Part shown: piece after piece, positions 1-64,000 of the stretch | Numbering within the stretch: position 1 is the stretch's first letter | Layout of the letters: each line of letters starts with the position of its first letter | From: Brachybacterium squillarum M-6-3 | Lineage (GTDB): Bacteria > Actinomycetota > Actinomycetes > Actinomycetales > Dermabacteraceae | DNA length: 64,000 nucleotides | Direction of reading: 5' to 3' | NCBI RefSeq assembly: GCF_000225825.1 | Contig: NZ_AGBX01000006.1 | Span: 124,001 to 188,000 of the forward strand | The notes under the pieces: generated by a model | Told to the model about the DNA's origin: nothing | The model's database searches: none | What the model saw: the letters and a program-made list of their open reading frames with translations, nothing else | Translations under genes and position numbers: made by a program

Positions 1-158
1 AGGCTGCGCCCGTCGGGCAGCGGCACGATCAGTGCGCCGCTCGGGCCGGCGACGACGCGCCGGGCCAGCTCGGGACGTTCCCGGGCGAGCAGCGCATGGA
101 TGCGTTCGCGTTCGTGGTGCACGCGGTCTGGTGGGGCGGTCGGTGCGGTCAGCGTCAT
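1..158 (-). CDS. Partial CDS, N-terminal 52 residues of unknown protein
   Basis: The ATG is at 158-156 on the minus strand, preceded by a strong GGAGGAGG Shine-Dalgarno sequence at about 163-170. The frame stays open to the window edge. The visible protein begins MTLTAPTAPPDRVHHERER and continues with a charged, probably helical stretch, then GALIVPLPDGRS at the edge. I do not recognise the family from so little sequence. It is divergent from the acetyltransferase gene starting at 319, with 160 bp between them. The call rests on the ribosome-binding site, the open frame and actinobacterial codon usage. Confidence 0.6.
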   Translation of the reverse strand, partial: MTLTAPTAPPDRVHHERERIHALLARERPELARRVVAGPSGALIVPLPDGRS

Positions 159-306
159 GGTTCCTCCTCCCCGGCGCTTCCCCGGTCCCGGTGGTCCGGG
201 CTCGGTCCCGACGCTAGGAGAGGGCTCCGACGAACGAACGAGCCGTGGAGCAGTTCCTCCGTGGTCAGGACGTCAGCGATCACCGCGCGAATCTCTCGGT
301 GTCTCG

Positions 307-312
307 TAGGAT
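307..312 (+). promoter_or_regulatory. -10 box (TAGGAT) of a probable leaderless gene
   Basis: TAGGAT fits TAnnnT and lies exactly 6 nt before the ATG at 319. A transcript starting about 7 nt after the -10 box would begin at the A of the start codon. No Shine-Dalgarno is visible. Confidence 0.45.
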
Positions 313-318
313 CGACGA

Positions 319-825
319 ATGCGTGATACTCGCTCATCCTCTGCCGATGGTGGAGAGCTCTCGACCCCCGTAGTACTTGGCCTCGCTGACGCAGGCGAGG
401 TCCTCACGCTTCAGCGCGCGGCGTATCTCACCGAAGCCGCTGCGCATCACGACTTCAGCCTCCCGCCGCTGACGCAGACCCTTGCGGAGCTCGAGGAGGA
501 GCTGACCGACTCCGCGGTGACGGCGCTCGGCATTCGCGTCGTCGGCCGACTCGTGGGAGCAGTACGCGTGCGCCGTGCTGCGAGCGTGGTCGAGCTCGGT
601 CGGCTCATCGTCGCGCCTGACTGGCAGGGTCACGGCGTCGGGACCCGGCTCCTGCTCCGCGCCGAGACCGTGCATCCCGAGGCGAGCGAAATGCGTCTCT
701 TCACCGGTGAGCACAGCACCGCCAATATTCGTCTCTACACGCGCCATGGCTACCACGAGACGCGCAGAACTCCGGCGGGTAGTTACCACCTCGTCCACTT
801 CGCCAAGGTGCTCCCATCACGCTGA
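319..825 (+). CDS. GNAT-family N-acetyltransferase
   Basis: A 168-residue protein with the GNAT fold signature. There is a central beta strand VVELGRLIVAPDWQGHGVG (about residues 90-108), in which Q-G-H-G-V-G is the acetyl-CoA pyrophosphate-binding motif A. Later comes a NIRLYTRHGYHE segment typical of motif B. The family transfers acetyl from acetyl-CoA to an amine; the substrate cannot be told from sequence. The gene looks monocistronic. The start was chosen because a TAnnnT box sits 6 nt upstream and no other ATG fits. Codon use resembles the chromosomal neighbours, though it is slightly less GC-rich. Confidence 0.85.
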   Translation: MRDTRSSSADGGELSTPVVLGLADAGEVLTLQRAAYLTEAAAHHDFSLPPLTQTLAELEEELTDSAVTALGIRVVGRLVGAVRVRRAASVVELGRLIVAPDWQGHGVGTRLLLRAETVHPEASEMRLFTGEHSTANIRLYTRHGYHETRRTPAGSYHLVHFAKVLPSR

Positions 826-976
826 TGTGCCGGTAGTCCCTCACGACTCCCGACGTTCCGCGATCTGCAAGAATCCCAGAAGCAATCCGTTCACGACCGG
901 ACGACGACCTCTTGCGCCCCACGCTGAGTGCGTCCAGAACGTCGAGGCGGAAGTCCTCGACTCGAAGGAGAGCATC

Positions 977-1396
977 GTGAAGCTGCGCTGGTACACCGTC
1001 GTCATCGACTGCCTGGACCCCCACGCCCAGGCCCGCTGGTGGGCCGGGGCTCTCGACGGGCAGATCGTCTACGAGGCGGACGACGAGGTCGTCGTGATCC
1101 CGGGTGGCCTGCCCGAAGGCTACGACCACACCGTCCCGATCCCCGCCGAGCAGTGGCACCGCCAGCAGCCCGGCCTGGTCTTCGTGACCGTGCCCGAGGG
1201 CAAGGAGGTCAAGAACCGCCTGCACCTCGATCTCGCCCCGCACACCGAGGACGACCGCGAGGCGCAGATCCGGCGGCTGCTGGACTCCGGGGCCACGCGG
1301 GTCGACGTCGGACAGGACGAGCAGCAGGTCGGGTGGACGGTGCTCGCGGACCCCGAGGGCAACGAGTTCTGCGTGCTCTCCTCGCGGAGCACCTGA
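977..1396 (+). CDS. VOC-family (glyoxalase-like) protein
   Basis: A 139-residue protein starting at GTG 977, placed 6 nt after AAGGAG. The longer open frame upstream has no comparable start signal. The N-terminal KLRWYTVVIDCLDP with ARWWAGAL, the central NRLHLDLAP and the C-terminal WTVLADPEGNEFCVL are the repeated beta-alpha-beta units of a glyoxalase/bleomycin-resistance fold (glyoxalase-like domain PF18029 type). Metal-dependent enzymes of this superfamily act on many small substrates; none can be assigned here. The gene is convergent with the spermidine-synthase-like gene downstream (52 bp gap). Confidence 0.8.
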   Translation: MKLRWYTVVIDCLDPHAQARWWAGALDGQIVYEADDEVVVIPGGLPEGYDHTVPIPAEQWHRQQPGLVFVTVPEGKEVKNRLHLDLAPHTEDDREAQIRRLLDSGATRVDVGQDEQQVGWTVLADPEGNEFCVLSSRST

Positions 1397-1448
1397 GCGG
1401 ACGTCCCCGGGACGGCTGACGTCGGGTCGGGGCCGTTCGCGGCCCGCG

Positions 1449-2270
1449 TCAGCGCAGCCGGGAGGCCGCGAGGGCGGCGGAACCCTCGGGGTCCAGCACC
1501 GCGGCGGGATGCGGGCCGGCCGCGCGCCAGCGCGCGGCCATGTCCTCGACTGCGGGGGTGCCCAAGGCGCCTCCGGCCAGCAGCACCATGTTCCCGTCCG
1601 CGGGATGCTCCAGCAGCGGGGCATGGGTCAGCATCCACACCCCCGCCGTGCCGCACTCCTGCGCCGCAGATTCCAGCTCCCGCAGCTGCCGCGCCAGGAA
1701 CCGCTGCCCGGCGTCGTCGCCGACGTTGACCAGCAGCAGGCCTTCCGCCGTGAGGTGGCCGAGGGCCTCACGGTAGAAGTCGGCCGCGGCCAGGTGCGGC
1801 GGCGACTCCTCACCGGAGAACACGTCCAGCACGATCGCATCGAAGAGCCGCTCCGGCATGCCGGTCAGGGCCTCGCGGGCATCACCGATCACCACCTCCA
1901 CCTGCGCCCCCGCGGGCAGCGGCAGGGCGCCGGTGACCAGGCTCGGCAACTCCCGCTCGATCTCCACGACGAGCTGCGGCGAGCCCGGCCGGGTGGCCTG
2001 CACATACCGGGCCAGGGTGAGGGCGCCGCCCCCGAGGTGCGCCACCTCGATCGGCTCCCCGGCGGGGCGCAGCGTGTCCAGCACGGTCGCGATGCGCTGC
2101 AGGTACTCGTGCTGGATGCGGCGCGGATCGGCGAGGTCTACGTGCGACTGCTCGATCCCGCCGATCCTCAGCACCCAGCCGGAGTCCCGGCCGTCCGGCT
2201 CGACGCTCGCCTCGACACCGGCGCCGCTCAGGTGCACACGCCGCGATCGTCCCGTGCTCTCAGAGGTCAC
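1449..2270 (-). CDS. Spermidine-synthase-like methyltransferase-fold protein
   Basis: A 273-residue protein. The Rossmann-type motif HLGGGALTLARYV (about residues 78-90) is followed by VEIERELPSLV, VVIGDARE and FDAIVLDVFSG, the successive nucleotide-binding strands of the spermidine synthase / SAM-dependent methyltransferase fold. Actinobacterial proteins of this type often lack the polyamine-synthase gate residues and have no proven substrate. Its start overlaps the end of the nitronate monooxygenase gene by 11 nt, so the two are probably co-transcribed and translationally coupled. The true substrate is unknown. Confidence 0.8.
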   Translation of the reverse strand: MTSESTGRSRRVHLSGAGVEASVEPDGRDSGWVLRIGGIEQSHVDLADPRRIQHEYLQRIATVLDTLRPAGEPIEVAHLGGGALTLARYVQATRPGSPQLVVEIERELPSLVTGALPLPAGAQVEVVIGDAREALTGMPERLFDAIVLDVFSGEESPPHLAAADFYREALGHLTAEGLLLVNVGDDAGQRFLARQLRELESAAQECGTAGVWMLTHAPLLEHPADGNMVLLAGGALGTPAVEDMAARWRAAGPHPAAVLDPEGSAALAASRLR

Positions 2271-3297
2271 GGGCGAGCTCCTCGATCACGGTGGCCGCGG
2301 GCACCTCGCGGGCGGCACGGAATCCGGTGCCCGCCCAGAGGTGCACCCGCTCCGCATCGCCCTGGGCGGCCGCCGCGGTGCGCAGAGGCTTGGTGAGGTG
2401 ATGGACGACGGGGTAGGCGGTGGGCGCCTCGTCGTCGTGGTCCTCGACGAAGCGGCTGTGCAGGGCGCGCGCCGGCCGCCCGGTGAAGGCCCGGGTCACG
2501 CGGGTGGTAGTGAAGCGGGGGTCGGCGAGGGAGGCCCGGTGGATCGCCGAGGTGCCGGCCTCGACGGTCCGCAGCAGCAGGGTCCCGACCGCGGCGGCCG
2601 TCGCCCCCGCGGCGCGCAGCTCCCGCACGGCCTCCGGCCCGTCGACGCCGCCCGCGGCGATCAGCGGCAGCGAGGTCGCCAGGGCGACGGTCCGCAGCAC
2701 CGTGGCCGTCGACTCCTCGGTGATCGTGCGGTGCGGGTCCCAGGTTCCCGAGTGGCCGCCGGCCCGGGGGCCCTGCACCACCAGGGCATTCGCCCCCGCC
2801 TCCTCGGCGGCGCGAGCCTCCCCGGGCGTGGTGACGGTGACCCACACCTGGGTGCCGGCTCGTCGCAGCCGGGAGACGTCGTCCGCTGCGGGCAGGGCGA
2901 AGGTGGTGGTGACCAGGGGCACCGGGTCTTCGAGCAGAAGGGCCAGCTTGTCTTCGTAGGCGTCCTCGTCATGCTCGGGGACGGCGCCGAGCTCGGCGCC
3001 GAGGGCTTCCAGGTCCGCCGCGAGCGCGGAGCCGTAGCGGTCCACCGCGGCGCGGGAGGCGGCATCCAGCGGCGGTCCGGGCACGAAGAGGTTCACGCCG
3101 AACGGCGCCCCCGTCGCCCGGGCCGCGGCGATGCGCTCCGCCAGGGCGTCGGGGGAGAGGTAGCCCCCGGCGACCATGCCGAGCGCCCCGGCACCGTTCA
3201 TCGCGGCCACCAGCTCCGGGGAGGAGGGGCCGCCCGCCATCGGGGCCGCGACCAGTGGCAGGGGGACTCCGAGGTCGGACAAGGGTGACCAGCTCAT
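2260..3297 (-). CDS. Nitronate monooxygenase (NPD-like, FMN-dependent)
   Basis: A 345-residue TIM-barrel flavoprotein. It opens with PLPLVAAPMAGGPSSPELV, typical of 2-nitropropane dioxygenase-like enzymes. It also has ALVVQGPRAGGHSG (phosphate-binding loop region), PLIAAGGVDGPEAV and AVGTLLLRTVEAGTS (FMN-binding segments). The family oxidises alkyl nitronates such as propionate-3-nitronate. It is the first gene of a two-gene minus-strand operon with the spermidine-synthase-like gene. The start is supported by a TAGGCT box 7 nt upstream (leaderless type). The promoter region is shared with the divergent hydrolase at 3321. Confidence 0.85.
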   Translation of the reverse strand: MSWSPLSDLGVPLPLVAAPMAGGPSSPELVAAMNGAGALGMVAGGYLSPDALAERIAAARATGAPFGVNLFVPGPPLDAASRAAVDRYGSALAADLEALGAELGAVPEHDEDAYEDKLALLLEDPVPLVTTTFALPAADDVSRLRRAGTQVWVTVTTPGEARAAEEAGANALVVQGPRAGGHSGTWDPHRTITEESTATVLRTVALATSLPLIAAGGVDGPEAVRELRAAGATAAAVGTLLLRTVEAGTSAIHRASLADPRFTTTRVTRAFTGRPARALHSRFVEDHDDEAPTAYPVVHHLTKPLRTAAAAQGDAERVHLWAGTGFRAAREVPAATVIEELARDL

Positions 3298-3320
3298 GGT
3301 CCGGAGCCTACGCTCGCGGG
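3298..3320. promoter_or_regulatory. 23-bp divergent promoter with two -10 boxes sharing a TA step
   Basis: The 23 bp between the two divergent ATGs contain AGCCTACGCT at 3305-3314. On the plus strand TACGCT (3309-3314) lies 6 nt before ATG 3321. On the minus strand TAGGCT (3310-3305) lies 7 nt before ATG 3297. The two -10 hexamers share the central TA at 3309-3310. Both genes appear leaderless. Confidence 0.6.
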
Positions 3321-3890
3321 ATGCGACTGCTGTTCCTGCATGGTGCCGGCGGTGAGGAGGCCGGACGGGCCCTCGCCGCCGAGCTCGCTGCGGCGGTCGG
3401 CGCCGACCCCCTCGTGCCGTCCCTGCCCGCGGAGGACTTCGCCCGCGAGGCGTGGACCGCGCCCATCACGCATGCCCTCGAGGGTCTCGATGCCGAGGAC
3501 CTGGTGATCGGCCACTCCTTCGGGGCGAGCATGCTGCTGCACGCGCTGGCGGAGCGCCCGGACGTGCCCTGGACCGTGCACCTGCTCGGCATGCCCGACT
3601 GGGGTCCGGAGGGCTGGGACGTGCCGGACTACGTGCTCACGCCCGCTGCCGTCGAAGGGCTGTCCGGGATCGCGCTGCACCTGCACCACACCGCCGACGA
3701 CGAGGTCGTGCCCCTCGCGCACCTCGACCTCCACGCGGCCTGTTTCCCCTCCGCCAGCGTGCACCGCCACCCGGTCGGCGGGCACCTGTTCAACGGGTGC
3801 GCCGCGACCGTGCTCGGCCGCGAGGTCTCCTGGTCCCGGCCCTCATCCGCTGACTCCAGGACCGACCCCTCGCGCTCCCGGTGCCCCTGA
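3321..3890 (+). CDS. Alpha/beta hydrolase of the RBBP9/YdeN type
   Basis: A 189-residue protein. It starts with the strand LLFLHGAGG, has the nucleophile elbow GHSFGAS (Ser at about residue 75), the acid region TADDEVVP and a late GGHLFNG supplying the catalytic His. Size and motif order match the small serine hydrolases of the RBBP9/YdeN family, whose substrates are mostly unknown. The start at 3321 was chosen over an upstream in-frame ATG because the upstream stretch lies inside the divergent gene and a -10-like TACGCT sits 6 nt before 3321. The C-terminal 20 residues are low-complexity. Confidence 0.75.
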   Translation: MRLLFLHGAGGEEAGRALAAELAAAVGADPLVPSLPAEDFAREAWTAPITHALEGLDAEDLVIGHSFGASMLLHALAERPDVPWTVHLLGMPDWGPEGWDVPDYVLTPAAVEGLSGIALHLHHTADDEVVPLAHLDLHAACFPSASVHRHPVGGHLFNGCAATVLGREVSWSRPSSADSRTDPSRSRCP

Positions 3891-3931
3891 CCTAGTCTGG
3901 CCGCACAGACCGGCCCGCCCCGGGAGGCGAT

Positions 3932-4216
3932 ATGCCCGTATACGAATTCCGCTGCCAGAACGCTCACCTGCACGAATGCGCCCTGCCGCTGAGCAGCGAC
4001 CGCCGCGAGGTGCCCTGCCCCGACTGCGGCGGCCCCGCCCGTCGAATGATCAGCGCCCCCGGCATCCACCACCTCGGCTCACCCGCCGCCCGTGCCCTGG
4101 ACGCCTCCGCCCGCAGCGCCCACGAGCCCACCGTCGTGGACCGCCCACCCGCCGTGGCGAGACCCGGCACCCCGCGCAGCGCGGACCCCCGGCACGCGCG
4201 GCTGCCCCGCCCCTGA
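3932..4216 (+). CDS. fmdB: FmdB-family zinc-ribbon protein
   Basis: A 94-residue protein starting MPVYEFRC, with GGGAGG of a Shine-Dalgarno upstream and a TAGTCT -10 at 3893-3898. The FmdB domain covers residues 1-50: YEFRCQNAH followed by VPCPDCGGPARR. The second knuckle keeps CxxC. The first has C-x3-H (RCQNAH) instead of CxxC. The C-terminal half is Pro/Ala/Arg-rich and probably disordered. FmdB was named as a putative regulator in the formamidase locus of Methylophilus methylotrophus. Here it lies 59 bp ahead of the formamidase gene, so the classic pairing is conserved. Confidence 0.8.
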   Translation: MPVYEFRCQNAHLHECALPLSSDRREVPCPDCGGPARRMISAPGIHHLGSPAARALDASARSAHEPTVVDRPPAVARPGTPRSADPRHARLPRP

Positions 4217-4275
4217 GGCCCCGAAGACCCGGCGGGGCCGCTCGGAGGGCCCGCCCCTGATGGAGGAGCACGACC

Positions 4276-5532
4276 ATGCCGACGACCATCTTTCCGCTGG
4301 ACTCCACGACCCCCTTCACCGAGCAGCAGATCCTCGGCCACAACCGCTGGCACCCCGACATCCCACCCGCCGCGAGCGTCCGCCCCGGGGACGCCTTCCG
4401 GGTGGACTGCCGCGAGTGGTTCGACGGTTACATCCGCAATGACGACTCCGCCGAGGACATCGCCACCGCACCCCTGAACACCGTGCACTGCCTGTCCGGG
4501 CCCTTCCGCGTTGACGGCGCCAAGCCCGGGGACCTGCTGATCGTGGACATCCTCGACGTCGGCCCCATCCCGCAGGAGGACTCCGGTCCGCTGGCCGGCC
4601 AGGGCTGGGGCTACACCGGCATCTTCGCCCGGCGCAACGGCGGCAGCTTCCTCACCGAGCAGTTCCCCGACGCCTACAAGGCGGTCTGGGACTTCCGCGG
4701 CGACACGGCCACCTCCCGCCATGTGCCCGGGGTCAGCTTCACCGGCATGATCCACCCCGGTCTGATGGGCACGGCCCCCTCGCCCGAGCTGCTCTCCCGC
4801 TGGAACGCCCGTGAGCGTGCCCTCATCGAGACCGATCCGAACCGGGTGCCGCCCCTCGCGCTGCCTCCCGAGCCGGACGGAGCCGTGCTCGGCGGTGTGC
4901 CGGTGACGGACCTGGAACGCGTCGCCGGGGAGGCCGCGCGCACCGCCCCGCCGCGTGAGAACGGCGGCAACCAGGACATCAAGAACCTGACCAAGGGCAC
5001 CCGCATCTTCTACCCCGTCTTCGTGGACGGGGCGAACCTCTCCCTCGGCGACCTGCACTTCTCCCAGGGCGACGGGGAGATCACCTTCTGCGGCGGCATC
5101 GAGATGGGCGGGTTCATCGACCTGCACGTCGACGTGATCCCCGGTGGGATGGAGAAGTACAACGTCGCCGAGAACGCGATCTTCATGCCCGGGAACACCG
5201 CCCCGCAGCACTCGCGGTGGTTGAGCTTCTCCGGCACCTCGGTGACGCTCGACGGCGAGCAGCGCTATCTCGACTCGCACCTCGCCTACCAGCGGGCGTG
5301 CCTGCACGCGATTGAGTACCTGACCACCTTCGGCTGGTCCGCCGAGCAGGCCTACCTGCTGCTCGGCGCCGCGCCGATCGAGGGACGGTTCTCCGGCGTG
5401 GTCGACATCCCCAACGCCTGCGCGACCGTCTACCTGCCGCTGGACATCTTCGACATCGACATCCGGCCCGGGGCGGGCGAGGTGCCGAGGATCGATCCGG
5501 GCATCGGCGCGCCGCGCGCGAGCGTCGGCTGA
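4276..5532 (+). CDS. fmdA: Formamidase / acetamidase (FmdA type)
   Basis: A 418-residue protein with a good Shine-Dalgarno (GGAGGAGC) 10 nt before the ATG. Length and motifs match FmdA formamidases: HNRWHPDIPPAASVRPGD near the N-terminus, the metal-site region GDLHFSQGDGEI, CGGIEMGGFIDL, and the C-terminal SGVVDIPNACATVYLPLDIFD. The enzyme hydrolyses formamide or short aliphatic amides to ammonia and the acid, in the cytoplasm, for nitrogen supply. It is co-directional with fmdB and followed by a strong hairpin at 5583-5620. It appears intact. Confidence 0.92.
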   Translation: MPTTIFPLDSTTPFTEQQILGHNRWHPDIPPAASVRPGDAFRVDCREWFDGYIRNDDSAEDIATAPLNTVHCLSGPFRVDGAKPGDLLIVDILDVGPIPQEDSGPLAGQGWGYTGIFARRNGGSFLTEQFPDAYKAVWDFRGDTATSRHVPGVSFTGMIHPGLMGTAPSPELLSRWNARERALIETDPNRVPPLALPPEPDGAVLGGVPVTDLERVAGEAARTAPPRENGGNQDIKNLTKGTRIFYPVFVDGANLSLGDLHFSQGDGEITFCGGIEMGGFIDLHVDVIPGGMEKYNVAENAIFMPGNTAPQHSRWLSFSGTSVTLDGEQRYLDSHLAYQRACLHAIEYLTTFGWSAEQAYLLLGAAPIEGRFSGVVDIPNACATVYLPLDIFDIDIRPGAGEVPRIDPGIGAPRASVG

Positions 5533-5582
5533 TCCCGAGGATCCGGTCGACAGGGGCGGGCTGAGCATCGACCGACGACCGA

Positions 5583-5620
5583 CGGCGGCGGGTCCGGGAG
5601 GAGTCCCGGAGCCGCCGCCG
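5583..5620 (+). terminator. Hairpin terminator after fmdA
   Basis: CGGCGGCGG at 5583-5591 pairs with CCGCCGCCG at 5612-5620. TCCGGGA pairs with TCCCGGA inside, with one G-G mismatch and a GGAG loop, giving a stem of about 16 pairs. No U-run follows, as is common in actinobacteria. Confidence 0.6.
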
Positions 5621-5735
5621 CGTGATCCGCGAGAGACTGCCGGGATGACCGCCCCGACCCCCTTCTGCTCAACGGCGCGCCGCGCCGTGCTGCGCTGAGA
5701 GCCTCCGCGCGGCAGGTCCCCGTCGCCTGGTGATC

Positions 5736-6191
5736 ATGGCGCACATGATCGACCTGAACCCGCTCTGGCCCGACTATCTCGGGATCAGCTGGACCGGTGC
5801 ACTGGGCGTGGTGATCTCCACCATCGTGCTCTACCTGTTCTTCACGCTTCTGGTGAATCTCTCCGGCACCCGGCTGATGGCGACGATGAGCACGGCGAGC
5901 TTCGGGGTGCTCGCCGTGGTGGGCGGGGTCAGTGCACGCTCGATGCTCGGAAAGTCGCCGAGGATGCTCGCAGCCCTGCTCGCGCTCAACACGCTGATGG
6001 TGATGGATGCGCTGATGGGGACGTTCCGCCGCATCGCGCCGGTCCTGACCGCGGCCGTGCGTCGCCGCCCGAGCGTCGTGATGCTCGAGGGGAGCAGCCG
6101 TGCAGAGGCCCTGCGCCGACGTGGGATGACGGAGGTCTGGCTGCACGATCGACTGCGCATCGGGGGAGTGCTCGACCCCGCCCTGCGCGAC
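5736..6191 (+). pseudogene. DUF421 (YetF-like) membrane protein, 3'-truncated
   Basis: About 150 recognisable residues. Three hydrophobic segments (GALGVVISTIVLYLFFTLLV, a second after SGTRLMATMST, a third at LAALLALNTLMVMDALM) precede a soluble start PSVVMLEGSSRAEALRRRGMTE. This is the DUF421/YetF layout: three TM helices followed by a small cytosolic domain. The cytosolic domain breaks off near DPALRDG, where the sequence becomes the antisense of the neighbouring exonuclease gene. The frame then runs on to 6509 without any family signature. A deletion joining two convergent genes explains this best. A 17-codon ORF (5645-5698) just upstream is not convincing. Confidence 0.65.
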
Positions 6192-6901
6192 GGGGGAGAC
6201 CTGCACCCGCAGCGCTCTGTGGTCGGTGCCCGGGTTCGTCAGGCAGCTCGGCACGGGGCCCTCGACACGAGGGCCGACGATCGCATGGCCGATCCGGGCG
6301 AAGGGCGGCACGCTGCGGCCGACGGGCCAGGCCGGCTCCCACAGCCCCACCCCGCGGCCCCGCCTGGGGGCGGCGAGGAAGCCGTCGGCCGTGAGCTCGC
6401 GCATCGTGTAATGCTGCGCGATCGCATCGAGGTCCCCGACCAGCAGCAGGTTCTCCTCGGTGTGCGGCGCGACCATCTCGCCGACCGCAGCGGCATCGGC
6501 GGTCCATGACTCCGCGCCCATCCGCGGCGGCGCAGTGCGGACCGCCGCGAGGTGCCACAGCGTGCCGTCGATGGTGGTGGTGACGAGGAGGTTGTCGAAG
6601 ACGGTGCCCTCCGTGGAGTCGACCAGCTCGACCGAGGTGCGGGAGAGCAGCATCGTCCCGCCCGCATCGTCGCGGGCGGTGCCGAAACGATGCGGGAAGG
6701 CCTCCAGCAGGCCCGACGTCTCGAGAGCCTCCTCGAACTCCGGCGTCACCTCCTGCAGCGCGATCGCGTCCACCCCTGCTCGGCGAGACGGGTGATCTCG
6801 TCGATGTCGGCGCCGCCGTACTCGACGTTCGACGAGAGCACGGTGAGCGTCCCCTCGGGGGCGGCCTGCGGGGTGTCCGACCACTCCGGTCCGAGCAGCA
6901 T
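6192..6901 (-). pseudogene. Endonuclease/exonuclease/phosphatase-family gene, frameshifted and lacking its own stop
   Basis: The reading frame from ATG 6901 encodes WSDTPQAAPEGTLTVLSSNV EYGGADIDEI in one frame. At about 6773-6778 it must shift by one base to continue as VDAIALQEVTPEFEE, then VGDLDAI, and GTDHRALRVQV near the end. LQEV and the final TDHRAL are hallmarks of the EEP (Mg-dependent nuclease/phosphatase) superfamily. The shift sits in a run of four G; a fifth G would restore the frame. No stop follows the last motif: the frame enters the antisense of the DUF421 remnant. It could be a true pseudogene or, for the frameshift alone, a homopolymer error. Confidence 0.65.
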
Positions 6902-6904
6902 CGG

Positions 6905-7006
6905 TCAGGCCGTCACCGCTGCGAGCACGAGTGTGAGCGTCGCGGCGCCGAGCACGCCCATCATCAGCAGCACCCAGCCCGCGCCGCGGAACTCACGACC
7001 CATCAT
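6905..7006 (-). CDS. 33-residue single-span membrane ORF
   Basis: MMGREFRGAGWVLLMMGVLG is followed by a hydrophobic stretch ending LVLAAVTA: one clear transmembrane helix with a positively charged N-terminus. Its ATG overlaps the stop of the mmcQ-like gene (ATGA at 7003-7006), and its stop lies 3 nt before the ATG of the exonuclease-type gene. This position suggests translational coupling in one transcript. It may be an independent small protein, or the detached N-terminal membrane anchor of the exonuclease gene. The function is unknown. Confidence 0.45.
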   Translation of the reverse strand: MMGREFRGAGWVLLMMGVLGAATLTLVLAAVTA

Positions 7007-7412
7007 GCCGCCGGCCCGTCGGTCGAGGAGGAGCCGGTGCCGCCCTCCGCGGCGAGGAAGGTCTGCGGATCCACCGGCCGCCGCACCTGCGGCAGCGTCT
7101 CGACGGCCAGCAGGTAGGAGTCCGTGACGAGCTCGCGCGCGAACTCCGCCTCGAGCCCGCCGGGGCTCAGCGTGATCCAGTGCCGCTTGTTCATGTGACA
7201 GCCGGGCGTGATCTCCGGATGCGTCGACCGGAGCGCCTCCGCGTCGCGCGGCTCGACCTTCAGCACCACGCTCGGCTCGCCCTTCACCTCGGTGAGCAGC
7301 AGGAACATCTTCCCGAGCACCTTCGCGACCCCGGCGCCCGGACCGACGGGCATCTCGAACGCCGCAGCGGGCAGCTCGAGCGCACGATCTCCTGCAGGAC
7401 GGTCCCGCCCAT
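7003..7412 (-). pseudogene. MmcQ/YjbR-family protein, apparent frameshift near the N-terminus
   Basis: The conserved body DRALELPAAAFEMPVGPG, GKMFLLLTEV, ITPGCHMNKRHWITL and VTDSYLLAVETLP is the MmcQ/YjbR (CyaY-like DNA-binding) domain, about 125 residues. In that frame no start codon exists. ATG 7412, preceded by AGAGG, begins MGGTVLQE in the other frame. The two join if one G is added around 7388-7390 (GAG-GAT in place of GAGAT). This is either a recent inactivating deletion or a base-calling error. It lies downstream of the two-TM protein gene and upstream of the 33-residue ORF. Confidence 0.65.
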
Positions 7413-7423
7413 CGCCTCTCTTC

Positions 7424-8194
7424 TCATCCCTGCTGCTGGATGATGCCGATCTTCTGCCACACCTTGCGGGCCATGTCCGAGGTGAGCGCCTCGATGCCCT
7501 CGACCGCATCCAGCACGTCCCCGTCCGTGGTGTGTTCCGCGAAGAGCGCCGCGCTCTTGCCCACCAGCGACAGCATCTCCGTGCAGAAGTCGAGGTAGCG
7601 GGTCAGCTCCGTGCGGCCCAGGTCCAGCCCGCCGTCCTCGCGCGAGCCGCGCTCGAGCCGCTCGGGCACCTTGGTCAGCTGGTGCATGTCGATCACGTGG
7701 GCCAGGGAGCGCAGACGGTGCAGGATCCGCAGCACGCGCGCCCGCTCCATCCTCTCCGGGACCCGCAGCAGGAAGAACACCGCTACCCCGCCGAAGACGA
7801 GGTCGTTGATGATCGTCTCGAGCAGCGGTAGCACGTCCAGGGGGCCCAGCACGTCGCGCTCCGCGAACAGGTCCACCGCCGCGAGCGCGACAGCCCCGCC
7901 GAGGAACAGCGCGACCGCGAGCATCGCGAGCCGTGAGAGCAGTCGGGCGAGCCGCACCCGTCGGCGGCTGATGCCGGTGCCGGCGTTGATCTCGTCCACG
8001 AGCCCCACCACCTCCCGGCACACCTCCCACAGAGTGCGATCGGGGAAGCGGGTCATGATCCGGTGTTCGAGCGCCGCGGCCGAGCGGCGCACCGCCTGCC
8101 CGTCCAGACGCTGGAAGCGGCTCGAGGAGGGCGGCTCGTCGGAGTGGTCTTCAGGGCGGGGCGCGGGGGCCGACGGGTCGGTGGTCGGAGACAT
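7424..8194 (-). CDS. Conserved hypothetical membrane protein with two TM helices
   Basis: A 256-residue protein. A Pro/Ser-rich N-terminus of about 30 residues is followed by a helical region. A hydrophobic hairpin comprises LARLLSRLAMLAVALFLGGA and then LETIINDLVFGGVAVFFLL, with a long C-terminal helical domain holding LRSLAHVIDMHQLTKVPERL and VLDAVEGIEALTSDMARKVW. I do not recognise the family. The start is supported by TAGCCT at 8201-8206, six bases before the ATG. It is probably the first gene of a minus-strand operon with mmcQ (11 bp gap), the 33-residue ORF and the exonuclease-type gene. Confidence 0.75.
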   Translation of the reverse strand: MSPTTDPSAPAPRPEDHSDEPPSSSRFQRLDGQAVRRSAAALEHRIMTRFPDRTLWEVCREVVGLVDEINAGTGISRRRVRLARLLSRLAMLAVALFLGGAVALAAVDLFAERDVLGPLDVLPLLETIINDLVFGGVAVFFLLRVPERMERARVLRILHRLRSLAHVIDMHQLTKVPERLERGSREDGGLDLGRTELTRYLDFCTEMLSLVGKSAALFAEHTTDGDVLDAVEGIEALTSDMARKVWQKIGIIQQQG

Positions 8195-8206
8195 GCAGCG
8201 AGGCTA

Positions 8207-8467
8207 AGGGATCCGACGGGAACGGGTGTGGCGTCGACCCCGTGCTCCCCCGGGGAGCCCTCGAGCGCCCGCAGGTCTGCGCCGGGACCGTCGGCCTCGG
8301 CGACGGCCCGTCGAGGGCGCGCAGGGCCACGGAGGCAGCACTGTCCTGCCGACCATCGAGCAGGGGCTGATGCGACAGCGGGGCGACTTGGCGGTCTGGG
8401 TGCCCCGCTGAGGGGACCATCGGCCGCCAGCGGGTAGCGCAACTCGCACGGTCCTGGATCGGTACGC
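8207..8467. other. Intergenic stretch left of the transposon
   Basis: No credible gene is visible. Open frames here are high-GC artefacts without motifs. It separates the leaderless promoter at 8201-8206 from the transposon end at 8468. It does not contain the missing thioredoxin half of the nhaA gene found at the other side of the island. Confidence 0.5.
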
Positions 8468-8519
8468 TGTGGCTTCGTTCGCTTGGTGGCGGGGTTTTTG
8501 CAGCGCTCCGTGGCGGTCT
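8468..8519 (+). repeat. Left end of transposon (52 bp)
   Basis: It begins TGTGGCTTCG and matches the end at 17576 at 40 of 52 positions by hand alignment. It holds two direct copies of CGCT-n3-TGGCGG, 24 bp apart, likely transposase-binding sites. Confidence 0.7.
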
Positions 8520-8617
8520 TGTTGCCGCGATCACGCAGGACTGGCTGCAGGTAGGTGTCGCGGTCTGAACCGAGAGGGGTGCGCCCGGTCGGGGCCGTTT
8601 GGATCGCTGCCGCTACG

Positions 8618-9220
8618 TCAGAGTCCGAAGGCTCCGCCGCTGACGAGGATCACGATGCCGAGGCCGATGAGAACGATGGGGAAGAGGATGTGCTCCCAGC
8701 GTTCGAGCACTTCGGCGATCGGGGGGCGGGTGGCGACGAACTTTGCCAGGGCCACCAGGACCGCGACGAGCGCGAGGAAGACTATGCAGTAGGCGACTGC
8801 TGCGAGAGGTTCCACGCTGAGGAAGACAGGGGTGTAGACGCCGATGTTGTCGCCGCCGTTGGCAAGGGTGACGCCTGCGACGGTCCACACGCCGACCTTC
8901 TTGCCGGCAACCTTGGCCTCGTCGTCATCGTCGTCATCGTCTCCGCGCCAGGCCTGCCATGCGGCCCAGAGGCCGAGGCCCAGAGGGATGAGACCGAAGT
9001 ACGGGATGGCTGTCGAGGGCAGGAATGCTCCGGCGCCGATGGTCACCAGGACCGCGGTACCGAGGATGCCGGCGAATCCGAGGTACTGGCCGGCCAGAAT
9101 GCGGGCGGTAGTGCCGCGCTGGCCTGCCCCTCGCGCGAAGAAGAGGGAGAGCACGATGATGTCGTCGATGTTGGTCGCTGCGAACAGGCCCATCGCCTGC
9201 AAGACCGAGGTGAGGATCAT
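8618..9220 (-). CDS. cadD: CadD-family cadmium resistance transporter
   Basis: A 200-residue integral membrane protein. It starts MILTSVLQAMGLFAATNIDD; the N-[IL]-D-D motif after the first helix and the later LANGGDNIGVYTPVF are characteristic of the CadD family, which exports Cd(II) in staphylococci and other Gram-positives. Five to six hydrophobic segments are visible, and the size is normal for the family. The loop near residue 95 has a run of seven Asp (GDDDDDDDEAK), an unusual acidic cluster. The start ATG overlaps the cmtR stop (ATGA at 9217-9220), so it is the second gene of a cmtR-cadD operon. Confidence 0.85.
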   Translation of the reverse strand: MILTSVLQAMGLFAATNIDDIIVLSLFFARGAGQRGTTARILAGQYLGFAGILGTAVLVTIGAGAFLPSTAIPYFGLIPLGLGLWAAWQAWRGDDDDDDDEAKVAGKKVGVWTVAGVTLANGGDNIGVYTPVFLSVEPLAAVAYCIVFLALVAVLVALAKFVATRPPIAEVLERWEHILFPIVLIGLGIVILVSGGAFGL

Positions 9221-9576
9221 GCGCCCTCCCCAGCTGCGTCGCATCCGGGAAGCGAGCAGGCGGGATCGATGCACGGGGCGTCTTCGTCCACTGCCAGGGT
9301 GGCATCGACCAGTGCCGTCAGCGCCTGCGCCAGGTGCGAATCGGCGATCTCATATCGTGTCCGACGACCCTCGGGCTCGGAGACGACGATCCCGCAATTG
9401 CGCAGGCATGCCAGGTGGTTGGACACGTTCGGGCGTGTCAGGTCCAGATCTCGGGCCAGTTCCGCCGGGTAAGCGGGATGGTCGAGCAGGGTCAAGATGA
9501 TCCGGGATCGAGTGGGGTCGGCCAGTGCACGACCCAGGCGGTTCATCACGTCGAGACGCGAAGCAATAGTCAGCAT
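9217..9576 (-). CDS. cmtR: ArsR/SmtB-family metal-sensing repressor, CmtR-like
   Basis: A 119-residue winged-helix repressor. LGRALADPTRSRIILTLL and YPAELARDLDLTRPNVSNHL are the ArsR helix-turn-helix, followed by the wing EPEGRRTRYEI. The Cys residue in HLACLRNCGIVV lies where mycobacterial CmtR binds Cd/Pb, and the C-terminal tail carries further Cys (APCIDPACSLPGC). The protein should repress cadD until Cd(II) or Pb(II) binds. The start was set at 9576, because a -10 box lies 7 nt upstream and the longer frame has no start signal. It overlaps cadD by 4 nt. Confidence 0.85.
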   Translation of the reverse strand: MLTIASRLDVMNRLGRALADPTRSRIILTLLDHPAYPAELARDLDLTRPNVSNHLACLRNCGIVVSEPEGRRTRYEIADSHLAQALTALVDATLAVDEDAPCIDPACSLPGCDAAGEGA

Positions 9577-9583
9577 GAACTGA

Positions 9584-9589
9584 ACTATA
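9584..9589 (-). promoter_or_regulatory. -10 box (TATAGT) of the leaderless cmtR-cadD operon
   Basis: The minus strand reads TATAGT, 7 nt before ATG 9576. A weak -35 (TGACCG, 9613-9608) is 18 nt further. GTTCA repeats around 9577-9604 are a possible CmtR operator. Confidence 0.5.
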
Positions 9590-9648
9590 CAGCGCGCACT
9601 GAACACTCGGTCACAGGCGTCAGCCCAGATCGCATGCCCGTAAGGGGA

Positions 9649-9746
9649 ACCCTCACCGGACACCACCGCTACTGATCGAGAGGAACGACGGCACGCCTGG
9701 TGGGCTGTCCCGTAAGACCCGTCCGGTGAACTGTCCGGTGAAGGGA
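9649..9746. repeat. Inverted repeat upstream of resolvase, candidate res site
   Basis: TCACCGGACA (9653-9662) is perfectly complementary to TGTCCGGTGA (9732-9741), and a direct copy GTCCGGTGAA lies at 9721-9730. Repeated subsites next to a resolvase gene are the usual layout of a res site and autoregulatory operator. The crossover dinucleotide cannot be named from sequence alone. Confidence 0.4.
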
Positions 9747-9769
9747 GGCTATATGACACACTGGGGAGC

Positions 9770-10366
9770 ATGTCCCCCTTGAAGGTCGGCTATGCCCGAG
9801 TCTCCACCGACGAGCAGGACCTGACCGCGCAGCGTGACGGACTCGCGGCGTTCGGCGTCGATCCCAAGCGCATCTACGTCGATCACGGGCTCACGGGCCG
9901 CAACGCCGACCGTGAGGGCCTGCGGCAGGCGCTGGCTGCCTGTCGGGACGGCGATACGTTCGTGGTCACCAAGCTCGATCGGCTGGCGCGTTCAGTCCGT
10001 GATGCCCACCAGATCGCCGACGACCTCGCGGCGCGGGAAGTGAAGCTGAGCATCGCCGGATCGGTGTACGACCCGACCGACCCGATGGGGAAACTGTTGT
10101 TCAACGTGCTGGCGATGGTCGCCGAGTTCGAAGCCGACCTCATCCGTGCCCGCACCCGCGAGGGGATGAAGGTCGCCAAGGCCAAGGGCCGGCTGCGCGG
10201 GAAGTCACCGAAACTCACCCCCCGGCAAGAAGCTCACCTCGTCCAGCTACATGCTGCCGACGAGCACACCGTGGGCGAGCTGGCCGAGCTGTTCAGCGTG
10301 GGCCGCTCCACGGTCTACCGCGCCCTTCAGCGCGCCGAGCGCGGGCGCGAGAACGCCTTGCAGTAG
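9770..10366 (+). CDS. Serine resolvase (TniR/Tn3-type)
   Basis: A 198-residue recombinase. The catalytic N-terminal domain has YARVSTDEQD (nucleophilic Ser at about residue 11), QRDGLAAFGV, VTKLDRLARSVRD and GKLLFNVLAMVAEFEADLIR. The C-terminal Hin-type helix-turn-helix ends with VGELAELFSVGRSTVYRALQ. GGGGAG precedes the ATG. Such enzymes resolve the cointegrates made by replicative transposition at a res site, probably the repeats just upstream. The transposase gene follows within 8 nt, giving the R-A-B gene order of Tn552-like elements. Confidence 0.9.
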   Translation: MSPLKVGYARVSTDEQDLTAQRDGLAAFGVDPKRIYVDHGLTGRNADREGLRQALAACRDGDTFVVTKLDRLARSVRDAHQIADDLAAREVKLSIAGSVYDPTDPMGKLLFNVLAMVAEFEADLIRARTREGMKVAKAKGRLRGKSPKLTPRQEAHLVQLHAADEHTVGELAELFSVGRSTVYRALQRAERGRENALQ

Positions 10367-10373
10367 GTGCGTC

Positions 10374-11771
10374 GTGGACGCTCGAGCGCGGTGGCGAATC
10401 CTCAGGCTCCACGTCGAGGACCAGGTGCCCCTCGCGCGCTTAGCTCGCGAGACCGATGTAGGGCTGCGGACCCTGGAGCGCTGGCACGCCCGCTACCGCG
10501 CCGACGGCTACGCCGGACTGGAGACAGCCTCACGGGCGGACGCCGGCTCCCGCCGCCTTCCGCCCGACCTCGTCGACCTGATCGAGGGCCTGGCACTGAG
10601 CAAGCCGCGGCCGGCCATCGCCACGATCCATCGCAAAGTCACGGGCATCTGCGCCGCCCGGAGGTGGCCGGTCCCCTCCTACTCGGTGGTGTGGGACATC
10701 GTGCGGACCCTGGATCCCGGCATGGTCACCCTCGCCCTGGAGGGCGCAGCGTCCTACCGCGACAAGCACGAGCTGGTGCTACGCCGGCAAGCAGAGCTGC
10801 CCAACGCGATGTGGCAATCCGATCACACCATGCTCGACATCCTGGTGGTGGGCACCGACGGCAAGCCCGCACGGCCATGGCTGACAACGATCCTCGACGA
10901 CTGCTCCCGCGCGATCTGCGGCTACACCGTCTTCCTGGGCGCACCGTCGGCGATGAACACCGCCCTGGCGCTGCGCCAAGCGATCTGGCACAAGACCGAC
11001 CCGGCCTGGCCGATGTGCGGCCTGCCCGACGTGCTCTACGTCGACCACGGCAGCGACTTCACCAGTGACCAGCTCGCCCACACCGCCGTCGACCTCCACA
11101 TCCGACTGATCCACTCCACCGTCGCCCGACCCCAGGGACGGGGCAAGATCGAACGGTTCTTCGACACCATCAACACCGAGCTACTCGCCACCCTGCCCGG
11201 ACTCATCACCGAAGGGCACCCCTGGCCGACACCGAAACTGTCCCTGGCCGCCCTCGATAGCGCCCTGGAGGCGTTCGTGGCCACCTACAACGACCGCACG
11301 CACAGCGAGCTCGGAACCTCCCCGCGCAGCGCGTGGATCGCCGATGGCTGGCTGCCCCGAATGCCCGAGAGCCTGGAAGACCTCGACAGACTGCTGTTAA
11401 CCGTCGCCAAGACCCGCGTCGTGCGCCGCGATGGCATCCGCTTCCAGGGCCTGCGCTACGTCTCCCCAACGCTGGCCGGCTACGTCGGACGCTCGGTCGT
11501 GATCCGCTACGACCCCCGCGACATCACCGAGATCCGCGTCTTCGATCACGACGAATTCGTCTGCAAGGCAGTCAACCAAGAGCACCACGACCAGAAGGTC
11601 AGCCTCAAGGAGATCCAGGCCGCGCGCAACGCCCGCCGCCGGGCGCTGCGAGCCGGCATCAACGAACGCATCGCCCTCGTGGCCGCACCTACCGAGACGC
11701 CACGGATCACCGAAGCACCGGCTCCGGCGCCGAGGTCAGCGTTGAAGATCTACAAGGAGGACCTCAGGTGA
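10374..11771 (+). CDS. tniA: DDE transposase of the TniA/Tn552 p480 type
   Basis: A 465-residue protein. The N-terminal helix-turn-helix region (VPLARLARETDVGLRTLERW) precedes an integrase core with the DDE residues visible as QSDHTM (Asp), YVDHGSDF (Asp) and GKIERFFDT (Glu). A Mu-transposase C-terminal beta domain with RDGIRFQGLRYVSPTLAGYVG follows. This is the retroviral-integrase-type transposase used by Tn552, Tn5053 and Tn7 TnsB relatives. GTG 10374 is the first usable start after the resolvase stop. The stop overlaps the next gene's GTG (GTGA), so translation of the AAA+ partner is coupled. Confidence 0.85.
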   Translation: MDARARWRILRLHVEDQVPLARLARETDVGLRTLERWHARYRADGYAGLETASRADAGSRRLPPDLVDLIEGLALSKPRPAIATIHRKVTGICAARRWPVPSYSVVWDIVRTLDPGMVTLALEGAASYRDKHELVLRRQAELPNAMWQSDHTMLDILVVGTDGKPARPWLTTILDDCSRAICGYTVFLGAPSAMNTALALRQAIWHKTDPAWPMCGLPDVLYVDHGSDFTSDQLAHTAVDLHIRLIHSTVARPQGRGKIERFFDTINTELLATLPGLITEGHPWPTPKLSLAALDSALEAFVATYNDRTHSELGTSPRSAWIADGWLPRMPESLEDLDRLLLTVAKTRVVRRDGIRFQGLRYVSPTLAGYVGRSVVIRYDPRDITEIRVFDHDEFVCKAVNQEHHDQKVSLKEIQAARNARRRALRAGINERIALVAAPTETPRITEAPAPAPRSALKIYKEDLR

Positions 11772-12586
11772 GCCAGCGCTTCATCGTCACCAAGGAGCAC
11801 CGCCGCTTCACCGAGTTCGCCGACGCCGTGCGCCGCGGGCACACCATCGGTTTGTGCTTCGGATCAGCCGGCGTAGGAAAGACACTCTCCGCACGCCGCT
11901 ACGCACACTACGAGAAGGCTCATGACCTGCTGACCTACTGGGGGCCGCGCGCCGACAACGACGCCAAGATCTACGCCGCCTTGAACCGGAGCCGCACCGT
12001 GCTCTACACCCCCAGCGTGCTGACCACCCCGCGGACCCTGAAGGACGAGCTGACCCAAGCCATCACCCGCACCAACATGTGCATCGAGCAGCACCTCGTA
12101 CCTCCCGGCACGGCCACTCCCGAGGCCTGGGGATGGCGACACGGCAGGAACTACGTGGAGCTGATCATCGTCGACGAGGCCGAACGACTGCGTCCCGCCG
12201 CGCTGGAACTGCTGCGCGATCGCTACGACCGCGACGGCATCGCCCTGATCCTGATCGGCATGCCCGGCCTGGAGAAGCAGTTCAGCCACTACCCCCAGTT
12301 CTACAGCCGAGTCGGCTTCGCCCACCAGTACCGGCCCCTGGGACAAGACGAACTGCTGTTCGTCCTCGAGCGACACTGGCGATCCCTCGGCAAGACCCTC
12401 GACCCCGACGACTTCACCGACGCCCAAGCCATCGCAGCCATCGCACGGATCACCCGCGGCAACTTCCGGCTCCTCGAACGCCTCTTCCCCCAGATCCAGC
12501 GGGCCCTGAAGATCAACGAACTCGACACCATCACCAACGACGTCATCGAAGCCGCACAGAGCACCCTGGTCATCGGTGTCACCTGA
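11768..12586 (+). CDS. tniB: AAA+ transposition ATPase, TniB/p271 type
   Basis: A 272-residue ATPase. Walker A GSAGVGKTLSA is at about residues 35-45 and Walker B ELIIVDEAERL at about residues 133-143. It also has the sensor-type ALILIGMPGLEKQF and a lid segment ARITRGNFRLLERLFPQI. Proteins of the TniB/TnsC/IstB-like AAA+ group select the target DNA and activate the DDE transposase. The GTG start overlaps the transposase stop. The gene ends at the inner edge of the 52-bp terminal repeat (12586-12637), which makes this unit look structurally complete. Confidence 0.85.
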   Translation: MSQRFIVTKEHRRFTEFADAVRRGHTIGLCFGSAGVGKTLSARRYAHYEKAHDLLTYWGPRADNDAKIYAALNRSRTVLYTPSVLTTPRTLKDELTQAITRTNMCIEQHLVPPGTATPEAWGWRHGRNYVELIIVDEAERLRPAALELLRDRYDRDGIALILIGMPGLEKQFSHYPQFYSRVGFAHQYRPLGQDELLFVLERHWRSLGKTLDPDDFTDAQAIAAIARITRGNFRLLERLFPQIQRALKINELDTITNDVIEAAQSTLVIGVT

Positions 12587-12637
12587 CCCCGCCATGAAGC
12601 GACCGAAGAACCCCGCCATTCAGCAGACGAAGTCACA
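12586..12637 (-). repeat. Internal right-end copy of the transposon terminal repeat
   Basis: Read on the minus strand from 12637 it begins TGTGACTTCG and agrees with the copy at 17525-17576 at 45 of 52 positions by hand alignment. It has the same two spaced TGGCGG repeats. It cuts an IS3-family orfA immediately to its right. Confidence 0.7.
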
Positions 12638-12867
12638 CCGTCAGCCGCGGTCTTCTTCCCACTCCCGTGGGTCTCGAGCCACTGTCGCAGCGTGCCTCGG
12701 ACGATCCCGAGGTCCTCCGCGATACCGCGGAGCGTCGCTCCCGGTGTCGACTCGTACAGGTCAACCGCCTGCTGGCGAAACTCTTCGGAGTAGTTCTTCC
12801 TGGCCATGGTTCATGATCTCGCTTCCCCAGCAGATGCTGGAATCAGCGTGTCCACGAACAAGGGTCA
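12638..12867 (-). mobile_element. Left-end remnant of an IS3-family insertion sequence
   Basis: The ATG at 12807 begins MARKNYSEEFRQQAVDLYE, then GATLRGIAEDLGIVRGTLRQ W: the OrfA helix-turn-helix of IS3-family transposases. After GSGKKTAADG the frame enters the Tn552-like end, so only about 55 residues remain. The IS left end is probably the TGACCCTTGTTCGTGGACAC stretch ending at 12867 (minus strand). Everything beyond orfA's first third is gone, so the remnant is inert. It is evidence that the Tn552-like unit inserted into, or recombined with, an IS3 copy. Confidence 0.7.
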
Positions 12868-12975
12868 GGCCCCCACCACCACCGGCGAGTTTTCTCAACG
12901 CCACCCTGAACCGGCCCAACCACACAGCGAGGATTCAGCCTCCGTGCCGCCACAGCTACCGGCGAGATGAGGTCG

Positions 12976-12979
12976 GCGC
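12976..12979. repeat. Target site duplication GCGC, left of IS21 element
   Basis: GCGC directly abuts the IS end TGATGACGCTC at 12980 and is repeated at 15309-15312 directly after the other end. Four base pairs fits the IS21 family. Confidence 0.6.
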
Positions 12980-13116
12980 TGATGACGCTCGCTGAACTTC
13001 CCCACTTCTGCTCATCGAATTTCCCCAGTCTGGGTCGCTCCGTCGCATGAGGCGGGCCGCCCTGGATGCTGGTGGTCTCTGACCACTCACCAGCCTTCCA
13101 GGGAGGCCCTACGCTC

Positions 13117-14445
13117 ATGCTCTCAGAGAGGAGCAGCGTGGATATCCACGCTCTACGCCGGCAGGGATTCACGATCAGTGAGATCGCCCGACGCACCGGC
13201 CACGACCGCAAGACCATCCGTTCCTACCTCCGCGGCGACCGCGAACCGGGCGTGCGCCGGCGCGCCGTCCCGGACGTGTTCGAGCCGTTCACTGACTACG
13301 TCACCGCGCGGCTGATCGAGGACCCTCACCTCTGGGCGGTGACCCTGCTGGACGAGCTGCGCCCGCTGGGCTTCGAGGGCTCGTATCAGACGCTCACCAG
13401 GCACATTCGTGACCGGTCATTGCGGCCGGCCTGCCAGGCCTGCGCCCACGTGACCCGCCGGCCGAACGCGGTGATCGAGCACCCACCCGGGGAGGAGACC
13501 CAGTTCGACTGGCTCGAGCTGCCCGATGCGCCCGGCCACTGGGGCTATCCGACCAAAAGAGCGTTCGTGCTGGTCGGCTCGCTCGCCCACTCCGGTGTCT
13601 GGCGGGCCGCGATCGCTCCCTCGATGGACCTGCCCCATCTGCTGGCCGCGATGACGACCGTCCTTGCCCTGCTGGGCGGGCTGACACGCACCTGGCGGTT
13701 CGATCGGATGCGGACCGTGCTGGACCCTGCCACCGGAGACCTGACCGCGATGTTCTCCGCGTTCGCGAAGCATTACGGAGTCCGGGCCGTGGTCTGTCGG
13801 CCCCGCTCCGGGAACCGTAAGGGCGTGGTGGAGAAGAACAACCACACCGCCGCCCAACGCTGGTGGCGGACCCTGCCCGACGAGACCACCGCCGAGCAGG
13901 CCCAGGCCTCGCTCGAGACCTTCGCCGCCCGGCAGGACGGGCGCCGCCGCGAGAGCCCGACCGGAACTACGACGGCCCTCCAGATGCGGGCCACAGAGCG
14001 GCTCCGACCGCTGCCGTCGATCGCGTTCCCGGTGGTGGTGACCGAGCAGCGGACCGTCTCGCGGCAAGCGTTGATCCACTGGCGCGGCAACCGCTACTCC
14101 GTCCCGCCCGAGCTGGCGATGGCCACCGTGAATGTTCACCAGCCCCTCGGCGCGGACCACATCGAGATCGCCACCACCTCCGGCGCCATGCTCGCCCGCC
14201 ACCAGCTGGCCGAGGCCGGCCTCGGGATCACCCAGCGCACCGACCAGCACGTCACCGCGCTCGAGTCGATCGCTCTGGCCTCCGCCCCACCGGGCCGGCC
14301 TCACCGCCGCAAGGAACGCATCCCACCCGGGGCTGCGTCCCTGGCCGCGGCACAGGCCCTGACCGGGTCGCCCGCACCGACTGCGACCGTGATCGACCTG
14401 GCCGCCTATGAGCAGGCCGCGAAGAACAGGAACACCCTCACATGA
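13117..14445 (+). CDS. istA: IS21-family transposase IstA
   Basis: A 442-residue protein. The N-terminal helix-turn-helix is VDIHALRRQGFTISEIARRT, followed by TGHDRKTIRSYL. The integrase core shows EETQFDWLEL (first Asp), the WRFDRM region (second Asp) and GNRKGVVEKNNH (Glu). The C-terminal part has RGNRYSVPPELA. GGGAGG lies ahead of ATG 13117; an upstream in-frame ATG lacks a ribosome-binding site. It catalyses strand transfer of the IS21 element. It overlaps istB by 4 nt (ATGA). Confidence 0.88.
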   Translation: MLSERSSVDIHALRRQGFTISEIARRTGHDRKTIRSYLRGDREPGVRRRAVPDVFEPFTDYVTARLIEDPHLWAVTLLDELRPLGFEGSYQTLTRHIRDRSLRPACQACAHVTRRPNAVIEHPPGEETQFDWLELPDAPGHWGYPTKRAFVLVGSLAHSGVWRAAIAPSMDLPHLLAAMTTVLALLGGLTRTWRFDRMRTVLDPATGDLTAMFSAFAKHYGVRAVVCRPRSGNRKGVVEKNNHTAAQRWWRTLPDETTAEQAQASLETFAARQDGRRRESPTGTTTALQMRATERLRPLPSIAFPVVVTEQRTVSRQALIHWRGNRYSVPPELAMATVNVHQPLGADHIEIATTSGAMLARHQLAEAGLGITQRTDQHVTALESIALASAPPGRPHRRKERIPPGAASLAAAQALTGSPAPTATVIDLAAYEQAAKNRNTLT

Positions 14446-15245
14446 CCACCACACCCACTACCGCGAGCGCCTATCAGCAGCTTCGCGGCCACCTGACCGA
14501 GCTGAAGCTGGCCGACGCCGCCGAGGCTCTCCCCGGCATCCTTGACCAGGCACAGGCAGAGGACTGGACCCTCACAGGCGCCCTGGAGCGCCTGCTGGCC
14601 ATCGAGGTCTCCGCCACCGAGAAACGGCGCCTCGCGGGCCGGTTCCGGTTCGCGAACCTACCCAACGGCGCCACTTTGGAGAACTTCGACCATGACGCCG
14701 CTTCCGGCATCGACCCCAGCCTGCTCACGGAGTTGGGGACCTGCCGGTTCCTCGAGAACGCGACGAACGTGCTGCTCATCGGCCCTCCCGGAGTGGGCAA
14801 GACCCACATCGCCACCGGCCTCGGCCACGCCGCAGTCAACGCCGGCTACCGGGTCTACTTCACCTCAGCTGCGGACCTCGCCGCCCGCTGCCACCGCGCC
14901 GCGATCGAGGGCAAGTGGTCCACCATGATGCGGTTCTTCGCCGGCCCCACCCTGCTGATCATCGACGAGCTCGGCTACCTGCCGCTGCCCGCCGAAGCAG
15001 CATCAGCCCTGTTCCAAGTCATCAACCAGCGCTACCTGAAGACCTCGATCGTGATCACCACGAACAGACCCGTCGGCGCCTGGGGCGAGATCCTCGGCGA
15101 CACCACCGTCGCCGCCGCCATGCTCGACCGGCTCCTCCACCGCTCCGTCGTGGTCACCCTCGACGGCGCGTCCTACCGACTCCGCAACCACCACGCCGCC
15201 GCCGAAGAAATCCGCCGCGCCACGACCGGCACGAACCTCGGCTAA
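14442..15245 (+). CDS. istB: IS21-family helper ATPase IstB
   Basis: A 267-residue AAA+ protein. It has the typical IstB N-terminal helical region LADAAEALPGILDQA, Walker A LLIGPPGVGKTHIA at about residues 108-121, Walker B LLIIDELGYLPL at about residues 170-181, and VITTNRPVGAWGEI with the AAMLDRLLHRSVVV lid. IstB assembles on DNA and selects the target for IstA. The start overlaps the istA stop. It ends 63 nt before the right end of the IS. Confidence 0.9.
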   Translation: MTTTPTTASAYQQLRGHLTELKLADAAEALPGILDQAQAEDWTLTGALERLLAIEVSATEKRRLAGRFRFANLPNGATLENFDHDAASGIDPSLLTELGTCRFLENATNVLLIGPPGVGKTHIATGLGHAAVNAGYRVYFTSAADLAARCHRAAIEGKWSTMMRFFAGPTLLIIDELGYLPLPAEAASALFQVINQRYLKTSIVITTNRPVGAWGEILGDTTVAAAMLDRLLHRSVVVTLDGASYRLRNHHAAAEEIRRATTGTNLG

Positions 15246-15308
15246 CCTAACCCCGCGACCCGGGGAAGTTCACCGAGCAACTCTGGGGAAAATCGATGAG
15301 CGCCATCA

Positions 15309-15312
15309 GCGC
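15309..15312. repeat. Target site duplication GCGC, right of IS21 element
   Basis: This is the second copy of the 4-bp GCGC, immediately after the IS right end at 15308. Confidence 0.6.
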
Positions 15313-15451
15313 GGCGTGCTCCGGTCACTGCCAGGACGATGGCGGCGATAGTGAGCACGGCGGCGGTGCCGGTGAAAACACCGCGCCGAGACCGGCTACA
15401 CCGAAGGCCAGCAGCAAGGGTGCCCGATGCAGAACAGGCGCACTGCTGCAC
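15309..15451 (-). pseudogene. Small membrane protein remnant split by the IS21 element
   Basis: On the minus strand the stretch encodes GVFTGTAAVLTIAAIVLAVT as one hydrophobic span. Removing the IS and one GCGC joins it to codons ending RAPTSSRR and a stop at 12958-12956. Immediately upstream another frame reads LLLAFGVAGLGAVF, which would give a second helix if one base in the TTTT run is altered. The result would be a two-helix protein directly downstream of merA. It may be part of a mercury-uptake or related membrane function, but I do not recognise the family. Confidence 0.35.
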
Positions 15452-15522
15452 CAGTACCGAGGACCAGGCGTCCCCGGCGCTCCGGCCCGGGCCTCGGATT
15501 GGGCCAGTGGATACGAGGGATC

Positions 15523-16926
15523 TCAGGCGCAGCAGGACGTCGGCATCTGGTTGCGGAAGAGGCCGGCGACGATGCGCAGACTCTCCGCCATGGTCAGGTA
15601 CGGCGCCCAGGTGTCGGCCAGATCATCAACGGTCATGCCGGCCTTGATGGCGTAGGTGGCCGCCAGCATGATCTCCCCGGCGCCGTCGGCCAGAGCGTGC
15701 ACGCCCAGCACCTTGCCGGTCGTGGCGTCAACTACGAGCTTCACCGCGCCCCTGGTGTCGTGCTGGACCAACGCCCGAGGGACGTCGGATAGGCCCAGGA
15801 CCCGGCAGTCGCACACGTACCCGCGGGCGAGGGCCTCGTCCTCTGTCAGCCCTGCCGAGGCCAGCTGGGGCCTGGTGAACACGACCGCAGGCAGACCGGT
15901 GTAGTCCACGCGTGCGGGCGTGGCCCGACCGTCGTCGGCAAGTGCGTTGAGCGCGGCGGCCCGACCGCCGGCGGCGGCTACGTAGTCGTACTGAGGAGCC
16001 CCCGAGACGTCACCGGCGGCGTAGATGCGCGGGTTGGAGGTGCGCTGGGACTCGTCGACCACGACGAAGCCCCGCTCGTCCACGTCCACCGCGGCAGCGG
16101 CCAGGTCCAGGCCGTCGGTGCGCGCGAAGCGCCCGGTGGCCACCAACAGCCGTGCTCCGCGGACCTGCGCGCCGGAGGCGGTGCTCACCACGACGTCCTG
16201 TCCATGAGGACCGATGCCGGTGGCCACCGCGGTCGCGTGCTCCTCGACCACCGTGATGCCATCGTCGGCGAAAACCTCCCGAAGCCCCTGGGCCAGCTCC
16301 GGCTCGGCGTGGGGCGCCAGACGCCCGACCACCGACACCCGGGCACCGAGGTGGGCGAACAGCTGGGCCTGCTCCATCCCGACATAGCCGCCACCGATGA
16401 CGACCAGGGACTTGGGCAGCTCGGTGAGCTCCATCGCCGTGGTCGAGGTCAGCCAGTCCACGGACTCAAGGCCGGCCACGTCCGGGACGGCGGGGGTGGA
16501 GCCGGTGGCGATCAGGTAGGCCCGGGCCCGCAGCACCGCGCCGTCGACGGCCATGGTGTCCTTGTTCAGGAAGGCGGCCTGGCCCGAGCGGACCTCGAAG
16601 CCGTAGGCGGCGGCTACGTCGGCGTACTTCGCCTCGCGCAGGCTCTCGATCAGGCCATCCTTCTGCGCCACTAGGGCGCCCAGATCCACCGGTCCGGCTG
16701 ACGTCGGGACGCCTGCGAAGGGGTTGGTCAGCGCGGCGTGCCGCGCTCCGGCGGCCGCCAGCAGCGTCTTGGACGGCACACAGCCGATGTTCACGCACGT
16801 GCCGCCGAGGACGCCGCGTTCGATCAACACCACACTCTTGCCGGCCTGGCTGGCCGCGATCGCCGCCGACATGGCCGCGCCTCCTGACCCGATCACGGCC
16901 AAATCGACGTCGTAGTCCTCACCCAT
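15523..16926 (-). CDS. merA: Mercuric reductase-type flavoprotein (MerA)
   Basis: A 467-residue pyridine-nucleotide disulfide oxidoreductase. The FAD site is DVDLAVIGSGGAAMSAAIAA, and the redox-active pair is GGTCVNIGCVPSK. NAD(P)H binding is shown by SLVVIGGGYVGMEQAQ, a second FAD motif by RIYAAGDVSGAP, and a C-terminal CC pair by NQMPTSCCA. The terminal vicinal Cys pair, which hands Hg(II) to the active site, separates MerA from lipoamide dehydrogenase. There is no N-terminal NmerA domain. The start at 16926 is preferred because AAAGGAG lies at correct spacing there; ATG 16935 would touch it. It is controlled by the divergent MerR. Confidence 0.85.
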   Translation of the reverse strand: MGEDYDVDLAVIGSGGAAMSAAIAASQAGKSVVLIERGVLGGTCVNIGCVPSKTLLAAAGARHAALTNPFAGVPTSAGPVDLGALVAQKDGLIESLREAKYADVAAAYGFEVRSGQAAFLNKDTMAVDGAVLRARAYLIATGSTPAVPDVAGLESVDWLTSTTAMELTELPKSLVVIGGGYVGMEQAQLFAHLGARVSVVGRLAPHAEPELAQGLREVFADDGITVVEEHATAVATGIGPHGQDVVVSTASGAQVRGARLLVATGRFARTDGLDLAAAAVDVDERGFVVVDESQRTSNPRIYAAGDVSGAPQYDYVAAAGGRAAALNALADDGRATPARVDYTGLPAVVFTRPQLASAGLTEDEALARGYVCDCRVLGLSDVPRALVQHDTRGAVKLVVDATTGKVLGVHALADGAGEIMLAATYAIKAGMTVDDLADTWAPYLTMAESLRIVAGLFRNQMPTSCCA

Positions 16927-16964
16927 ATCGCACATCTCCTTTGCGTTGCACGTCTCCAGTGACC

Positions 16965-16996
16965 AGAATGGACCTTCCAGTGCAGGGAAAGGTCAA
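16965..16996 (-). promoter_or_regulatory. MerR-type promoter/operator of merA
   Basis: On the minus strand -35 TTGACC (16996-16991) and -10 CATTCT (16970-16965) are 20 bp apart, the long spacer typical of MerR-family targets. The spacer contains the dyad ACCTTCC-n7-GGAAAGGT (16972-16993 on plus). The dyad resembles CueR/ZntR-type operators more than the GTAC-type Hg operator. Confidence 0.6.
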
Positions 16997-17031
16997 GATG
17001 AACGTGGAAGCCGTTCGAGCAAGGAGGCGCC

Positions 17032-17421
17032 GTGCGGATCGGTGAGCTGGCCGAGGCCAGCGGCACCACAACCAAGACGCTGCGCTTCTACGAAGAAGCC
17101 GGGCTGCTGCCCGCACCGGACCGAACCGCCAACGGCTACCGCGACTACGCCGCTGAAGCCCTGGCGCGCCTGGGCTTCATCCGCCGCAGCCGCACCGCTG
17201 GGTTCACTCTGGCCCAAATCCGCGAGGTCCTCGACATCCGCGACGCCGGGGTCGCACCCTGCCGGCACGTGCAAGATCTGCTCGAGACCCGCCTGGACGA
17301 CCTGGACCGCCAAATCGCCGACCTACAGGCACTGCGACACACCGTCGCCCAACTCAGCAACGCTGCCGCCACGGTCGACCCGACCGACTGCGACGCCACG
17401 ACCATCTGCCGCTACCTGTGA
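17032..17421 (+). CDS. merR: MerR-family heavy-metal regulator
   Basis: A 129-residue protein. The helix-turn-helix is MRIGELAEASGTTTKTLRFY, followed by EEAGLLPAP and NGYRDYAAEAL, the classical MerR N-terminus. The long dimerisation helix holds DLLETRLDDLDRQIADLQAL. Cys residues at about 79, 118 and 124 (APCRH, TDCDATTIC) could form the metal site; three Cys per subunit pair is also the pattern in Hg-binding MerR, but the spacing differs. GTG 17032 follows AAGGAG. It is divergent from merA over 105 bp carrying the long-spacer promoter. Whether it senses Hg, Cu or another metal is open. Confidence 0.85.
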   Translation: MRIGELAEASGTTTKTLRFYEEAGLLPAPDRTANGYRDYAAEALARLGFIRRSRTAGFTLAQIREVLDIRDAGVAPCRHVQDLLETRLDDLDRQIADLQALRHTVAQLSNAAATVDPTDCDATTICRYL

Positions 17422-17518
17422 TCCGCACGGTCCCGAACCTGGCTGGCGCAGTGCCCACCGCTTGGTGCCGAACAGCGTCCCGGGGACCGATCGACCCGGC
17501 CCCGCTGGCCATCGCTCG

Positions 17519-18952
17519 TCAGTGAGACCGCCACGAAGCGACCGAAGAACCCCGCCAATTAGCGGACGGAGTCACAACAAGGGTGAGCCGGGCGTCCTCC
17601 GGCCCGCGGATGTGATCCACCTCGGGGTCCACCGGAGAGTCGAGCGTCATCGGGAGATCCGCCGTCTCCTCTCCCCACCGACGGGCCGCGACCTTGAAGA
17701 TCGACCAGCCCAGAACAGTGGCGAGCACCATCGCCACGAGCACGCCCAGCGTCGCCTGGCGCCCCAGATCCGAGGAGGAGTCGAAAGCGAGGCTGATGAC
17801 CAGCAGCGACACGGTGAAACCGATGCCCGAAAGTGCTGCCCCGCCGAACACGCTGCCCATTCCGACCCCCTCCGGCAGTCGGCCTGCGCCCATCCGAACG
17901 GCGAGGAGCGTCGCGATCCCGATTCCGAGGAGCTTGCCGAGCACGAGCCCCGCGATGACGCCCCACGTCACAGGCGAGCTCAGCGAGTCGGCCACCACCC
18001 CGCCGCCCAGGTCGACCCCGGCATTGGCCAGAGCGAAGATCGGCACGACCAGCAACGCCGTGGGGAGACGGAGGTAATCGTGCAATCGCTCGTTGACCGA
18101 CACGCCCTTGGACAGCCCCCGTCCGACGGCACGCGCCGAGGAAGCGCTCGGGGATTGCCAGAAGTCGCGGAACAGCTGACGGGCGGCGACCACCTCGTGC
18201 CGTTGCGTCGGGTAGGCGGGGATCAGAAGGCCGGCGATCATGCCCGTCAGCGAGGCGTGGATGCCGGAGGACAGAGTCGCCACCCACAGCACGATGACGA
18301 TCCCCACGTACGGAGCGGCACTCCACTGCCGGGAACGGCCCACCAGCCACAGGGCGACGAGGCAGCCGAGAGCGACCAGCAGCGGGACGGGCCGGATCTC
18401 GTCGCTGTAGAACACCCCGATGATCGATACCGCAAGGAAGTCGTCGACCACCGTGAGGGTCAGGAGGAAGACGCGAAGCTGCCCGGAAAGCCGGGGGCCG
18501 ACGATCGCGAGAGCACCGAGCATGAACGCCGTGTCCGTTCCGACGACCGCCCCCCACCCGCGAAGCCCCTCGCCACCGGACGCGCCGACGACCAGGACAT
18601 ACACCAGCGCGGGCAACGCCACGCCCGTGAAACCGGCGATCGCTGCCAGGCGTGCGCGACTGCTGTCCCGCAGAGCCCCATACGCAAACTCCTGGCGCAC
18701 CTCGAGACCCACGACGAAGAAGAACACGACCATGAGCCCGTCGTTGATCCAGTGGTGCAGATCCAGGTGCAACCCGAACGGGCCGACGTCGATCCCCACG
18801 CTCTGGTGCCACAACTCGACATAGGAAGAGGACAGCGGCGAGTTCGCCCAGAGGAGAGCGAAGACCGTGACGACGATGAGCAGGACGGCCGAACCCGACT
18901 CCGTGCGGAGTCTTCCGGCTACTCCGCGCGAGGGCGAAGTTGAGTGGGGCAC
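17519..18952 (-). pseudogene. nhaA: NhaA Na+/H+ antiporter, C-terminal thioredoxin domain cut off by transposon
   Basis: About 458 native residues then a tail read from the transposon end. NhaA features: LWANSPLSSSYVELWH, LHHWINDGLMVVFFFVVGLE, GTDTAFMLG, LTVVDDFLAVSIIG with the paired Asp of the ion site, and GSVFGGAALSGIGFTVSLLV. After the last TM helix the sequence DPEVDHIRGPEDARLTLV is the linker and first strand of the DsbA-like thioredoxin domain found in actinobacterial NhaA fusions. At codon 459 it switches to the 52-bp transposon end. The antiporter domain is whole and could still work; the thioredoxin part is lost. Start GTG 18952 is uncertain. Confidence 0.75.
17525..17576 (-). repeat. 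Right end of the mobile island (52 bp)
   Basis: Read on the minus strand from 17576 it begins TGTGACTCCG. It is homologous to the ends at 8468 and 12637. It abuts the broken nhaA codons, so the outermost element inserted there. The flank ACAAG is not found at the left end. Confidence 0.7.
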
Positions 18953-19375
18953 GGCGCGATTCTGCCTGAACGTGCTGGCCGGCGCCACTGGGACGGACCG
19001 GGTCCGATGCCGCTGCTGTTCGGGTCCGAGGGGGTGGACGGGCGGCCGTGGGAGACCGATCCCCAGCTGCGCGCGAGGGCCAGGGGACGCTCCGCCCGGC
19101 CTCAGTTCTCTTCGCGGCGAGCTCGACCCGCGCAACCAGCGATCCTGGCGTTCGGCGACGTGATGAGAGGCGAGGTCTGCGCGGAGCTGCCGGGCCTGGA
19201 GGCGTCGGGCCCGTATCGCAGCCCTCACCGTCATCGATGCCCTGGTCCAAGACGGGATCCGCGATCCAGTCACACCAGTGACAGACCGGTGAGATCACTG
19301 CCACCTCGTCGAGAACCTGCGAATGTGGCCTCCATCACGATCCGCCGTGCCGGGAATGAACCTGACCGGACCAGA
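18953..19375. other. Gene-free stretch between nhaA and the dnaK promoter
   Basis: I find no supportable gene. A short plus-strand frame ending near 19293 (VIDALVQDGIRDPV) has no start or family signature. The stretch is slightly less GC-rich toward the dnaK promoter. Confidence 0.4.
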
Positions 19376-19396
19376 GTTGAGTCGAGTGTACTCAAG
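19376..19396. promoter_or_regulatory. HAIR operator 1 (HspR site)
   Basis: GTTGAGT-n7-ACTCAAG matches the HspR-associated inverted repeat CTTGAGT-n7-ACTCAAG at 13 of 14 positions. It lies upstream of the -35 box of dnaK. Confidence 0.75.
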
Positions 19397-19412
19397 AATG
19401 GAGCTGCTCGGA

Positions 19413-19441
19413 TTGACATCGTGAATCTCGGGTTCTCTACT
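19413..19441 (+). promoter_or_regulatory. dnaK promoter, sigma-70 type
   Basis: TTGACA (19413-19418), a 17-bp spacer and TCTACT (19436-19441). The -10 overlaps HAIR operator 2, so bound HspR should block RNA polymerase. Confidence 0.6.
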
Positions 19442-19460
19442 TGAGTCCGTACAGCTCAAG
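19440..19460. promoter_or_regulatory. HAIR operator 2 (HspR site)
   Basis: CTTGAGT-n7-GCTCAAG, 13 of 14 positions of the HAIR consensus, overlapping the -10 box. It is 64 bp from operator 1 centre to centre, i.e. about six helical turns. Confidence 0.75.
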
Positions 19461-19530
19461 TCTTGCAGCCGGCCGCTGGTCGGCAGCGAAGATCCCGTGC
19501 GGCGCATCCGTCGCAGAAAGGCAGGCACCC

Positions 19531-21396
19531 ATGTCCCGTATCGTCGGAATCGATCTCGGCACCACCAACTCCGCCGTCGCCGTCCTCGAGGGCGGTCAGC
19601 CCACCGTCATCGCGAACGCCGAGGGCTCCCGCACCACCCCGTCGGTGGTCGCCTTCTCCAAGCAGGGCGAGGTGCTCGTCGGCGAAGTCGCCAAGCGTCA
19701 GGCCGTGACCAACGTCGACCGCACCATCTCCTCCGTCAAGCGCCACATGGGCACCGACTGGACCCAGGAGATCGACGGCAAGAAGTACACCGCGCCGGAG
19801 ATCTCCGCGCGCATCCTCGGCAAGCTCAAGCGCGACGCCGAGGCCTACCTGGGTGAGCCCGTCACCGACGCGGTCATCACCGTCCCGGCCTACTTCAGCG
19901 ACTCCGAGCGCCAGGCCACCAAGGACGCCGGGCAGATCGCCGGCCTGAACGTGCTGCGCATCATCAACGAGCCCACCGCCGCGGCCCTCGCCTACGGCCT
20001 CGAGAAGGGCAACGACGACGAGCAGATCCTGGTCTTCGACCTCGGCGGCGGCACCTTCGATGTGTCCCTGCTCGAGGTGAGCAAGGACGAGGACGGCGCG
20101 GCCATCCAGGTCGAGGCCACCGCGGGCGACAACCGCCTAGGCGGCGACGACTGGGACCAGAAGGTCGTCGACTGGCTGATCGCACAGGTCAAGAACAAGG
20201 ACGGCGTGGACCTCTCCAAGGACCGCATCGCCCTGCAGCGCCTCAAGGAGGCCGCGGAGCAGGCGAAGAAGGAGCTGTCCTCCTCCTCCAGCACCAACAT
20301 CTCCCTGCAGTACCTCTCCATGACGGAGAACGGCCCGCTGCACCTGGACGAGAAGCTCTCCCGCGCCCAGTTCGAGGAGATGACCAAGGATCTCCTCGAG
20401 CGCACCAAGGCCCCCTTCCACCAGGTGATCAAGGACGCCGGCGTGAAGGTCTCCGACATCGACCACGTGGTCCTCGTCGGCGGCTCCACCCGTATGCCCG
20501 CCGTCTCCCAGCTGGTCAAGGACCTCACCGGCAAGGAGCCCAACAAGGGCGTCAACCCGGACGAGGTCGTGGCCGTGGGCGCCGCCCTGCAGGCCGCCGT
20601 CATCAAGGGCGACCGCAAGGACGTGCTGCTGATGGACGTCACCCCGCTCTCCCTCGGCATCGAGACCAAGGGCGGCGTGATGACCAAGCTCATCGAGCGC
20701 AACGCGGCCATCCCGACCAAGACCTCCGAGGTGTTCTCCACCGCCGAGGACAACCAGCCCTCCGTGGCCATCCAGGTGTTCCAGGGTGAGCGTCAGTTCA
20801 CCCGGGACAACAAGCTGCTGGGCACCTTCGAGCTGACCGGCATCGCCCCGGCCCCCCGCGGCATGCCCCAGATCGAGGTCACCTTCGACATCGACTCCAA
20901 CGGCATCGTGCACGTGGGCGCGAAGGACCGCGGCACCGGCAACGAGCAGTCCATCCAGATCACCGGTGGCTCCGCCCTCTCCGAGGAGGACATCGACCGG
21001 ATGGTCAAGGACGCCGAGGCCCACGCCGCCGAGGACGAGGAGCGCCGCAAGAATGCCGACGCCCGCAACGGCCTCGAGCAGCTCGTCTACCAGGGCGAGA
21101 AGCTCCTGTCCGACAACGCGGACAAGGTCTCCGATGCGGACAAGACCAAGGCCGAGGACGCCATCAAGGACGCCAAGGACGAGCTCGCCAAGGACGACGC
21201 CGAGACCTCCGCCCTGGAGGCCAAGCGCGACGCCCTGAACGAGGCCCTGCAGGCCGTCGGCACCGCGATCTACTCGCAGGCCGAGGGCGCCGAGGGTGCG
21301 GAGGGAGCCGAGCAGGCTTCTTCCTCGTCGGCCTCCTCCGACGATGACGACGTGGTCGACGCCGAGATCGTGGACGAGGACGAGGAGAAGAAGTGA
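19531..21396 (+). CDS. dnaK: Hsp70 chaperone DnaK
   Basis: A 621-residue ATPase chaperone. The nucleotide-binding domain has [34 protein letters not shown] at about residue 170 and [16 protein letters not shown]. The linker [19 protein letters not shown] precedes the substrate-binding domain, and the acidic tail [18 protein letters not shown] is typical of actinobacterial DnaK. The ATG follows GAAAGGCAG. First gene of the dnaK-grpE-dnaJ-hspR operon; its TGA overlaps the grpE ATG. It is controlled by two HAIR operators and by HspR, encoded at the end of the same operon, with DnaK itself known as HspR corepressor in Streptomyces. Confidence 0.97.
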
Positions 21397-22046
21397 TGAC
21401 CGAGGACCGCAGCACTCCCGACGACGCCCCCGAGGGGGAGCCCCGGTTCTCCTTCTCCGACAAGCGCAAGGTGGACCCGACGGACGGCAGCGTCCGTCCG
21501 TCGGGCGCCGCCGGCGAGCAGCCCTCCGAGCCCGTCGACCCGATCGACGCGGAGGCCGCCGCCCTGTTCGGGCAGGCCGAGGCCGGCGCGGACGGGCACG
21601 GTGACGACGAGCGGATCCGGGCCCTCGAGGCCCAGGTAGCCGAGCTCACCGAGCAGAGCAAGCGCGAGCAGGCGGAGTACGTCAACTCCCGTCGTCGCAT
21701 CGAGCAGGCCGCCGAGGCCGGCAAGGAGCAGGCCGCAGGCCGGGTCCTCGCCTCCCTGATCGGTGTGCTGGACGACATCGCCCTGGGCCGCGAGCACGGC
21801 GACATCGCCGAGGGGACCCCCTTCGGCTCCATCGCCGCGAAGCTCGAGGAGACCCTGCGCACGCAGGGCCTGGAGCGGTACGGCCAGGTCGGCGACGAGT
21901 TCGACCCCACCCTGCACGAGGCCCTCATGCACGAGGACGTCGAGGGTGCCGAGAGCACCACGATCAAGCTCGTCATGCAGGCCGGCTACACCGTGGGCGG
22001 GCGTGTGCTGCGCCCGGCCCGGGTGGCCACCCAGGGTCCCGCCTGA
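21396..22046 (+). CDS. grpE: Nucleotide exchange factor GrpE
   Basis: A 216-residue protein. The N-terminal 75 residues are acidic and disordered. The long helix IRALEAQVAELTEQSKREQA then YVNSRRRIEQAAE is the GrpE dimerisation helix, and the beta domain includes DEFDPTLHEALMHED and AGYTVGGRVLRPARV. GrpE drives ADP release from DnaK. The ATG at 21396 overlaps the dnaK stop (TGATG), so translation is coupled. An in-frame GTG one codon earlier is less likely. Confidence 0.95.
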   Translation: MTEDRSTPDDAPEGEPRFSFSDKRKVDPTDGSVRPSGAAGEQPSEPVDPIDAEAAALFGQAEAGADGHGDDERIRALEAQVAELTEQSKREQAEYVNSRRRIEQAAEAGKEQAAGRVLASLIGVLDDIALGREHGDIAEGTPFGSIAAKLEETLRTQGLERYGQVGDEFDPTLHEALMHEDVEGAESTTIKLVMQAGYTVGGRVLRPARVATQGPA

Positions 22047-22062
22047 GCGGGCCCCCGGCCAA

Positions 22063-22099
22063 CGGGGTGGGCAGGACCGGCACGGCCCTGCCCACCCCG
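22063..22099 (+). terminator. Strong hairpin between grpE and dnaJ
   Basis: CGGGGTGGGCAGG (22063-22075) pairs perfectly with CCTGCCCACCCCG (22087-22099): 13 pairs and an 11-nt loop. It lies in the 144-bp gap inside the operon. It may be an attenuator or processing/stability element lowering dnaJ-hspR relative to dnaK-grpE. No U-run follows. Confidence 0.55.
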
Positions 22100-22190
22100 C
22101 GCCGTACCACCGGCCGGGACCATCCTCCGGCCCGCCCCCGAAGACACATGACCATCATGTGCTGACGCTCCTGGAAGGAGGCGCGATCAA

Positions 22191-23240
22191 ATGTCCGGAC
22201 AGGACTGGCTCGACAAGGACTTCTACGCGGTCCTCGGCGTCTCGAAGGACGCCGACGCGCAGGAGATCAAGAAGGCGTACCGGAAGAAGGCCAAGGAGCT
22301 GCATCCGGATCGCCACCCCGACGACCCGAAGGCCGAGGACCGTTTCAAGACGGTCGGCGAGGCCTACGCGGTGCTTCACGACCCGGAGCAGCGCGAGCAG
22401 TACGACGCGATCCGCGCGATGGGCTCCGGCGGGGCCCGCTTCGCCGCGGGCCAGGGCGGCAACACCGGCCAGGCCGGCTTCGAGGACGTGTTCTCCTCGA
22501 TGTTCGGCGGCGGCGGGGGCGGCCGCGGTGCCCGCTACTCCACCAGCTACGGCGGCGGCCAGGGCGGCGAGCCCGACCTCGAGGACATCCTGCGGATGTT
22601 CGGCGGTCAGGGCGGCGGCGGGGGCTTCCCCGGCGGTGCCGGCGGCTTCCCGGGCGGCTCCCAGGGCGGCTTCGGCGGCCCGCCGCGGGCGGCCAAGGGC
22701 GAGGACCTCACCGCGAGGCTGCGGATCCCCTTCCGCGACGCCGCGATGGGGACGGAGACCACGCTCGACGTGGGCGGACGCAGCATCACCACCCGCATCC
22801 CGGCCGGAGTGCACGACGGCCAGAAGATCCGCCTGCGCGGCAAGGGACAGCCCGGCCAGGGCTCCGCGCCCGCCGGCGACCTGATCCTCTCCGTCGAGGT
22901 GGAGCCGCACGCCGTCTGGTCCGCCGACGGGGCCGACCTGCACATCACCGTGCCGATCAGCTTCGACGAGGCCGTGCTCGGCACCACTCTCACGGTGCCG
23001 CTGCTCGACGGCGGCACGGTGAAGCTGAAGGTGCCCGCCGGCACCCCCTCGGGCCGCACCCTGCGCGTCCGCGGCAAGGGCCTGGTCACGAAGAAGCGCA
23101 CCGGCGACCTGCTGGTCACCGTGCAGGTGGTCGTGCCCAGCCACGTGGAGGGCAAGGCCAAGCAGGCCCTCGAGGACCTCCGTGAGGCGCTCGCCGAGGA
23201 GGACCCGCGCGCGGGCCTGGCGGAGGCCGCCGCGCGATGA
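22191..23240 (+). CDS. dnaJ: J-domain co-chaperone DnaJ lacking the zinc finger
   Basis: A 349-residue protein. The J domain (residues 7-70) has the HPD motif in KELHPDRHPDD and ends YDAIRAMG. A long Gly/Phe-rich region follows, with repeated GGGGG, FPGG and GGFGG units up to about residue 165. C-terminal substrate-binding domains include TTRIPAGVHDGQKIRLRGKG and VPAGTPSGRTLRVRGKG. There is no cysteine in the protein, so the CxxCxGxG zinc module of class A DnaJ is missing and it is class B (CbpA-like), unusual for the operon-encoded DnaJ. GGAAGGAGG precedes the ATG. Its stop overlaps the hspR start (ATGA). Confidence 0.93.
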   Translation: MSGQDWLDKDFYAVLGVSKDADAQEIKKAYRKKAKELHPDRHPDDPKAEDRFKTVGEAYAVLHDPEQREQYDAIRAMGSGGARFAAGQGGNTGQAGFEDVFSSMFGGGGGGRGARYSTSYGGGQGGEPDLEDILRMFGGQGGGGGFPGGAGGFPGGSQGGFGGPPRAAKGEDLTARLRIPFRDAAMGTETTLDVGGRSITTRIPAGVHDGQKIRLRGKGQPGQGSAPAGDLILSVEVEPHAVWSADGADLHITVPISFDEAVLGTTLTVPLLDGGTVKLKVPAGTPSGRTLRVRGKGLVTKKRTGDLLVTVQVVVPSHVEGKAKQALEDLREALAEEDPRAGLAEAAAR

Positions 23241-23683
23241 GCACCCCGCAGCACCGCATCGACGAGCGCGCCCCCGTGTTCGTGATCTCGGTGGCCGCGG
23301 AGCTCGCGGGCATGCACCCGCAGACGCTGCGCCAGTACGACCGCATCGGTCTGGTCTCGCCCCGCCGCACGGCGGGGCGGGGCCGCCGCTACAGCGCCCG
23401 CGACGTCGCGGCGCTGCGCGAGGTGCAGCGGCTCTCCCAGGAGGAGGGCATCAACCTGGCCGGGATCAAACGCATCCTGGAGCTGCAGGAGCAGGTCTCG
23501 GGCCTGCGCGAGCAGCTCGAGCGGGTCAACCAGGCCCTGGAGGCGATGGCCCCGGCCGACCGCCGCCGCGTCTTCGCCGCCGATCGCACCGGCGAGATCA
23601 ACGCGGTGCGACGCGGGCAGCGTCCCGAACGGCGCCCCGGGGGAGCGATGGTGCTGTGGCGCGGCGGTCGCCGCCCGGACTGA
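23237..23683 (+). CDS. hspR: Heat-shock repressor HspR (MerR family)
   Basis: A 148-residue MerR-family protein. VFVISVAAELAGMHPQTLRQ is followed by YDRIGLVSPRRTAGRGRRYS, the HspR helix-turn-helix and wing. LSQEEGINLAGIKRIL and a coiled coil QEQVSGLREQLERVNQALEA come next. It represses its own operon, and typically clpB, by binding HAIR sequences, three of which are seen in this window. Its ATG overlaps the dnaJ stop. The position as last gene of the dnaK operon matches Streptomyces. Confidence 0.93.
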   Translation: MSTPQHRIDERAPVFVISVAAELAGMHPQTLRQYDRIGLVSPRRTAGRGRRYSARDVAALREVQRLSQEEGINLAGIKRILELQEQVSGLREQLERVNQALEAMAPADRRRVFAADRTGEINAVRRGQRPERRPGGAMVLWRGGRRPD

Positions 23684-23689
23684 GCCGCG

Positions 23690-24177
23690 ACGCCTCCCGG
23701 CCGGGAAGGTCCGGACCTTCCTCGGCGACCTGATGGGTGAGCACCCCGTCGGGGAACTGCTCCCGGTACAGCGGGCCCCCGCACCAGCACGGGGTCCCGC
23801 AGGCCAGCGCCCGGGAGACGGCGGCCGTGAGCATCCGAGGGTCGGTGCGGCCGTACCAGACGAAGGTGACCTCGGGCCTCGCCGCGGCCATTCGCAGCCA
23901 GTCCAGGATCCCCTTGCGCTCCAGCTGCATCCCGACGCACACCACCACCTCCGCCCCGGCGCCCCGCGATCAGCCCGCGGGAGTAGTCGCTGGGGTTCAC
24001 CACCACCTCCCCGCGGCGGTAGAGCCCGGCGGGCTGCTGGTGGCGGATCGCCGCCCCGATCCCGGACTCCCGGCCCAGGGCGCTGAGCCCGCCGGGGAAC
24101 AGCACCCGCCGCGGCCGCTCGGCCGGTGGTGTGGCCCCGCGCTCCGCGTGCAGGGACGGGTCGCTCATCAGCATCAT
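23690..24177 (-). pseudogene. Decayed glycosyltransferase (GT4-like) with internal deletions
   Basis: ATG 24177 starts SDPSLHAERGATP, then RVLFPGGLSALGRESGIGAA and IRHQQPAGLYRRGEVVVNPS DYSRG. The frame then changes to VVVCVGMQLERKGILDWL, VTFVWYGRTDPRM and PLYREQFPDGVLTHQVAEEG. These are the first strand, the donor-domain start and the end of a GT4-type glycosyltransferase, but most of the roughly 400-residue length is missing and two large deletions and a frameshift separate the pieces. There is no stop before hspR, with which it is convergent. It is the last member of a three-gene minus-strand operon and certainly non-functional. Confidence 0.7.
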
Positions 24178-24187
24178 CGCGGTCTCC

Positions 24188-24726
24188 TCACCAGGGGAGC
24201 AGGTGCAGCAGCAGGGTGCTCACGCCGAGCCCGTAGGCGATCAGGGCGGCCGGCTTGCCGAGCAGGATGATCAGGGGTGAAGGTGCACGCACGCATCCGG
24301 GTGGTGCCGACCAGGTAGCGCAGCAGGTCGTCCGGGGCGATGGGCAGCACGATCGCGAGGGCGAAGGCGCCGGTGGCGCGGGGCCCGGAGAGCCGGTCCC
24401 GCATCGCGCCCAGGGGACGCGGCCCCACCAGGCGTCCGATCAGGCCCACCCCGTGGCGTCGCGCCAGCGCGAAGGCGGCCAGCGATCCCGCGCACACCCC
24501 CAGGTAGCCGAGGATCGTGACCTCGACGGGCCCGAAGAGCACGGGGGCGGCGACCACGAGCAGCCCGCCGGGCACCAGCGGGAAGGCGATCACTGCGACG
24601 GCGGAGGCCAGCACGTACACCACCGGTCCCGCCGGTCCGAGGGAGTCCATGACCGCGCGCAGCGTCTCGGGGGAGTCGAGGATCCCCTGGGAACGGGCCC
24701 GGAGCAGGCCCGGTGTCGGTGCTCAT
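24188..24726 (-). pseudogene. VTT/DedA-like (TVP38/TMEM64) membrane protein with two frameshifts
   Basis: The central frame encodes GPVVYVLASAVAVIAFPLVP and then GGLLVVAAPVLFGPVEVTIL GYLGVCAGSLAAFAL with LPIAPDDLLRYLVGTT, a VTT-domain signature. The natural start ATG 24726 overlaps the upstream gene stop (ATGA) but is in another frame; an extra C near 24703-24707 is the likely cause. A second shift in the run of four C (plus-strand GGGG around 24276) separates the last helix LIILLGKPAALIAYGLG from the body. Both indels are in G/C runs, so sequencing error remains possible, but the broken neighbour downstream favours genuine decay. Confidence 0.65.
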
Positions 24727-25997
24727 GCCGGCACCGGCTCACGGCGGGCGATGATCCGGGGGGACCGCGGGGCGGGATCCAGCGGGGCCCGCATGCCCTG
24801 GTAGACGCCGAGCACCCGGGCGCCGTAGGTCGGGGCGGAGAAGGCGCTGTGGGCGTGCTCGACACCCGTCCGCGCCATTGCGCGCCGACGCGGCTCGTCC
24901 GCCCACAGCTCCTCCAGGTGGCGCGCCAGGTCATCGGGGGCGTCGAGCTGCCAGCCGGTGCGGCCGGGGATCACCACCGGGTCCAGGGAGGGGTCCCGGC
25001 GGCACAGCAGCGGCAGTCCGCAGGCCATCGCCTCGATGAAGGTCAGGCCCTGGCTCTCCGACTGCGAGGCGGAGACGAAGGCGTCGCCGAGGCGGTACCA
25101 GCGCGGCACCTGCGAGGGCTCGATCCCCCCGGGGAAGCGGACCCGCTCGGCGATGCCCAGGTGCCGGGCGTGCTCCTCGAGCTCCGCCCGCTGGGGGCCG
25201 TCGCCGACCATCACCAGCACGGTGTCCGCGCGGTCCGCGGCGGCGACGTCCTCGAGCACCTGCCGCAGGTTCTTCTCCTGGGCCAGGCGGGAGAGCGAGA
25301 TCAGCACCCGCCGTCCCGGGGCGATGCCGAGCGCGGCGCGCAGGGCGGCGGCGTCGGCCTCCTCCCGCGGACCCTCGGCGGGGCGGAAGCGGCGCAGGTC
25401 GAGCCCGGTGGGGATCACGTGCAGCGGCCGGTCGACGCCGTAGCCGCGCAGTACCCGGGCCATCTTCTCGGTCGGGGCGATGACGGCGTCGGTGCCGTCG
25501 AGCAGCCGCCGGGTGAGGGTCTCCACGACCTTGCGGCCGACCGCCCGGGAGGGTGAGTAGTAGTGGGTGTAGTCCTCGTAGTTCGTGTGATGCGTGTGCA
25601 CCAGCGGCACCCCGAGGTGGCGGGCGATGCGCCGGGCGGTGATGTGGGTGGAGAACTCGCAGTGGGAGTGCACCACGTCGGGGCGCCAGCGCAGGATCTC
25701 CCGTAGCGCCCGCGGGTTGGTGGGCATCCCGATCCGGGCGCGGGAGTAGATGGCCTGCGCCGGCAGCGAGCCGATGCGGTAGACGTCGGCCTCGCGGTGG
25801 GCGCGCAGCTCGGGGGAGAGGGTCAGCACGCGCACGTCGCAGCCCAGCGCCAGCAGCTCCCGCCGCAGCGTGGTCACGGAGGCGACCACCCCGTTGACCG
25901 CCGGCTCCCACCAGTCGGTGGTCAGCAGCACCCGCAGCGGCCGCCCACCGGGGGTGCCGACGCTCGCGCCGCGCGGGGACTCGGACATCTCGCTCAT
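24723..25997 (-). CDS. GT4 glycosyltransferase, glycolipid-synthesis type
   Basis: A 424-residue GT-B fold enzyme. The N-terminal domain has VLLTTDWWEPAVNGVVASVT and VVHSHCEFSTHITARRIARH, then PLVHTHHTNYEDYTHYY. The C-terminal donor domain has VIPTGLDLRRFRP, RVLISLSRLAQEKNLRQVL, MVGDGPQRAELE and SASQSESQGLTFIEAMACGL (E-x7-E type). The NGV loop and HTHHT resemble 1,2-diacylglycerol 3-glucosyltransferases and related mannosyltransferases that make membrane glycolipid anchors. TAGGCT at 26009-26004 is 6 nt before ATG 25997 (leaderless). It heads an operon whose other two genes are broken. Confidence 0.85.
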   Translation of the reverse strand: MSEMSESPRGASVGTPGGRPLRVLLTTDWWEPAVNGVVASVTTLRRELLALGCDVRVLTLSPELRAHREADVYRIGSLPAQAIYSRARIGMPTNPRALREILRWRPDVVHSHCEFSTHITARRIARHLGVPLVHTHHTNYEDYTHYYSPSRAVGRKVVETLTRRLLDGTDAVIAPTEKMARVLRGYGVDRPLHVIPTGLDLRRFRPAEGPREEADAAALRAALGIAPGRRVLISLSRLAQEKNLRQVLEDVAAADRADTVLVMVGDGPQRAELEEHARHLGIAERVRFPGGIEPSQVPRWYRLGDAFVSASQSESQGLTFIEAMACGLPLLCRRDPSLDPVVIPGRTGWQLDAPDDLARHLEELWADEPRRRAMARTGVEHAHSAFSAPTYGARVLGVYQGMRAPLDPAPRSPRIIARREPVPA

Positions 25998-26104
25998 GTC
26001 TCGAGCCTAGGAGCTGGGTGTCGGCCATCGGAATCGGGTGTGCCGGATTCCTGGGAGGGGCCTGGCCCCCGTGACAGAGCGGCCCCGCTCTGGTATCGCG
26101 CGGC

Positions 26105-27361
26105 TCAGAAGCCGTCGACCGAGGGCTTCGGGTAGTGCTGCAGGAACTTCTTGACCTGGTTGGCCTTGGCGACGGCAACGTAGCCGCGGCGGCGCCAGCC
26201 CTCCACCGGGTAGGCCAGGGGGTGCACGGTGCGGCGCTTCCCGATCGCCCGCACCCGCGCCCGCAGCGAGGGGTCGGTGAGGTAGCGGCGCAGCAGCGCC
26301 CAGGGCAGGATCGAGTAGAGGATCTCCGCGCGCGGCACCATCCGCTCGATCCGGCGCCCCTGGACCATGTCGGCCACGACGGGGACCGCCACGTTGGTGC
26401 CGGCGGCGGTCATGTAGTAGTTGTTGCGGCCGATCCGAGGGTTCACCTCGAAGAACTTGGCGACGCCATCGCGCGGGTCGACCTTCACGTCGAAGTTCGC
26501 GAAGCCGCGATAGCCGGTGGCCTCGAGGAAGCGCACCGAGGCCTCCAGCACCGGCCCCAGGTCCGTGGTGAACATGGCGGCCGGGTTGCCGAGCGCTCCC
26601 GGGGTGTGCTCCTCCAGCAGAACGTGCGCCCCGCCCAGCAGGGTCACCTCGCCGTCGGAGTCGACGTAGGCGGTCACCGAGAGCATGCAGGTGTCGTCGC
26701 CGGGGATCATCTCCTGCACCACGAAGCGGTCGGTGAAGCCCGCGCCGTGGAGCCGGTCGACCAGGTCCTGCAGCTCGGCGCGGGAGCGGATCTCGAAGAC
26801 CTTGCGCTTGCCCTCGAAGCTCACCTGCGAGTACGCGGAGGAGCGGGAGGCCTTCGCGACCACCGGGAAATCCCATTCCAGGGTGGGCACGCGCGGCTTG
26901 ATGCCGTCGGCGAAGTCCAGCACCACGGTGCCGGGGGTGGGCACCTCGATGCCCGCGCAGACCTCGGCGAAGGTCGCCTTGTCGGCCACCGCCTCGAGCA
27001 CGTTGTCGGCGAGCACCGGCAGGTGGAACACCTGGCCCAGCCGATCGCGGTTGCTCGCGATGAGAACCACCAGGAAGTCGGCGTTGGCCAGCAGGATCGG
27101 TCGCACCCCGGCGGCGCGGCGCTGCCCGCCGACCTCCAGCAGGGCCTCGACCATCGCGGCCTCGTCGGCGTCGGCGCCGAGCTCCACGGTGCGCAGGATC
27201 CTCGAGTCGGCCACCGGCCCGGAGACGGAGCGGGTGACGACGGTGGCGAGCGTGCCGTACTGCTCATGGAATGCGCGGGCCAGGGCGTAGACGCCGATGT
27301 CGCCGCCGAGCAGGACCAGGTCGATCCCCTCGTCGGAGGTGTGCGGGGCGGGGGTGCTCAT
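26105..27361 (-). CDS. ATP-grasp carboxylate-amine ligase, paralogue 1
   Basis: A 418-residue protein. The N-terminal Rossmann-like preATP-grasp domain is VLLGGDIGVYALARAFHEQY. The ATP-grasp domain shows FPVVAKASRSSAYS (Lys for ATP), VVQEMIPGDDTCMLSVTAYV, FANFDVKVDP and FFEVNPRIGRNNYYMT (metal-binding Glu and Asn). The C-terminus has WRRRGYVAVAKANQVKKFLQ and ends HYPKPSVDGF. The family couples a carboxylate to an amine with ATP hydrolysis. It is clearly homologous to the gene just upstream (27424-28683). GAAAGGAC precedes the ATG. The substrate is not provable; see the finding on peptidoglycan cross-bridges. Confidence 0.85.
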   Translation of the reverse strand: MSTPAPHTSDEGIDLVLLGGDIGVYALARAFHEQYGTLATVVTRSVSGPVADSRILRTVELGADADEAAMVEALLEVGGQRRAAGVRPILLANADFLVVLIASNRDRLGQVFHLPVLADNVLEAVADKATFAEVCAGIEVPTPGTVVLDFADGIKPRVPTLEWDFPVVAKASRSSAYSQVSFEGKRKVFEIRSRAELQDLVDRLHGAGFTDRFVVQEMIPGDDTCMLSVTAYVDSDGEVTLLGGAHVLLEEHTPGALGNPAAMFTTDLGPVLEASVRFLEATGYRGFANFDVKVDPRDGVAKFFEVNPRIGRNNYYMTAAGTNVAVPVVADMVQGRRIERMVPRAEILYSILPWALLRRYLTDPSLRARVRAIGKRRTVHPLAYPVEGWRRRGYVAVAKANQVKKFLQHYPKPSVDGF

Positions 27362-27423
27362 CGGGACGGGGTCCTTTCGGGGGACCCGTGCGGGTCCGGT
27401 GATCGGGGGAGGGACGGGGCCGC

Positions 27424-28683
27424 TCAGAAGCCGGTGTCGGTGGGGCGCGGGTAGACCTTGCGGTACTTGCGCACGAAGTTCAGGCCGGAGACCGTCGCGT
27501 AGCCGCGCATCCACCAGCCCTCGGGACCGTAGCGGAAGGGGTTGCGCAGGCGGGTGCGGGCTACCGTGCGCACCCGCCGCTTCAGCGCCGGGTCCCGCAG
27601 GTAGGACAGCACCAGGCGCAGCGGCAGGATCGAGTACAGCACCTGCTCGGAGACCCGCACCGGCGGAATCTCGCGGCCGTGGACGCGGTCCTCCACCACG
27701 TGGCGGGCCACGGACTCGCCGGTCGCGGTGACGTAGTAGTTGTTGCGGCCGATGCGCGGGTTGATCTCGAAGAAGCACTCGGCACCGGTGCGCGGGTCGA
27801 CCTTCACGTCGAAGTTCGCGAAGCCCACGTAGTCCACGGCGTCCAGGAAGCGCTCGGCGGCGTCCAGCAGCTCCGGGTGGCTGCCGGTGATCATCGCGGC
27901 CGGCCGTCCCAGGGCGTCGGGGGTGTGCTCCCCGAGCAGCACCTGCGCGGCGCACAGCAGGGTGACGCTGCCGCGGGAGGAGCGGTAGGCGGTGATGGAG
28001 CGCTGGGCGGTGTCGTCGCCCGGTATCAGCTCCTGGAACAGGAAGCGGCCGGTGAAGCCGGAGGCCCGCAGGCGCCGCACCAGGTCCTGCTGCTCGGCGG
28101 CCGACTCCAGGAAGAACACCTTCTTCTTCCCGGGGAAGGACACATGGTGGTACTCGGCGGTGTTGGCGGCCTTGCCGACGACGGGATAGGACCAGGGCAG
28201 CTCCGCGGTGCCGTTCCAGTCGGGCTCCTGCGCGCGGGAGAAGTCGACGATGACGGTGGGCACGGTGCCGATGCCGAGGCCCTCGCAGATCTCCGCGAAC
28301 TCGGCCTTGTCGGCCAGGCGGGCCAGCAGGGCGCCGTCCACCTGCGCCAGCAGGTAGTGCTTCTCCAGCTCCGCCCGGAAGCGGTCGATGAAGTCGATCA
28401 GCGAGTCGGCGTTGGTCAGGAGCAGTGCGGGTCGTCCCGCGGGGCGGCGCGCGGCCAGCTCCAGCAGGCGGTCGCGCACGTCCTCGTCGCTGGCCCCGGC
28501 CCCGACCACCTCGAGGTCGCTGGTGACGGTGTGCTCGTTCATCGCGACGGGGGTGCGCACCACCGTAGTGGCGCGCATGCCGTACTGCTGATGGAAGGCG
28601 ATCGTCAGGTTCAGGGAGTTCAGGCCGGCCCCGAGCACGACGACGTCGAACCCGGGATCGACCGGTGTGGAGCCGTTTCGCAT
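27424..28683 (-). CDS. ATP-grasp carboxylate-amine ligase, paralogue 2
   Basis: A 419-residue paralogue of the downstream gene with the same order of blocks: VVVLGAGLNSLNLTIAFHQQ, YPVVGKAANTAEYHHVSF, LFQELIPGDDTAQRSITAYR, FANFDVKVDPRTG, FFEINPRIGRNNYYVT, and the C-terminal MRGYATVSGLNFVRKYRKVY ending PRPTDTGF. The catalytic Lys, Glu and Asn are kept in both copies. The gap to the second copy is 62 bp, so they form an operon. AGGATC precedes ATG 28683. An upstream terminator at 28726-28756 isolates the pair from the maltose operon. Confidence 0.85.
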   Translation of the reverse strand: MRNGSTPVDPGFDVVVLGAGLNSLNLTIAFHQQYGMRATTVVRTPVAMNEHTVTSDLEVVGAGASDEDVRDRLLELAARRPAGRPALLLTNADSLIDFIDRFRAELEKHYLLAQVDGALLARLADKAEFAEICEGLGIGTVPTVIVDFSRAQEPDWNGTAELPWSYPVVGKAANTAEYHHVSFPGKKKVFFLESAAEQQDLVRRLRASGFTGRFLFQELIPGDDTAQRSITAYRSSRGSVTLLCAAQVLLGEHTPDALGRPAAMITGSHPELLDAAERFLDAVDYVGFANFDVKVDPRTGAECFFEINPRIGRNNYYVTATGESVARHVVEDRVHGREIPPVRVSEQVLYSILPLRLVLSYLRDPALKRRVRTVARTRLRNPFRYGPEGWWMRGYATVSGLNFVRKYRKVYPRPTDTGF

Positions 28684-28725
28684 GGGGGTGATCCTAACGA
28701 GGCCGGCTGTCCGCGCCCGGGAGGC

Positions 28726-28756
28726 GCACGGCACCCGGGCATACCGGGTGCCGTGC
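28726..28756 (-). terminator. Terminator of the maltose operon
   Basis: GCACGGCACCCGG (28726-28738) pairs perfectly with CCGGGTGCCGTGC (28744-28756): 13 pairs and a 5-nt loop, located 44 nt after the GH13 stop on the minus strand. Confidence 0.65.
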
Positions 28757-28799
28757 AGGTCAGCGCGGCGTGGCGTGCGCCTCACCGCGCGGGCGGGGC

Positions 28800-30491
<1,692 letters not shown>

Positions 30492-30564
30492 GGTGTCCTT
30501 CCGATGGGGGCGGTGCGGGGCGCCGGGCCGACGGGGAGTGCCGGCCCGGACGATTCGTGGGGTA

Positions 30565-32592
30565 TCAGACAGAGGCCGGTTCCGTGGTCGGCTCAGCAGC
30601 CAGCACGGTGGCGCCGGCCGCGGTGGCCTGCAGGCGCAGCAGCGGTCCGTCCGCGGCGGCGGTGGCGCCGCCGACGGCCACCAGGGGATGGGCACCGGTC
30701 ACGCCGGGCAGGGACCGCAGGTCCAGGGTGACGGGATCGTGGGCGTCCCGGGCCAGGTGCACGATGATGTCGCCGTCCGGGTGGGTGCGCACGAGCACCA
30801 GGGCGTCTTCCCCGGTGTGCAGCCAGCGCAGGCCGCCGCGGCGCAGGGCCGGGTGCTCGCGGCGCAGGCCCAGCAGGGTGCGGGTGGCCTCCAGCACCTC
30901 GGCATCGACGGCAAGATCGGCGTCCCCGGGATCGCCCGCCTGCTCGGCGAGGGCGTCGATGGCGGCCCAAGGCATCGGGGTGCGGGCGTGCTCCCCGGTG
31001 AGGCCCTCGGCGCCGAGCTCGTCCCCGGCGAAGACGGTGGGCACCCCGGGAAGGGCCGCCAGGGCGGCGACAGCGGTGAGCTGGCGGCCGCGCTCGCCGA
31101 CCACGGTGCGGGTGCGGGGCGTGTCATGGCTGGAGAGCTGGTTCTGGGAGTGCAGGCGGGAGGGCCAGGGCATCTGCGCGTTGTAGTCGCGCAGGCTGCG
31201 GGAGACGGCGCCGCCGGGCAGCCGCGGCGTCGTCATGGGCAGTCCCAGCCAGTTCAGGGCGCTGCCGGGCTCGGCCAGCCAGGCCCACAGGGGCCGGGTG
31301 AAGCCGGTGTAGTTCATGGTGCCGTGCCAGCCGTCGCCGTCCAGGTCCCCGGTGGCGTCGTGGCCGTGCTCGGCGACCAGCCAGGTGTCCCGGCCGGTGC
31401 GGGCGCGGACCCGGCGCAGGGTGCCGCGCATCTCGCGGGCCACCTCGCGGGTGAGGTCCACGGCGCCGTGGCGGCCGGTCATGTTGGCCACGTCGATGCG
31501 CCAGCCGTCGGCGAGCACGGGCTCGTCGAGGAATCGCGCGGTCACGGAGCCCTCGCCGCGGGTGAGGCGGGCACGCAGGGCGGCGCTGCGCTGGTCGAGC
31601 TTGGGCAGACTCGGCACGTCCAGCCAGCTCACGTAGCGGTCCGGGTGCTCGGTGAACAGGTAGTACCCGGCCTCCTCGCTCCCGGCATCGGCCTGGGCGG
31701 CGCGGAACCACTCGTGGGTGTCCCCGGTGTGGTTGGTGGTCAGGTCCAGCACCAGGCGCATGCCGCGGGCGTGCAGCGCCTCCGAGAGCCGCACGAGGGC
31801 CTCCTCGCCGCCGAGCAGCGGATCGACCGCCTCGAAGGTGGAGGCGTCGTAGCGGTGCACGGAGCCGGCGGGGAAGATCGGGGTGAGGTAGACGGTGTCC
31901 GCACCGAGGGAGGCGATGTGGTCCAGCCGCTCGATGATCCCGTCGAGGTCGCCGCCGTAGTACTGGGCGCCGGTGAGGTCGCCGCGCACGGCGGGCTCCT
32001 CGTCCCAGCGCATCGGCATGGCCCAGGCGGGCAGGTCCTCCGGGACGGGGCGGCCCTCGGCGTCCTCGGGGATGCGGGAGCTGCGGGCGAAGCGGTCGGG
32101 GAAGACCTGGTAAACGATCGCGTCGTCCACCCAGTCCGGGGCCGGCTCGTGCGCGACCAGGCGGAAGTCGGTGGCGTCGGAGACGTCCCAGGGCACCAGG
32201 CCGGCGGCGGTGAGCCAGGCGTAGGTGGGGACCGGGGCGCCGGAGGCGGTGCGGGCACCGGGCTCGGCGAGCACGGCGACGCGGTAGGGCACGACCGGGT
32301 TCGCGACGGTCAGGGTCGCTTCCCACCAGGTGCCGGTGCCGTCGGAGGCGGGACGCGGGGTGAGGTCCCCGGTGAGGATCTCCCCGTCCACCACGGACCG
32401 CAGGGCCAGGGTGCGCGCCGGATAGGCGGCGGGCACCCAGACCCGCAGCGTGGCCTCCTGGCCGAGGCCCGCCCGCGGACCCGGCACGAAGGACGGGCCG
32501 GAGTCGTGGTGGGGCTGCTCGGTCAGGGGCACTCCGCTGGGCTCGATCGCGGGATCGACCGGCTGCGGGGCGGGGGAGGGGAGATCGCTCAT
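30565..32592 (-). CDS. GH13 maltodextrin glucosidase / neopullulanase-like
   Basis: A 675-residue protein. An N-terminal carbohydrate-binding-like beta domain (residues 1-150, with LRVWVPAAYPARTLALRS) precedes the catalytic barrel. DDAIVYQVFPDRFARS opens the barrel and GDLDGIIERLDHI follows. Region I is LVLDLTTNHTGDTH, region II GWRIDVANMTG (Asp nucleophile), region III WLVAEHGHD (Glu), region IV LSSHDTPRTRT (His-Asp). These match the GH13_20/21 cyclomaltodextrinase and MalZ group. The C-terminal beta domain is present. It degrades imported maltodextrins. The start is 13 nt after the malG stop. Confidence 0.88.
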   Translation of the reverse strand: MSDLPSPAPQPVDPAIEPSGVPLTEQPHHDSGPSFVPGPRAGLGQEATLRVWVPAAYPARTLALRSVVDGEILTGDLTPRPASDGTGTWWEATLTVANPVVPYRVAVLAEPGARTASGAPVPTYAWLTAAGLVPWDVSDATDFRLVAHEPAPDWVDDAIVYQVFPDRFARSSRIPEDAEGRPVPEDLPAWAMPMRWDEEPAVRGDLTGAQYYGGDLDGIIERLDHIASLGADTVYLTPIFPAGSVHRYDASTFEAVDPLLGGEEALVRLSEALHARGMRLVLDLTTNHTGDTHEWFRAAQADAGSEEAGYYLFTEHPDRYVSWLDVPSLPKLDQRSAALRARLTRGEGSVTARFLDEPVLADGWRIDVANMTGRHGAVDLTREVAREMRGTLRRVRARTGRDTWLVAEHGHDATGDLDGDGWHGTMNYTGFTRPLWAWLAEPGSALNWLGLPMTTPRLPGGAVSRSLRDYNAQMPWPSRLHSQNQLSSHDTPRTRTVVGERGRQLTAVAALAALPGVPTVFAGDELGAEGLTGEHARTPMPWAAIDALAEQAGDPGDADLAVDAEVLEATRTLLGLRREHPALRRGGLRWLHTGEDALVLVRTHPDGDIIVHLARDAHDPVTLDLRSLPGVTGAHPLVAVGGATAAADGPLLRLQATAAGATVLAAEPTTEPASV

Positions 32593-32605
32593 CGGGAGGG
32601 TCCGT

Positions 32606-33508
32606 TCAGCCCTTCACGGCGCCGGCGGTGGAGCCGCCGACGATGTAGCGCTGCAGGAACTGGTACAGGATGATCACCGGCACCATGATCATCACCGAGC
32701 CGGCGGCGAAGACGCCCAGGTTGTTGGAGCGGTCGCCCTCGAGCATCCCGTACAGGCCCACGGCCAGGGTCTTGGTGTCGTTGCTGGTCAGGAAGATCGA
32801 GCCCAGCAGGAACTCGGAGAGCACACCCACCAGGGCCAGCAGGATGGTGGTGGCCAGGATCGGGGTGAGGGTGGGCAGCAGGATCTTGGTGAACACCTGC
32901 CAGTGGGAGCAGCCGTCGATGATGGCGGCCTCGTCCAGCTCCTTGGGCACGGTGTCGAAGAAGCCCTTGATCAGCCACACCTGGCCGAGCGAGCCGCCCA
33001 GCAGCACGATGATGTAGCCCGGCAGGGAGTCCAGACCCAGGAAGGGGATCGCCTCGCCCAGCCCGGAGGCCATCGAGTAGATCGCGATCATCGCCAGGAA
33101 CGCCGGGAACATCATCACCAGCAGCAGAGAGAGCAGGCCGATGCGGCGACCGGCGAATCGCAGGCGGCTGAAGGCGTAGGCGGCCAGGGTGGAGAGGAAC
33201 ACCTGCACCAGCGCGACGGTGCCGCACACGATGACCGTGTTCGCGTACCAGCGCAGGAAGGGCCCGCGATCGCCCGCGATCAGGGACTCGTAGTGCACCA
33301 GGGAGAAGGCCTTGGGGATCAGGCCGGAGCTGGAGACGGTGCCCAGCGGGTTCACCGAGGCGGAGACGATGAACAGGATGGGGAACACCGCGAAGGCGAC
33401 GGCGAGGATGCCGACGACGTGGCGCCACCCGACCTCGGCCATCCAGCGGCCGAAGGGCATCCGCCGCTGCGCGGTGACGGAGGTCTGCTGCGAAGTCTGC
33501 GTGCTCAT
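32606..33508 (-). CDS. malG: Maltose/maltodextrin ABC transporter permease MalG
   Basis: A 300-residue inner-membrane permease. Six hydrophobic segments begin with VVGILAVAFAVFPILFIVSA. The EAA loop for ATPase contact is EAAIIDGCSHWQVFTKILLP (EAA-x3-G). LTSNDTKTLAVGLYGMLEGD followed by NNLGVFAAGSVMIM is typical of MalG. It pairs with MalF immediately upstream (14 bp gap). The operon contains no MalK-like ATPase, so a shared ATPase (MsiK type) encoded elsewhere is expected. Confidence 0.9.
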   Translation of the reverse strand: MSTQTSQQTSVTAQRRMPFGRWMAEVGWRHVVGILAVAFAVFPILFIVSASVNPLGTVSSSGLIPKAFSLVHYESLIAGDRGPFLRWYANTVIVCGTVALVQVFLSTLAAYAFSRLRFAGRRIGLLSLLLVMMFPAFLAMIAIYSMASGLGEAIPFLGLDSLPGYIIVLLGGSLGQVWLIKGFFDTVPKELDEAAIIDGCSHWQVFTKILLPTLTPILATTILLALVGVLSEFLLGSIFLTSNDTKTLAVGLYGMLEGDRSNNLGVFAAGSVMIMVPVIILYQFLQRYIVGGSTAGAVKG

Positions 33509-33522
33509 GATCGGGCCGCCTC

Positions 33523-35103
33523 TCAGTTGACGTCTTCGAGGACGCTGGTGAACCGGAACTGGATCGCCGCGAGCACGCCGGTCAGCGCGAACAGGGCGAC
33601 GGAGACGGCGGAGGCGAAGCCGAAGTCGGCCCCCGAGCCGCCGAAGGCGATGCGGTAGATCATCGAGATCAGGATGTCGGTGCCGCCGCGGGTGTACTCG
33701 CCCGGCAGGAACGGACCGCCCTCGGTGAGCAGCTCGATCGCGTTGAAGTTGTTGAAGTTGAAGGCGAAGGACGCCACCAGCAGGGGGGCCACGGCCACCA
33801 GCAGCAGCGGGGTCACCACCTTCACCGTGGTCTGGAAGCGGCTGGCGCCGTCGATGCGAGCCGCCTCCATCACGTCACCGGGGATCGCCTGCAGGGCGCC
33901 GGTGGTGACGATGAACATGTAGGGGAAGCCCATCCACAGGTTCGTCAGCAGCACCGCGATCTTGGCCATCGTCGGATCGCCCAGCCAGTTCACGTTGATG
34001 CCGAGGGTGGTGTTGATCAGGCCGAAGTCCTGGTTGTAGAAGTTCGACCACACCAGCAGGGCGATGAAGCCCGGCACCGCGTACGGCATCAGCAGGATCG
34101 AGCGGTACAGGCGGCGGCCCTTCAGCCGCTCGTCGTTGAGGATCAGCGCCAGGGCGAAGCCGACCACGAAGGTCAGCGCCACCGAGCCGAGGGCGAAGAC
34201 CAGGGTCCAGGCGAAGGCGGCGAGGAACTGGCCGGCGATGTTGGAGTCGGTGAACAGGCGCTGGTAGTTGGACCAGCCCACGTTCTGCAGCCAGGACTGG
34301 CTGAAAGCGCGCTCGCCGTTCTCGTTCACGAAGTACTCGGAGTCGCCCACGGTGCCGACCGTGTAGACCGCGCCCGTCTGGGTGTCGGTGATGGTGTCGG
34401 CGGCCTCGTCGTAGGTCAGCAAGGTGGTGCCCACGTAGGCCTGATTGGCGCCCTGCACCCGCACCGCGGAGTTCTCGTCGACGGGGACGGCGACCTCCTG
34501 CAGCGCGTTGTAGGCGTCGTTGACCTCGCGCGACTCGAGGATCGTGTAGCCGGAGGCCTCGGTGACGTAGTTGTTCTCGACGGTGACGTCGGCGGCGGGC
34601 ACCGGGGCCAGCTCGGTCTCCTCGTCGCCGGAGTAGACGGTGCCCGTGGCGGGGTCCACCAGGAACAGGGTGAAGGGGCCCTCCACGGGGTCGCCCTGGG
34701 TGGCGACCGACATGTTGTACCAGGTGGAGTCGTCGGTCTGGACCACCGAGTTGGCGATGATCGAGTTCACCGCCTGCTCCTTGGTGCCGCGGGTGCCGTC
34801 GCCGTAGTTGGAGAAGGAGTAGCCCACCGTGAGGATGATCGGGGTGATCAGGAAGACCGCGAGGAAGAAGGTGCCGGGGAAGAGGTACTTCCCGGGGATG
34901 AAGCGCTTCGTGGAGTAGATGACGAAGATCGCGATCGCGGCCAGGACCATCACGGCCAGCCACATCCACTGCTGCTGCTGGATCATCAGCGGCACGGTGA
35001 AGGCGGTGACGGCGAGGACGGCGCCGAGGACGATGATGCGCACCAGGACCGCGGGGATCGAGGTGCTGCGCTCGCGGTGCACGGGCGGCAGGGGGCTGGA
35101 CAT
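33523..35103 (-). CDS. malF: Maltose/maltodextrin ABC transporter permease MalF
   Basis: A 526-residue permease. Hydrophobic helices near residues 20-70 and 85-110 are followed by a large extracytoplasmic insert (about residues 110-285, with YNMSVATQGDPVEGPFTLFL), as in MalF proteins. The core then resumes with AFAWTLVFALGSVALTFVVG and the EAA loop EAARIDGASRFQTTVKVVTP. LLTEGGPFLPGEYTRGGTDI is the conserved MalF C-terminal loop. The start at 35103 is chosen because GAAAGGCACC precedes it. It forms the membrane channel with MalG. Confidence 0.9.
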   Translation of the reverse strand: MSSPLPPVHRERSTSIPAVLVRIIVLGAVLAVTAFTVPLMIQQQQWMWLAVMVLAAIAIFVIYSTKRFIPGKYLFPGTFFLAVFLITPIILTVGYSFSNYGDGTRGTKEQAVNSIIANSVVQTDDSTWYNMSVATQGDPVEGPFTLFLVDPATGTVYSGDEETELAPVPAADVTVENNYVTEASGYTILESREVNDAYNALQEVAVPVDENSAVRVQGANQAYVGTTLLTYDEAADTITDTQTGAVYTVGTVGDSEYFVNENGERAFSQSWLQNVGWSNYQRLFTDSNIAGQFLAAFAWTLVFALGSVALTFVVGFALALILNDERLKGRRLYRSILLMPYAVPGFIALLVWSNFYNQDFGLINTTLGINVNWLGDPTMAKIAVLLTNLWMGFPYMFIVTTGALQAIPGDVMEAARIDGASRFQTTVKVVTPLLLVAVAPLLVASFAFNFNNFNAIELLTEGGPFLPGEYTRGGTDILISMIYRIAFGGSGADFGFASAVSVALFALTGVLAAIQFRFTSVLEDVN

Positions 35104-35153
35104 GGCGACGGTGCCTTTCACGGGGTGGCGGGGGTGACCGGACAGGCCGGTCG

Positions 35154-35223
35154 GACGGGGTGCGACGCCGTGATGTCACACCCCGTCCGGAGGATCCGGG
35201 GGAGCGGGCGTGCTGCCCGCTCC
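35154..35223 (-). repeat. Two hairpins between malE and malF
   Basis: GACGGGGTG (35154-35162) pairs with CACCCCGTC (35179-35187), and GGAGCGGGC (35201-35209) pairs with GCCCGCTCC (35215-35223). Sitting right after the malE stop, they probably stabilise malE mRNA or attenuate readthrough, keeping binding protein above permease. Confidence 0.55.
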
Positions 35224-35238
35224 GTGACGGAGGGAGGG

Positions 35239-36519
35239 TCAGCCGATCTGGCTGGTGATCTCCTCGCCGGCGGAGGTCATGGTCGATTCGGGGTCCGCGC
35301 CGCCGACCAGGTTGGCCTCGGCCTGACCGAGCGGGCCCCAGATGGCGGCCATCTCGGGAATCGCGGGCATCGGGGAGGCGTCCTCGGCGTACTCGGCCAC
35401 GCGCACAACGTCGGGGTACTCGCCCGTGAGCTTCTCCTGCAGCTCGAGGTTCACCGGGGGCAGCTCGTTGCCTGGGAACATCGCCTCGGCGATGTCGGGG
35501 GAGGAGACCACGTCGGTGGCGAACTGCTGGGCGAAGGCCTGGTTGGCGCCGCTGGAGGCGACGAAGAAGGCGTTGACGCCAGCGAAGGGGACCGCCGGGT
35601 CCATGCCCTCGAAGCCGGGGACCTGGCTCATGGTGAAGTCGACCTCGGCGGTGCGGATGTCGGCCAGTGCCCAGGGGCCCGAGATCAGGTAGGCGGCGTT
35701 GCCGTCGGTGAACAGCGAGATCGCGTTGTCGTTGCTGATGGAGGTCTTCAGCACGCCCTGCTCGCCGAGCTCCACGATCTTCTCGGCCGCGGAGATCGAA
35801 CCCTCCTTGCCCACGCCCACGTCGGAGGGGTCGAGGTTGCCCTCGGAGTCCTCGCCGAAGAGGTAGCCGCCGCCGGAGGTGTAGAAGGGCTGCATGTGGT
35901 AGGCGTCGCCCTCCTCGCCGACCGGCAGGGACAGCACGTTCTCGGCGCCGCCGGCCTCGCCGGCCTCGACGAGCTCCTCCACGGTGGAGGGCTCGGGCAC
36001 GTCAGTGAGCTCGTTGTTCGCGTAGAGCACCAGGGTCTCCACGGCGTAGGGGGCGCCGTAGGTCTGACCGTCGTAGGTCACGGCCTCGAGGCCGACCGGG
36101 GCGATCGCGTCGGAGGCGCCGGAGGGCAGCTGCACCGGGGAGATGGCGCCGTTCTGCACCAGGTTCCCGATCCAGTCGTGGGCGGCCACGATCATGTCGG
36201 GGCCGTTGCCGGCCTGGTTGGCGGTGATGAAGTTGCCCTGCAGGTCGTCGGCGACGATCTGCACCGCGACGGTGAGGTTGTTGGCCTCGGCCCAGTCCTG
36301 CGCCGGGCCCTCGAGGGCGCCGGCCTTGACCTCGTCGGTCCAGATCACGAGGTCGGCATCGGCGCGCTCGGGCGCCGCGCCCTCGGAGGAGCCGCCCGCG
36401 TCCGAGCCGCCGGAGGAGCTGTCGGAACCGGAGTCGCTGCTGCCGCCGCAGGCGGCGAGGACACCGGTGGTGGCGGCGATGCCGCTCAGGGCGAGGAAGT
36501 TCTTGCGACGGATCTGCAC
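35239..36519 (-). CDS. malE: Maltose/maltodextrin-binding lipoprotein MalE
   Basis: A 426-residue solute-binding protein. The signal peptide QIRRKNFLALSGIAATTGVL ends in lipobox LAAC (Cys at about residue 25), followed by a Ser/Gly-rich linker. The mature part has DLVIWTDEVKAGALEGPAQD, FITANQAGNGPDMIVAAHDW and SPMPAIPEMAAIWGPLGQAE, hallmarks of family-1 binding proteins for maltose/maltodextrin. GTG 36519 follows AAGGAG. It is first gene of the operon and divergent from the LacI-type regulator, with operator and promoter in the 151-bp gap. It is anchored to the membrane outer face. Confidence 0.92.
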   Translation of the reverse strand: MQIRRKNFLALSGIAATTGVLAACGGSSDSGSDSSSGGSDAGGSSEGAAPERADADLVIWTDEVKAGALEGPAQDWAEANNLTVAVQIVADDLQGNFITANQAGNGPDMIVAAHDWIGNLVQNGAISPVQLPSGASDAIAPVGLEAVTYDGQTYGAPYAVETLVLYANNELTDVPEPSTVEELVEAGEAGGAENVLSLPVGEEGDAYHMQPFYTSGGGYLFGEDSEGNLDPSDVGVGKEGSISAAEKIVELGEQGVLKTSISNDNAISLFTDGNAAYLISGPWALADIRTAEVDFTMSQVPGFEGMDPAVPFAGVNAFFVASSGANQAFAQQFATDVVSSPDIAEAMFPGNELPPVNLELQEKLTGEYPDVVRVAEYAEDASPMPAIPEMAAIWGPLGQAEANLVGGADPESTMTSAGEEITSQIG

Positions 36520-36577
36520 GTCTTCTCCTTCGAATCGTGGTGCACCTGGCCGTCGGTGGCCGTGCGGATTGGGACAA

Positions 36578-36627
36578 AATATAGATCCTGTCGCGGTCCT
36601 GTGCAAGAATGAGCAAGAACTTGCAGG
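36578..36627 (-). promoter_or_regulatory. malE promoter and LacI/MalR-type operator
   Basis: On the minus strand -35 TTGCAC (36606-36601), a 17-bp spacer and -10 TATATT (36583-36578). An inverted repeat CCTGTGCAAG (36598-36607) / CTTGCAGG (36620-36627) overlaps and precedes the -35. CTTGCAG resembles the repeat bound by Streptomyces MalR. Confidence 0.6.
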
Positions 36628-36670
36628 ACACGATTCGGACACGGCACGATGACGCCCGTGGCCGGGGAGG

Positions 36671-37681
36671 ATGAGTGTGATGGCGCGACTCATCGACATC
36701 GCCAAGGCCGCCGGTGTGAGCGAGGCCACGGTCTCCCGGGTGCTCAACGGGCGATCCGGGGTCAACGAGGCCACCAGACGTTCCGTGATCGAGACGGCCC
36801 GCCTGCTGGGGCGGGAGGTCGGCACCGCCGCCACCCGCACCGGGCCGCTGGTCGGGGTGCTGGTGCCCGACCTCGACAACCAGGTCTTCACCTCCTGGGC
36901 CGAGCGCATCGAGGCCGAGCTCTTCGAGCGCGGGGCCGACTGCCTGGTGGCCATGCGTGCCCGCACGGCTGAACGCGAGCGAGAGATCTTGCAGCGTTTC
37001 CTGTCGATCGGGGTGGACGGCATCATCGTCGTCTCCGGGCACCACGCCCAGGAGGGGGGCCCCATCGACCACTACCGCGAGGTGACCGATACCGGGAGGC
37101 CCCTGGTGCTGGTCAACGGCGTGCGCCCGGACCTGGGCGCCGCCTACCTGTCCACCGACGACGAGCACGCCGTGCGCGCCACCCTGCAGCACCTCGAGGA
37201 CCTCGGCCACCGCCGCATCGGCCTCGCCGTGGGGGACGAGCGCACCTGGCCGGTGCGCGAGAAGGTGCGGGTCTTCGAGGAGGCTTCCCCCGACAGCGAC
37301 CGCGAGGAGCGCCCCGTCTCCTACACCGACTTCTCCTACGCCGGGGGGTACGAGGCCGCCCGCGACCTGGTCGCCCGCGGCGCCACCGCGATCATGTGCG
37401 GGTCCGACGTCATGGCCGCCGGCGCCCTGGAGGCCGTGCGCGCGATGGGCCTGGCGATCCCGGGGGACGTCTCCGTGGTCGGCTACGACGACGTGTTCTG
37501 GTCGGCCCTGACGAACCCGCCGCTGACCACCATGCGCCAGGCTGTGCCCGCCCTGGCTCGCGCGGCCGTGCGCGCCGCGCTCAGCGGGGGCGAGGGGTCC
37601 CGTCGCCCCTCCCGCACCGAGGTGGTGGTGCGGCCCCAGCTCGTCGTCCGCGGCTCCACCGGCTCCGCCCCCGAGGCCTGA
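36671..37681 (+). CDS. malR: LacI-family regulator of the maltose operon
   Basis: A 336-residue repressor. The helix-turn-helix RLIDIAKAAGVSEATVSRVL is followed by the hinge region NGRSGVNEATRRSVIETARL. The periplasmic-binding-like effector domain has VGVLVPDLDNQVFTSWAERI, IDGIIVVSGHHAQEGG, DLGHRRIGLAVGDERTW and VSVVGYDDVFWSALTNPPLT. It is divergent from malE with the operator between them, so it is expected to repress the operon until maltose/maltodextrin appears. GGGGAGG precedes ATG 36671; ATG 36680 is an alternative start three codons later. Confidence 0.88.
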   Translation: MSVMARLIDIAKAAGVSEATVSRVLNGRSGVNEATRRSVIETARLLGREVGTAATRTGPLVGVLVPDLDNQVFTSWAERIEAELFERGADCLVAMRARTAEREREILQRFLSIGVDGIIVVSGHHAQEGGPIDHYREVTDTGRPLVLVNGVRPDLGAAYLSTDDEHAVRATLQHLEDLGHRRIGLAVGDERTWPVREKVRVFEEASPDSDREERPVSYTDFSYAGGYEAARDLVARGATAIMCGSDVMAAGALEAVRAMGLAIPGDVSVVGYDDVFWSALTNPPLTTMRQAVPALARAAVRAALSGGEGSRRPSRTEVVVRPQLVVRGSTGSAPEA

Positions 37682-37846
37682 CCCGGGTCCGCGTCCCGGG
37701 GTTCCCTTCCCCGCGCCGTCACGCGGCACGGTATTCACCGCCTGACTTCCATCCGTGGAATGGAGCCGAGGAAAACCGTGCCCCCGGCGGCCTCCGGCGC
37801 GGTGCCGGGCTGTGCGAGGCCTGCGTCGGAGGGGCGCGGGCGCCGA

Positions 37847-37852
37847 TAGCAT
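37847..37852 (+). promoter_or_regulatory. -10 box (TAGCAT) of leaderless trpS
   Basis: TAGCAT ends 7 nt before ATG 37860. No Shine-Dalgarno is visible, and the alternative ATG 37851 overlaps the box. This decides the start at 37860. Confidence 0.45.
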
Positions 37853-37859
37853 GGTGGGC

Positions 37860-38954
37860 ATGACCGATACCGTCGCCGATGTGACCCCCGAGATCGCCCC
37901 CTCCAGCTACGACGCCGCCCAGCGGCGCAGCGACGCGATCTGGCAGAAGATCGAGAGCGACCCCAGCGGCCTGCGCATGCTCACCGGGGACCGTCCCACC
38001 GGCGCGCTGCACATCGGCCACTACTTCGGCTCCCTGCGCAACCGCGTCCGTCTCCAGCAGGCCGGCGTGGAGACCTGGGTGATCGTCGCCGACTACCAGG
38101 TGATCACCGACCGCGAGATCCTCGGCGACATCCAGGGCTCCGTGCGCGAGCTGCTCACCGACTACCTCGCCGTCGGCATCGACCCCGAGCGCGCCACGAT
38201 TTTCACCCACTCGGCGGTGCCCGCCCTGAACCAGCTGATGCTGCCGTTCCTCTCACTGGTCACCCAGCCGGAGCTGGAGCGCAACCCCACGGTGAAGGCC
38301 GAGCTGGCCGCCGCCGGGAAGTCCGCGATGGGCGGGCTGATGCTCACCTACCCCGTGCACCAGGCCGCCGACATCCTCTTCTGCCACGGCAACCTCGTGC
38401 CCGTCGGCAAGGACCAGCTGCCCCACATCGAGCAGACCCGCGTGATCGCGCGCCGCTTCAACGAGCGCTACGCGGGCGGGGAGGCCTACTTCCCCGAGCC
38501 CGACGCGCTGCTCTCCGAGGCCCCCACCATCCTGGGCCTGGACGGCAATGCGAAGATGAGCAAGTCCCTCGGCAACACCGTCATGCTGCGGATGAGCGCC
38601 GAGGAGACCGCCAAGAAGATCAAGAAGGCCAAGACCGACGCCGAGCGGCACATCACCTACGACCCGGAGAACCGGCCCGAGGTCGCGAACCTGCTGACCA
38701 TCGCGTCCCTGTGCACCGGGCAGGATCCTGCGGCCCTCGCCGAGGAGATCGGCGACAAGGGCGCCGGCACCCTCAAGGTGATGACCGCCGAGGCGCTCAA
38801 CGAGCACCTGTCCCCGATCCGCACCCGTCGCGCCGAGCTGGAGCAGGACCCCGGCTACCTGTTCTCCGTGCTCCGCGCGGGCAATGAGCGCGCCGACGCC
38901 GTGGCCGAGGAGACCCTCGCCCACGTGCGCGAGGTGATGGGGATGGTCTACTGA
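37860..38954 (+). CDS. trpS: Tryptophanyl-tRNA synthetase
   Basis: A 364-residue class I aminoacyl-tRNA synthetase. TGDRPTGALHIGHYFGSLRN carries the HIGH signature at about residue 51, and GLDGNAKMSKSLGNTVMLRM the KMSKS loop at about residue 231. VPVGKDQLPHIEQTRVIARR is the conserved Trp-binding and dimer region. It charges tRNA-Trp. The length is normal for the bacterial short form. It is flanked by the LacI gene (co-directional) and the convergent DUF5129 pseudogene. Confidence 0.96.
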   Translation: MTDTVADVTPEIAPSSYDAAQRRSDAIWQKIESDPSGLRMLTGDRPTGALHIGHYFGSLRNRVRLQQAGVETWVIVADYQVITDREILGDIQGSVRELLTDYLAVGIDPERATIFTHSAVPALNQLMLPFLSLVTQPELERNPTVKAELAAAGKSAMGGLMLTYPVHQAADILFCHGNLVPVGKDQLPHIEQTRVIARRFNERYAGGEAYFPEPDALLSEAPTILGLDGNAKMSKSLGNTVMLRMSAEETAKKIKKAKTDAERHITYDPENRPEVANLLTIASLCTGQDPAALAEEIGDKGAGTLKVMTAEALNEHLSPIRTRRAELEQDPGYLFSVLRAGNERADAVAEETLAHVREVMGMVY

Positions 38955-38984
38955 CCCGCTGACCCCGTTCGAGAGGCGGGCCGC

Positions 38985-40391
38985 TCAGAAACGACCCGAG
39001 CTGCCCGCACCGGAGAAGCCACCCGCGACGCCGGGGGAGTAGCCGCCGGTGCTGCCGGAGACCGATCCCGGGTCGCGGTGCTCGGCGAGCTCGTCAGGCG
39101 CCGAGGTGCGCCAGTCGGAGAGCCACAGCACCGGGCTGATGGGCCACACGTCGTTGCTCGTCGCCGAATCGGAGGCCTGTCCGCGGCGGCGGACCTCGCG
39201 AAGGGTGCCGTACTCCCGGGCCTCGGTGAAGTCGGCGTCGCCGCGCAGCAGCTCCGTCTCCTCCTCGTCGTCCGCGAGGCGGGCCACGCCCAGGTCCCGG
39301 CACAGTCGAGCCTCGGTGGACAGGCGTTCCGTGAGCGCATCCAGCCGGTCCAGCGCCTCCTGCGGGGTGATCCGCCGGGCCTTTAGGTCCGCGGTCAGGC
39401 CCGGCAGCTCGTCCTCGACCTCCCCGGCGACGCGACGCAGCTCCTCTGCGGCCTCGCGCTCGCCGTCGGTGGCTTCGACGTCGAGCTCGAGCGCATCCGG
39501 CAGAGCCTCGAAGCCCGCCCGGAAGGGCGCCAGCTCCCGCTCCCACAGGGCGCGCCAGTCGCCCCGCTGCAGCAGCAGGTCCCGCGCCTCGACCACGACG
39601 TCGTCCAGCTCGTCGAGGCGACGGGCTGCCTCCTCCAGCTCCCGGGCGGCGCGATCGGTCGCGGCGCGCGCCCCGCGCACCGCCGTGACGGTCTCCCGGG
39701 CGCGGTCCACGTGGGCGCGGGCCTGCCCGCGGGCGACCAGCAGCGAGACCAGCACGATGATCTAGGCGGCCGGAGCGGCGATGATGACCAGCAGCGCCAG
39801 CGGGTGCTGCCAGGCGGGACCGTCCAGTCGGTCCGCGTACTCCGCGGCCCCGGCGAAGATCGTCGCCTCCCAGTCGCCGTCCTGCGCCTCCTCGCGCATG
39901 TCCTCCTGCGCGGCCTCGAAGCCGCCGTCCGTGAGCTTCACGTCCTCCCCGGCATAGGTGCCCAGGAACCGGTTCCCGGGGACCAGGGCCAGGATCACGG
40001 TGCCGTCGGCCCAGTGGTCCCCGTCCTCGGAGAGCAGGTCGGGGCGGAAGTCCCGGGCGTACAGCAGCACGGCGTCGTTCAGGGCGCGGTCGTCGGAGGT
40101 GGAGCGGCCCTGCGCGGTGACGTCCAGGACCAGCACCCGCAGGTCGACCTCCGAGCGGAAGCCCACCTCGTCCAGTTCCTCGGTGAGGGCCGGGGCGTCG
40201 ACCGCGTCCAGGGTGTCGATCACCTCCACCGAGCGGGGCGGCATCGCCTGCGCGGGGACCGGGACCACGGTCGTCAGCGCGGTCACCGCGGCGATCACCA
40301 GGAGCAGGACCAAGCGGGGGCCGCCGGTCAGCAGGACCAGGTCCGGGGGCGTCGAGCTCGGGGCGGGTCGGGCGGTGGACCGTGCCGTCAT
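38985..40391 (-). pseudogene. DUF5129-family exported protein interrupted by an in-frame amber codon
   Basis: The 5' part (40391-39762) has a signal-like helix LVLLLVIAAVTALTTVVPVP and a TPM-like domain with LLSEDGDHWADGTVILALVP and FLGTYAGEDVKL. It ends in a TM helix HPLALLVIIAAPAA, then TAG at 39764-39762. Without any frame change the sequence continues as IIVLVSLLVARGQARAHVDR, the rest of the helix, a long coiled coil and a Gly/Ser-rich tail (GGYSPGVAGGFSGAGSSGRF). The stop falls in the middle of one helix, so one base change or error splits an otherwise intact 468-codon gene. The function of the family is unknown; it acts at the membrane. Confidence 0.75.
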
Positions 40392-40584
40392 GCCCCCACC
40401 CTGCTCCGTGGGGCGAGGGCGCGCGTCTCCGGACGGCATCGAGCCGTGCCTGCCGGGTCGACTCCCCGTCGCCGCGGCGCCACAGCAGGTCCGCGGTGGC
40501 GGGGGAGTCCACGGGGAGGGCCGGGGCGGCGGCCTCCTCGCGCTCGCAGTCCTCGCGCAGCGCCGCCATTCCCTCCCGGAGTGC

Positions 40585-41243
40585 TCACCTCCGCGGTCCC
40601 GTGCGCCGGCGGAGGGGAGGCATGACCAGGATCCCGACGATGACCAGGACGGCCGCCGCCACCGGGACCAGGACCACGGGGCGTTGCCAGGGCGGGGGCA
40701 TCAGCATCCCGGCGAGCTCGGCGCCGACGGTCGGGGCGCTGAACCACGAGGCCATCGATGCCTCCGGAGTCATGGCGGCGGCGAACCGTTCCGTGTCCTC
40801 GACCGTGAGGCCGAGCCCCTCGCCGGCGACGGCCGCGGTCTGACCGGAAGCGGGGTCGATCGCCAGGATCAGGGTGTGCTCGCCGACCCGGCCCGCGGGC
40901 AGGTCCATCAGCTCGGGGTATCCGTCGGCCGCGAGCTGGAGCGCGGCGGGGGCAGCGCCTGCGGGGTGTGGGTCACGAATCCCCGTTCGGCGACATCGGT
41001 GAAGATCACGAACAGGTCGACGTCACGGGGGGAAGGTGACCTCCGCCGGCGCCTCGAAACTGGAGACCGTCACCGAGCGGGCCGGCGGCCCGGTCGCCGG
41101 GACAACCGGCCCCCGATCACCCATGACCCCACGATCGCGAGGACGAGGAGTCCGGCCACCGCGAGGCGCGACATCCAGCGACGGCGCGGGGCGGTGGTGG
41201 CCGGAAGGGAGTTCTCGCGGATGGTGTCGGTCGTGCAGGGCAT
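40585..41243 (-). pseudogene. Second signal/TPM-like membrane protein, at least three frameshifts
   Basis: From ATG 41243 one frame gives RRRWMSRLAVAGLLVLAIVG. A second gives PARSVTVSSFEAPAEVTFP. A third gives DVDLFVIFTDVAERGFVTHT. A fourth, from 40920 down, gives ELMDLPAGRVGEHTLILAID, MTPEASMASWFSAPTVGAEL and a C-terminal TM helix PVVLVPVAAAVLVIVGILV. Together they describe one membrane protein of about 215 residues of the same general plan as the DUF5129 gene downstream. At least one indel is in a run of six C. Between the two genes, a short ORF from ATG 40569 (MAALREDCEREEAAAP) has a ribosome-binding site but no clear end. Confidence 0.6.
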
Positions 41244-41282
41244 GCGGGGCCTGCTCAGGGGTCGTACCGTCGGAGCGGGTGC

Positions 41283-41735
41283 TCAGCCGAGGATGTCGGC
41301 GATCCGGGCGAGGGTGCGGGGGATGCCGGCGCGAGCCGCGTTCTGCCGCTGGGCGAGCTGGTCGTGCGCGTCCTCGCCGTACGTCCCCTCGAAGAACTGC
41401 TCGGTGACCTCGCTGGTGCTGGTGAACAGGGTCAGCAGGGAGCCGTCGCCGCGCGGCTCGATGCGGTAGCCCCAGACGGCCCGCCCGCCGCCGACCTCCC
41501 AGACGAACTCGCGGCCCGCCTCGGCGACGACGACGGTGGAGACGGTGCTCCACTCGCGCTCGGCGGTGCGGTTGTGGCCCGTGAAGGTGGCCCCGACGCC
41601 GCGGGCGGAGGAATCCCAGTCGGCGCGCACGGTCTGCTCGCTCCACTCCCCGGTGCGGGTCACGTCGGAGACGAGGGCGTAGACCTGCTCGGGCGAGGCG
41701 GAGAGCGCGATGGACTCGGTGAGGTCGTAGGTCAT
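41283..41735 (-). CDS. SRPBCC-family (polyketide cyclase/START-like) protein
   Basis: A 150-residue protein. MTYDLTESIALSASPEQVYA then LVSDVTRTGEWS is the usual first strand and helix of the SRPBCC fold, and FVWEVGGGRAVWGYRIEPRG with LLTLFTSTSEVTEQFFEG the later strands and C-terminal helix. Members bind hydrophobic ligands in a deep cavity; no specific ligand can be read. TACCGT (41747-41742) lies 6 nt before the ATG, so it is probably leaderless. It stands alone and is divergent from cysK over 248 bp. Confidence 0.8.
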   Translation of the reverse strand: MTYDLTESIALSASPEQVYALVSDVTRTGEWSEQTVRADWDSSARGVGATFTGHNRTAEREWSTVSTVVVAEAGREFVWEVGGGRAVWGYRIEPRGDGSLLTLFTSTSEVTEQFFEGTYGEDAHDQLAQRQNAARAGIPRTLARIADILG

Positions 41736-41894
41736 GGCGGCACGGTACGTCGCGCCCGCGCGCGCGGGAAGACTGCCCCACGAAACGGACGCAGCCGACG
41801 AACCGTCCGGTCCGCGGGAACGGCCCGGGTCCCCCGGTGGGCCCCGCGTGACGGGGTGTGACGGACGCCCAGGAGTCCCTCGGACACATTTGGT

Positions 41895-41900
41895 TATGAT
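41895..41900 (+). promoter_or_regulatory. -10 box of cysK-cysE (TATGAT)
   Basis: TATGAT preceded by TGGT (extended -10 like). The predicted start near 41907 leaves a leader of about 75 nt before cysK. No clear -35 is visible. Confidence 0.45.
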
Positions 41901-41983
41901 CGGCCCAAGCGTCACTTTGCAGAGCGGTCCCTGCACCGGACAGGCACCGCACACCCGCCGTCTGAACGATCCGAGGAGGATCC

Positions 41984-42913
41984 ATGCCCGTCTACGAGAA
42001 CGTCTCCGAGCTCGTCGGTCGCACCCCGCTGGTCAAGCTCAACCACCTCGGCGAGGACGTGAAGGGCACCGTCCTGGCCAAGCTCGAGTTCTACAACCCC
42101 GCCAACTCCGTCAAGGACCGCATCGGCGTGGCCATGATCGACGCCGCCGAGGCCTCCGGCGAGCTCCAGCCCGGCGGCACCATCGTCGAGGCGACCAGCG
42201 GCAACACCGGCATCGCGCTGGCGATGATCGGCTCCTCCCGCGGCTACAAGGTCATCCTCACCATGCCCGAGTCGATGTCCAAGGAGCGGCGGGCCCTGCT
42301 GCGCGCCTTCGGCGCCGAGCTGGTGCTGACCGAGGCCCCCAAGGGTATGAAGGGCGCCGTCGAGAAGGCCGCGGAGATCGCCGCCGAGACCGGCGCCGTG
42401 CAGGTCGAGCAGTTCGACAACCCCGCCAACCTGGAGATCCACCGCCGCACCACAGCCGAGGAGATCTGGGCGGACACCGAGGGCGAGGTCGACGCGCTGG
42501 TGGCCGGCATCGGCACCGGCGGCACCATCTCCGGCGTCGGCGAGGTGCTCAAGGAGCGCAAGCCCGAGGCCAAGGTCTTCGCCGTCGAGCCCGAGGAGTC
42601 CGCCATCCTCAACGGCGGCCAGCCCGGCCCCCACAAGATCCAGGGCATCGGCGCGAACTTCGTGCCCTCGATCCTGGACCGCGAGGTCTACGACGAGGTC
42701 TTCGACATCGACGCCGAGACCGCGATGGAGCGCGCCCGCTCCGTGGCCCGCAGCGAGGGCCTGCTGGTGGGCATCTCCTCCGGCGCCGCCATCGAGGCCG
42801 CCGTGCGCGTCGGCTCCCGCGAGGAGTTCGCCGGCAAGACCATCGTCGTGATCATCCCGTCCTTCGGCGAGCGGTACCTCTCCACCCCGCTGTACGCCGA
42901 GTACATGGACTGA
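41984..42913 (+). CDS. cysK: O-acetylserine sulfhydrylase (cysteine synthase A)
   Basis: A 309-residue PLP enzyme. FYNPANSVKDRIGVAM contains the PLP-binding Lys (residue 43 region). VEATSGNTGIALAMIG is the substrate loop, VAGIGTGGTISGVGEVLKE the phosphate-binding loop and GLLVGISSGAA the C-terminal site. It makes cysteine from O-acetylserine and sulfide. GAGGAGG precedes the ATG. It is followed after 7 nt by cysE, whose product supplies O-acetylserine and forms the cysteine synthase complex with CysK. Confidence 0.96.
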   Translation: MPVYENVSELVGRTPLVKLNHLGEDVKGTVLAKLEFYNPANSVKDRIGVAMIDAAEASGELQPGGTIVEATSGNTGIALAMIGSSRGYKVILTMPESMSKERRALLRAFGAELVLTEAPKGMKGAVEKAAEIAAETGAVQVEQFDNPANLEIHRRTTAEEIWADTEGEVDALVAGIGTGGTISGVGEVLKERKPEAKVFAVEPEESAILNGGQPGPHKIQGIGANFVPSILDREVYDEVFDIDAETAMERARSVARSEGLLVGISSGAAIEAAVRVGSREEFAGKTIVVIIPSFGERYLSTPLYAEYMD

Positions 42914-42920
42914 TTCCTCC

Positions 42921-43517
42921 GTGAATCAGCTCTCCCGGCTCTCCGATCGGGTGCGCAGCGCCGCCGCGACCGTCCGCGAGGATGTCGCGGCGGCGCGACG
43001 TCGCGACCCGGCCTCCACCGACGCCCTCACGATGGCGCTGACCTCGCCCGGCCTGCACGCCATCTGGGTGCATCGCGTGGCCCACGAGATGTGGAGCCGC
43101 GGCGTCCGCACGCCCGCCGTGGTGCTCGCCCAGGGCGCCCGCTCGGTGACCGGGGTGGAGATCCATCCCGGGGCCACCATCGGCCGCCGCTTCTTCATCG
43201 ACCACGGCATGGGCGTCGTGATCGGGGAGACCGCCGAGGTGGGGGACGACGTGATGCTCTACCACGGGGTCACCCTGGGCGGCCGCTCGATGGAGCGCAC
43301 CAAGCGTCACCCGACCGTCGAGGACGGCGTGGTGATCGGGGCCGGGGCCCGCGTGATCGGCCCCGTGGTGCTCGGCGAGGGCGCCCAGATCGGCGCCAAC
43401 GCGGTGGTGGTGCGGGACGTGCCCGCGCAGGCCACCGCCGTCGGGGTGCCGGCGACGATCCGCAGCGGCGCCGCCCATCCGGAGGAGCCGCAGATGGACC
43501 CCGCGATCTACATCTGA
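42921..43517 (+). CDS. cysE: Serine O-acetyltransferase
   Basis: A 198-residue short form of SAT. The N-terminal helical part is brief (residues 1-60). The left-handed beta helix carries hexapeptide repeats: GVEIHPGATIGRRFFIDHGM, VVIGETAEVGDDVMLYHGVT and VIGAGARVIGPVVLGEGAQI. The catalytic His/Asp are in the FIDHGMG region, and the C-terminus ends in Ile (PAIYI), as needed to dock in CysK. It acetylates serine, the first committed step of cysteine synthesis. It starts at GTG 42921, 7 nt after cysK. Confidence 0.95.
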   Translation: MNQLSRLSDRVRSAAATVREDVAAARRRDPASTDALTMALTSPGLHAIWVHRVAHEMWSRGVRTPAVVLAQGARSVTGVEIHPGATIGRRFFIDHGMGVVIGETAEVGDDVMLYHGVTLGGRSMERTKRHPTVEDGVVIGAGARVIGPVVLGEGAQIGANAVVVRDVPAQATAVGVPATIRSGAAHPEEPQMDPAIYI

Positions 43518-43545
43518 GGGCCCGTGTCCGAGCGGAGGCGCCGGC

Positions 43546-44337
43546 TCAGCCGCCGAAGGGGTCCAGGAACGAGGACTCCCCGCCGCCGTTGACCGCGCGC
43601 TCCCAGGCGGGCAGTACCTCGTGGGCGTCCGCGGCGATCACGTGGTCGTAGATCGACCGGAGCCGCGGGTCCAGCGGCGGGTCCACGTCGATCAGCACCG
43701 TCGTGGCGTCGTGCTCCTTGGCCAGTGGCACCAGCTGCGCGGCGGGGAAGACCACCCCGGAGGTGCCGACGGCGACCATCAGGTCCGCGCCGCGTGCCAG
43801 TCGCATCCCCAGCTCCAGGTCCTCCTCGGGCAGCGCCTCCTCGAACAGCACCACGTCGGGTCGGGTGGGCTCGCCGCAGCGGGGGCAGTGCCCGGGCACG
43901 CCGTGGTCCTCGGCGCGGTCGCCGTCCCCGGGGGTGATGGGGGCCCTCCAGTCGCAGCGCGGATTCATGCACACGGCCCGCAGGGCGCTGCCGTGCAGCT
44001 CGGCGACGACCTCGCTGCCGGCCGATTGGTGCAGGCCGTCGATGTTCTGGGTGATGACCGGGGCGCCCATGCGGGCGATCGCCCGGTGCCCCGGGGTGGG
44101 GCCGTGCGCCACGGCCACGGACATCATCCCGCCCCAGGTGCTCCACAGGTCCGGCAGGGAGCCGGGCAGGGCGCTCGCGTGCATCGCCCGCTCCAGCTCC
44201 GGGCGCAGCGCCCAGATCCCCTCGGGGCCGCGGAAGGTGCCCAGGCCCGTGCGCGCGCTGAGCCCGGCCCCGGTGAGCACCACCATGCGCTCGTGCCCGG
44301 GACCGGGCACGAAGGCGCCGGAGGGGATCGGGCTCAC
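43546..44337 (-). CDS. NAD-dependent protein deacylase (Sir2 family)
   Basis: A 263-residue sirtuin. [20 protein letters not shown] is the NAD-binding start. [20 protein letters not shown] holds the TQNID motif, and AELHGS the catalytic His. Zinc Cys pairs are visible in [10 protein letters not shown] and HCPRCGEP, then VVLFEEALP and [15 protein letters not shown]. The enzyme removes acetyl or other acyl groups from lysine using NAD. Its GTG start overlaps the stop of the aldo-keto reductase gene (GTGA at 44337-44334), so it is the second gene of a two-gene operon. Confidence 0.9.
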
Positions 44338-45179
44338 CACTCCTCGTGCTCGCGGGAGTCCCAGGCGGCGTCCTCCCCGAGGTCGAGGGAGCCCAGCAGC
44401 GCCAGGTCCTCCTGATCCAGGGTGATCGCGTCCAGGGTCGCGTTGTCGCGGCGCCGCTGCGGGTCCGAGGAACGGGGGATCACCACCACGTCCTGGTCCA
44501 CCGCCCACTTCAGGGAGATCTGGGTGGGGGAGACGCCGTGCTTCTCCGCGACCTTCTGCAGGGCGAACTGGGAGGCGAGGCCCTCGCGGCCGCCGAGGGG
44601 ACCCCAGCCCTCGGTGACGATGCCGTGCTCGCGGTGGAAGGCCAGCGCCGACTGCCGGGGCAGGGCGGGGGAGAGCTGGATCTGGTTCACCTCGGGCCAC
44701 ACACCGGTGGCCTCGACCAGCTCCTCGATCTGCTCGGGCCGGAAGTTGGAGACGCCGATGTGCGCGGCCAGGCCCTCCGTCTTCAGCTCCACCAGGGTGC
44801 GCCAGGTGTCCACCGCCAGTCCCCGGGAGGGGTTCGGCCAGTGGATCAGCACCAGGCCCGCGCTCTCCAGGCCCAGGCGGCGCAGCGACTCGGTCAGGCC
44901 GGTCCGAGCGGCCTCGCGGCCCTGGTCGCCGCCGGCGATCTTGGTGGTGACGATCAGCTCGGAGGGGTCCACGCCGCTGACCCGGACGGCCTCGCCGACG
45001 GTCGCCTCGTTGCCGTACTGCGCGGCGGTGTCCAGCAGGCGGTAGCCGTCCTCGATGGCGCCGGCGATCTTCTCCACCCCGTCGGGCCCCTGGAACTTCA
45101 CGGTGCCGAAGCCGATCAGCGGGAAGGGGGTGCCGTCGGCGAGGGCGGTGTGCGGGATGGTCAGCTGCGGGGCGGACAT
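44334..45179 (-). CDS. Aldo/keto reductase
   Basis: A 281-residue TIM-barrel oxidoreductase. [20 protein letters not shown] and [20 protein letters not shown] carry catalytic Asp and Tyr (DTAAQY). [16 protein letters not shown] carries the Lys, VLIHWPNP the His, and [15 protein letters not shown] the NADPH-binding loop. It reduces aldehydes or ketones such as 2,5-diketogluconate-type substrates with NADPH; the natural substrate is unknown. CCAGGAGG lies before the ATG. Its stop overlaps the sirtuin start. Confidence 0.9.
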
Positions 45180-45408
45180 GGGGCCTCCTGGGGTGCGGGT
45201 CGACGTCGCGCGGATGCCTCCAGGCTAGACCCGTGCGCCCGCCCCGTGACGGGACGGCCCCGCGGGCCGGCACGCCGCTGGCCCGTACCGACCTGTGCCG
45301 GCATGCACGCACGCCCGTCCCGCCCGGATCGCCCGGGGGCCGGACATGCCCCGGTTCTCGGCGACCCTGCTGGTAGCGTGCGCGCACCGACCCGCGAGGA
45401 GATCCGCC

Positions 45409-46647
45409 ATGGACGCCACCACCGCCCCGCCGCTCGGGGTGCCCGACGAGATCTCCCCGCTGCGGCAGGTGCTCGTGCACACCCCCGGCCGGGAGCTCGA
45501 GCGCCTCACCCCCGACACCCGGGAGCGGCTGCTGTTCGACGAGGTGCTGTGGCGCGACCGCGCCTGCGAGCAGCACGAGCAGTTCATCGCCCTGATGGAG
45601 GGGGAGGGCGTGCAGGTGCTGCGCCTGACGGACCTGCTCACCGACCTGGTGGAGATACCCGAGCAGCGCGAGCAGCTGCTGGGGGAGACCCTGCACCCGG
45701 AGATCCTCGGCGACATCGCCGCGCAGGACCTGCGCCAGGCCCTCGCCCAGCTCGACGCCGCCGCCCTGGTGGAGGTGCTGGTCTCCGGCATCACCGTCTC
45801 CGAGCTGCGCGGCCTCGGCCTCGAGCCCCGCTCCATCGCCCTGCAGCTCGCCGGCGGCGACGAGCTGGTGCTGGACCCCCTGCCCAACCACCTGTTCACC
45901 CGCGACCCCTCCGCCTGGATCGGCGACAGCGTCTCGGTGAGCCCCATGCGCCACGCCGCCCGTCGTCGCGAGAGCCTCCACCTGGAGGCGATCTACCGCG
46001 AGCACCCCCTGTTCACCGGGTCCCGTGCGCCCCGCCGGGTGATCGCCCCGCCGCGGGGCCGGGGCAGTCTCGCGACCGTCGAGGGCGGTGACGTGATGAT
46101 GCTGTCCCCGCGCACCCTGGCCGTCGGCCTGTCCGAGCGCACCAGCGCCGTCGGCGTCGAGCACCTCGCCGCCGGGCTGCTGGAGGACGGCACCGTGGAC
46201 CGGGTGATCGCGATCGCCCTGCCCCACCAGCGCGCCATGATGCACCTGGACACCGTCACCACCGTCGTCGACCAGGAGTCGATGCTGCGCTACGGGCCGC
46301 TGGGCGGGCTGGAGACCTACGAGATCCGACGTCACGAGGGCCGCCTGGTCTCCCGCGCCCGCGGCCCCGAGGAGCTGGACACGGTGCTCGCCGGCGGCCT
46401 CGGCGTGGACGCCCTGCGCGTGCTCACCCCGCCGCTGGACGCCTACTCGGCGGCGCGGGAGCAGTGGGACGACGGCTGCAACGTGCTGGCCCTGGCGCCC
46501 GGGAAGGTCGTCGCCTACGAGCGGGCGCACGCCACCAACGACTACCTGCGCTCGCAGGGCGTGGAGGTGCTGGAGCTGGTGGGCGACGAGCTGGGACGCG
46601 GCCGCGGCGGTCCGCGCTGCATGAGCTGCCCCGTCTCCCGCGGCTGA
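45409..46647 (+). CDS. arcA: Arginine deiminase
   Basis: A 412-residue amidinotransferase-fold enzyme. [20 protein letters not shown] is followed by [17 protein letters not shown] and [14 protein letters not shown] (FTRD). The Asp/Glu site is [13 protein letters not shown], the His motif is [12 protein letters not shown], and the nucleophilic Cys is in [14 protein letters not shown] at the C-terminus. It converts arginine to citrulline and ammonia. GAGGAG lies 8 nt before the ATG, with a TAGCGT -10 near 45374. No arcB, arcC or arcD follows, so the rest of the pathway is elsewhere or absent. Confidence 0.95.
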
Positions 46648-46672
46648 GCGGCGGACCCGCGCGGCGGGCCGG

Positions 46673-47245
46673 TCAGGTCTGCTGCGGCGGCGGCGGGTCC
46701 GAGGGCGACTGCACCGGGCCGTCCCGGCTGGGCAGCGGATCGGCCAGCGATCGCTCCATCAGCAGCTGCTGGGTACCGAACTCCTCCAGCCCCTTGCGCA
46801 CGGTGAAGCCGAGCCGGCGCAGCAGCACCACGCTGCGCTTGTTGCGGGTCTGGGTGACGGCGATGACGTGGCCGTCCTCCAGGGTCTCCTGAGCCCAGCC
46901 CAGCACCGCCAGGCAGGCCTCCGCGGCGAAGCCCTGGCCGGTGCACTCGGGCAGCAGCGCGTAGGACAGCTCCAGCTCCCCGCGGTCGTAGTCCAGCGTG
47001 ATCGAGCCGATCATGGTGTCGTCCTCGCGGCGCGCCAGCACCCAGCGTCCCCAGCTCAGCCCGAGCGGGGACAGTTCCAGCGCCTGCCTGGAGGCGTAGT
47101 CCACGGCGCCGCCGAGGTACTCACGGGTGACGGGATCCGTCATCAGCCGGATCATGGTGGACCGATCCGCGTCGCCGGGCTCACGGATCGCGAGGCGGGC
47201 GCTGGTCAGGCGCACCGGCCACTGGGTCGTCCCTTCGCTCGTCAC
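46673..47245 (-). CDS. GNAT acetyltransferase, RimJ/RimL type
   Basis: A 190-residue protein. VRLTSARLAIREPGDADRST is the typical RimJ/RimL N-terminus. GELELSYALLPECTGQGFAA and EACLAVLGWAQETLE hold the acetyl-CoA motif (Q-G-F-A-A), and VIAVTQTRNKRSVVLLRRLG with FTVRKG is the C-terminal strand. The substrate is unknown. GTG 47245 is placed 6 nt after TACCGT (47257-47252), a leaderless pattern. It is convergent with arcA (25 bp gap) and divergent from gcvT. Confidence 0.82.
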   Translation of the reverse strand: MTSEGTTQWPVRLTSARLAIREPGDADRSTMIRLMTDPVTREYLGGAVDYASRQALELSPLGLSWGRWVLARREDDTMIGSITLDYDRGELELSYALLPECTGQGFAAEACLAVLGWAQETLEDGHVIAVTQTRNKRSVVLLRRLGFTVRKGLEEFGTQQLLMERSLADPLPSRDGPVQSPSDPPPPQQT

Positions 47246-47513
47246 CCCTCCACGGTACAAGCCGCAGCCGGTCGGACCGGACCATCGGTCCTGCCGTTCG
47301 GTCGGCCCGGCGCCCGCTCCGCCGTCCCACCGGGAACCGCTCGCCGCCCCGCCCGGCCGCTCCTGTCCGCTCTGTCCGGTTCCCCGTCCGGCGTCGCCGG
47401 GTCGACCCACACGGACGGCCCCGCCGCGTCCGGTGTCCACGATCCGGGCGGTACAGTGAGGGAGCGCCCCCGACGACGTCGGCGCACCACGCCCCTCTCC
47501 CCGAAGGAGCCCC

Positions 47514-48647
47514 ATGCCCGCGACGGAGCCGCGCCGCACCGAGCTCGACGCCTTCCACGAGTCCCTGGGAGCCACCTTCACCGACTTCGCCGGATGGCGG
47601 ATGCCGGTGCGCTACGCCTCCGACCTCGCCGAGCACGCCGCCGTGCGCTCCTCGGCCGGCCTGTTCGACCTCAGCCACATGGGCGAGATCCACCTGCGCG
47701 GCCCGCAGGCCGCGGACTCCCTCGACCACGCGCTCGCCGGTCGCCTCTCCGCGATCGCCGTGGGCCGCGCCAAGTACACGCTGCTGCTGAGCGAGCAGGG
47801 CACCGTGCTCGACGACCTCATCGTCTACCGCCTCGCCGAGGACCACTTCCTGGTGGTCGCCAACGCCGCCAACGTCGCCGTGGACCGCGAGGCCCTGACC
47901 GCCCGCGCCGTCGGCTTCGACGTCGAGGTCGCCGACGAATCCGCGGACACCGCCCTGCTGGCCGTGCAGGGCCCCGCCTCCGAGGCGATCCTGCGCGACC
48001 TGCTCACCGATGCGGGCGGCACGATCGCGGGCGTCGCAGCCGAGGACCTCACCGCGCTCGGCTACTACCGGGTGCTGCAGGGCTCCTACGAGGAGGCCGA
48101 GCTGCTGGTGGCCCGCACCGGTTACACCGGGGAGGACGGCTTCGAGCTGTACCTGCCCGCCGACCGTGCCGAGTCCCTGGCCCGACGGCTGCTCGCCGTC
48201 GGCGGGGAGCGCCTGGTGCCCTGCGGCCTCGCCTGCCGCGACACCCTGCGCCTGGAGGCGGGCATGCCGCTGTACGGCCACGAGCTCTCCCGGGACCTCT
48301 ACCCCGTCCAGGCCGGGCTGGGGAAGGTCGTCGCCCTGCGCACCAAGGGCGACTTCGTCGGCCGCGCCGGCGTCGAGTCCGCCCCCACCGAGGGCCTGCC
48401 CGTGCTGGTGGGCCTCGCTGCCGAGGGCCGCCGCGCCGCCCGCGCCGGCGCCGAGGTCCGCACCACCGGCGGCGAGACGATCGGCGCGATCACCTCCGGC
48501 GCGCTGTCCCCGACCCTCGGCCACCCCATCGCGATGGCCCTCATCCACCCCGAGCACACCGCCGAGGGCACCGCCCTCGTGGTCGACGTGCGTGGCAAGG
48601 ACCTCCCGGTCCGCGTCGTCCCCCTGCCGTTCTACACCCGTCACTGA
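47514..48647 (+). CDS. gcvT: Glycine cleavage system aminomethyltransferase (T protein)
   Basis: A 377-residue protein. [20 protein letters not shown] and [16 protein letters not shown] open the folate-binding barrel. [18 protein letters not shown] and [20 protein letters not shown] follow; the C-terminal domain ends [14 protein letters not shown]. It transfers the methylene group to tetrahydrofolate. CGAAGGAG precedes the ATG, and a TACAGT -10 is at 47452-47457. First gene of gcvT-gcvH-gcvP; the L protein gene is not here. I see no glycine riboswitch in the leader. Confidence 0.96.
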
Positions 48648-48678
48648 GCACCCGCTCCCGCACCAGGAAGGCACCGTC

Positions 48679-49050
48679 ATGTCCGACGAGCTCCGCTACA
48701 GCAAGGACCACGAGTGGGTCCGCCTCGACGCCGACGGCCACGCCGTGATCGGCGTGACCGACTTCGCCGCCGGACAGCTCGGCGACGTCGTCTACGTGGA
48801 CCTGCCCGCCGCCGGGGACGAGATCTCCGCCGGCTCCGAGATGGGCGAGATCGAGTCCACCAAGTCCGTCTCCGACCTGTTCTCCCCGATCGACGGCACC
48901 GTCCTCGAGGTCAACCAGGCCGTCGTCGACGCCCCCGAGCTGGTCAACTCCGCCCCCTTCGGCGAGGGCTGGCTGATCAAGGCGTCCTTCGACGCCCTCC
49001 CGGACGACCTGCTGAGCGCCGAGGAGTACGCGGCGCTGACCGCCTCCTGA
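48679..49050 (+). CDS. gcvH: Glycine cleavage system lipoyl carrier (H protein)
   Basis: A 123-residue protein. [20 protein letters not shown] and [19 protein letters not shown] lead to the lipoylation site [19 protein letters not shown], with Lys at about residue 65. The C-terminus has [10 protein letters not shown]. It shuttles the aminomethyl group on lipoyl-lysine between P, T and L proteins. It lies 31 nt after gcvT and 16 nt before gcvP. Confidence 0.96.
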
Positions 49051-49066
49051 CCCCGAGAGGAACCGC

Positions 49067-52009
<2,943 letters not shown>

Positions 52010-52047
52010 TCCGCCCGGAACCTCCGCACGACTGTGAACTGCTGTGA

Positions 52048-52071
52048 CGCCCCGGTCGAGAGGCCGGGGCG
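52048..52071 (+). terminator. Terminator of gcv operon
   Basis: CGCCCCGG (52048-52055) pairs with CCGGGGCG (52064-52071), 8 pairs and an 8-nt loop, 39 nt after the gcvP stop. Confidence 0.5.
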
Positions 52072-52078
52072 GCGCCGT

Positions 52079-52084
52079 TAGCCT
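52079..52084 (+). promoter_or_regulatory. -10 box (TAGCCT) of leaderless MetE-like gene
   Basis: TAGCCT lies 7 nt before ATG 52092 and only 7 nt after the gcv terminator stem. No Shine-Dalgarno is present. Confidence 0.45.
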
Positions 52085-52091
52085 CGACGGC

Positions 52092-53309
52092 ATGACCACC
52101 TCCAGGATCCTCACCAGCCACGCCGGTTCCCTGCCCCGCACCCCGGAGCTGATCGCCGCCAACGCCGCCCGCCCCGTCGGCGAGGACGGCCTGACCCCCG
52201 AGCCCACCGCCGAGTTCCGCGAGGTGCTCGCCCAGGCCGTGCGCGACGTCGTCGCGAAGCAGCACGAGATCGGCATCGCGGTCCCCAACGACGGCGAGTA
52301 CGGGCACCTGATGGGCTCCGCCGTGAACTACGGCTCCTGGTGGTCCTACATCTTCGACCGCGTCAGCGGCCTCGCGCTGACCGGCGACGACCACTTGAAC
52401 GGCGAGCCCGTGCGCTCCGGGCCCGGGAACGTCCGCCTGACCACCTTCCCCGACCGCCGCGACTGGACGATCTTCGCCGAGGCCTACCAGGACCCCAGCT
52501 CCGGCATCACGGTGGGCTCCCAGCCCACCTTCCCGGCCGCGATCGGCCCCATCGCCTACTCCGAGACCGGTCGTGAGCTTGTCGGCCAGGACATCAGCAA
52601 CTTCCGGGCCGCCCTGGACGCCGCCGGCTACGACAGCGGCTACCTGGCCGCGCTGTCCCCGGGCTCCGGCAGCCGCATCGTCGACGACCACTACGGCGAC
52701 GAGGACGCCTTCCTGGACGCCTGGGTGGAGGTGATGCGCCCCGAGTACGAGGCGATCGCCGCCGCCGGGCTCACCGTGCAGGTCGACGACCCCTCCATCG
52801 CCGAGAACTTCGACCAGATCAATCCCGAGCCCAGCATCGAGGACTACCTGGCCTTCACCCGCAAGCGGGTCGACGCCGTGAACCGGGCCCTGGTGAACGT
52901 GCCCACCGAGCAGACCCGCTTCCACCTCTGCTGGGGCTCCTGGCACGGACCCCACACCACCGACATCGAGTTCCGCCACCTCGCCCCGCTGCTGCTGGAG
53001 ATCGACGCCCGCTACTACAGCTTCGAGGCCGCCAACGTGCGCCACGAGCACGAGTGGACCGTCTGGGAGGACCTCGCGCTGCCGGAGGACAAGGTGCTGG
53101 TGCCCGGCATCGTCTCCCACGCCACCAACGTCGTCGAGCACCCCGAGCTGGTCGCCCAGCGCCTGGAGCGCTTCGCCCGCCTGGTCGGCCCCGAGCGCGT
53201 GATCGGCTCCACCGACTGCGGCCTGGGCGGGCGCATCCACCCGCAGATCGCCTGGGCCAAGCTCGCCTCCCTGGTGCAGGGCGCCGAGATCGCCTCCGCC
53301 CGGCTCTGA
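52092..53309 (+). CDS. Cobalamin-independent methionine synthase-like protein (MetE C-terminal family)
   Basis: A 405-residue protein. ILTSHAGSLPRTPELIAANA is the signature opening of the single-domain MetE-like group, with SHAGSLPR. IGIAVPNDGEYGHLMGSAVN, FHLCWGSWHGPHTTDI and the C-terminal zinc region RVIGSTDCGLGGRIHPQIAW follow. Full MetE is about 750 residues; this family keeps only the catalytic barrel. Members are annotated as 5-methyltetrahydropteroyltriglutamate-homocysteine methyltransferases, but some may use other methyl donors or thiol substrates. It is monocistronic with a leaderless-type promoter. Confidence 0.82.
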   Translation: MTTSRILTSHAGSLPRTPELIAANAARPVGEDGLTPEPTAEFREVLAQAVRDVVAKQHEIGIAVPNDGEYGHLMGSAVNYGSWWSYIFDRVSGLALTGDDHLNGEPVRSGPGNVRLTTFPDRRDWTIFAEAYQDPSSGITVGSQPTFPAAIGPIAYSETGRELVGQDISNFRAALDAAGYDSGYLAALSPGSGSRIVDDHYGDEDAFLDAWVEVMRPEYEAIAAAGLTVQVDDPSIAENFDQINPEPSIEDYLAFTRKRVDAVNRALVNVPTEQTRFHLCWGSWHGPHTTDIEFRHLAPLLLEIDARYYSFEAANVRHEHEWTVWEDLALPEDKVLVPGIVSHATNVVEHPELVAQRLERFARLVGPERVIGSTDCGLGGRIHPQIAWAKLASLVQGAEIASARL

Positions 53310-53453
53310 CCCCTCCGCCCCCCCCGACCGCCCCTGCCCCTGGACCCGCCCGGGCGCGGGGGCGCCGTCGTTCACCGGGGCGTCGGGGAGCCGGCGCGGA
53401 GCCGTCACGCCGCCGCCGGGGCCAGGACACCGGCGCCGCCCAGGCTGGGGTGC

Positions 53454-54602
53454 GTGAGGATCCTCGCCGTCGCCGAATCGTTCCTGCCGCACATGAACGG
53501 GGTCACCAACTCGGTGCTCCGCACCGTCGAGCACTTCGCGGCCACCGGCGAAGAGGTGGAGATCATCGCCCCGCAGTGGCCCCGCGCCGAGAAGCACTGG
53601 CGCACCCCCACCGGGCACCGCATCCCCGTGCACCGCATCGCCTCAGTGCCGCTGGCCGGGTACCCCGAGGTGCGGGTCGCCGCCACCAGCGCCGCCGCCC
53701 TGCACCGCCGGATCCGCGAGATCGCCCCCGAGGTGATCCACCTGGCCTCGCCCACCGTGCTCGGCGGCCGCGCCGCCGTGGCGGCCCAGCGTGCCGGGGT
53801 GCCCACCGTCGCCGTCTACCAGACCGACATCCCCGGCTACACCGCGAAGTACGGCATGTCCTTCCTGGAGGCCGCCTCCTGGCAGCTGCTGCGGGACGTG
53901 CACAACCGCGCCCGGCTCACCCTCGCCCCCTCCACCGCCACCCGGGACCAGCTCCACGCGCACGGCGTGGAACGGGTGAAGCTGTGGCGCCGCGGCGTGG
54001 ACACCTCCCGGTTCTCCCCCTCGCTGCGCAGCGAGCGGCTGCGGGAGCGGCTGGCCGAGCCGGGGGAGCGGATCGACATGTGCATGGGGCGGCTCGCGGC
54101 CGAGAAGCAGGTCGAAGACCTGCGGGTGCTGCACGACATGCCCGGCACGCGCCTGGTGATCGTCGGGGAGGGCCCCGAACGGGAGGTCCTGCGCCGCCGG
54201 ATGCCGCGGGCCCGCTTCACCGGCTTCCGCGGCGGGAAGGATCTCGCCGTCCACCTCGCCAGCGCCGACCTCTTCGTCCACCCCGGCGAGCTGGAGACCT
54301 TCGGGCAGACCATCCAGGAGGCGATGGCCTCCGGCCTGCCGGTGATCGCACCCCGCCGCGGCGGCCCCGTCGACCTGGTGGACCCCTCCCGCACCGGCTG
54401 GCTCTACACCCCCGGCATGCTCGACGAGCTGCGGGAGGCCGCCGTGGACCTGCTGTTCGACGACGCCAAACGGGAGGCCTTCGGCCGCGCCGCCACCGCC
54501 GCCGTGGAGCGCCGCACCTGGCCCGTGCTCGCCGAGCAGCTGCGCGGGCACTACCGCAGCGCCCTCGCCGCGCACGCCGCCACGGGAGCCGCGGCCCGCT
54601 GA
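53454..54602 (+). CDS. GT4 glycosyltransferase, alpha-mannosyltransferase (MgtA/PimB-like)
   Basis: A 382-residue GT-B enzyme. RILAVAESFLPHMNGVTNSV LRTVEHF has the NGV loop of GDP-mannose-dependent enzymes. VIHLASPTVLGGRAAVAAQR, AVYQTDIPGYTAKYGMSFLE and the donor-site ELETFGQTIQEAMASGLPVI (E-x7-E) follow. The closest described relatives are GDP-mannose-dependent alpha-mannosyltransferases MgtA/PimB' of corynebacteria that build lipomannan-type glycolipids. It starts at GTG 53454; no clear ribosome-binding site is seen. It is monocistronic. Confidence 0.82.
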   Translation: MRILAVAESFLPHMNGVTNSVLRTVEHFAATGEEVEIIAPQWPRAEKHWRTPTGHRIPVHRIASVPLAGYPEVRVAATSAAALHRRIREIAPEVIHLASPTVLGGRAAVAAQRAGVPTVAVYQTDIPGYTAKYGMSFLEAASWQLLRDVHNRARLTLAPSTATRDQLHAHGVERVKLWRRGVDTSRFSPSLRSERLRERLAEPGERIDMCMGRLAAEKQVEDLRVLHDMPGTRLVIVGEGPEREVLRRRMPRARFTGFRGGKDLAVHLASADLFVHPGELETFGQTIQEAMASGLPVIAPRRGGPVDLVDPSRTGWLYTPGMLDELREAAVDLLFDDAKREAFGRAATAAVERRTWPVLAEQLRGHYRSALAAHAATGAAAR

Positions 54603-54750
54603 GCTCCTGCGTGGCGGGACCTCTCCGTGACGGGACGTCTCCGTGACGGGGCGCCGTCACATTCGGCCACGAACCTCGCCCCCGGATGCGTCCGTGCCGT
54701 GGACTGTGCCCGTCGCCGATCGGCGGCGGACCAGCTCGCGGAAAGGACCA

Positions 54751-55512
54751 CTCATGGCGCAGCGCACCACCACCCGTCGCCCGCTCATCGGCGTCACCGC
54801 AGGGGTCGGCCGCATGATGACCGGCGCCTGGGAGGGCCACGCCGCCGTCACCCTCACCGAGCACTACGTGCGCGCCGTCCGCGCCGCCGGGGCCCGCCCC
54901 GTGATCATCGCCCCGCAGGACGCGTGGAGCGAGGAGGAGATCGCCGAGCTCGACGGGATCGTGCTCACCGGCGGCACCGACCTCGACCCCGCCGCCTGGG
55001 GCGGCGAGGCGCTGCCCACCGACATGACCCCCGACCCCGATCGCGACGCCTTCGAGACCGCCCTGTACCGCGCCGCCCGGAGCGCCGGCGTGCCCGTGCT
55101 CGGCATCTGCCGCGGCCTGCAGATCATCACGATCGCCGAGGGCGGCGCCCTGCACCGTCACCTGCCCGCGGACGTCCCCGCCCACCCGACCACCGGCCTC
55201 GCCCCGGTCACGGTCGAGGCGGAGATCGACGCCGACAGCGACACCGCCCTCGCGCTCGGCATCCGCGCCGAGGTCACCGCCTTCCACCACCAGGGCGTCG
55301 CCGCCGTCGCCGGGGACCTGCGGGTCGTCGCCCGCCACGCCAGCGGGCTGCCGCTCGCCGTCGAGGCCACCTCCGGCTCCCCGGTGATCGCGGTGCAGTG
55401 GCACCCCGAGCTGGAGGGCTCCGACCCCGGAGAGGGCCTGTTCGGAGCCCTCCTCCGGGTGATCGCCCAGGGCGAGGCGGTCTCCGCCCGCTCCGCCGCT
55501 GGTCTAGGATGA
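54751..55512 (+). CDS. Class I glutamine amidotransferase-like hydrolase (PuuD type)
   Basis: A 253-residue protein. RRPLIGVTAGVGRMMTGAWE is followed by IAELDGIVLTGGTDLDPAAW and the nucleophile elbow VPVLGICRGLQIITIAEGG, Cys at about residue 119. VTAFHHQGVAAVAGDLRVVA and IAVQWHPELEG give the catalytic His-Glu. This matches gamma-glutamyl-gamma-aminobutyrate hydrolase (PuuD) and related peptidase C26 proteins, which cut gamma-glutamyl amides. GGAAAGGACC lies 8 nt before ATG 54751. No other putrescine-pathway genes adjoin. Confidence 0.85.
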   Translation, partial: LMAQRTTTRRPLIGVTAGVGRMMTGAWEGHAAVTLTEHYVRAVRAAGARPVIIAPQDAWSEEEIAELDGIVLTGGTDLDPAAWGGEALPTDMTPDPDRDAFETALYRAARSAGVPVLGICRGLQIITIAEGGALHRHLPADVPAHPTTGLAPVTVEAEIDADSDTALALGIRAEVTAFHHQGVAAVAGDLRVVARHASGLPLAVEATSGSPVIAVQWHPELEGSDPGEGLFGALLRVIAQGEAVSARSAAGLG

Positions 55513-55604
55513 GGGACGTCAGTCGTCACCCGGCCGCGCCCTGAGGTCCGTCCCCAGGCATCCCGCGGCCGCACGCACCCGGCACGAGCGGAGGAACCAC
55601 CCCC

Positions 55605-55835
55605 ATGAGCAGCGACCCCACCGGCATCCCCGCCGAGAAGCGCGAGAAGGCCGCCACCAGCGAGGGCAACAGCCTGGTCGTCTCCGTGGTGCTGTTCGCC
55701 CTGCTGTTCGTCCTGTTCTGCGCGGGCCTGTACGTGATGAGCCTGTTCACCACCGTCACCTTCCTGGTGGGTCTCGGCATGGTGCTGCTGGCCCTCTACC
55801 TCACCTTCGACACGGTGCCGCGCCTGCTCACCTGA
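55605..55835 (+). CDS. Small two-helix membrane protein (76 residues)
   Basis: Residues 1-22 are hydrophilic (SSDPTGIPAEKREKAA). Two hydrophobic helices follow: LVVSVVLFALLFVLFCAGLY and VTFLVGLGMVLLALYLTF. CGGAGGAACC precedes the ATG. The family is unrecognised, but the clear ribosome-binding site and following strong terminator support a real gene. Confidence 0.75.
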   Translation: MSSDPTGIPAEKREKAATSEGNSLVVSVVLFALLFVLFCAGLYVMSLFTTVTFLVGLGMVLLALYLTFDTVPRLLT

Positions 55836-55852
55836 GCGGCCCCACCGACGAC

Positions 55853-55889
55853 ACGGAGCCCGGCACCCCTCGTGGGTGCCGGGCTCCGT
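55853..55889. terminator. Strong bidirectional terminator
   Basis: ACGGAGCCCGGCACCC (55853-55868) pairs perfectly with GGGTGCCGGGCTCCGT (55874-55889): 16 pairs and a 5-nt loop. It lies between the small membrane protein gene and the convergent deoD, and can serve both. Confidence 0.75.
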
Positions 55890-55915
55890 CGTGTCCGGGG
55901 GAGGTCAGCAGGTGC

Positions 55916-56638
55916 TCAGGAGGCGCCGCCGTCCAGCCGCACGATGGTCTCCAGCGCCATCACGATCATGTCCTCGAAGGTCTCCTGGCGCTCCTGGGAG
56001 GAGGTCTCCTCCCCGGTCAGCAGGTGGTCCGAGACGGTGCACACGGCCAGGGCGCGACGGGAGAACTGCGCGGCCAGGGTGTACAGCGCCGCGGCCTCCA
56101 TCTCCACGCCCAGCACGCCGTAACCCGCGAGGGTCGAGGCGATCGTGGAGTTCGGGTTGTAGAACTGGTCGGAGGAGAACAGGCCGCCGGTGACCATCGG
56201 CAGCAGCCGCTCCTCGGCGACCTCCGCCGCGATCCGCATCAGCTCGAAGTCGGCGGCGGGGGCGAAGGTGACGTCCCCGAAACGGGGCCGGTTCATCGCG
56301 GAGTCCGTGGAGGCGGCGACGCCCAGGATCACGTCGCGCACCTTGACCTTCTCGGACAGGCCCCCGCAGGTTCCCACCCGGATGATCGCATGGGTGTCGT
56401 ACTCGGCGAACAGCTCGTGGGCGTAGATGCCCAGCGAGGGCTGGCCCATGCCGGAGCCCTGCGCCGAGACCCGCACGCCGCGGTAGGTGCCGGTGAACCC
56501 CAGCATCCCGCGCACGTCGTTGTACAGCACCGGGTCCTCGAGGAAGGTCTCGGCGATCCAGCGGGCCCGGTAGGGGTCACCGGGCATCAGCACGTAGGGG
56601 GCGATCTGGTCGGGGGCGGCACCGATATGGGTCGACAT
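55916..56638 (-). CDS. deoD: Purine-nucleoside phosphorylase, hexameric type
   Basis: A 240-residue protein. MSTHIGAAPDQIAPYVLMPG DPYRA is the DeoD opening. GSGMGQPSLGIYAHELF, IIRVGTCGGLSEKVKVRDVI, FSSDQFYNPN and VLGVEMEAAALYTLAAQFSR, with VCTVSDHLLTGE supplying the catalytic Asp, follow. It splits purine ribo- and deoxyribonucleosides with phosphate for salvage. TAGGCT (56650-56645) is 6 nt upstream of the ATG (leaderless). It is divergent from the MFS transporter gene (61 bp), which may export or import a related compound. Confidence 0.96.
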   Translation of the reverse strand: MSTHIGAAPDQIAPYVLMPGDPYRARWIAETFLEDPVLYNDVRGMLGFTGTYRGVRVSAQGSGMGQPSLGIYAHELFAEYDTHAIIRVGTCGGLSEKVKVRDVILGVAASTDSAMNRPRFGDVTFAPAADFELMRIAAEVAEERLLPMVTGGLFSSDQFYNPNSTIASTLAGYGVLGVEMEAAALYTLAAQFSRRALAVCTVSDHLLTGEETSSQERQETFEDMIVMALETIVRLDGGAS

Positions 56639-56699
56639 GGCCTCAGCCTACGGCGGGGCGGCACCGCTCCCGGGCCGCGGCACGGGAGAATCGTGCCTC

Positions 56700-58004
56700 G
56701 TGAGCACGCCCTCCTCCGCCCCGCGCCCTGCCCGGATCCCGGTCCCCGCCGAGGCCCGGCGCGCCCGCTGGTCCGTCTCCCTGCTGTTCGCCCTGAACGG
56801 CGCCTCCTTCTGCGCGATCCTTCCGCGCTACCCGGAGCTGGTGGAGCGGATGGACGTCTCCAATGCCGCCTTCGGCCTCGCGGTGGGGCTGGGGCCGCTC
56901 GGCGGGCTCGCCGCGGGCCTGTTCGTGGCGCGGGCGATGCGCCGCTTCGGCTCCGCGCGGGTGGCGGTGCTCGCCCAGCTCGTGGCCTCCACCGTGCACC
57001 TGGGGATCTACCTGGCCGACTCCTGGCTCTGGTTCGCCCTGGCCCTGCTGTGCGCGACCGCCGCCGACGCCTTCACCGACATCGCGATGAACGCCCACGG
57101 GATGCGGGTGGAGCGCCGCTACCGCCGCTCCATCATGAACAGCTACCACGGCTGGTGGTCCCTCGGCGCCGTCGCGGGCGGCCTGCTCGGCGCCGCCGGC
57201 GCGCAGGCGGGGCTGCCGCTGGCCGCCCAGGGAGTGATCGGGCTGGTGGTCTTCGGGGCGCTCGCGGCGCTGTCGCTGCGCGGCATGCTGCCCGGCCCCG
57301 ACGGCACCGAGCGCCCGGCCGCCGCGAGCCCCGACCCGGCCTCGGCCGCGGAGGTGCCCGAGGCGATGCCCGACGCCGCGGTGGGTCGCCGCATCGGCGG
57401 CATGACCCTGAGGGCCTTCGGCCTGGTGGCGGCGCTGGGCATGCTGCTGGTCTTCGCCGGCTCCACCGAGGACGCCGGCAGCACCTGGGGCGCCCTGTTC
57501 ATGGACTCGACCTTCACGGTGACGCCCTTCGTGGCGGGCCTGGCCTTCGTGGCGCTGCAGGGCGCGCAGACCATCGGCCGCTTCACCGGCGACGCCGTGG
57601 TGGACCGGCTGGGGGACCGGCTCACCGCCCGGGTGGGCGCCGTGGTCTCCGCGCTCGGCATGTCCCTCGCGCTGCTGTGGCCGAGCCCGCTGACCGCAGT
57701 GATCGGCTTCGCCGCCGCCGGCTGGGGCATCGCCACCCTGTTCCCCGCCGCCTACCGCGCGGCCGACGACATGGAGGGCGTGCCCCATGGCGTGGGCATC
57801 ACGGTGGTCGGCTGGTTCGCCCGGCTCGGCTTCTTCCTCACCCCGCCGCTGGTGGGAGTGCTGGCCGACGCCCTGACCCTGCGCTACGCGCTGTGGCTGG
57901 TGCCGGTCTACGCGGTGGGGATCCTCGCCTTCTCCGGCGCGCTCGAGGGGCGCCGCGCCCCGCGGGAGCAGGCCGCGGGGGAGCAGGCGACGGGGGAGCG
58001 GTAG
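56700..58004 (+). CDS. MFS transporter
   Basis: A 434-residue membrane protein with about 12 hydrophobic segments. The first half shows ARWSVSLLFALNGASFCAIL, GPLGGLAAGLFVARAMRRFG (loop 2-3 with the RRFG basic turn) and SIMNSYHGWWSLGAVAGGLL. The second half has GAQTIGRFTGDAVVDRLGDR and VPHGVGITVVGWFARLGFFL. The pattern resembles the fucose/sugar-permease-like branch of MFS often called YbjJ type; the substrate is unknown. The start is uncertain: GTG 56700 fits the first conserved residues, while an upstream in-frame ATG lies on the deoD start. Confidence 0.8.
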   Translation: MSTPSSAPRPARIPVPAEARRARWSVSLLFALNGASFCAILPRYPELVERMDVSNAAFGLAVGLGPLGGLAAGLFVARAMRRFGSARVAVLAQLVASTVHLGIYLADSWLWFALALLCATAADAFTDIAMNAHGMRVERRYRRSIMNSYHGWWSLGAVAGGLLGAAGAQAGLPLAAQGVIGLVVFGALAALSLRGMLPGPDGTERPAAASPDPASAAEVPEAMPDAAVGRRIGGMTLRAFGLVAALGMLLVFAGSTEDAGSTWGALFMDSTFTVTPFVAGLAFVALQGAQTIGRFTGDAVVDRLGDRLTARVGAVVSALGMSLALLWPSPLTAVIGFAAAGWGIATLFPAAYRAADDMEGVPHGVGITVVGWFARLGFFLTPPLVGVLADALTLRYALWLVPVYAVGILAFSGALEGRRAPREQAAGEQATGER

Positions 58005-58064
58005 CCGGCACGACGCTGCGCCCGAGCAGTGCAGTCCGGGAGCGGCAGCTGCAGCGGCCCGGGA

Positions 58065-58682
58065 TCAGAAGCGGGAGACGTCCCCGGCGCCCTCGCGGGC
58101 GATCTCCACGTCACCGCCGGAGAGGTCCACGACCGTCGTCGGCTCCACCCCGACGGGACCGGAGTCGATGATGACGTCGAGCTGGTGGTCCAGCAGGTCC
58201 TGCACCACCCAGCCCTCCGAGGGCGGGTCCTCCTGGCCCGGCAGCAGCAGCGTGGAGGAGACGATGGGCTCGCCCAGGGTCTCCACCAGCGCGTGGGCCA
58301 CCCGGTGGTCGGGGATGCGCACGCCGACGGTGAGCTTCTTGGGGTGGGACATCCGCCGCGGCACCTCCTTGGTGGCCGGCAGGATGAAGGTGTACGGCCC
58401 CGGGGTGGAGTTCTTGACCAGCCGGAACATCGGGTTGGAGACGATCACGAACTGCCCGAGCTGCGCGAAGTCCGCGCACACCAGCGTGAAGTGGTGGTTC
58501 TTGCCGACCTGGCGGATGCGCCGGATCCGCTCCAGCCCCTCATGGGAGTCCAAGGTGCAGCCCAGGGCGTAGCAGGAGTCGGTGGGGTAGGCGATCAGCC
58601 CGCCCTCGCGCAGCACCCGCACGGCCTGGTCGACGTTGCGCTGCTGCGGGTCGACGGGGTGGATGTCCAGATATCGCGCCAT
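58065..58682 (-). CDS. YciO/Sua5-type L-threonylcarbamoyladenylate synthase
   Basis: A 205-residue protein. VDQAVRVLREGGLIAYPTDS CYALGCTLD is the YrdC/Sua5 opening with the Thr/ATP-binding loop. RIRQVGKNHHFTLVCADFAQ and NSTPGPYTFILPATKEVPRR followed by VGVRIPDHRVAHALVETLGE continue the domain. Members either make threonylcarbamoyl-AMP for the tRNA t6A base or, as E. coli YciO, have only weak activity. KNHH with FTLVC is closer to YciO. TACCAT lies 5 nt before the ATG. Confidence 0.85.
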   Translation of the reverse strand: MARYLDIHPVDPQQRNVDQAVRVLREGGLIAYPTDSCYALGCTLDSHEGLERIRRIRQVGKNHHFTLVCADFAQLGQFVIVSNPMFRLVKNSTPGPYTFILPATKEVPRRMSHPKKLTVGVRIPDHRVAHALVETLGEPIVSSTLLLPGQEDPPSEGWVVQDLLDHQLDVIIDSGPVGVEPTTVVDLSGGDVEIAREGAGDVSRF

Positions 58683-58710
58683 GCCCGATGGTACGTCCGC
58701 GGCGCCCTGC

Positions 58711-59076
58711 TCAGGCCACGACGACGAACTCGCGGCCGATCCACTTCGTGCGCCGCAGCCGCAGCACGGCCTGCACGGGCAGCGGTCCCTTGATGTGGGG
58801 GTAGCCGCGGCCGGCGTCCTGGTGGTCCGCCTCGATGTCCACGGCGATCCCGGCGGCCTCGACCCGGGCCACGTCGATCTCGAGGATCACCAGACCCTCG
58901 GGGCGGTCGGGGTAGACGCGCTTGGCGACCATGGAGACCTGCTCGGGCCAGCACGCGTGGAGGAAGCCGGACTCGGCCAGCTCGACATCGCGCGTGGAGC
59001 GCCGGTAGGAGCCATCCCGGACCGCCTGCTCCCAGGCGGTCTGCTCGGTGATGTGCCAGATCAGGGGCGCGGGCAT
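58711..59076 (-). CDS. DUF952-family protein
   Basis: A 121-residue protein. LIWHITEQTAWEQAVRDGSY and GFLHACWPEQVSMVAKRVYP, then LVILEIDVARVEAAGI and GYPHIKGPLPVQAVLRLRRT, are the conserved blocks of DUF952 (ADP-ribosyltransferase-like fold, function unknown). His-Ala-Cys in FLHAC and Y-P-H-I-K-G are family hallmarks. TACACT lies 7 nt before ATG 59076, so it is leaderless, and it shares a symmetric promoter with the divergent operon at 59101. Confidence 0.82.
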   Translation of the reverse strand: MPAPLIWHITEQTAWEQAVRDGSYRRSTRDVELAESGFLHACWPEQVSMVAKRVYPDRPEGLVILEIDVARVEAAGIAVDIEADHQDAGRGYPHIKGPLPVQAVLRLRRTKWIGREFVVVA

Positions 59077-59100
59077 GGTCGGCAGTGTAGCGTGATCGGC
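59077..59100. promoter_or_regulatory. 24-bp divergent promoter with two -10 boxes sharing a TA step
   Basis: AGTGTAGCGT at 59084-59093 gives TAGCGT on the plus strand (59088-59093, 7 nt before ATG 59101) and TACACT on the minus strand (59089-59084, 7 nt before ATG 59076). Same geometry as the site at 3298-3320. Confidence 0.6.
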
Positions 59101-59502
59101 ATGGACGAGAGCCATGTGCACAACGGGGGGTCCGGGGACGGGCCGCAGGTGATCCACGACGAGGATCGGGACCGTTTCGAGGTGCTCGAGGGCACCGCCG
59201 TACTGGGGGTGCTCGCCTATGCGGAGGACTCCGTGCTGATCGACGACGACGGCTCCGCCCAGCCCGTGCGCGACCTGCGCTCGACCGTGGTCTCGCCGGA
59301 GCGCTCCGGCCGCGGCATCGGCTCGATGCTGGTGTCCGCCGCCGTGGAGGACGCTCGCGAACGGGGCCTGCGGCTCCGCGCCACCTGCTGGTTCGCCCGC
59401 GGCTGGATCGACCGCCACCCCGAGGCGGCGGGGCTGCTCGCGGATGAGGACACCGGCGCGGGCTCGCCCGGCGCCGACGGGACCGGCGAGGGACGGGCAT
59501 GA
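59101..59502 (+). CDS. GNAT-like acetyltransferase (YjdJ/GtaT-type small domain)
   Basis: A 133-residue protein. FEVLEGTAVLGVLAYAEDSV and VRDLRSTVVSPERSGRGIGS then MLVSAAVEDARERGLRLRAT are the strand, acetyl-CoA loop (SGRGIGS) and helix of the small GNAT fold related to N-acetylglutamate-like YjdJ proteins. CWFARGWIDRHPE is the C-terminal motif, followed by an acidic disordered tail. First gene of a four-gene chain in which each stop overlaps the next start by ATGA. The substrate is unknown. Confidence 0.78.
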   Translation: MDESHVHNGGSGDGPQVIHDEDRDRFEVLEGTAVLGVLAYAEDSVLIDDDGSAQPVRDLRSTVVSPERSGRGIGSMLVSAAVEDARERGLRLRATCWFARGWIDRHPEAAGLLADEDTGAGSPGADGTGEGRA

Positions 59503-60029
59503 CCGCGGCCCCCTTCCGCGTCCTCACCGTCTGCACCGGCAACATCTGCCGCTCCCCGATGGCCGAGTACGTGCTGCGCGACGCCCTCGAGCAGGAGGGC
59601 CTCGGGGACCGGGTCGAGGTGGCCTCTCTCGGCACCACCGGCTGGGAGGTCGGCAACCCGATCGATCCCCGCGCCGGGGCGATCCTGCGCGAGCACGGCC
59701 TGGACCCCTCCGCCCACCGCGCCCGCGCCACCACCCGCGAGGAGCTGGCCGGGGCGGACCTCGTGCTCGCCCTGGACCACGACCACCTCGGCCCGCTGCG
59801 GCGGATGCTCGGCGACCGCGCCGAGGACACCCTGTTCATGCTGCGCGACTTCGACCCGGCCGAGCCGGAGGACACCGGCATCCGCGACCCCTGGTACGGC
59901 GGCGAGGAGGACTTCCAGACCGTCTGGGACCAGATCACCGCCGCGACCGAGGGCCTGGTGCCCGCCATCAAGGAGCGCCTCGCCCCGCGGGATCCCGCGA
60001 GCGGGGACAGCGCGGCAGAGCCCCGATGA
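59499..60029 (+). CDS. Low-molecular-weight protein-tyrosine phosphatase
   Basis: A 176-residue protein. FRVLTVCTGNICRSPMAEYV holds the C-x5-R-S active site at about residues 12-19. The general-acid loop RDPWYGGEEDFQTVWDQI with DPWY is present. DHRARATTREELAGADLV-type central segments match LMW-PTPs, which dephosphorylate tyrosine or act on capsule kinases. The ATG overlaps the GNAT stop and the TGA overlaps the amidase start. The tail past residue 165 is variable. Confidence 0.92.
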   Translation: MTAAPFRVLTVCTGNICRSPMAEYVLRDALEQEGLGDRVEVASLGTTGWEVGNPIDPRAGAILREHGLDPSAHRARATTREELAGADLVLALDHDHLGPLRRMLGDRAEDTLFMLRDFDPAEPEDTGIRDPWYGGEEDFQTVWDQITAATEGLVPAIKERLAPRDPASGDSAAEPR

Positions 60030-61519
60030 CGGGGCAGCACGCCGCCCCGTCCGCGTCCGTGCCCCCGCTGGGCGCGCTGGGGACCGCCGCCGCGCTGCGT
60101 CGCGGCGAGCTCGACGCCCGCGACCTCATCGGGACCACCCTCGCGGCCGCCCACGATCGCGGCGCGGCCCACGGAGCCTTCGCCCACCTGCTGGAGGAGC
60201 GCTCCCACCGCCAGGCCGAGGCCGCCCATGCCGTCATCACGGCTGCCTGCCGCGCGGGAACCCTGGAGGAGCTGGCCGCCCGCCGGCCGCTGCTGGGGGT
60301 GCCCCTGCCGATCAAGGACCTCACGCGCATCGCCGGGGAGCCCTTCGAGGCCGGCAGCGTGCTGCTGCGTGGCAACCGCGCCGAGGTCACCGACGGGGTC
60401 GCCCAGCGCCTGCTGGATGCCGGCACCGTCACCATCGGGAAGACCTCGACCCCCGAGTTCGGGATGCCTTGCTACACGGAGCCCGCGACCGGCGCGCCCG
60501 CCCGCACCCCCTGGGACCCCCGTCGCACCGCCGGGGGCTCCAGCGGTGGTGCCGGGGCAGCGGTCGCGAGCGGCGTGGTGCCCCTGGCCCATGGCTCCGA
60601 CGGCGGCGGCTCGGTGCGCATCCCCGCCGCCTGCTGCGGTCTGGTCGGGATCAAGCCGAGCCGGGGCCGCATCAGTCCGGGCCCCCATGGCGGGGAGGGA
60701 ATGGGACTGGTGACCGACGGGATCCTCGCCCGCTCCGTGGTCGATGCCGCTGCCGGCCTCGACCTGATCGCGGGCCCCGGACCGGGGGACTACCTCAGCG
60801 CCCCCGGATCGGCCCTCGCGCCCGGTGCCTTCACGGCCGCCGCCCAGGGGCCGGAGCCGCAGGCGCTGCGCATCGGCGTGCTCACCGCGCCGCTGGCCGC
60901 GGAGACCGCCGTGCATCCCGCCGCGCTGCGCGGGGTGGAGCGTGCCCGGGCCCTGCTGGAGGCGCTCGGCCACGAGCTGGTGGAGGTGCCCGCCCCCTTC
61001 ACCCCCGAGCAGTGGCGCAGCTTCATGCCGCTGTGGACCGTCGGCGCCGCCACCATCGAGGTGCCCGAGGAGCGTGAGGGTGAACTGATGGAGCTCACCC
61101 GCTGGCTGCGCGCGCAGGGCCGCGACTGCAGCGGCACCGAGCTGGCCACAGCGTTCGCCGGGGTGCAGGCGCTGGTGCGGCGCACCGGGCAGGCCTGGGC
61201 GGAGCTGGGCCTGGACGTGGTGCTCACGCCGTCCCTCGCCGCGCCGCCCGCGCTCCCCGAGACCCTGCAGCGGCCCTCCGGCGCGGACGACTTCGACGCC
61301 CAGTGCGCCTTCACGCCCTGGACCAGCAGCTGGAACATGTTCGGCTGGGCCGCGATCTCGGTGCCCCTGCACCGGGAGGAGATCGAGGGGACCCTGCTGC
61401 CCTTCGGCGTGCAGCTCGGCGGCACCCGCCCCGGCACCGAGGCGCAGCTGCTGGCGCTCGCCGCGCAGCTGGAGGCCACCGACCCCTGGCCGCTCCTCCC
61501 GCCGGAGCCGGCGGCATGA
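60026..61519 (+). CDS. Amidase (amidase-signature family)
   Basis: A 497-residue hydrolase. LLGVPLPIKDLTRIAGEPFE provides the catalytic Lys. The signature TAGGSSGGAGAAVASGVVPL and AHGSDGGGSVRIPAACCGLV includes the cis-Ser and the nucleophilic Ser (GGGSVRIP). GIKPSRGRISPGPHGGEG follows. The family cleaves a wide range of carboxamides; it is not the GatA of the Gat complex, as no gatB/gatC adjoin. Start ATG 60026 overlaps the phosphatase stop, and the TGA overlaps the S4-gene start. Confidence 0.9.
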   Translation: MTGQHAAPSASVPPLGALGTAAALRRGELDARDLIGTTLAAAHDRGAAHGAFAHLLEERSHRQAEAAHAVITAACRAGTLEELAARRPLLGVPLPIKDLTRIAGEPFEAGSVLLRGNRAEVTDGVAQRLLDAGTVTIGKTSTPEFGMPCYTEPATGAPARTPWDPRRTAGGSSGGAGAAVASGVVPLAHGSDGGGSVRIPAACCGLVGIKPSRGRISPGPHGGEGMGLVTDGILARSVVDAAAGLDLIAGPGPGDYLSAPGSALAPGAFTAAAQGPEPQALRIGVLTAPLAAETAVHPAALRGVERARALLEALGHELVEVPAPFTPEQWRSFMPLWTVGAATIEVPEEREGELMELTRWLRAQGRDCSGTELATAFAGVQALVRRTGQAWAELGLDVVLTPSLAAPPALPETLQRPSGADDFDAQCAFTPWTSSWNMFGWAAISVPLHREEIEGTLLPFGVQLGGTRPGTEAQLLALAAQLEATDPWPLLPPEPAA

Positions 61520-62046
61520 GCCCGGCACCGGAACGCGCCGCGGCTGTCCCGCCCGAGGGAACGCCCCAGCCGGAGCAGACGACGACACCGGGGCAGGTGG
61601 TGGCACCTGGGCAGGCGGCAGACTCGGAGCAGACGACGGAGCCCGACCGTTCGGCCGCGCAGCGCCTCGCGGTCACCACGGTGCGGGCGGACGTGTGGCT
61701 GTGGAGCGTGCGCCTGTATCCCAGCCGCAGCGCCGCCACCGCCGCCTGCCGCGGCGGACACGTGCGCCGCGACGGCGAGCCGCTGAAGGCCTCGCAGCGG
61801 ATCGAGGCGGGGGAGGAGCTGCGGGTGCGCTCCCCGGGCCGGGAACGCATCGTCGAGGTGCGGGTGCTGCTGGGCAAGCGGGTCGGGGCGCCGATCGCGC
61901 GGCTGGCCTACGAGGACCGCACACCGCCCCCGCCGCCGCCGCAGCTGCTCGCCGCCCCGCCGCGTCGCGACCGGGGAGCGGGCCGGCCCACCAAGCGCGA
62001 GCGGCGCGCACTGGACCGTCTCCGCGGCCGCGACCCGCAGGCCTGA
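61516..62046 (+). CDS. S4-domain RNA-binding protein (Hsp15-like)
   Basis: A 176-residue protein. A Pro/Glu/Thr-rich N-terminus (residues 1-55) precedes the S4 domain VRADVWLWSVRLYPSRSAAT AACRGGHVRRDGEPLKASQR and EELRVRSPGRERIVEVRVLL. The domain resembles Hsp15 (HslR), which binds 50S ribosomes carrying nascent chains. The basic tail with GRPTKRERRALDRLRG suits RNA binding. Poly-Pro (TPPPPPPQ) sits between. Last gene of the ATGA-coupled operon. Confidence 0.85.
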   Translation: MSPAPERAAAVPPEGTPQPEQTTTPGQVVAPGQAADSEQTTEPDRSAAQRLAVTTVRADVWLWSVRLYPSRSAATAACRGGHVRRDGEPLKASQRIEAGEELRVRSPGRERIVEVRVLLGKRVGAPIARLAYEDRTPPPPPPQLLAAPPRRDRGAGRPTKRERRALDRLRGRDPQA

Positions 62047-62150
62047 CCGGAATCGTCGGACCCGGACCTCACGACGGACGCGACCCCGGACTGAGCAGAC
62101 GACCGCCCGGACGCCGACCTCCTCGTCGGTGCCCGGCCGGCGCGCAGCGC

Positions 62151-63662
62151 TCAGGCGGCCTGCAGCAGGGCCTGCCGGTTCAGCGAGAGACGCTGCAGCA
62201 GCGCCGCCTCCTGCGCGACGGCCTTCGGGGCGGCCCCGTCGGCCAGCAGCCGCTGGCGCACCGAGGCGAGGTCCGCGCTCTCCCGGATGAACCGCTTCAT
62301 CACCGGCTTCTGACCGATCTGCGCGGCCCAGCGGCGACCCTCCCGACGGCCCTTCCAGGTGGCGAGCATGTCGACCTCCTCGTGGGTCAACCAGCCCATG
62401 TTGGCGTAGTCGCCCAGTCGCACCCGGGTCAGTCGCGCCTCGTCCCAGACCAGGATGCCGATGAGGATGAGCCAGCACAGGGACAGCAGCGCCTTCACGC
62501 CGAACTGGGCCAGCATCGCCAGGCCGCCGGTCATCAGGCTCGCGCCGAGGTTCCAGCCCGCATGCAGCAGGATGCCCGGGATCAGCGCCACCACGATCAC
62601 CAGCACGCCCGGGAGGGTGCCCCACCTGCGCACCACGTACCCCATGATCACGCCGGTCATCGAGGTGTAGATGGCATGCCCGAAGATGTTCAGGACGCCG
62701 CGCATGATGAACAGGGTGACCACGCCCTGCGCCCCGTACTCGGTGGCGATGCTCGAGTAGTAGAGGATGTTCTCCGTGAAGGCGAAGCCGCCGCCGATGA
62801 GCGCGCCGTAGATCAGGCCGTCCAGGGGGCCGTTGAAGTAGCGCCGTCCCACCAGCAGCAGCAGGACCAGGCCGAGGCCCTTGGTCGTTTCCTCGACCAG
62901 CGGTGCGCTGAACACGGCGCCGACGATGTCGGAGGTGCGCATGCTCCCGGAGATGTCGTAGGCGATCATCCCGACGAAGGTGTTCACCCAGAAGCTGATG
63001 AAGGTCGCGATCGCCGCACCCCAGAAGATCGCGATGAGCAGCAGCGGGATCGGCTGGGGGTCCCAACGGTCGGCCAGGAGCATCACCCCGGCGATCACCA
63101 GCAGGGAGACCAGGGCCAGGAAGGCGGTGGCCGGCCACCAGATCAGGGTGCCGGAGCCGCCGGTGTTGCCCATCGCGAAGAGCACGAAGAAGAAGCCGAG
63201 CACGAGGAGCAGCGCGATCGCGAGCACGGTGACGATGATCCAGGCGGCGATGGACACCTTCGGCACCACGGCCTTGGTCTGGGCGACCTCCTGCACCCGC
63301 CGGGTCTGGGTGCTCCAGGCGGAGGCGGGCTGGGCCTGCTGCGGCGGGTGCAGCGGGGCGGGGGCGTAGCGCGCCGCGGTGAGACCCGGGGCGGGCCGCA
63401 TCGAGGTGTCGTACGCCCGAGGGTTGCCGTAGTCCACGTAGCGCGGCGCGGGCCCGGATCCCGGCCCCTGACCGGAGGGGGCGCCCGGACGGGGGCGGCC
63501 ATTGGGCATCACGGGTCCCCGACCCTGCCCGGACGGCGGGACCTGGCCGGCGGGCGGACCGTGGCCGGGAGGAGGGCCGCCTGCGTGCTGCGGGGCGGGG
63601 CCGGGGTGCTGCTGCCCGGGCTGCTGCGGGGACCCGGGGCCCGGGTACGGCGGCTGCGTCAT
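62151..63662 (-). CDS. prsW: PrsW-family intramembrane metalloprotease
   Basis: A 503-residue protein. Residues 1-100 are Pro/Gly/Gln-rich and cytosolic. Then come many hydrophobic helices. PrsW motifs: PLVEETTKGLGLVLLLLVGR (EE-x3-K), GGGFAFTENILYY (F-x2-x-E-N), FGHAIYTSMTGVIMGYVV (H) and HAGWNLGASL. These carry the Glu/His residues thought to bind zinc. PrsW in Bacillus cleaves an anti-sigma factor in response to antimicrobial peptides; the target here is unknown. The C-terminal 130 residues form a cytosolic helical tail with LTHEEVDMLATWKGRREGRR. Confidence 0.85.
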   Translation of the reverse strand: MTQPPYPGPGSPQQPGQQHPGPAPQHAGGPPPGHGPPAGQVPPSGQGRGPVMPNGRPRPGAPSGQGPGSGPAPRYVDYGNPRAYDTSMRPAPGLTAARYAPAPLHPPQQAQPASAWSTQTRRVQEVAQTKAVVPKVSIAAWIIVTVLAIALLLVLGFFFVLFAMGNTGGSGTLIWWPATAFLALVSLLVIAGVMLLADRWDPQPIPLLLIAIFWGAAIATFISFWVNTFVGMIAYDISGSMRTSDIVGAVFSAPLVEETTKGLGLVLLLLVGRRYFNGPLDGLIYGALIGGGFAFTENILYYSSIATEYGAQGVVTLFIMRGVLNIFGHAIYTSMTGVIMGYVVRRWGTLPGVLVIVVALIPGILLHAGWNLGASLMTGGLAMLAQFGVKALLSLCWLILIGILVWDEARLTRVRLGDYANMGWLTHEEVDMLATWKGRREGRRWAAQIGQKPVMKRFIRESADLASVRQRLLADGAAPKAVAQEAALLQRLSLNRQALLQAA

Positions 63663-63954
63663 CGGATGCTCGAACTCTCTGTGCGGGGAACGGGTCGGGC
63701 CCGGTGCGGACCTCGACCCGGAGGAGGACCACGGCGGTGGGGATCACGACGCGGATCGGGGACCCCGATCCGTCCGTCCCGACCCCCGGCGGGACGAAGC
63801 GAGTTCACAGCGCGTCGCGATGATGCGATGCTACAGGTGATCTGCGCCACCGCGGGAAGTATCCCGCGCGGGCGGATGGGTGTTTGTGCTGGTCGTGGCC
63901 CTCATGGCCCAGATGTGGGGAGGAGTCACCACTCGATAGGCGGAGGATCTGAAA
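63663..63954. other. Intergenic region upstream of prsW and of the next gene
   Basis: No coding region is supported. It should hold the prsW promoter on the minus strand and the upstream part of the HAIR-controlled promoter on the plus strand. No good -35/-10 pair was identified. Confidence 0.4.
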
Positions 63955-63975
63955 GTTGAGCGGAATACGCTCAAA
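63955..63975. promoter_or_regulatory. HAIR-like operator at the window edge
   Basis: GTTGAGC-n7-GCTCAAA: TTGAGCG and CGCTCAA are perfect inverted arms at 63956-63974, with the HAIR spacing of 7 nt. GGAGG at 63994-63998 is a ribosome-binding site for a gene starting at about 64001. The site predicts HspR control of that gene. Confidence 0.6.
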
Positions 63976-64000
63976 GTTAATGTCGTTGACACGGAGGACC

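Follow-up and report, generated by a model that had tools for sequence, protein, structure and literature searches.

A cadmium transposon and the cargo half of a related mercury transposon in a probable three-ended composite of Brachybacterium squillarum

The window, i.e., the whole 64-kb stretch of DNA that was analysed, contains three related 52-bp sequences, termed ends A, B, and C, which start at 8468 on the plus strand and at 12637 and 17576 on the minus strand, respectively (Table 1). The preliminary description had claimed homology of the three ends, and recomputation reproduced its counts for A/C (40/52) and B/C (45/52) and gave 37/52 for A/B. The top match to any of the ends elsewhere in the window was 30/52, and the top score of end B against shuffled sequence was 32/52 over 60 scans (30 Markov-shuffled versions of the window, each on both strands). 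The motif [CT]GCT-N3-TGGCGG is confined to the ends: the 64 kb contain six copies, two per end at its positions 13 and 37, in agreement with the two direct repeats per end described before. Judged from their sequence, the tandem motifs of ends A and B look like putative TniA-binding sites. A 32-base end pattern allowing up to three mismatches was found at three places in the whole genome, namely ends A, B, and C. Interpretation of the ends as a dispersed chromosomal repeat was rejected, since there are only these three in the genome and such ends border tni genes in many loci.

Table 1. Features of the cadmium/mercury island and its right-hand border (window coordinates).
Feature	Position	Strand	Basis or remark
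Terminal inverted repeat A	8468..8519	+	Cargo-side end of cadmium transposon; end comparison and motif
cadD, cadmium resistance transporter	8618..9274	-	Pfam Cad 7e-30
cmtR, Cd/Pb-sensing ArsR-type repressor	9217..9573	-	NCBIfam CmtR equivalog over cut-off
Putative res site I, 28-bp imperfect dyad TGCCCGTAAGGGGA/ACCCTCACCGGACA	9635..9662	+	Core AA 9648-9649; putative site assignment
Res-region stretch, insertion target of other transposons in relatives	9678..9707		Comparison of relatives' copies
tniR, serine resolvase	9770..10366	+	Pfam Resolvase 3e-42; 37% to staphylococcal recombinase
tniA, DDE transposase	10374..11771	+	Mu-transpos_C, rve; type V-K CAST TnsB 2e-42
tniB, AAA+ ATPase	11768..12586	+	AAA_22; ShTnsC E=0.0012
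Terminal inverted repeat B	12586..12637	-	tni-side end; end comparison and motif
IS fragment, ~237 bp, start of transposase gene	12638..12874 (end approximate)	-	Truncated at end B
IS21-type element, complete	12980..15308	+	istA 13117-14445, istB 14442-15245
merA, mercuric reductase	15523..16935	-	TIGR02053 over cut-off
MerR-family regulator	17032..17421	+	Pfam MerR_1, MerR-DNA-bind
Terminal inverted repeat C	17525..17576	-	Cargo-side end of mercury half; end comparison and motif
nhaA, cut by end C	17577..19273	-	Antiporter domain kept

The segment from A to B (8468-12637; 4,170 bp) carries cadD, cmtR, tniR, tniA, and tniB, confirming the cadmium genes reported earlier for this unit; the cadD product scores 99.5 bits with the NCBIfam cad model, under its cut-off of 181.65 bits. 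The claim of a mobile element with ends of the Tn552/Tn5053/Tn7 type, TniA, TniB, and cadmium genes was supported. The three plus frames of A-B contained no TnsA or TniQ domain, the minus strand being read only at cadD and cmtR; the scan is able to detect TniQ, as shown by an element in locus L154. Because these domains were not found in the plus frames and tniA is accompanied by a serine resolvase gene and a res-like region, the likeliest mode of movement is a replicative one: TniA and its AAA+ partner TniB would act on ends A and B, and TniR would resolve the resulting cointegrate.

A-B is by itself a complete, widespread, autonomous Tn552-like cadmium transposon. TniA is 97-99% identical across loci from 19 named genera, and the exact 4,170-bp unit was present in 5 of 57 loci (L011, L012, L014, L015, and L048). 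Exact target duplications of 6-10 bp flank 14 of 22 A-B pairs (13/21 in one tabulation, plus L050), and a derivative of 11,154 bp was found in two genera, each time with a different 8-bp duplication. In a control with mismatched flank pairings, duplications of at least 5 bp appeared in 6 of 1190 cases. The other eight A-B pairs have no duplication; in two of these cases, L011 and L027, it is C-B that is flanked by one. Thus the duplicated copies that the preliminary description had proposed to look for exist, with a length of 6-10 bp and not the suggested 5 bp. No target duplication was found in the window around A-B or around A-C. There are also non-autonomous copies of 1.4-1.9 kb.

Copies of the transposon switch cargo at putative res site I; serine recombinases require identical core dinucleotides, and Kholodii is said to have written of a 'shuffling function of resolvases'. 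Several other elements use the res of this transposon family as a target; in L152, one A-B copy follows a res segment of a sibling.

Beyond end B, the sequence up to end C contains merA, a MerR-family regulator gene, and IS sequences. The larger unit proposed previously (8468-17576), with merA/merR and two IS elements, therefore holds with respect to the mercury genes, whereas its IS content consists of one complete IS21-type element and one fragment. The regulator (17032..17421) reaches no NCBIfam equivalog cut-off, and a domain scan of two minus frames of 12640-17576, merA's frame not among them, gave no match. The fragment at 12638..12874 is of IS3 type by our own reading, its only HMM match being a weak one to IS66-type TnpA; a search of 58 genomes gave matches to this IS in 12 (own genome counted), and in L011 it is cut by end A instead. 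The IS21-type element is bordered by a 4-bp duplication, GCGC (12976-12979 and 15309-15312, read from the letters), and has another identical copy elsewhere in the genome. Joining of unrelated halves by IS21 was rejected because L011 has the x-mer sequence uninterrupted and free of IS21, as L062 does for part of it; the two sides of the IS thus belong together. When the mer half was searched for a res site I, a single pattern match was returned, at the 5-mismatch limit; the stretch that was read showed no second arm, and the match was counted as no site.

End C is the leftover cargo-side end of a second transposon, a mercury-resistance relative that has kept nothing here but merA/merR and this end. 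In L047, a C-type end forms the cargo side of an element that continues with merR, merA, and tni genes to a B-type end and is flanked by a 9-bp duplication; its tniA is internally deleted. No complete element combining the window's own mer sequence with its own tni half was found. The mer half matched 4,102 plasmid records, of which one, the plasmid of L062, was at least 99% identical.

Ends A and C abut the chromosome exactly (8467 and 17577). Up to 8467 and again from 17577 onward, the flanks recur in L108 and L109, which have 8,837 and 8,838 bp, respectively, of sequence in between (8.84 kb of genes). This segment is absent at orthologous identity from the present genome; as the top own-genome match was only 77%, the alternative that it had moved elsewhere and not been lost was rejected. 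Hence the cadmium/mercury island occupies the place of about 8.8 kb of chromosome, and since relatives keep 8.84 kb between the same points, a deletion probably accompanied the insertion. In L108, nhaA is a fusion with a C-terminal thioredoxin/DsbA domain, which the cut nhaA at the right border lacks.

In other copies, the ends occur in more than one pairing. In L011, a C-B pair with an exact 8-bp duplication encloses A-B; in L027, the same arrangement, also with an exact 8-bp duplication, is formed by a C-like end (44/52) and B. A Pfam scan of the 1.6 kb that separates C from A in L027 gave two domains, one of a regulator and one of AHSA1 type. A and C are the outer edges in L055 and L062; the latter, a plasmid, has the A...C order of the window, is deleted from tniA to near mer including B, and has no duplication flanking A-C. 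These C-B and A-C outer edges in other copies support alternative end pairing. Of the two pairs that the preliminary description took to be mobilisable by one transposase, A-B has duplications elsewhere, as does C-B; because A-C lacks a duplication in both the window and L062, we only infer that this pair moves as a unit.

We consider that an autonomous cadmium transposon and the cargo half of its mercury sister form a three-ended composite with outer edges A and C, and that about 8.8 kb of chromosome was removed (probability roughly 0.8). Here, 15313-17576 would be the cargo half, comprising merR, merA, and the left-type end C, of a sister whose res-tni half and second end were lost. The two most likely came together through insertion of the cadmium transposon into an IS adjoining the mer genes, and insertion at the present site or a later rearrangement, most likely intramolecular transposition of the adjacent-deletion type, would have removed the 8.8 kb without leaving a matching duplication. 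Several orders of events would be compatible with the data. A literature search (titles and abstract openings) found no description of this cadmium/mercury element.

The missing 8.8 kb and the unmatched flanks would be equally expected if two transposons had inserted separately, the cadmium one at 8467 and the mercury one at 17577, and recombination, either homologous or by TniR at res, had deleted the intervening DNA, with A and C never paired; related transposons share tni sequence able to recombine. We regard this course as unlikely, given that the A...C order recurs in the unrelated plasmid L062, which calls for two occurrences or inheritance as a unit, and that in the window the mer half has the opposite orientation to A-B, with no site-I-like sequence found beside it. 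An assembly artefact with junctions produced by a repeat, for which the identical second IS21 copy would offer an opportunity, is highly improbable: each end is single-copy in the genome, and in L011 and L062 the sequence continues across the IS21 site with no IS present.

As to the ends, we tentatively suggest, at somewhat less than even odds, that they are freely exchangeable: TniA/TniB would move A-B, C-B, left-left (A-C), and, in trans, tni-less elements, producing 6-10 bp duplications, while cargo would be swapped at the site I core, so that left halves (end, metal genes, and half site I) would circulate over shared actinobacterial tni halves. That A-B alone is mobile and C with mer a passive remnant would suit the occurrence of end C in 2 of 396 genomes of the order (up to three mismatches over 35 bases) versus 23 of 396 for end A, own genome counted in both. 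This explanation seems a poor candidate, however, in view of the exact duplications around C-B enclosing A-B in L011 and, with the C-like end, L027, and of the window, L011, and L062, in all of which C lies exactly at the outer edge. These natural cases (A-B, C-B, A-C, non-autonomous copies, and putative site I switches), provided by a small transposon for metal resistance with almost the same tni genes in many actinobacterial genera, allow direct tests of the rules by which ends pair and cargo is exchanged in TnsB-type replicative transposons.

Among known systems, type V-K CRISPR-associated transposons resemble the element in TnsB, matched by TniA, and weakly in TnsC, matched by TniB, but no Cas or TniQ gene was among the genes identified here. 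The Tn5053/Tn402 family has tniA, tniB, res, and tniR in common with it and mer cargo in relatives, and res regions are targets of that family (PMC7765201). The family differs in having TniQ, of which none was found in the plus frames of A-B, and in its 5-bp duplication, compared with 6-10 bp at 14 of the 22 A-B pairs and none at eight. Tn5053-type elements inside copies (L154 and L155; TniQ present in L154) have TniA about 30% identical in pairwise comparison, so that TniA is nearer the staphylococcal protein of L157 (42.6%), which, from the gene order of its locus, we take to be of Tn552 type; the corresponding values are 40.6% for TniB, an AAA protein there, and 37% for the resolvase. Among the best 45 of 4,915 plasmid records, TniA of Paenarthrobacter (82%) and Sphingobium sp. 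CFD-1 (50.7%) ranked above the staphylococcal ones. Tn552 itself makes 6-7 bp duplications. It has the same gene order of resolvase, DDE transposase, and AAA protein with cargo on the resolvase side, and TniQ was likewise not found here in the A-B plus frames; host phylum and ends differ. Tn552-II has 7-bp target sites and a blaZ array as cargo (PMC12486829). Since the cargo here is not beta-lactamase but cadD/cmtR and merA/merR, the transposon is not Tn552 but a relative, a new member of the known Tn552-like kind that apparently has no name so far.

The unit bounded by ends A and B is a new member, apparently without a name, of the TnsB-type transposons of the Tn552-like group; it is widespread in actinobacteria, and in the window it sits in a composite with half of a mercury element. 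Pairwise identity of the 52-bp ends was 40/52 (A/C), 45/52 (B/C), and 37/52 (A/B), the first two values reproducing those of the preliminary description and confirming its three homologous ends at 8468, 12637, and 17576. The next-best place inside the window reached 30/52, and end B as a query gave a top score of 32 over 60 scans of Markov-shuffled sequence. All three ends began with TGTG, and the two direct motif copies described earlier for each end were verified as [CT]GCT-N3-TGGCGG at positions 13 and 37, the six occurrences in 64 kb all lying at A, B, and C. A scan of the window's own genome (3.19 Mb, 8 contigs) with a 32-base end pattern and up to three mismatches matched A, B, and C and no fourth place. 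Across the order, own genome counted, end A was found in 23 of 396 genomes and 13 of 110 genera (≤3 mismatches over 39 bases), and end C in 2 of 396 genomes (≤3 mismatches over 35 bases).

Features of the island, its res region and the corresponding host segment (window positions)
Feature	Position	Strand	Remark
End A	8468	+
cadD, cmtR	between A and B	minus
Dyad, putative res site I	9635-9662		TGCCCGTAAGGGGA/ACCCTCACCGGACA
Tn5053-type insertion, L154	9678-9682		duplication GAGAG
Tn5053-type insertion, L155/L049	9680-9684		duplication GAGGA
Tn552-like insertion, L153	9681-9689		duplication AGGAACGAC
Tn552-like insertion, L021	9699-9707		duplication GGCGGGCTG
tniR, tniA, tniB	between cadD/cmtR and B	plus
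End B	12637	-
IS piece, ~237 bp, cut at B	between B and mer		same IS matches in 12/58 genomes searched, own counted
Remainder, ~105 bp	between B and mer
IS21	12980-15308, between B and mer		4-bp duplication
mer half (merA, merR, end C)	15313-17576
End C	17576	-
nhaA	17577-19273
L108 host segment	between matched flanks of L108		DJ-1/PfpI protein, UvrA-like protein, alcohol dehydrogenase, OMPdecase/HUMPS-family protein, SIS-domain protein, LuxR-type regulator, thioredoxin/DsbA part of NhaA fusion

The GTDB genome scan gave 57 loci and favoured close relatives, because peptides of the query itself served as probes. TniA at least 97% identical (best segment) was found in loci of 19 named genera, namely Demequina, Microbacterium, Nesterenkonia, Agrococcus, Kribbia, Hoyosella, Actinomyces, Cellulomonas, Brachybacterium, Nocardioides, Kocuria, Helcobacillus, Brevibacterium, Enemella, Kytococcus, Microcella, Kineosphaera, Gulosibacter, and Ornithinimicrobium (TniA partial); Propioniferax carried another partial TniA. 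The tni half was the part common to the loci, with the exact 4,170-bp unit in five of the 57 (L011, L012, L014, L015, and L048) and length or cargo varying in others. Megablast matched the island to 75 plasmid records, none of which covered 80% of it in one place. A TniA fragment (97%) also occurred on a 4.1-kb contig of a MAG labelled Dehalococcoidia (L053), a label that is perhaps a binning error. An 11,154-bp derivative was shared by Kribbia (L149) and Helcobacillus (L150), flanked by different 8-bp duplications and carrying, as judged from L149, two cadmium modules, mer, and tni.

Exact flanking repeats of 6–10 bp were present at 14 of 22 A–B pairs: 13 of the 21 tabulated, plus that of B. 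paraconglomeratum (L050, 9 bp), which the end threshold had missed and which was added from a separate flank comparison. When the same flanks were mispaired, a repeat of at least 5 bp appeared in 6 of 1190 cases. The eight pairs lacking a duplication were L011, L012, L015, L027, L036 (left end altered), L051, L061, and L152. Other copies with target duplications, a check proposed in the preliminary description, were found, with 6–10 bp instead of the 5 bp named there. Movement of the A–B unit is, on sequence grounds, well supported. Smaller elements were flanked by duplications as well. L125 and L144, from two genomes, are 1,382-bp elements with end A, cadmium genes, and a different second end, identical at 1372 of 1382 positions and bordered by 8- and 7-bp duplications, and the 1,934-bp L159 encodes a TniR 66% identical and has a 10-bp duplication. 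Among the interrupted relatives, L161 showed a 4-bp duplication, and L158 and L160 showed no flanking duplication. All these non-autonomous copies depend on TniA and TniB supplied from another element, which lends support to mobilisation in trans; the Tni-less cadmium elements L125, L144, and L159 (1.4–1.9 kb) are candidates for it.

Next to the mercury genes, end C has a counterpart in Actinomyces oris (L047), where a C-type end (44/52) is followed in order by merR, merA, and tniR, by a tniA with an internal deletion, and by tniB and a B-type end, the whole flanked by a 9-bp duplication; from this layout, C is a cargo-side end of a mercury relative. The mer half of the window is inverted relative to A–B and lacks a tni half. 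The IS21 beside it has a second, identical copy at G000:C1:156845-159173 in the same genome. In Actinomyces provencensis (L011), a mer-IS sequence 99.7–100% identical to that of the window, without IS21, is joined to end A rather than B, 50 bp further into the IS, and an 8-bp duplication flanks C and B. In L027, a C-like end is followed by 1.6 kb and then A–B with a B-type end, and the two outermost ends are likewise enclosed by an 8-bp duplication. In an Ornithinimicrobium plasmid (L062, a place also listed as L055), end A, the cadmium genes, tniR, and a partial tniA are joined to mer-C, with neither IS21 nor a duplication. These layouts indicate that A–B, C–B, and A–C all serve as outer edges, duplications accompanying A–B and C–B. 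Of the two end pairs that the earlier proposal considered mobilisable, A–B is supported by its duplications; A–C was seen as outer edges only, and its movement is plausible.

The nhaA flank of the window was 97% identical in two same-genus genomes (G027 and G011). Searching the genomes that hold L028 (Brachybacterium sp. EE-P12) and L050 (B. paraconglomeratum) led to the same places, which identifies the host as a Brachybacterium. An empty site, as the preliminary description had envisaged, was represented by the relatives L108 and L109, whose flanks match the window up to 8467 and from 17577 on, with 8,837 and 8,838 bp of host genes between; the sequence also runs through at 17577 in L110, L111, and L112. 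The window nhaA lacks the C-terminal thioredoxin/DsbA domain of the L108 fusion. Relocation of the 8.8-kb segment within the genome was rejected: its best own-genome match was 77%, over the UvrA-like part, so the segment was lost rather than moved. An intramolecular transposition of the adjacent-deletion type would have removed this host DNA, and it fits because the DNA is gone flush with both ends and no duplication is present. Two insertions followed by recombination between them would fit too, being compatible with the same flush loss and missing duplication.

The region upstream of tniR contains a dyad of 28 bp. A window-derived probe read this region in 36 of 57 loci (21 were not readable), of which, on our reading, 17 continued like the window, nine changed to other sequence at the dyad, nine were interrupted further right (~9672-9708), and one was ended by the contig end. 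The cleanest switch was that of L027, with 99–100% identity left of the dyad and 81–92% right of it. On the basis of its position, its symmetry, and the cargo switches, we infer that the dyad is resolvase site I, at which TniR would act. Among 40 distinct A-bearing insertions, the right arm differed in 10 of 12 with an AT core versus 2 of 28 with other cores; one of these two, L128, is hardly site-like. Where cores at the putative site do not match, stacked cargo might be protected against loss by resolution.

Exact duplications flanked four insertions into res copies, two of Tn5053 type and two Tn552-like. The Tn5053-type insertion of Hoyosella (L154, 1397-16476) encodes TniA, TniB, TniQ, and a resolvase and lies in res within a 5-bp duplication. 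In L152, 53 bp of res from a different copy (92%) run directly into end A. The sequences bordering the internal insertion in L151, L152, and L156 yielded no clean duplication. These counts are no measure of preference, as the locus-finding route would miss insertions that destroy tniA.

Among known systems, TniA resembled the TnsB protein of a type V-K CRISPR transposon (2e-42), and acidic residues, which we take to be the catalytic ones, aligned in conserved blocks; TniB matched its TnsC weakly (0.0012). A–B departs from the Tn5053 family in two traits that define it, TniQ and the 5-bp target duplication. The TniA proteins of the Tn5053-type elements in L154 and L155 were ~30% identical to that of A–B, and no TniQ was found in the plus frames of A–B, while the identical scan detected TniQ in the L154 element. 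PMC7765201 gives a 5-bp target duplication for this family, in contrast to the 6–10 bp of A–B. The staphylococcal plasmid set L157 has the same gene order as A–B, with resolvase, TniA, and TniB 37%, 42.6%, and 40.6% identical; a Sphingobium TniA homologue (50.7%) was nearer among the 45 matches listed of 4,915 plasmid records. By content, Tn552 is the named group closest to A–B.
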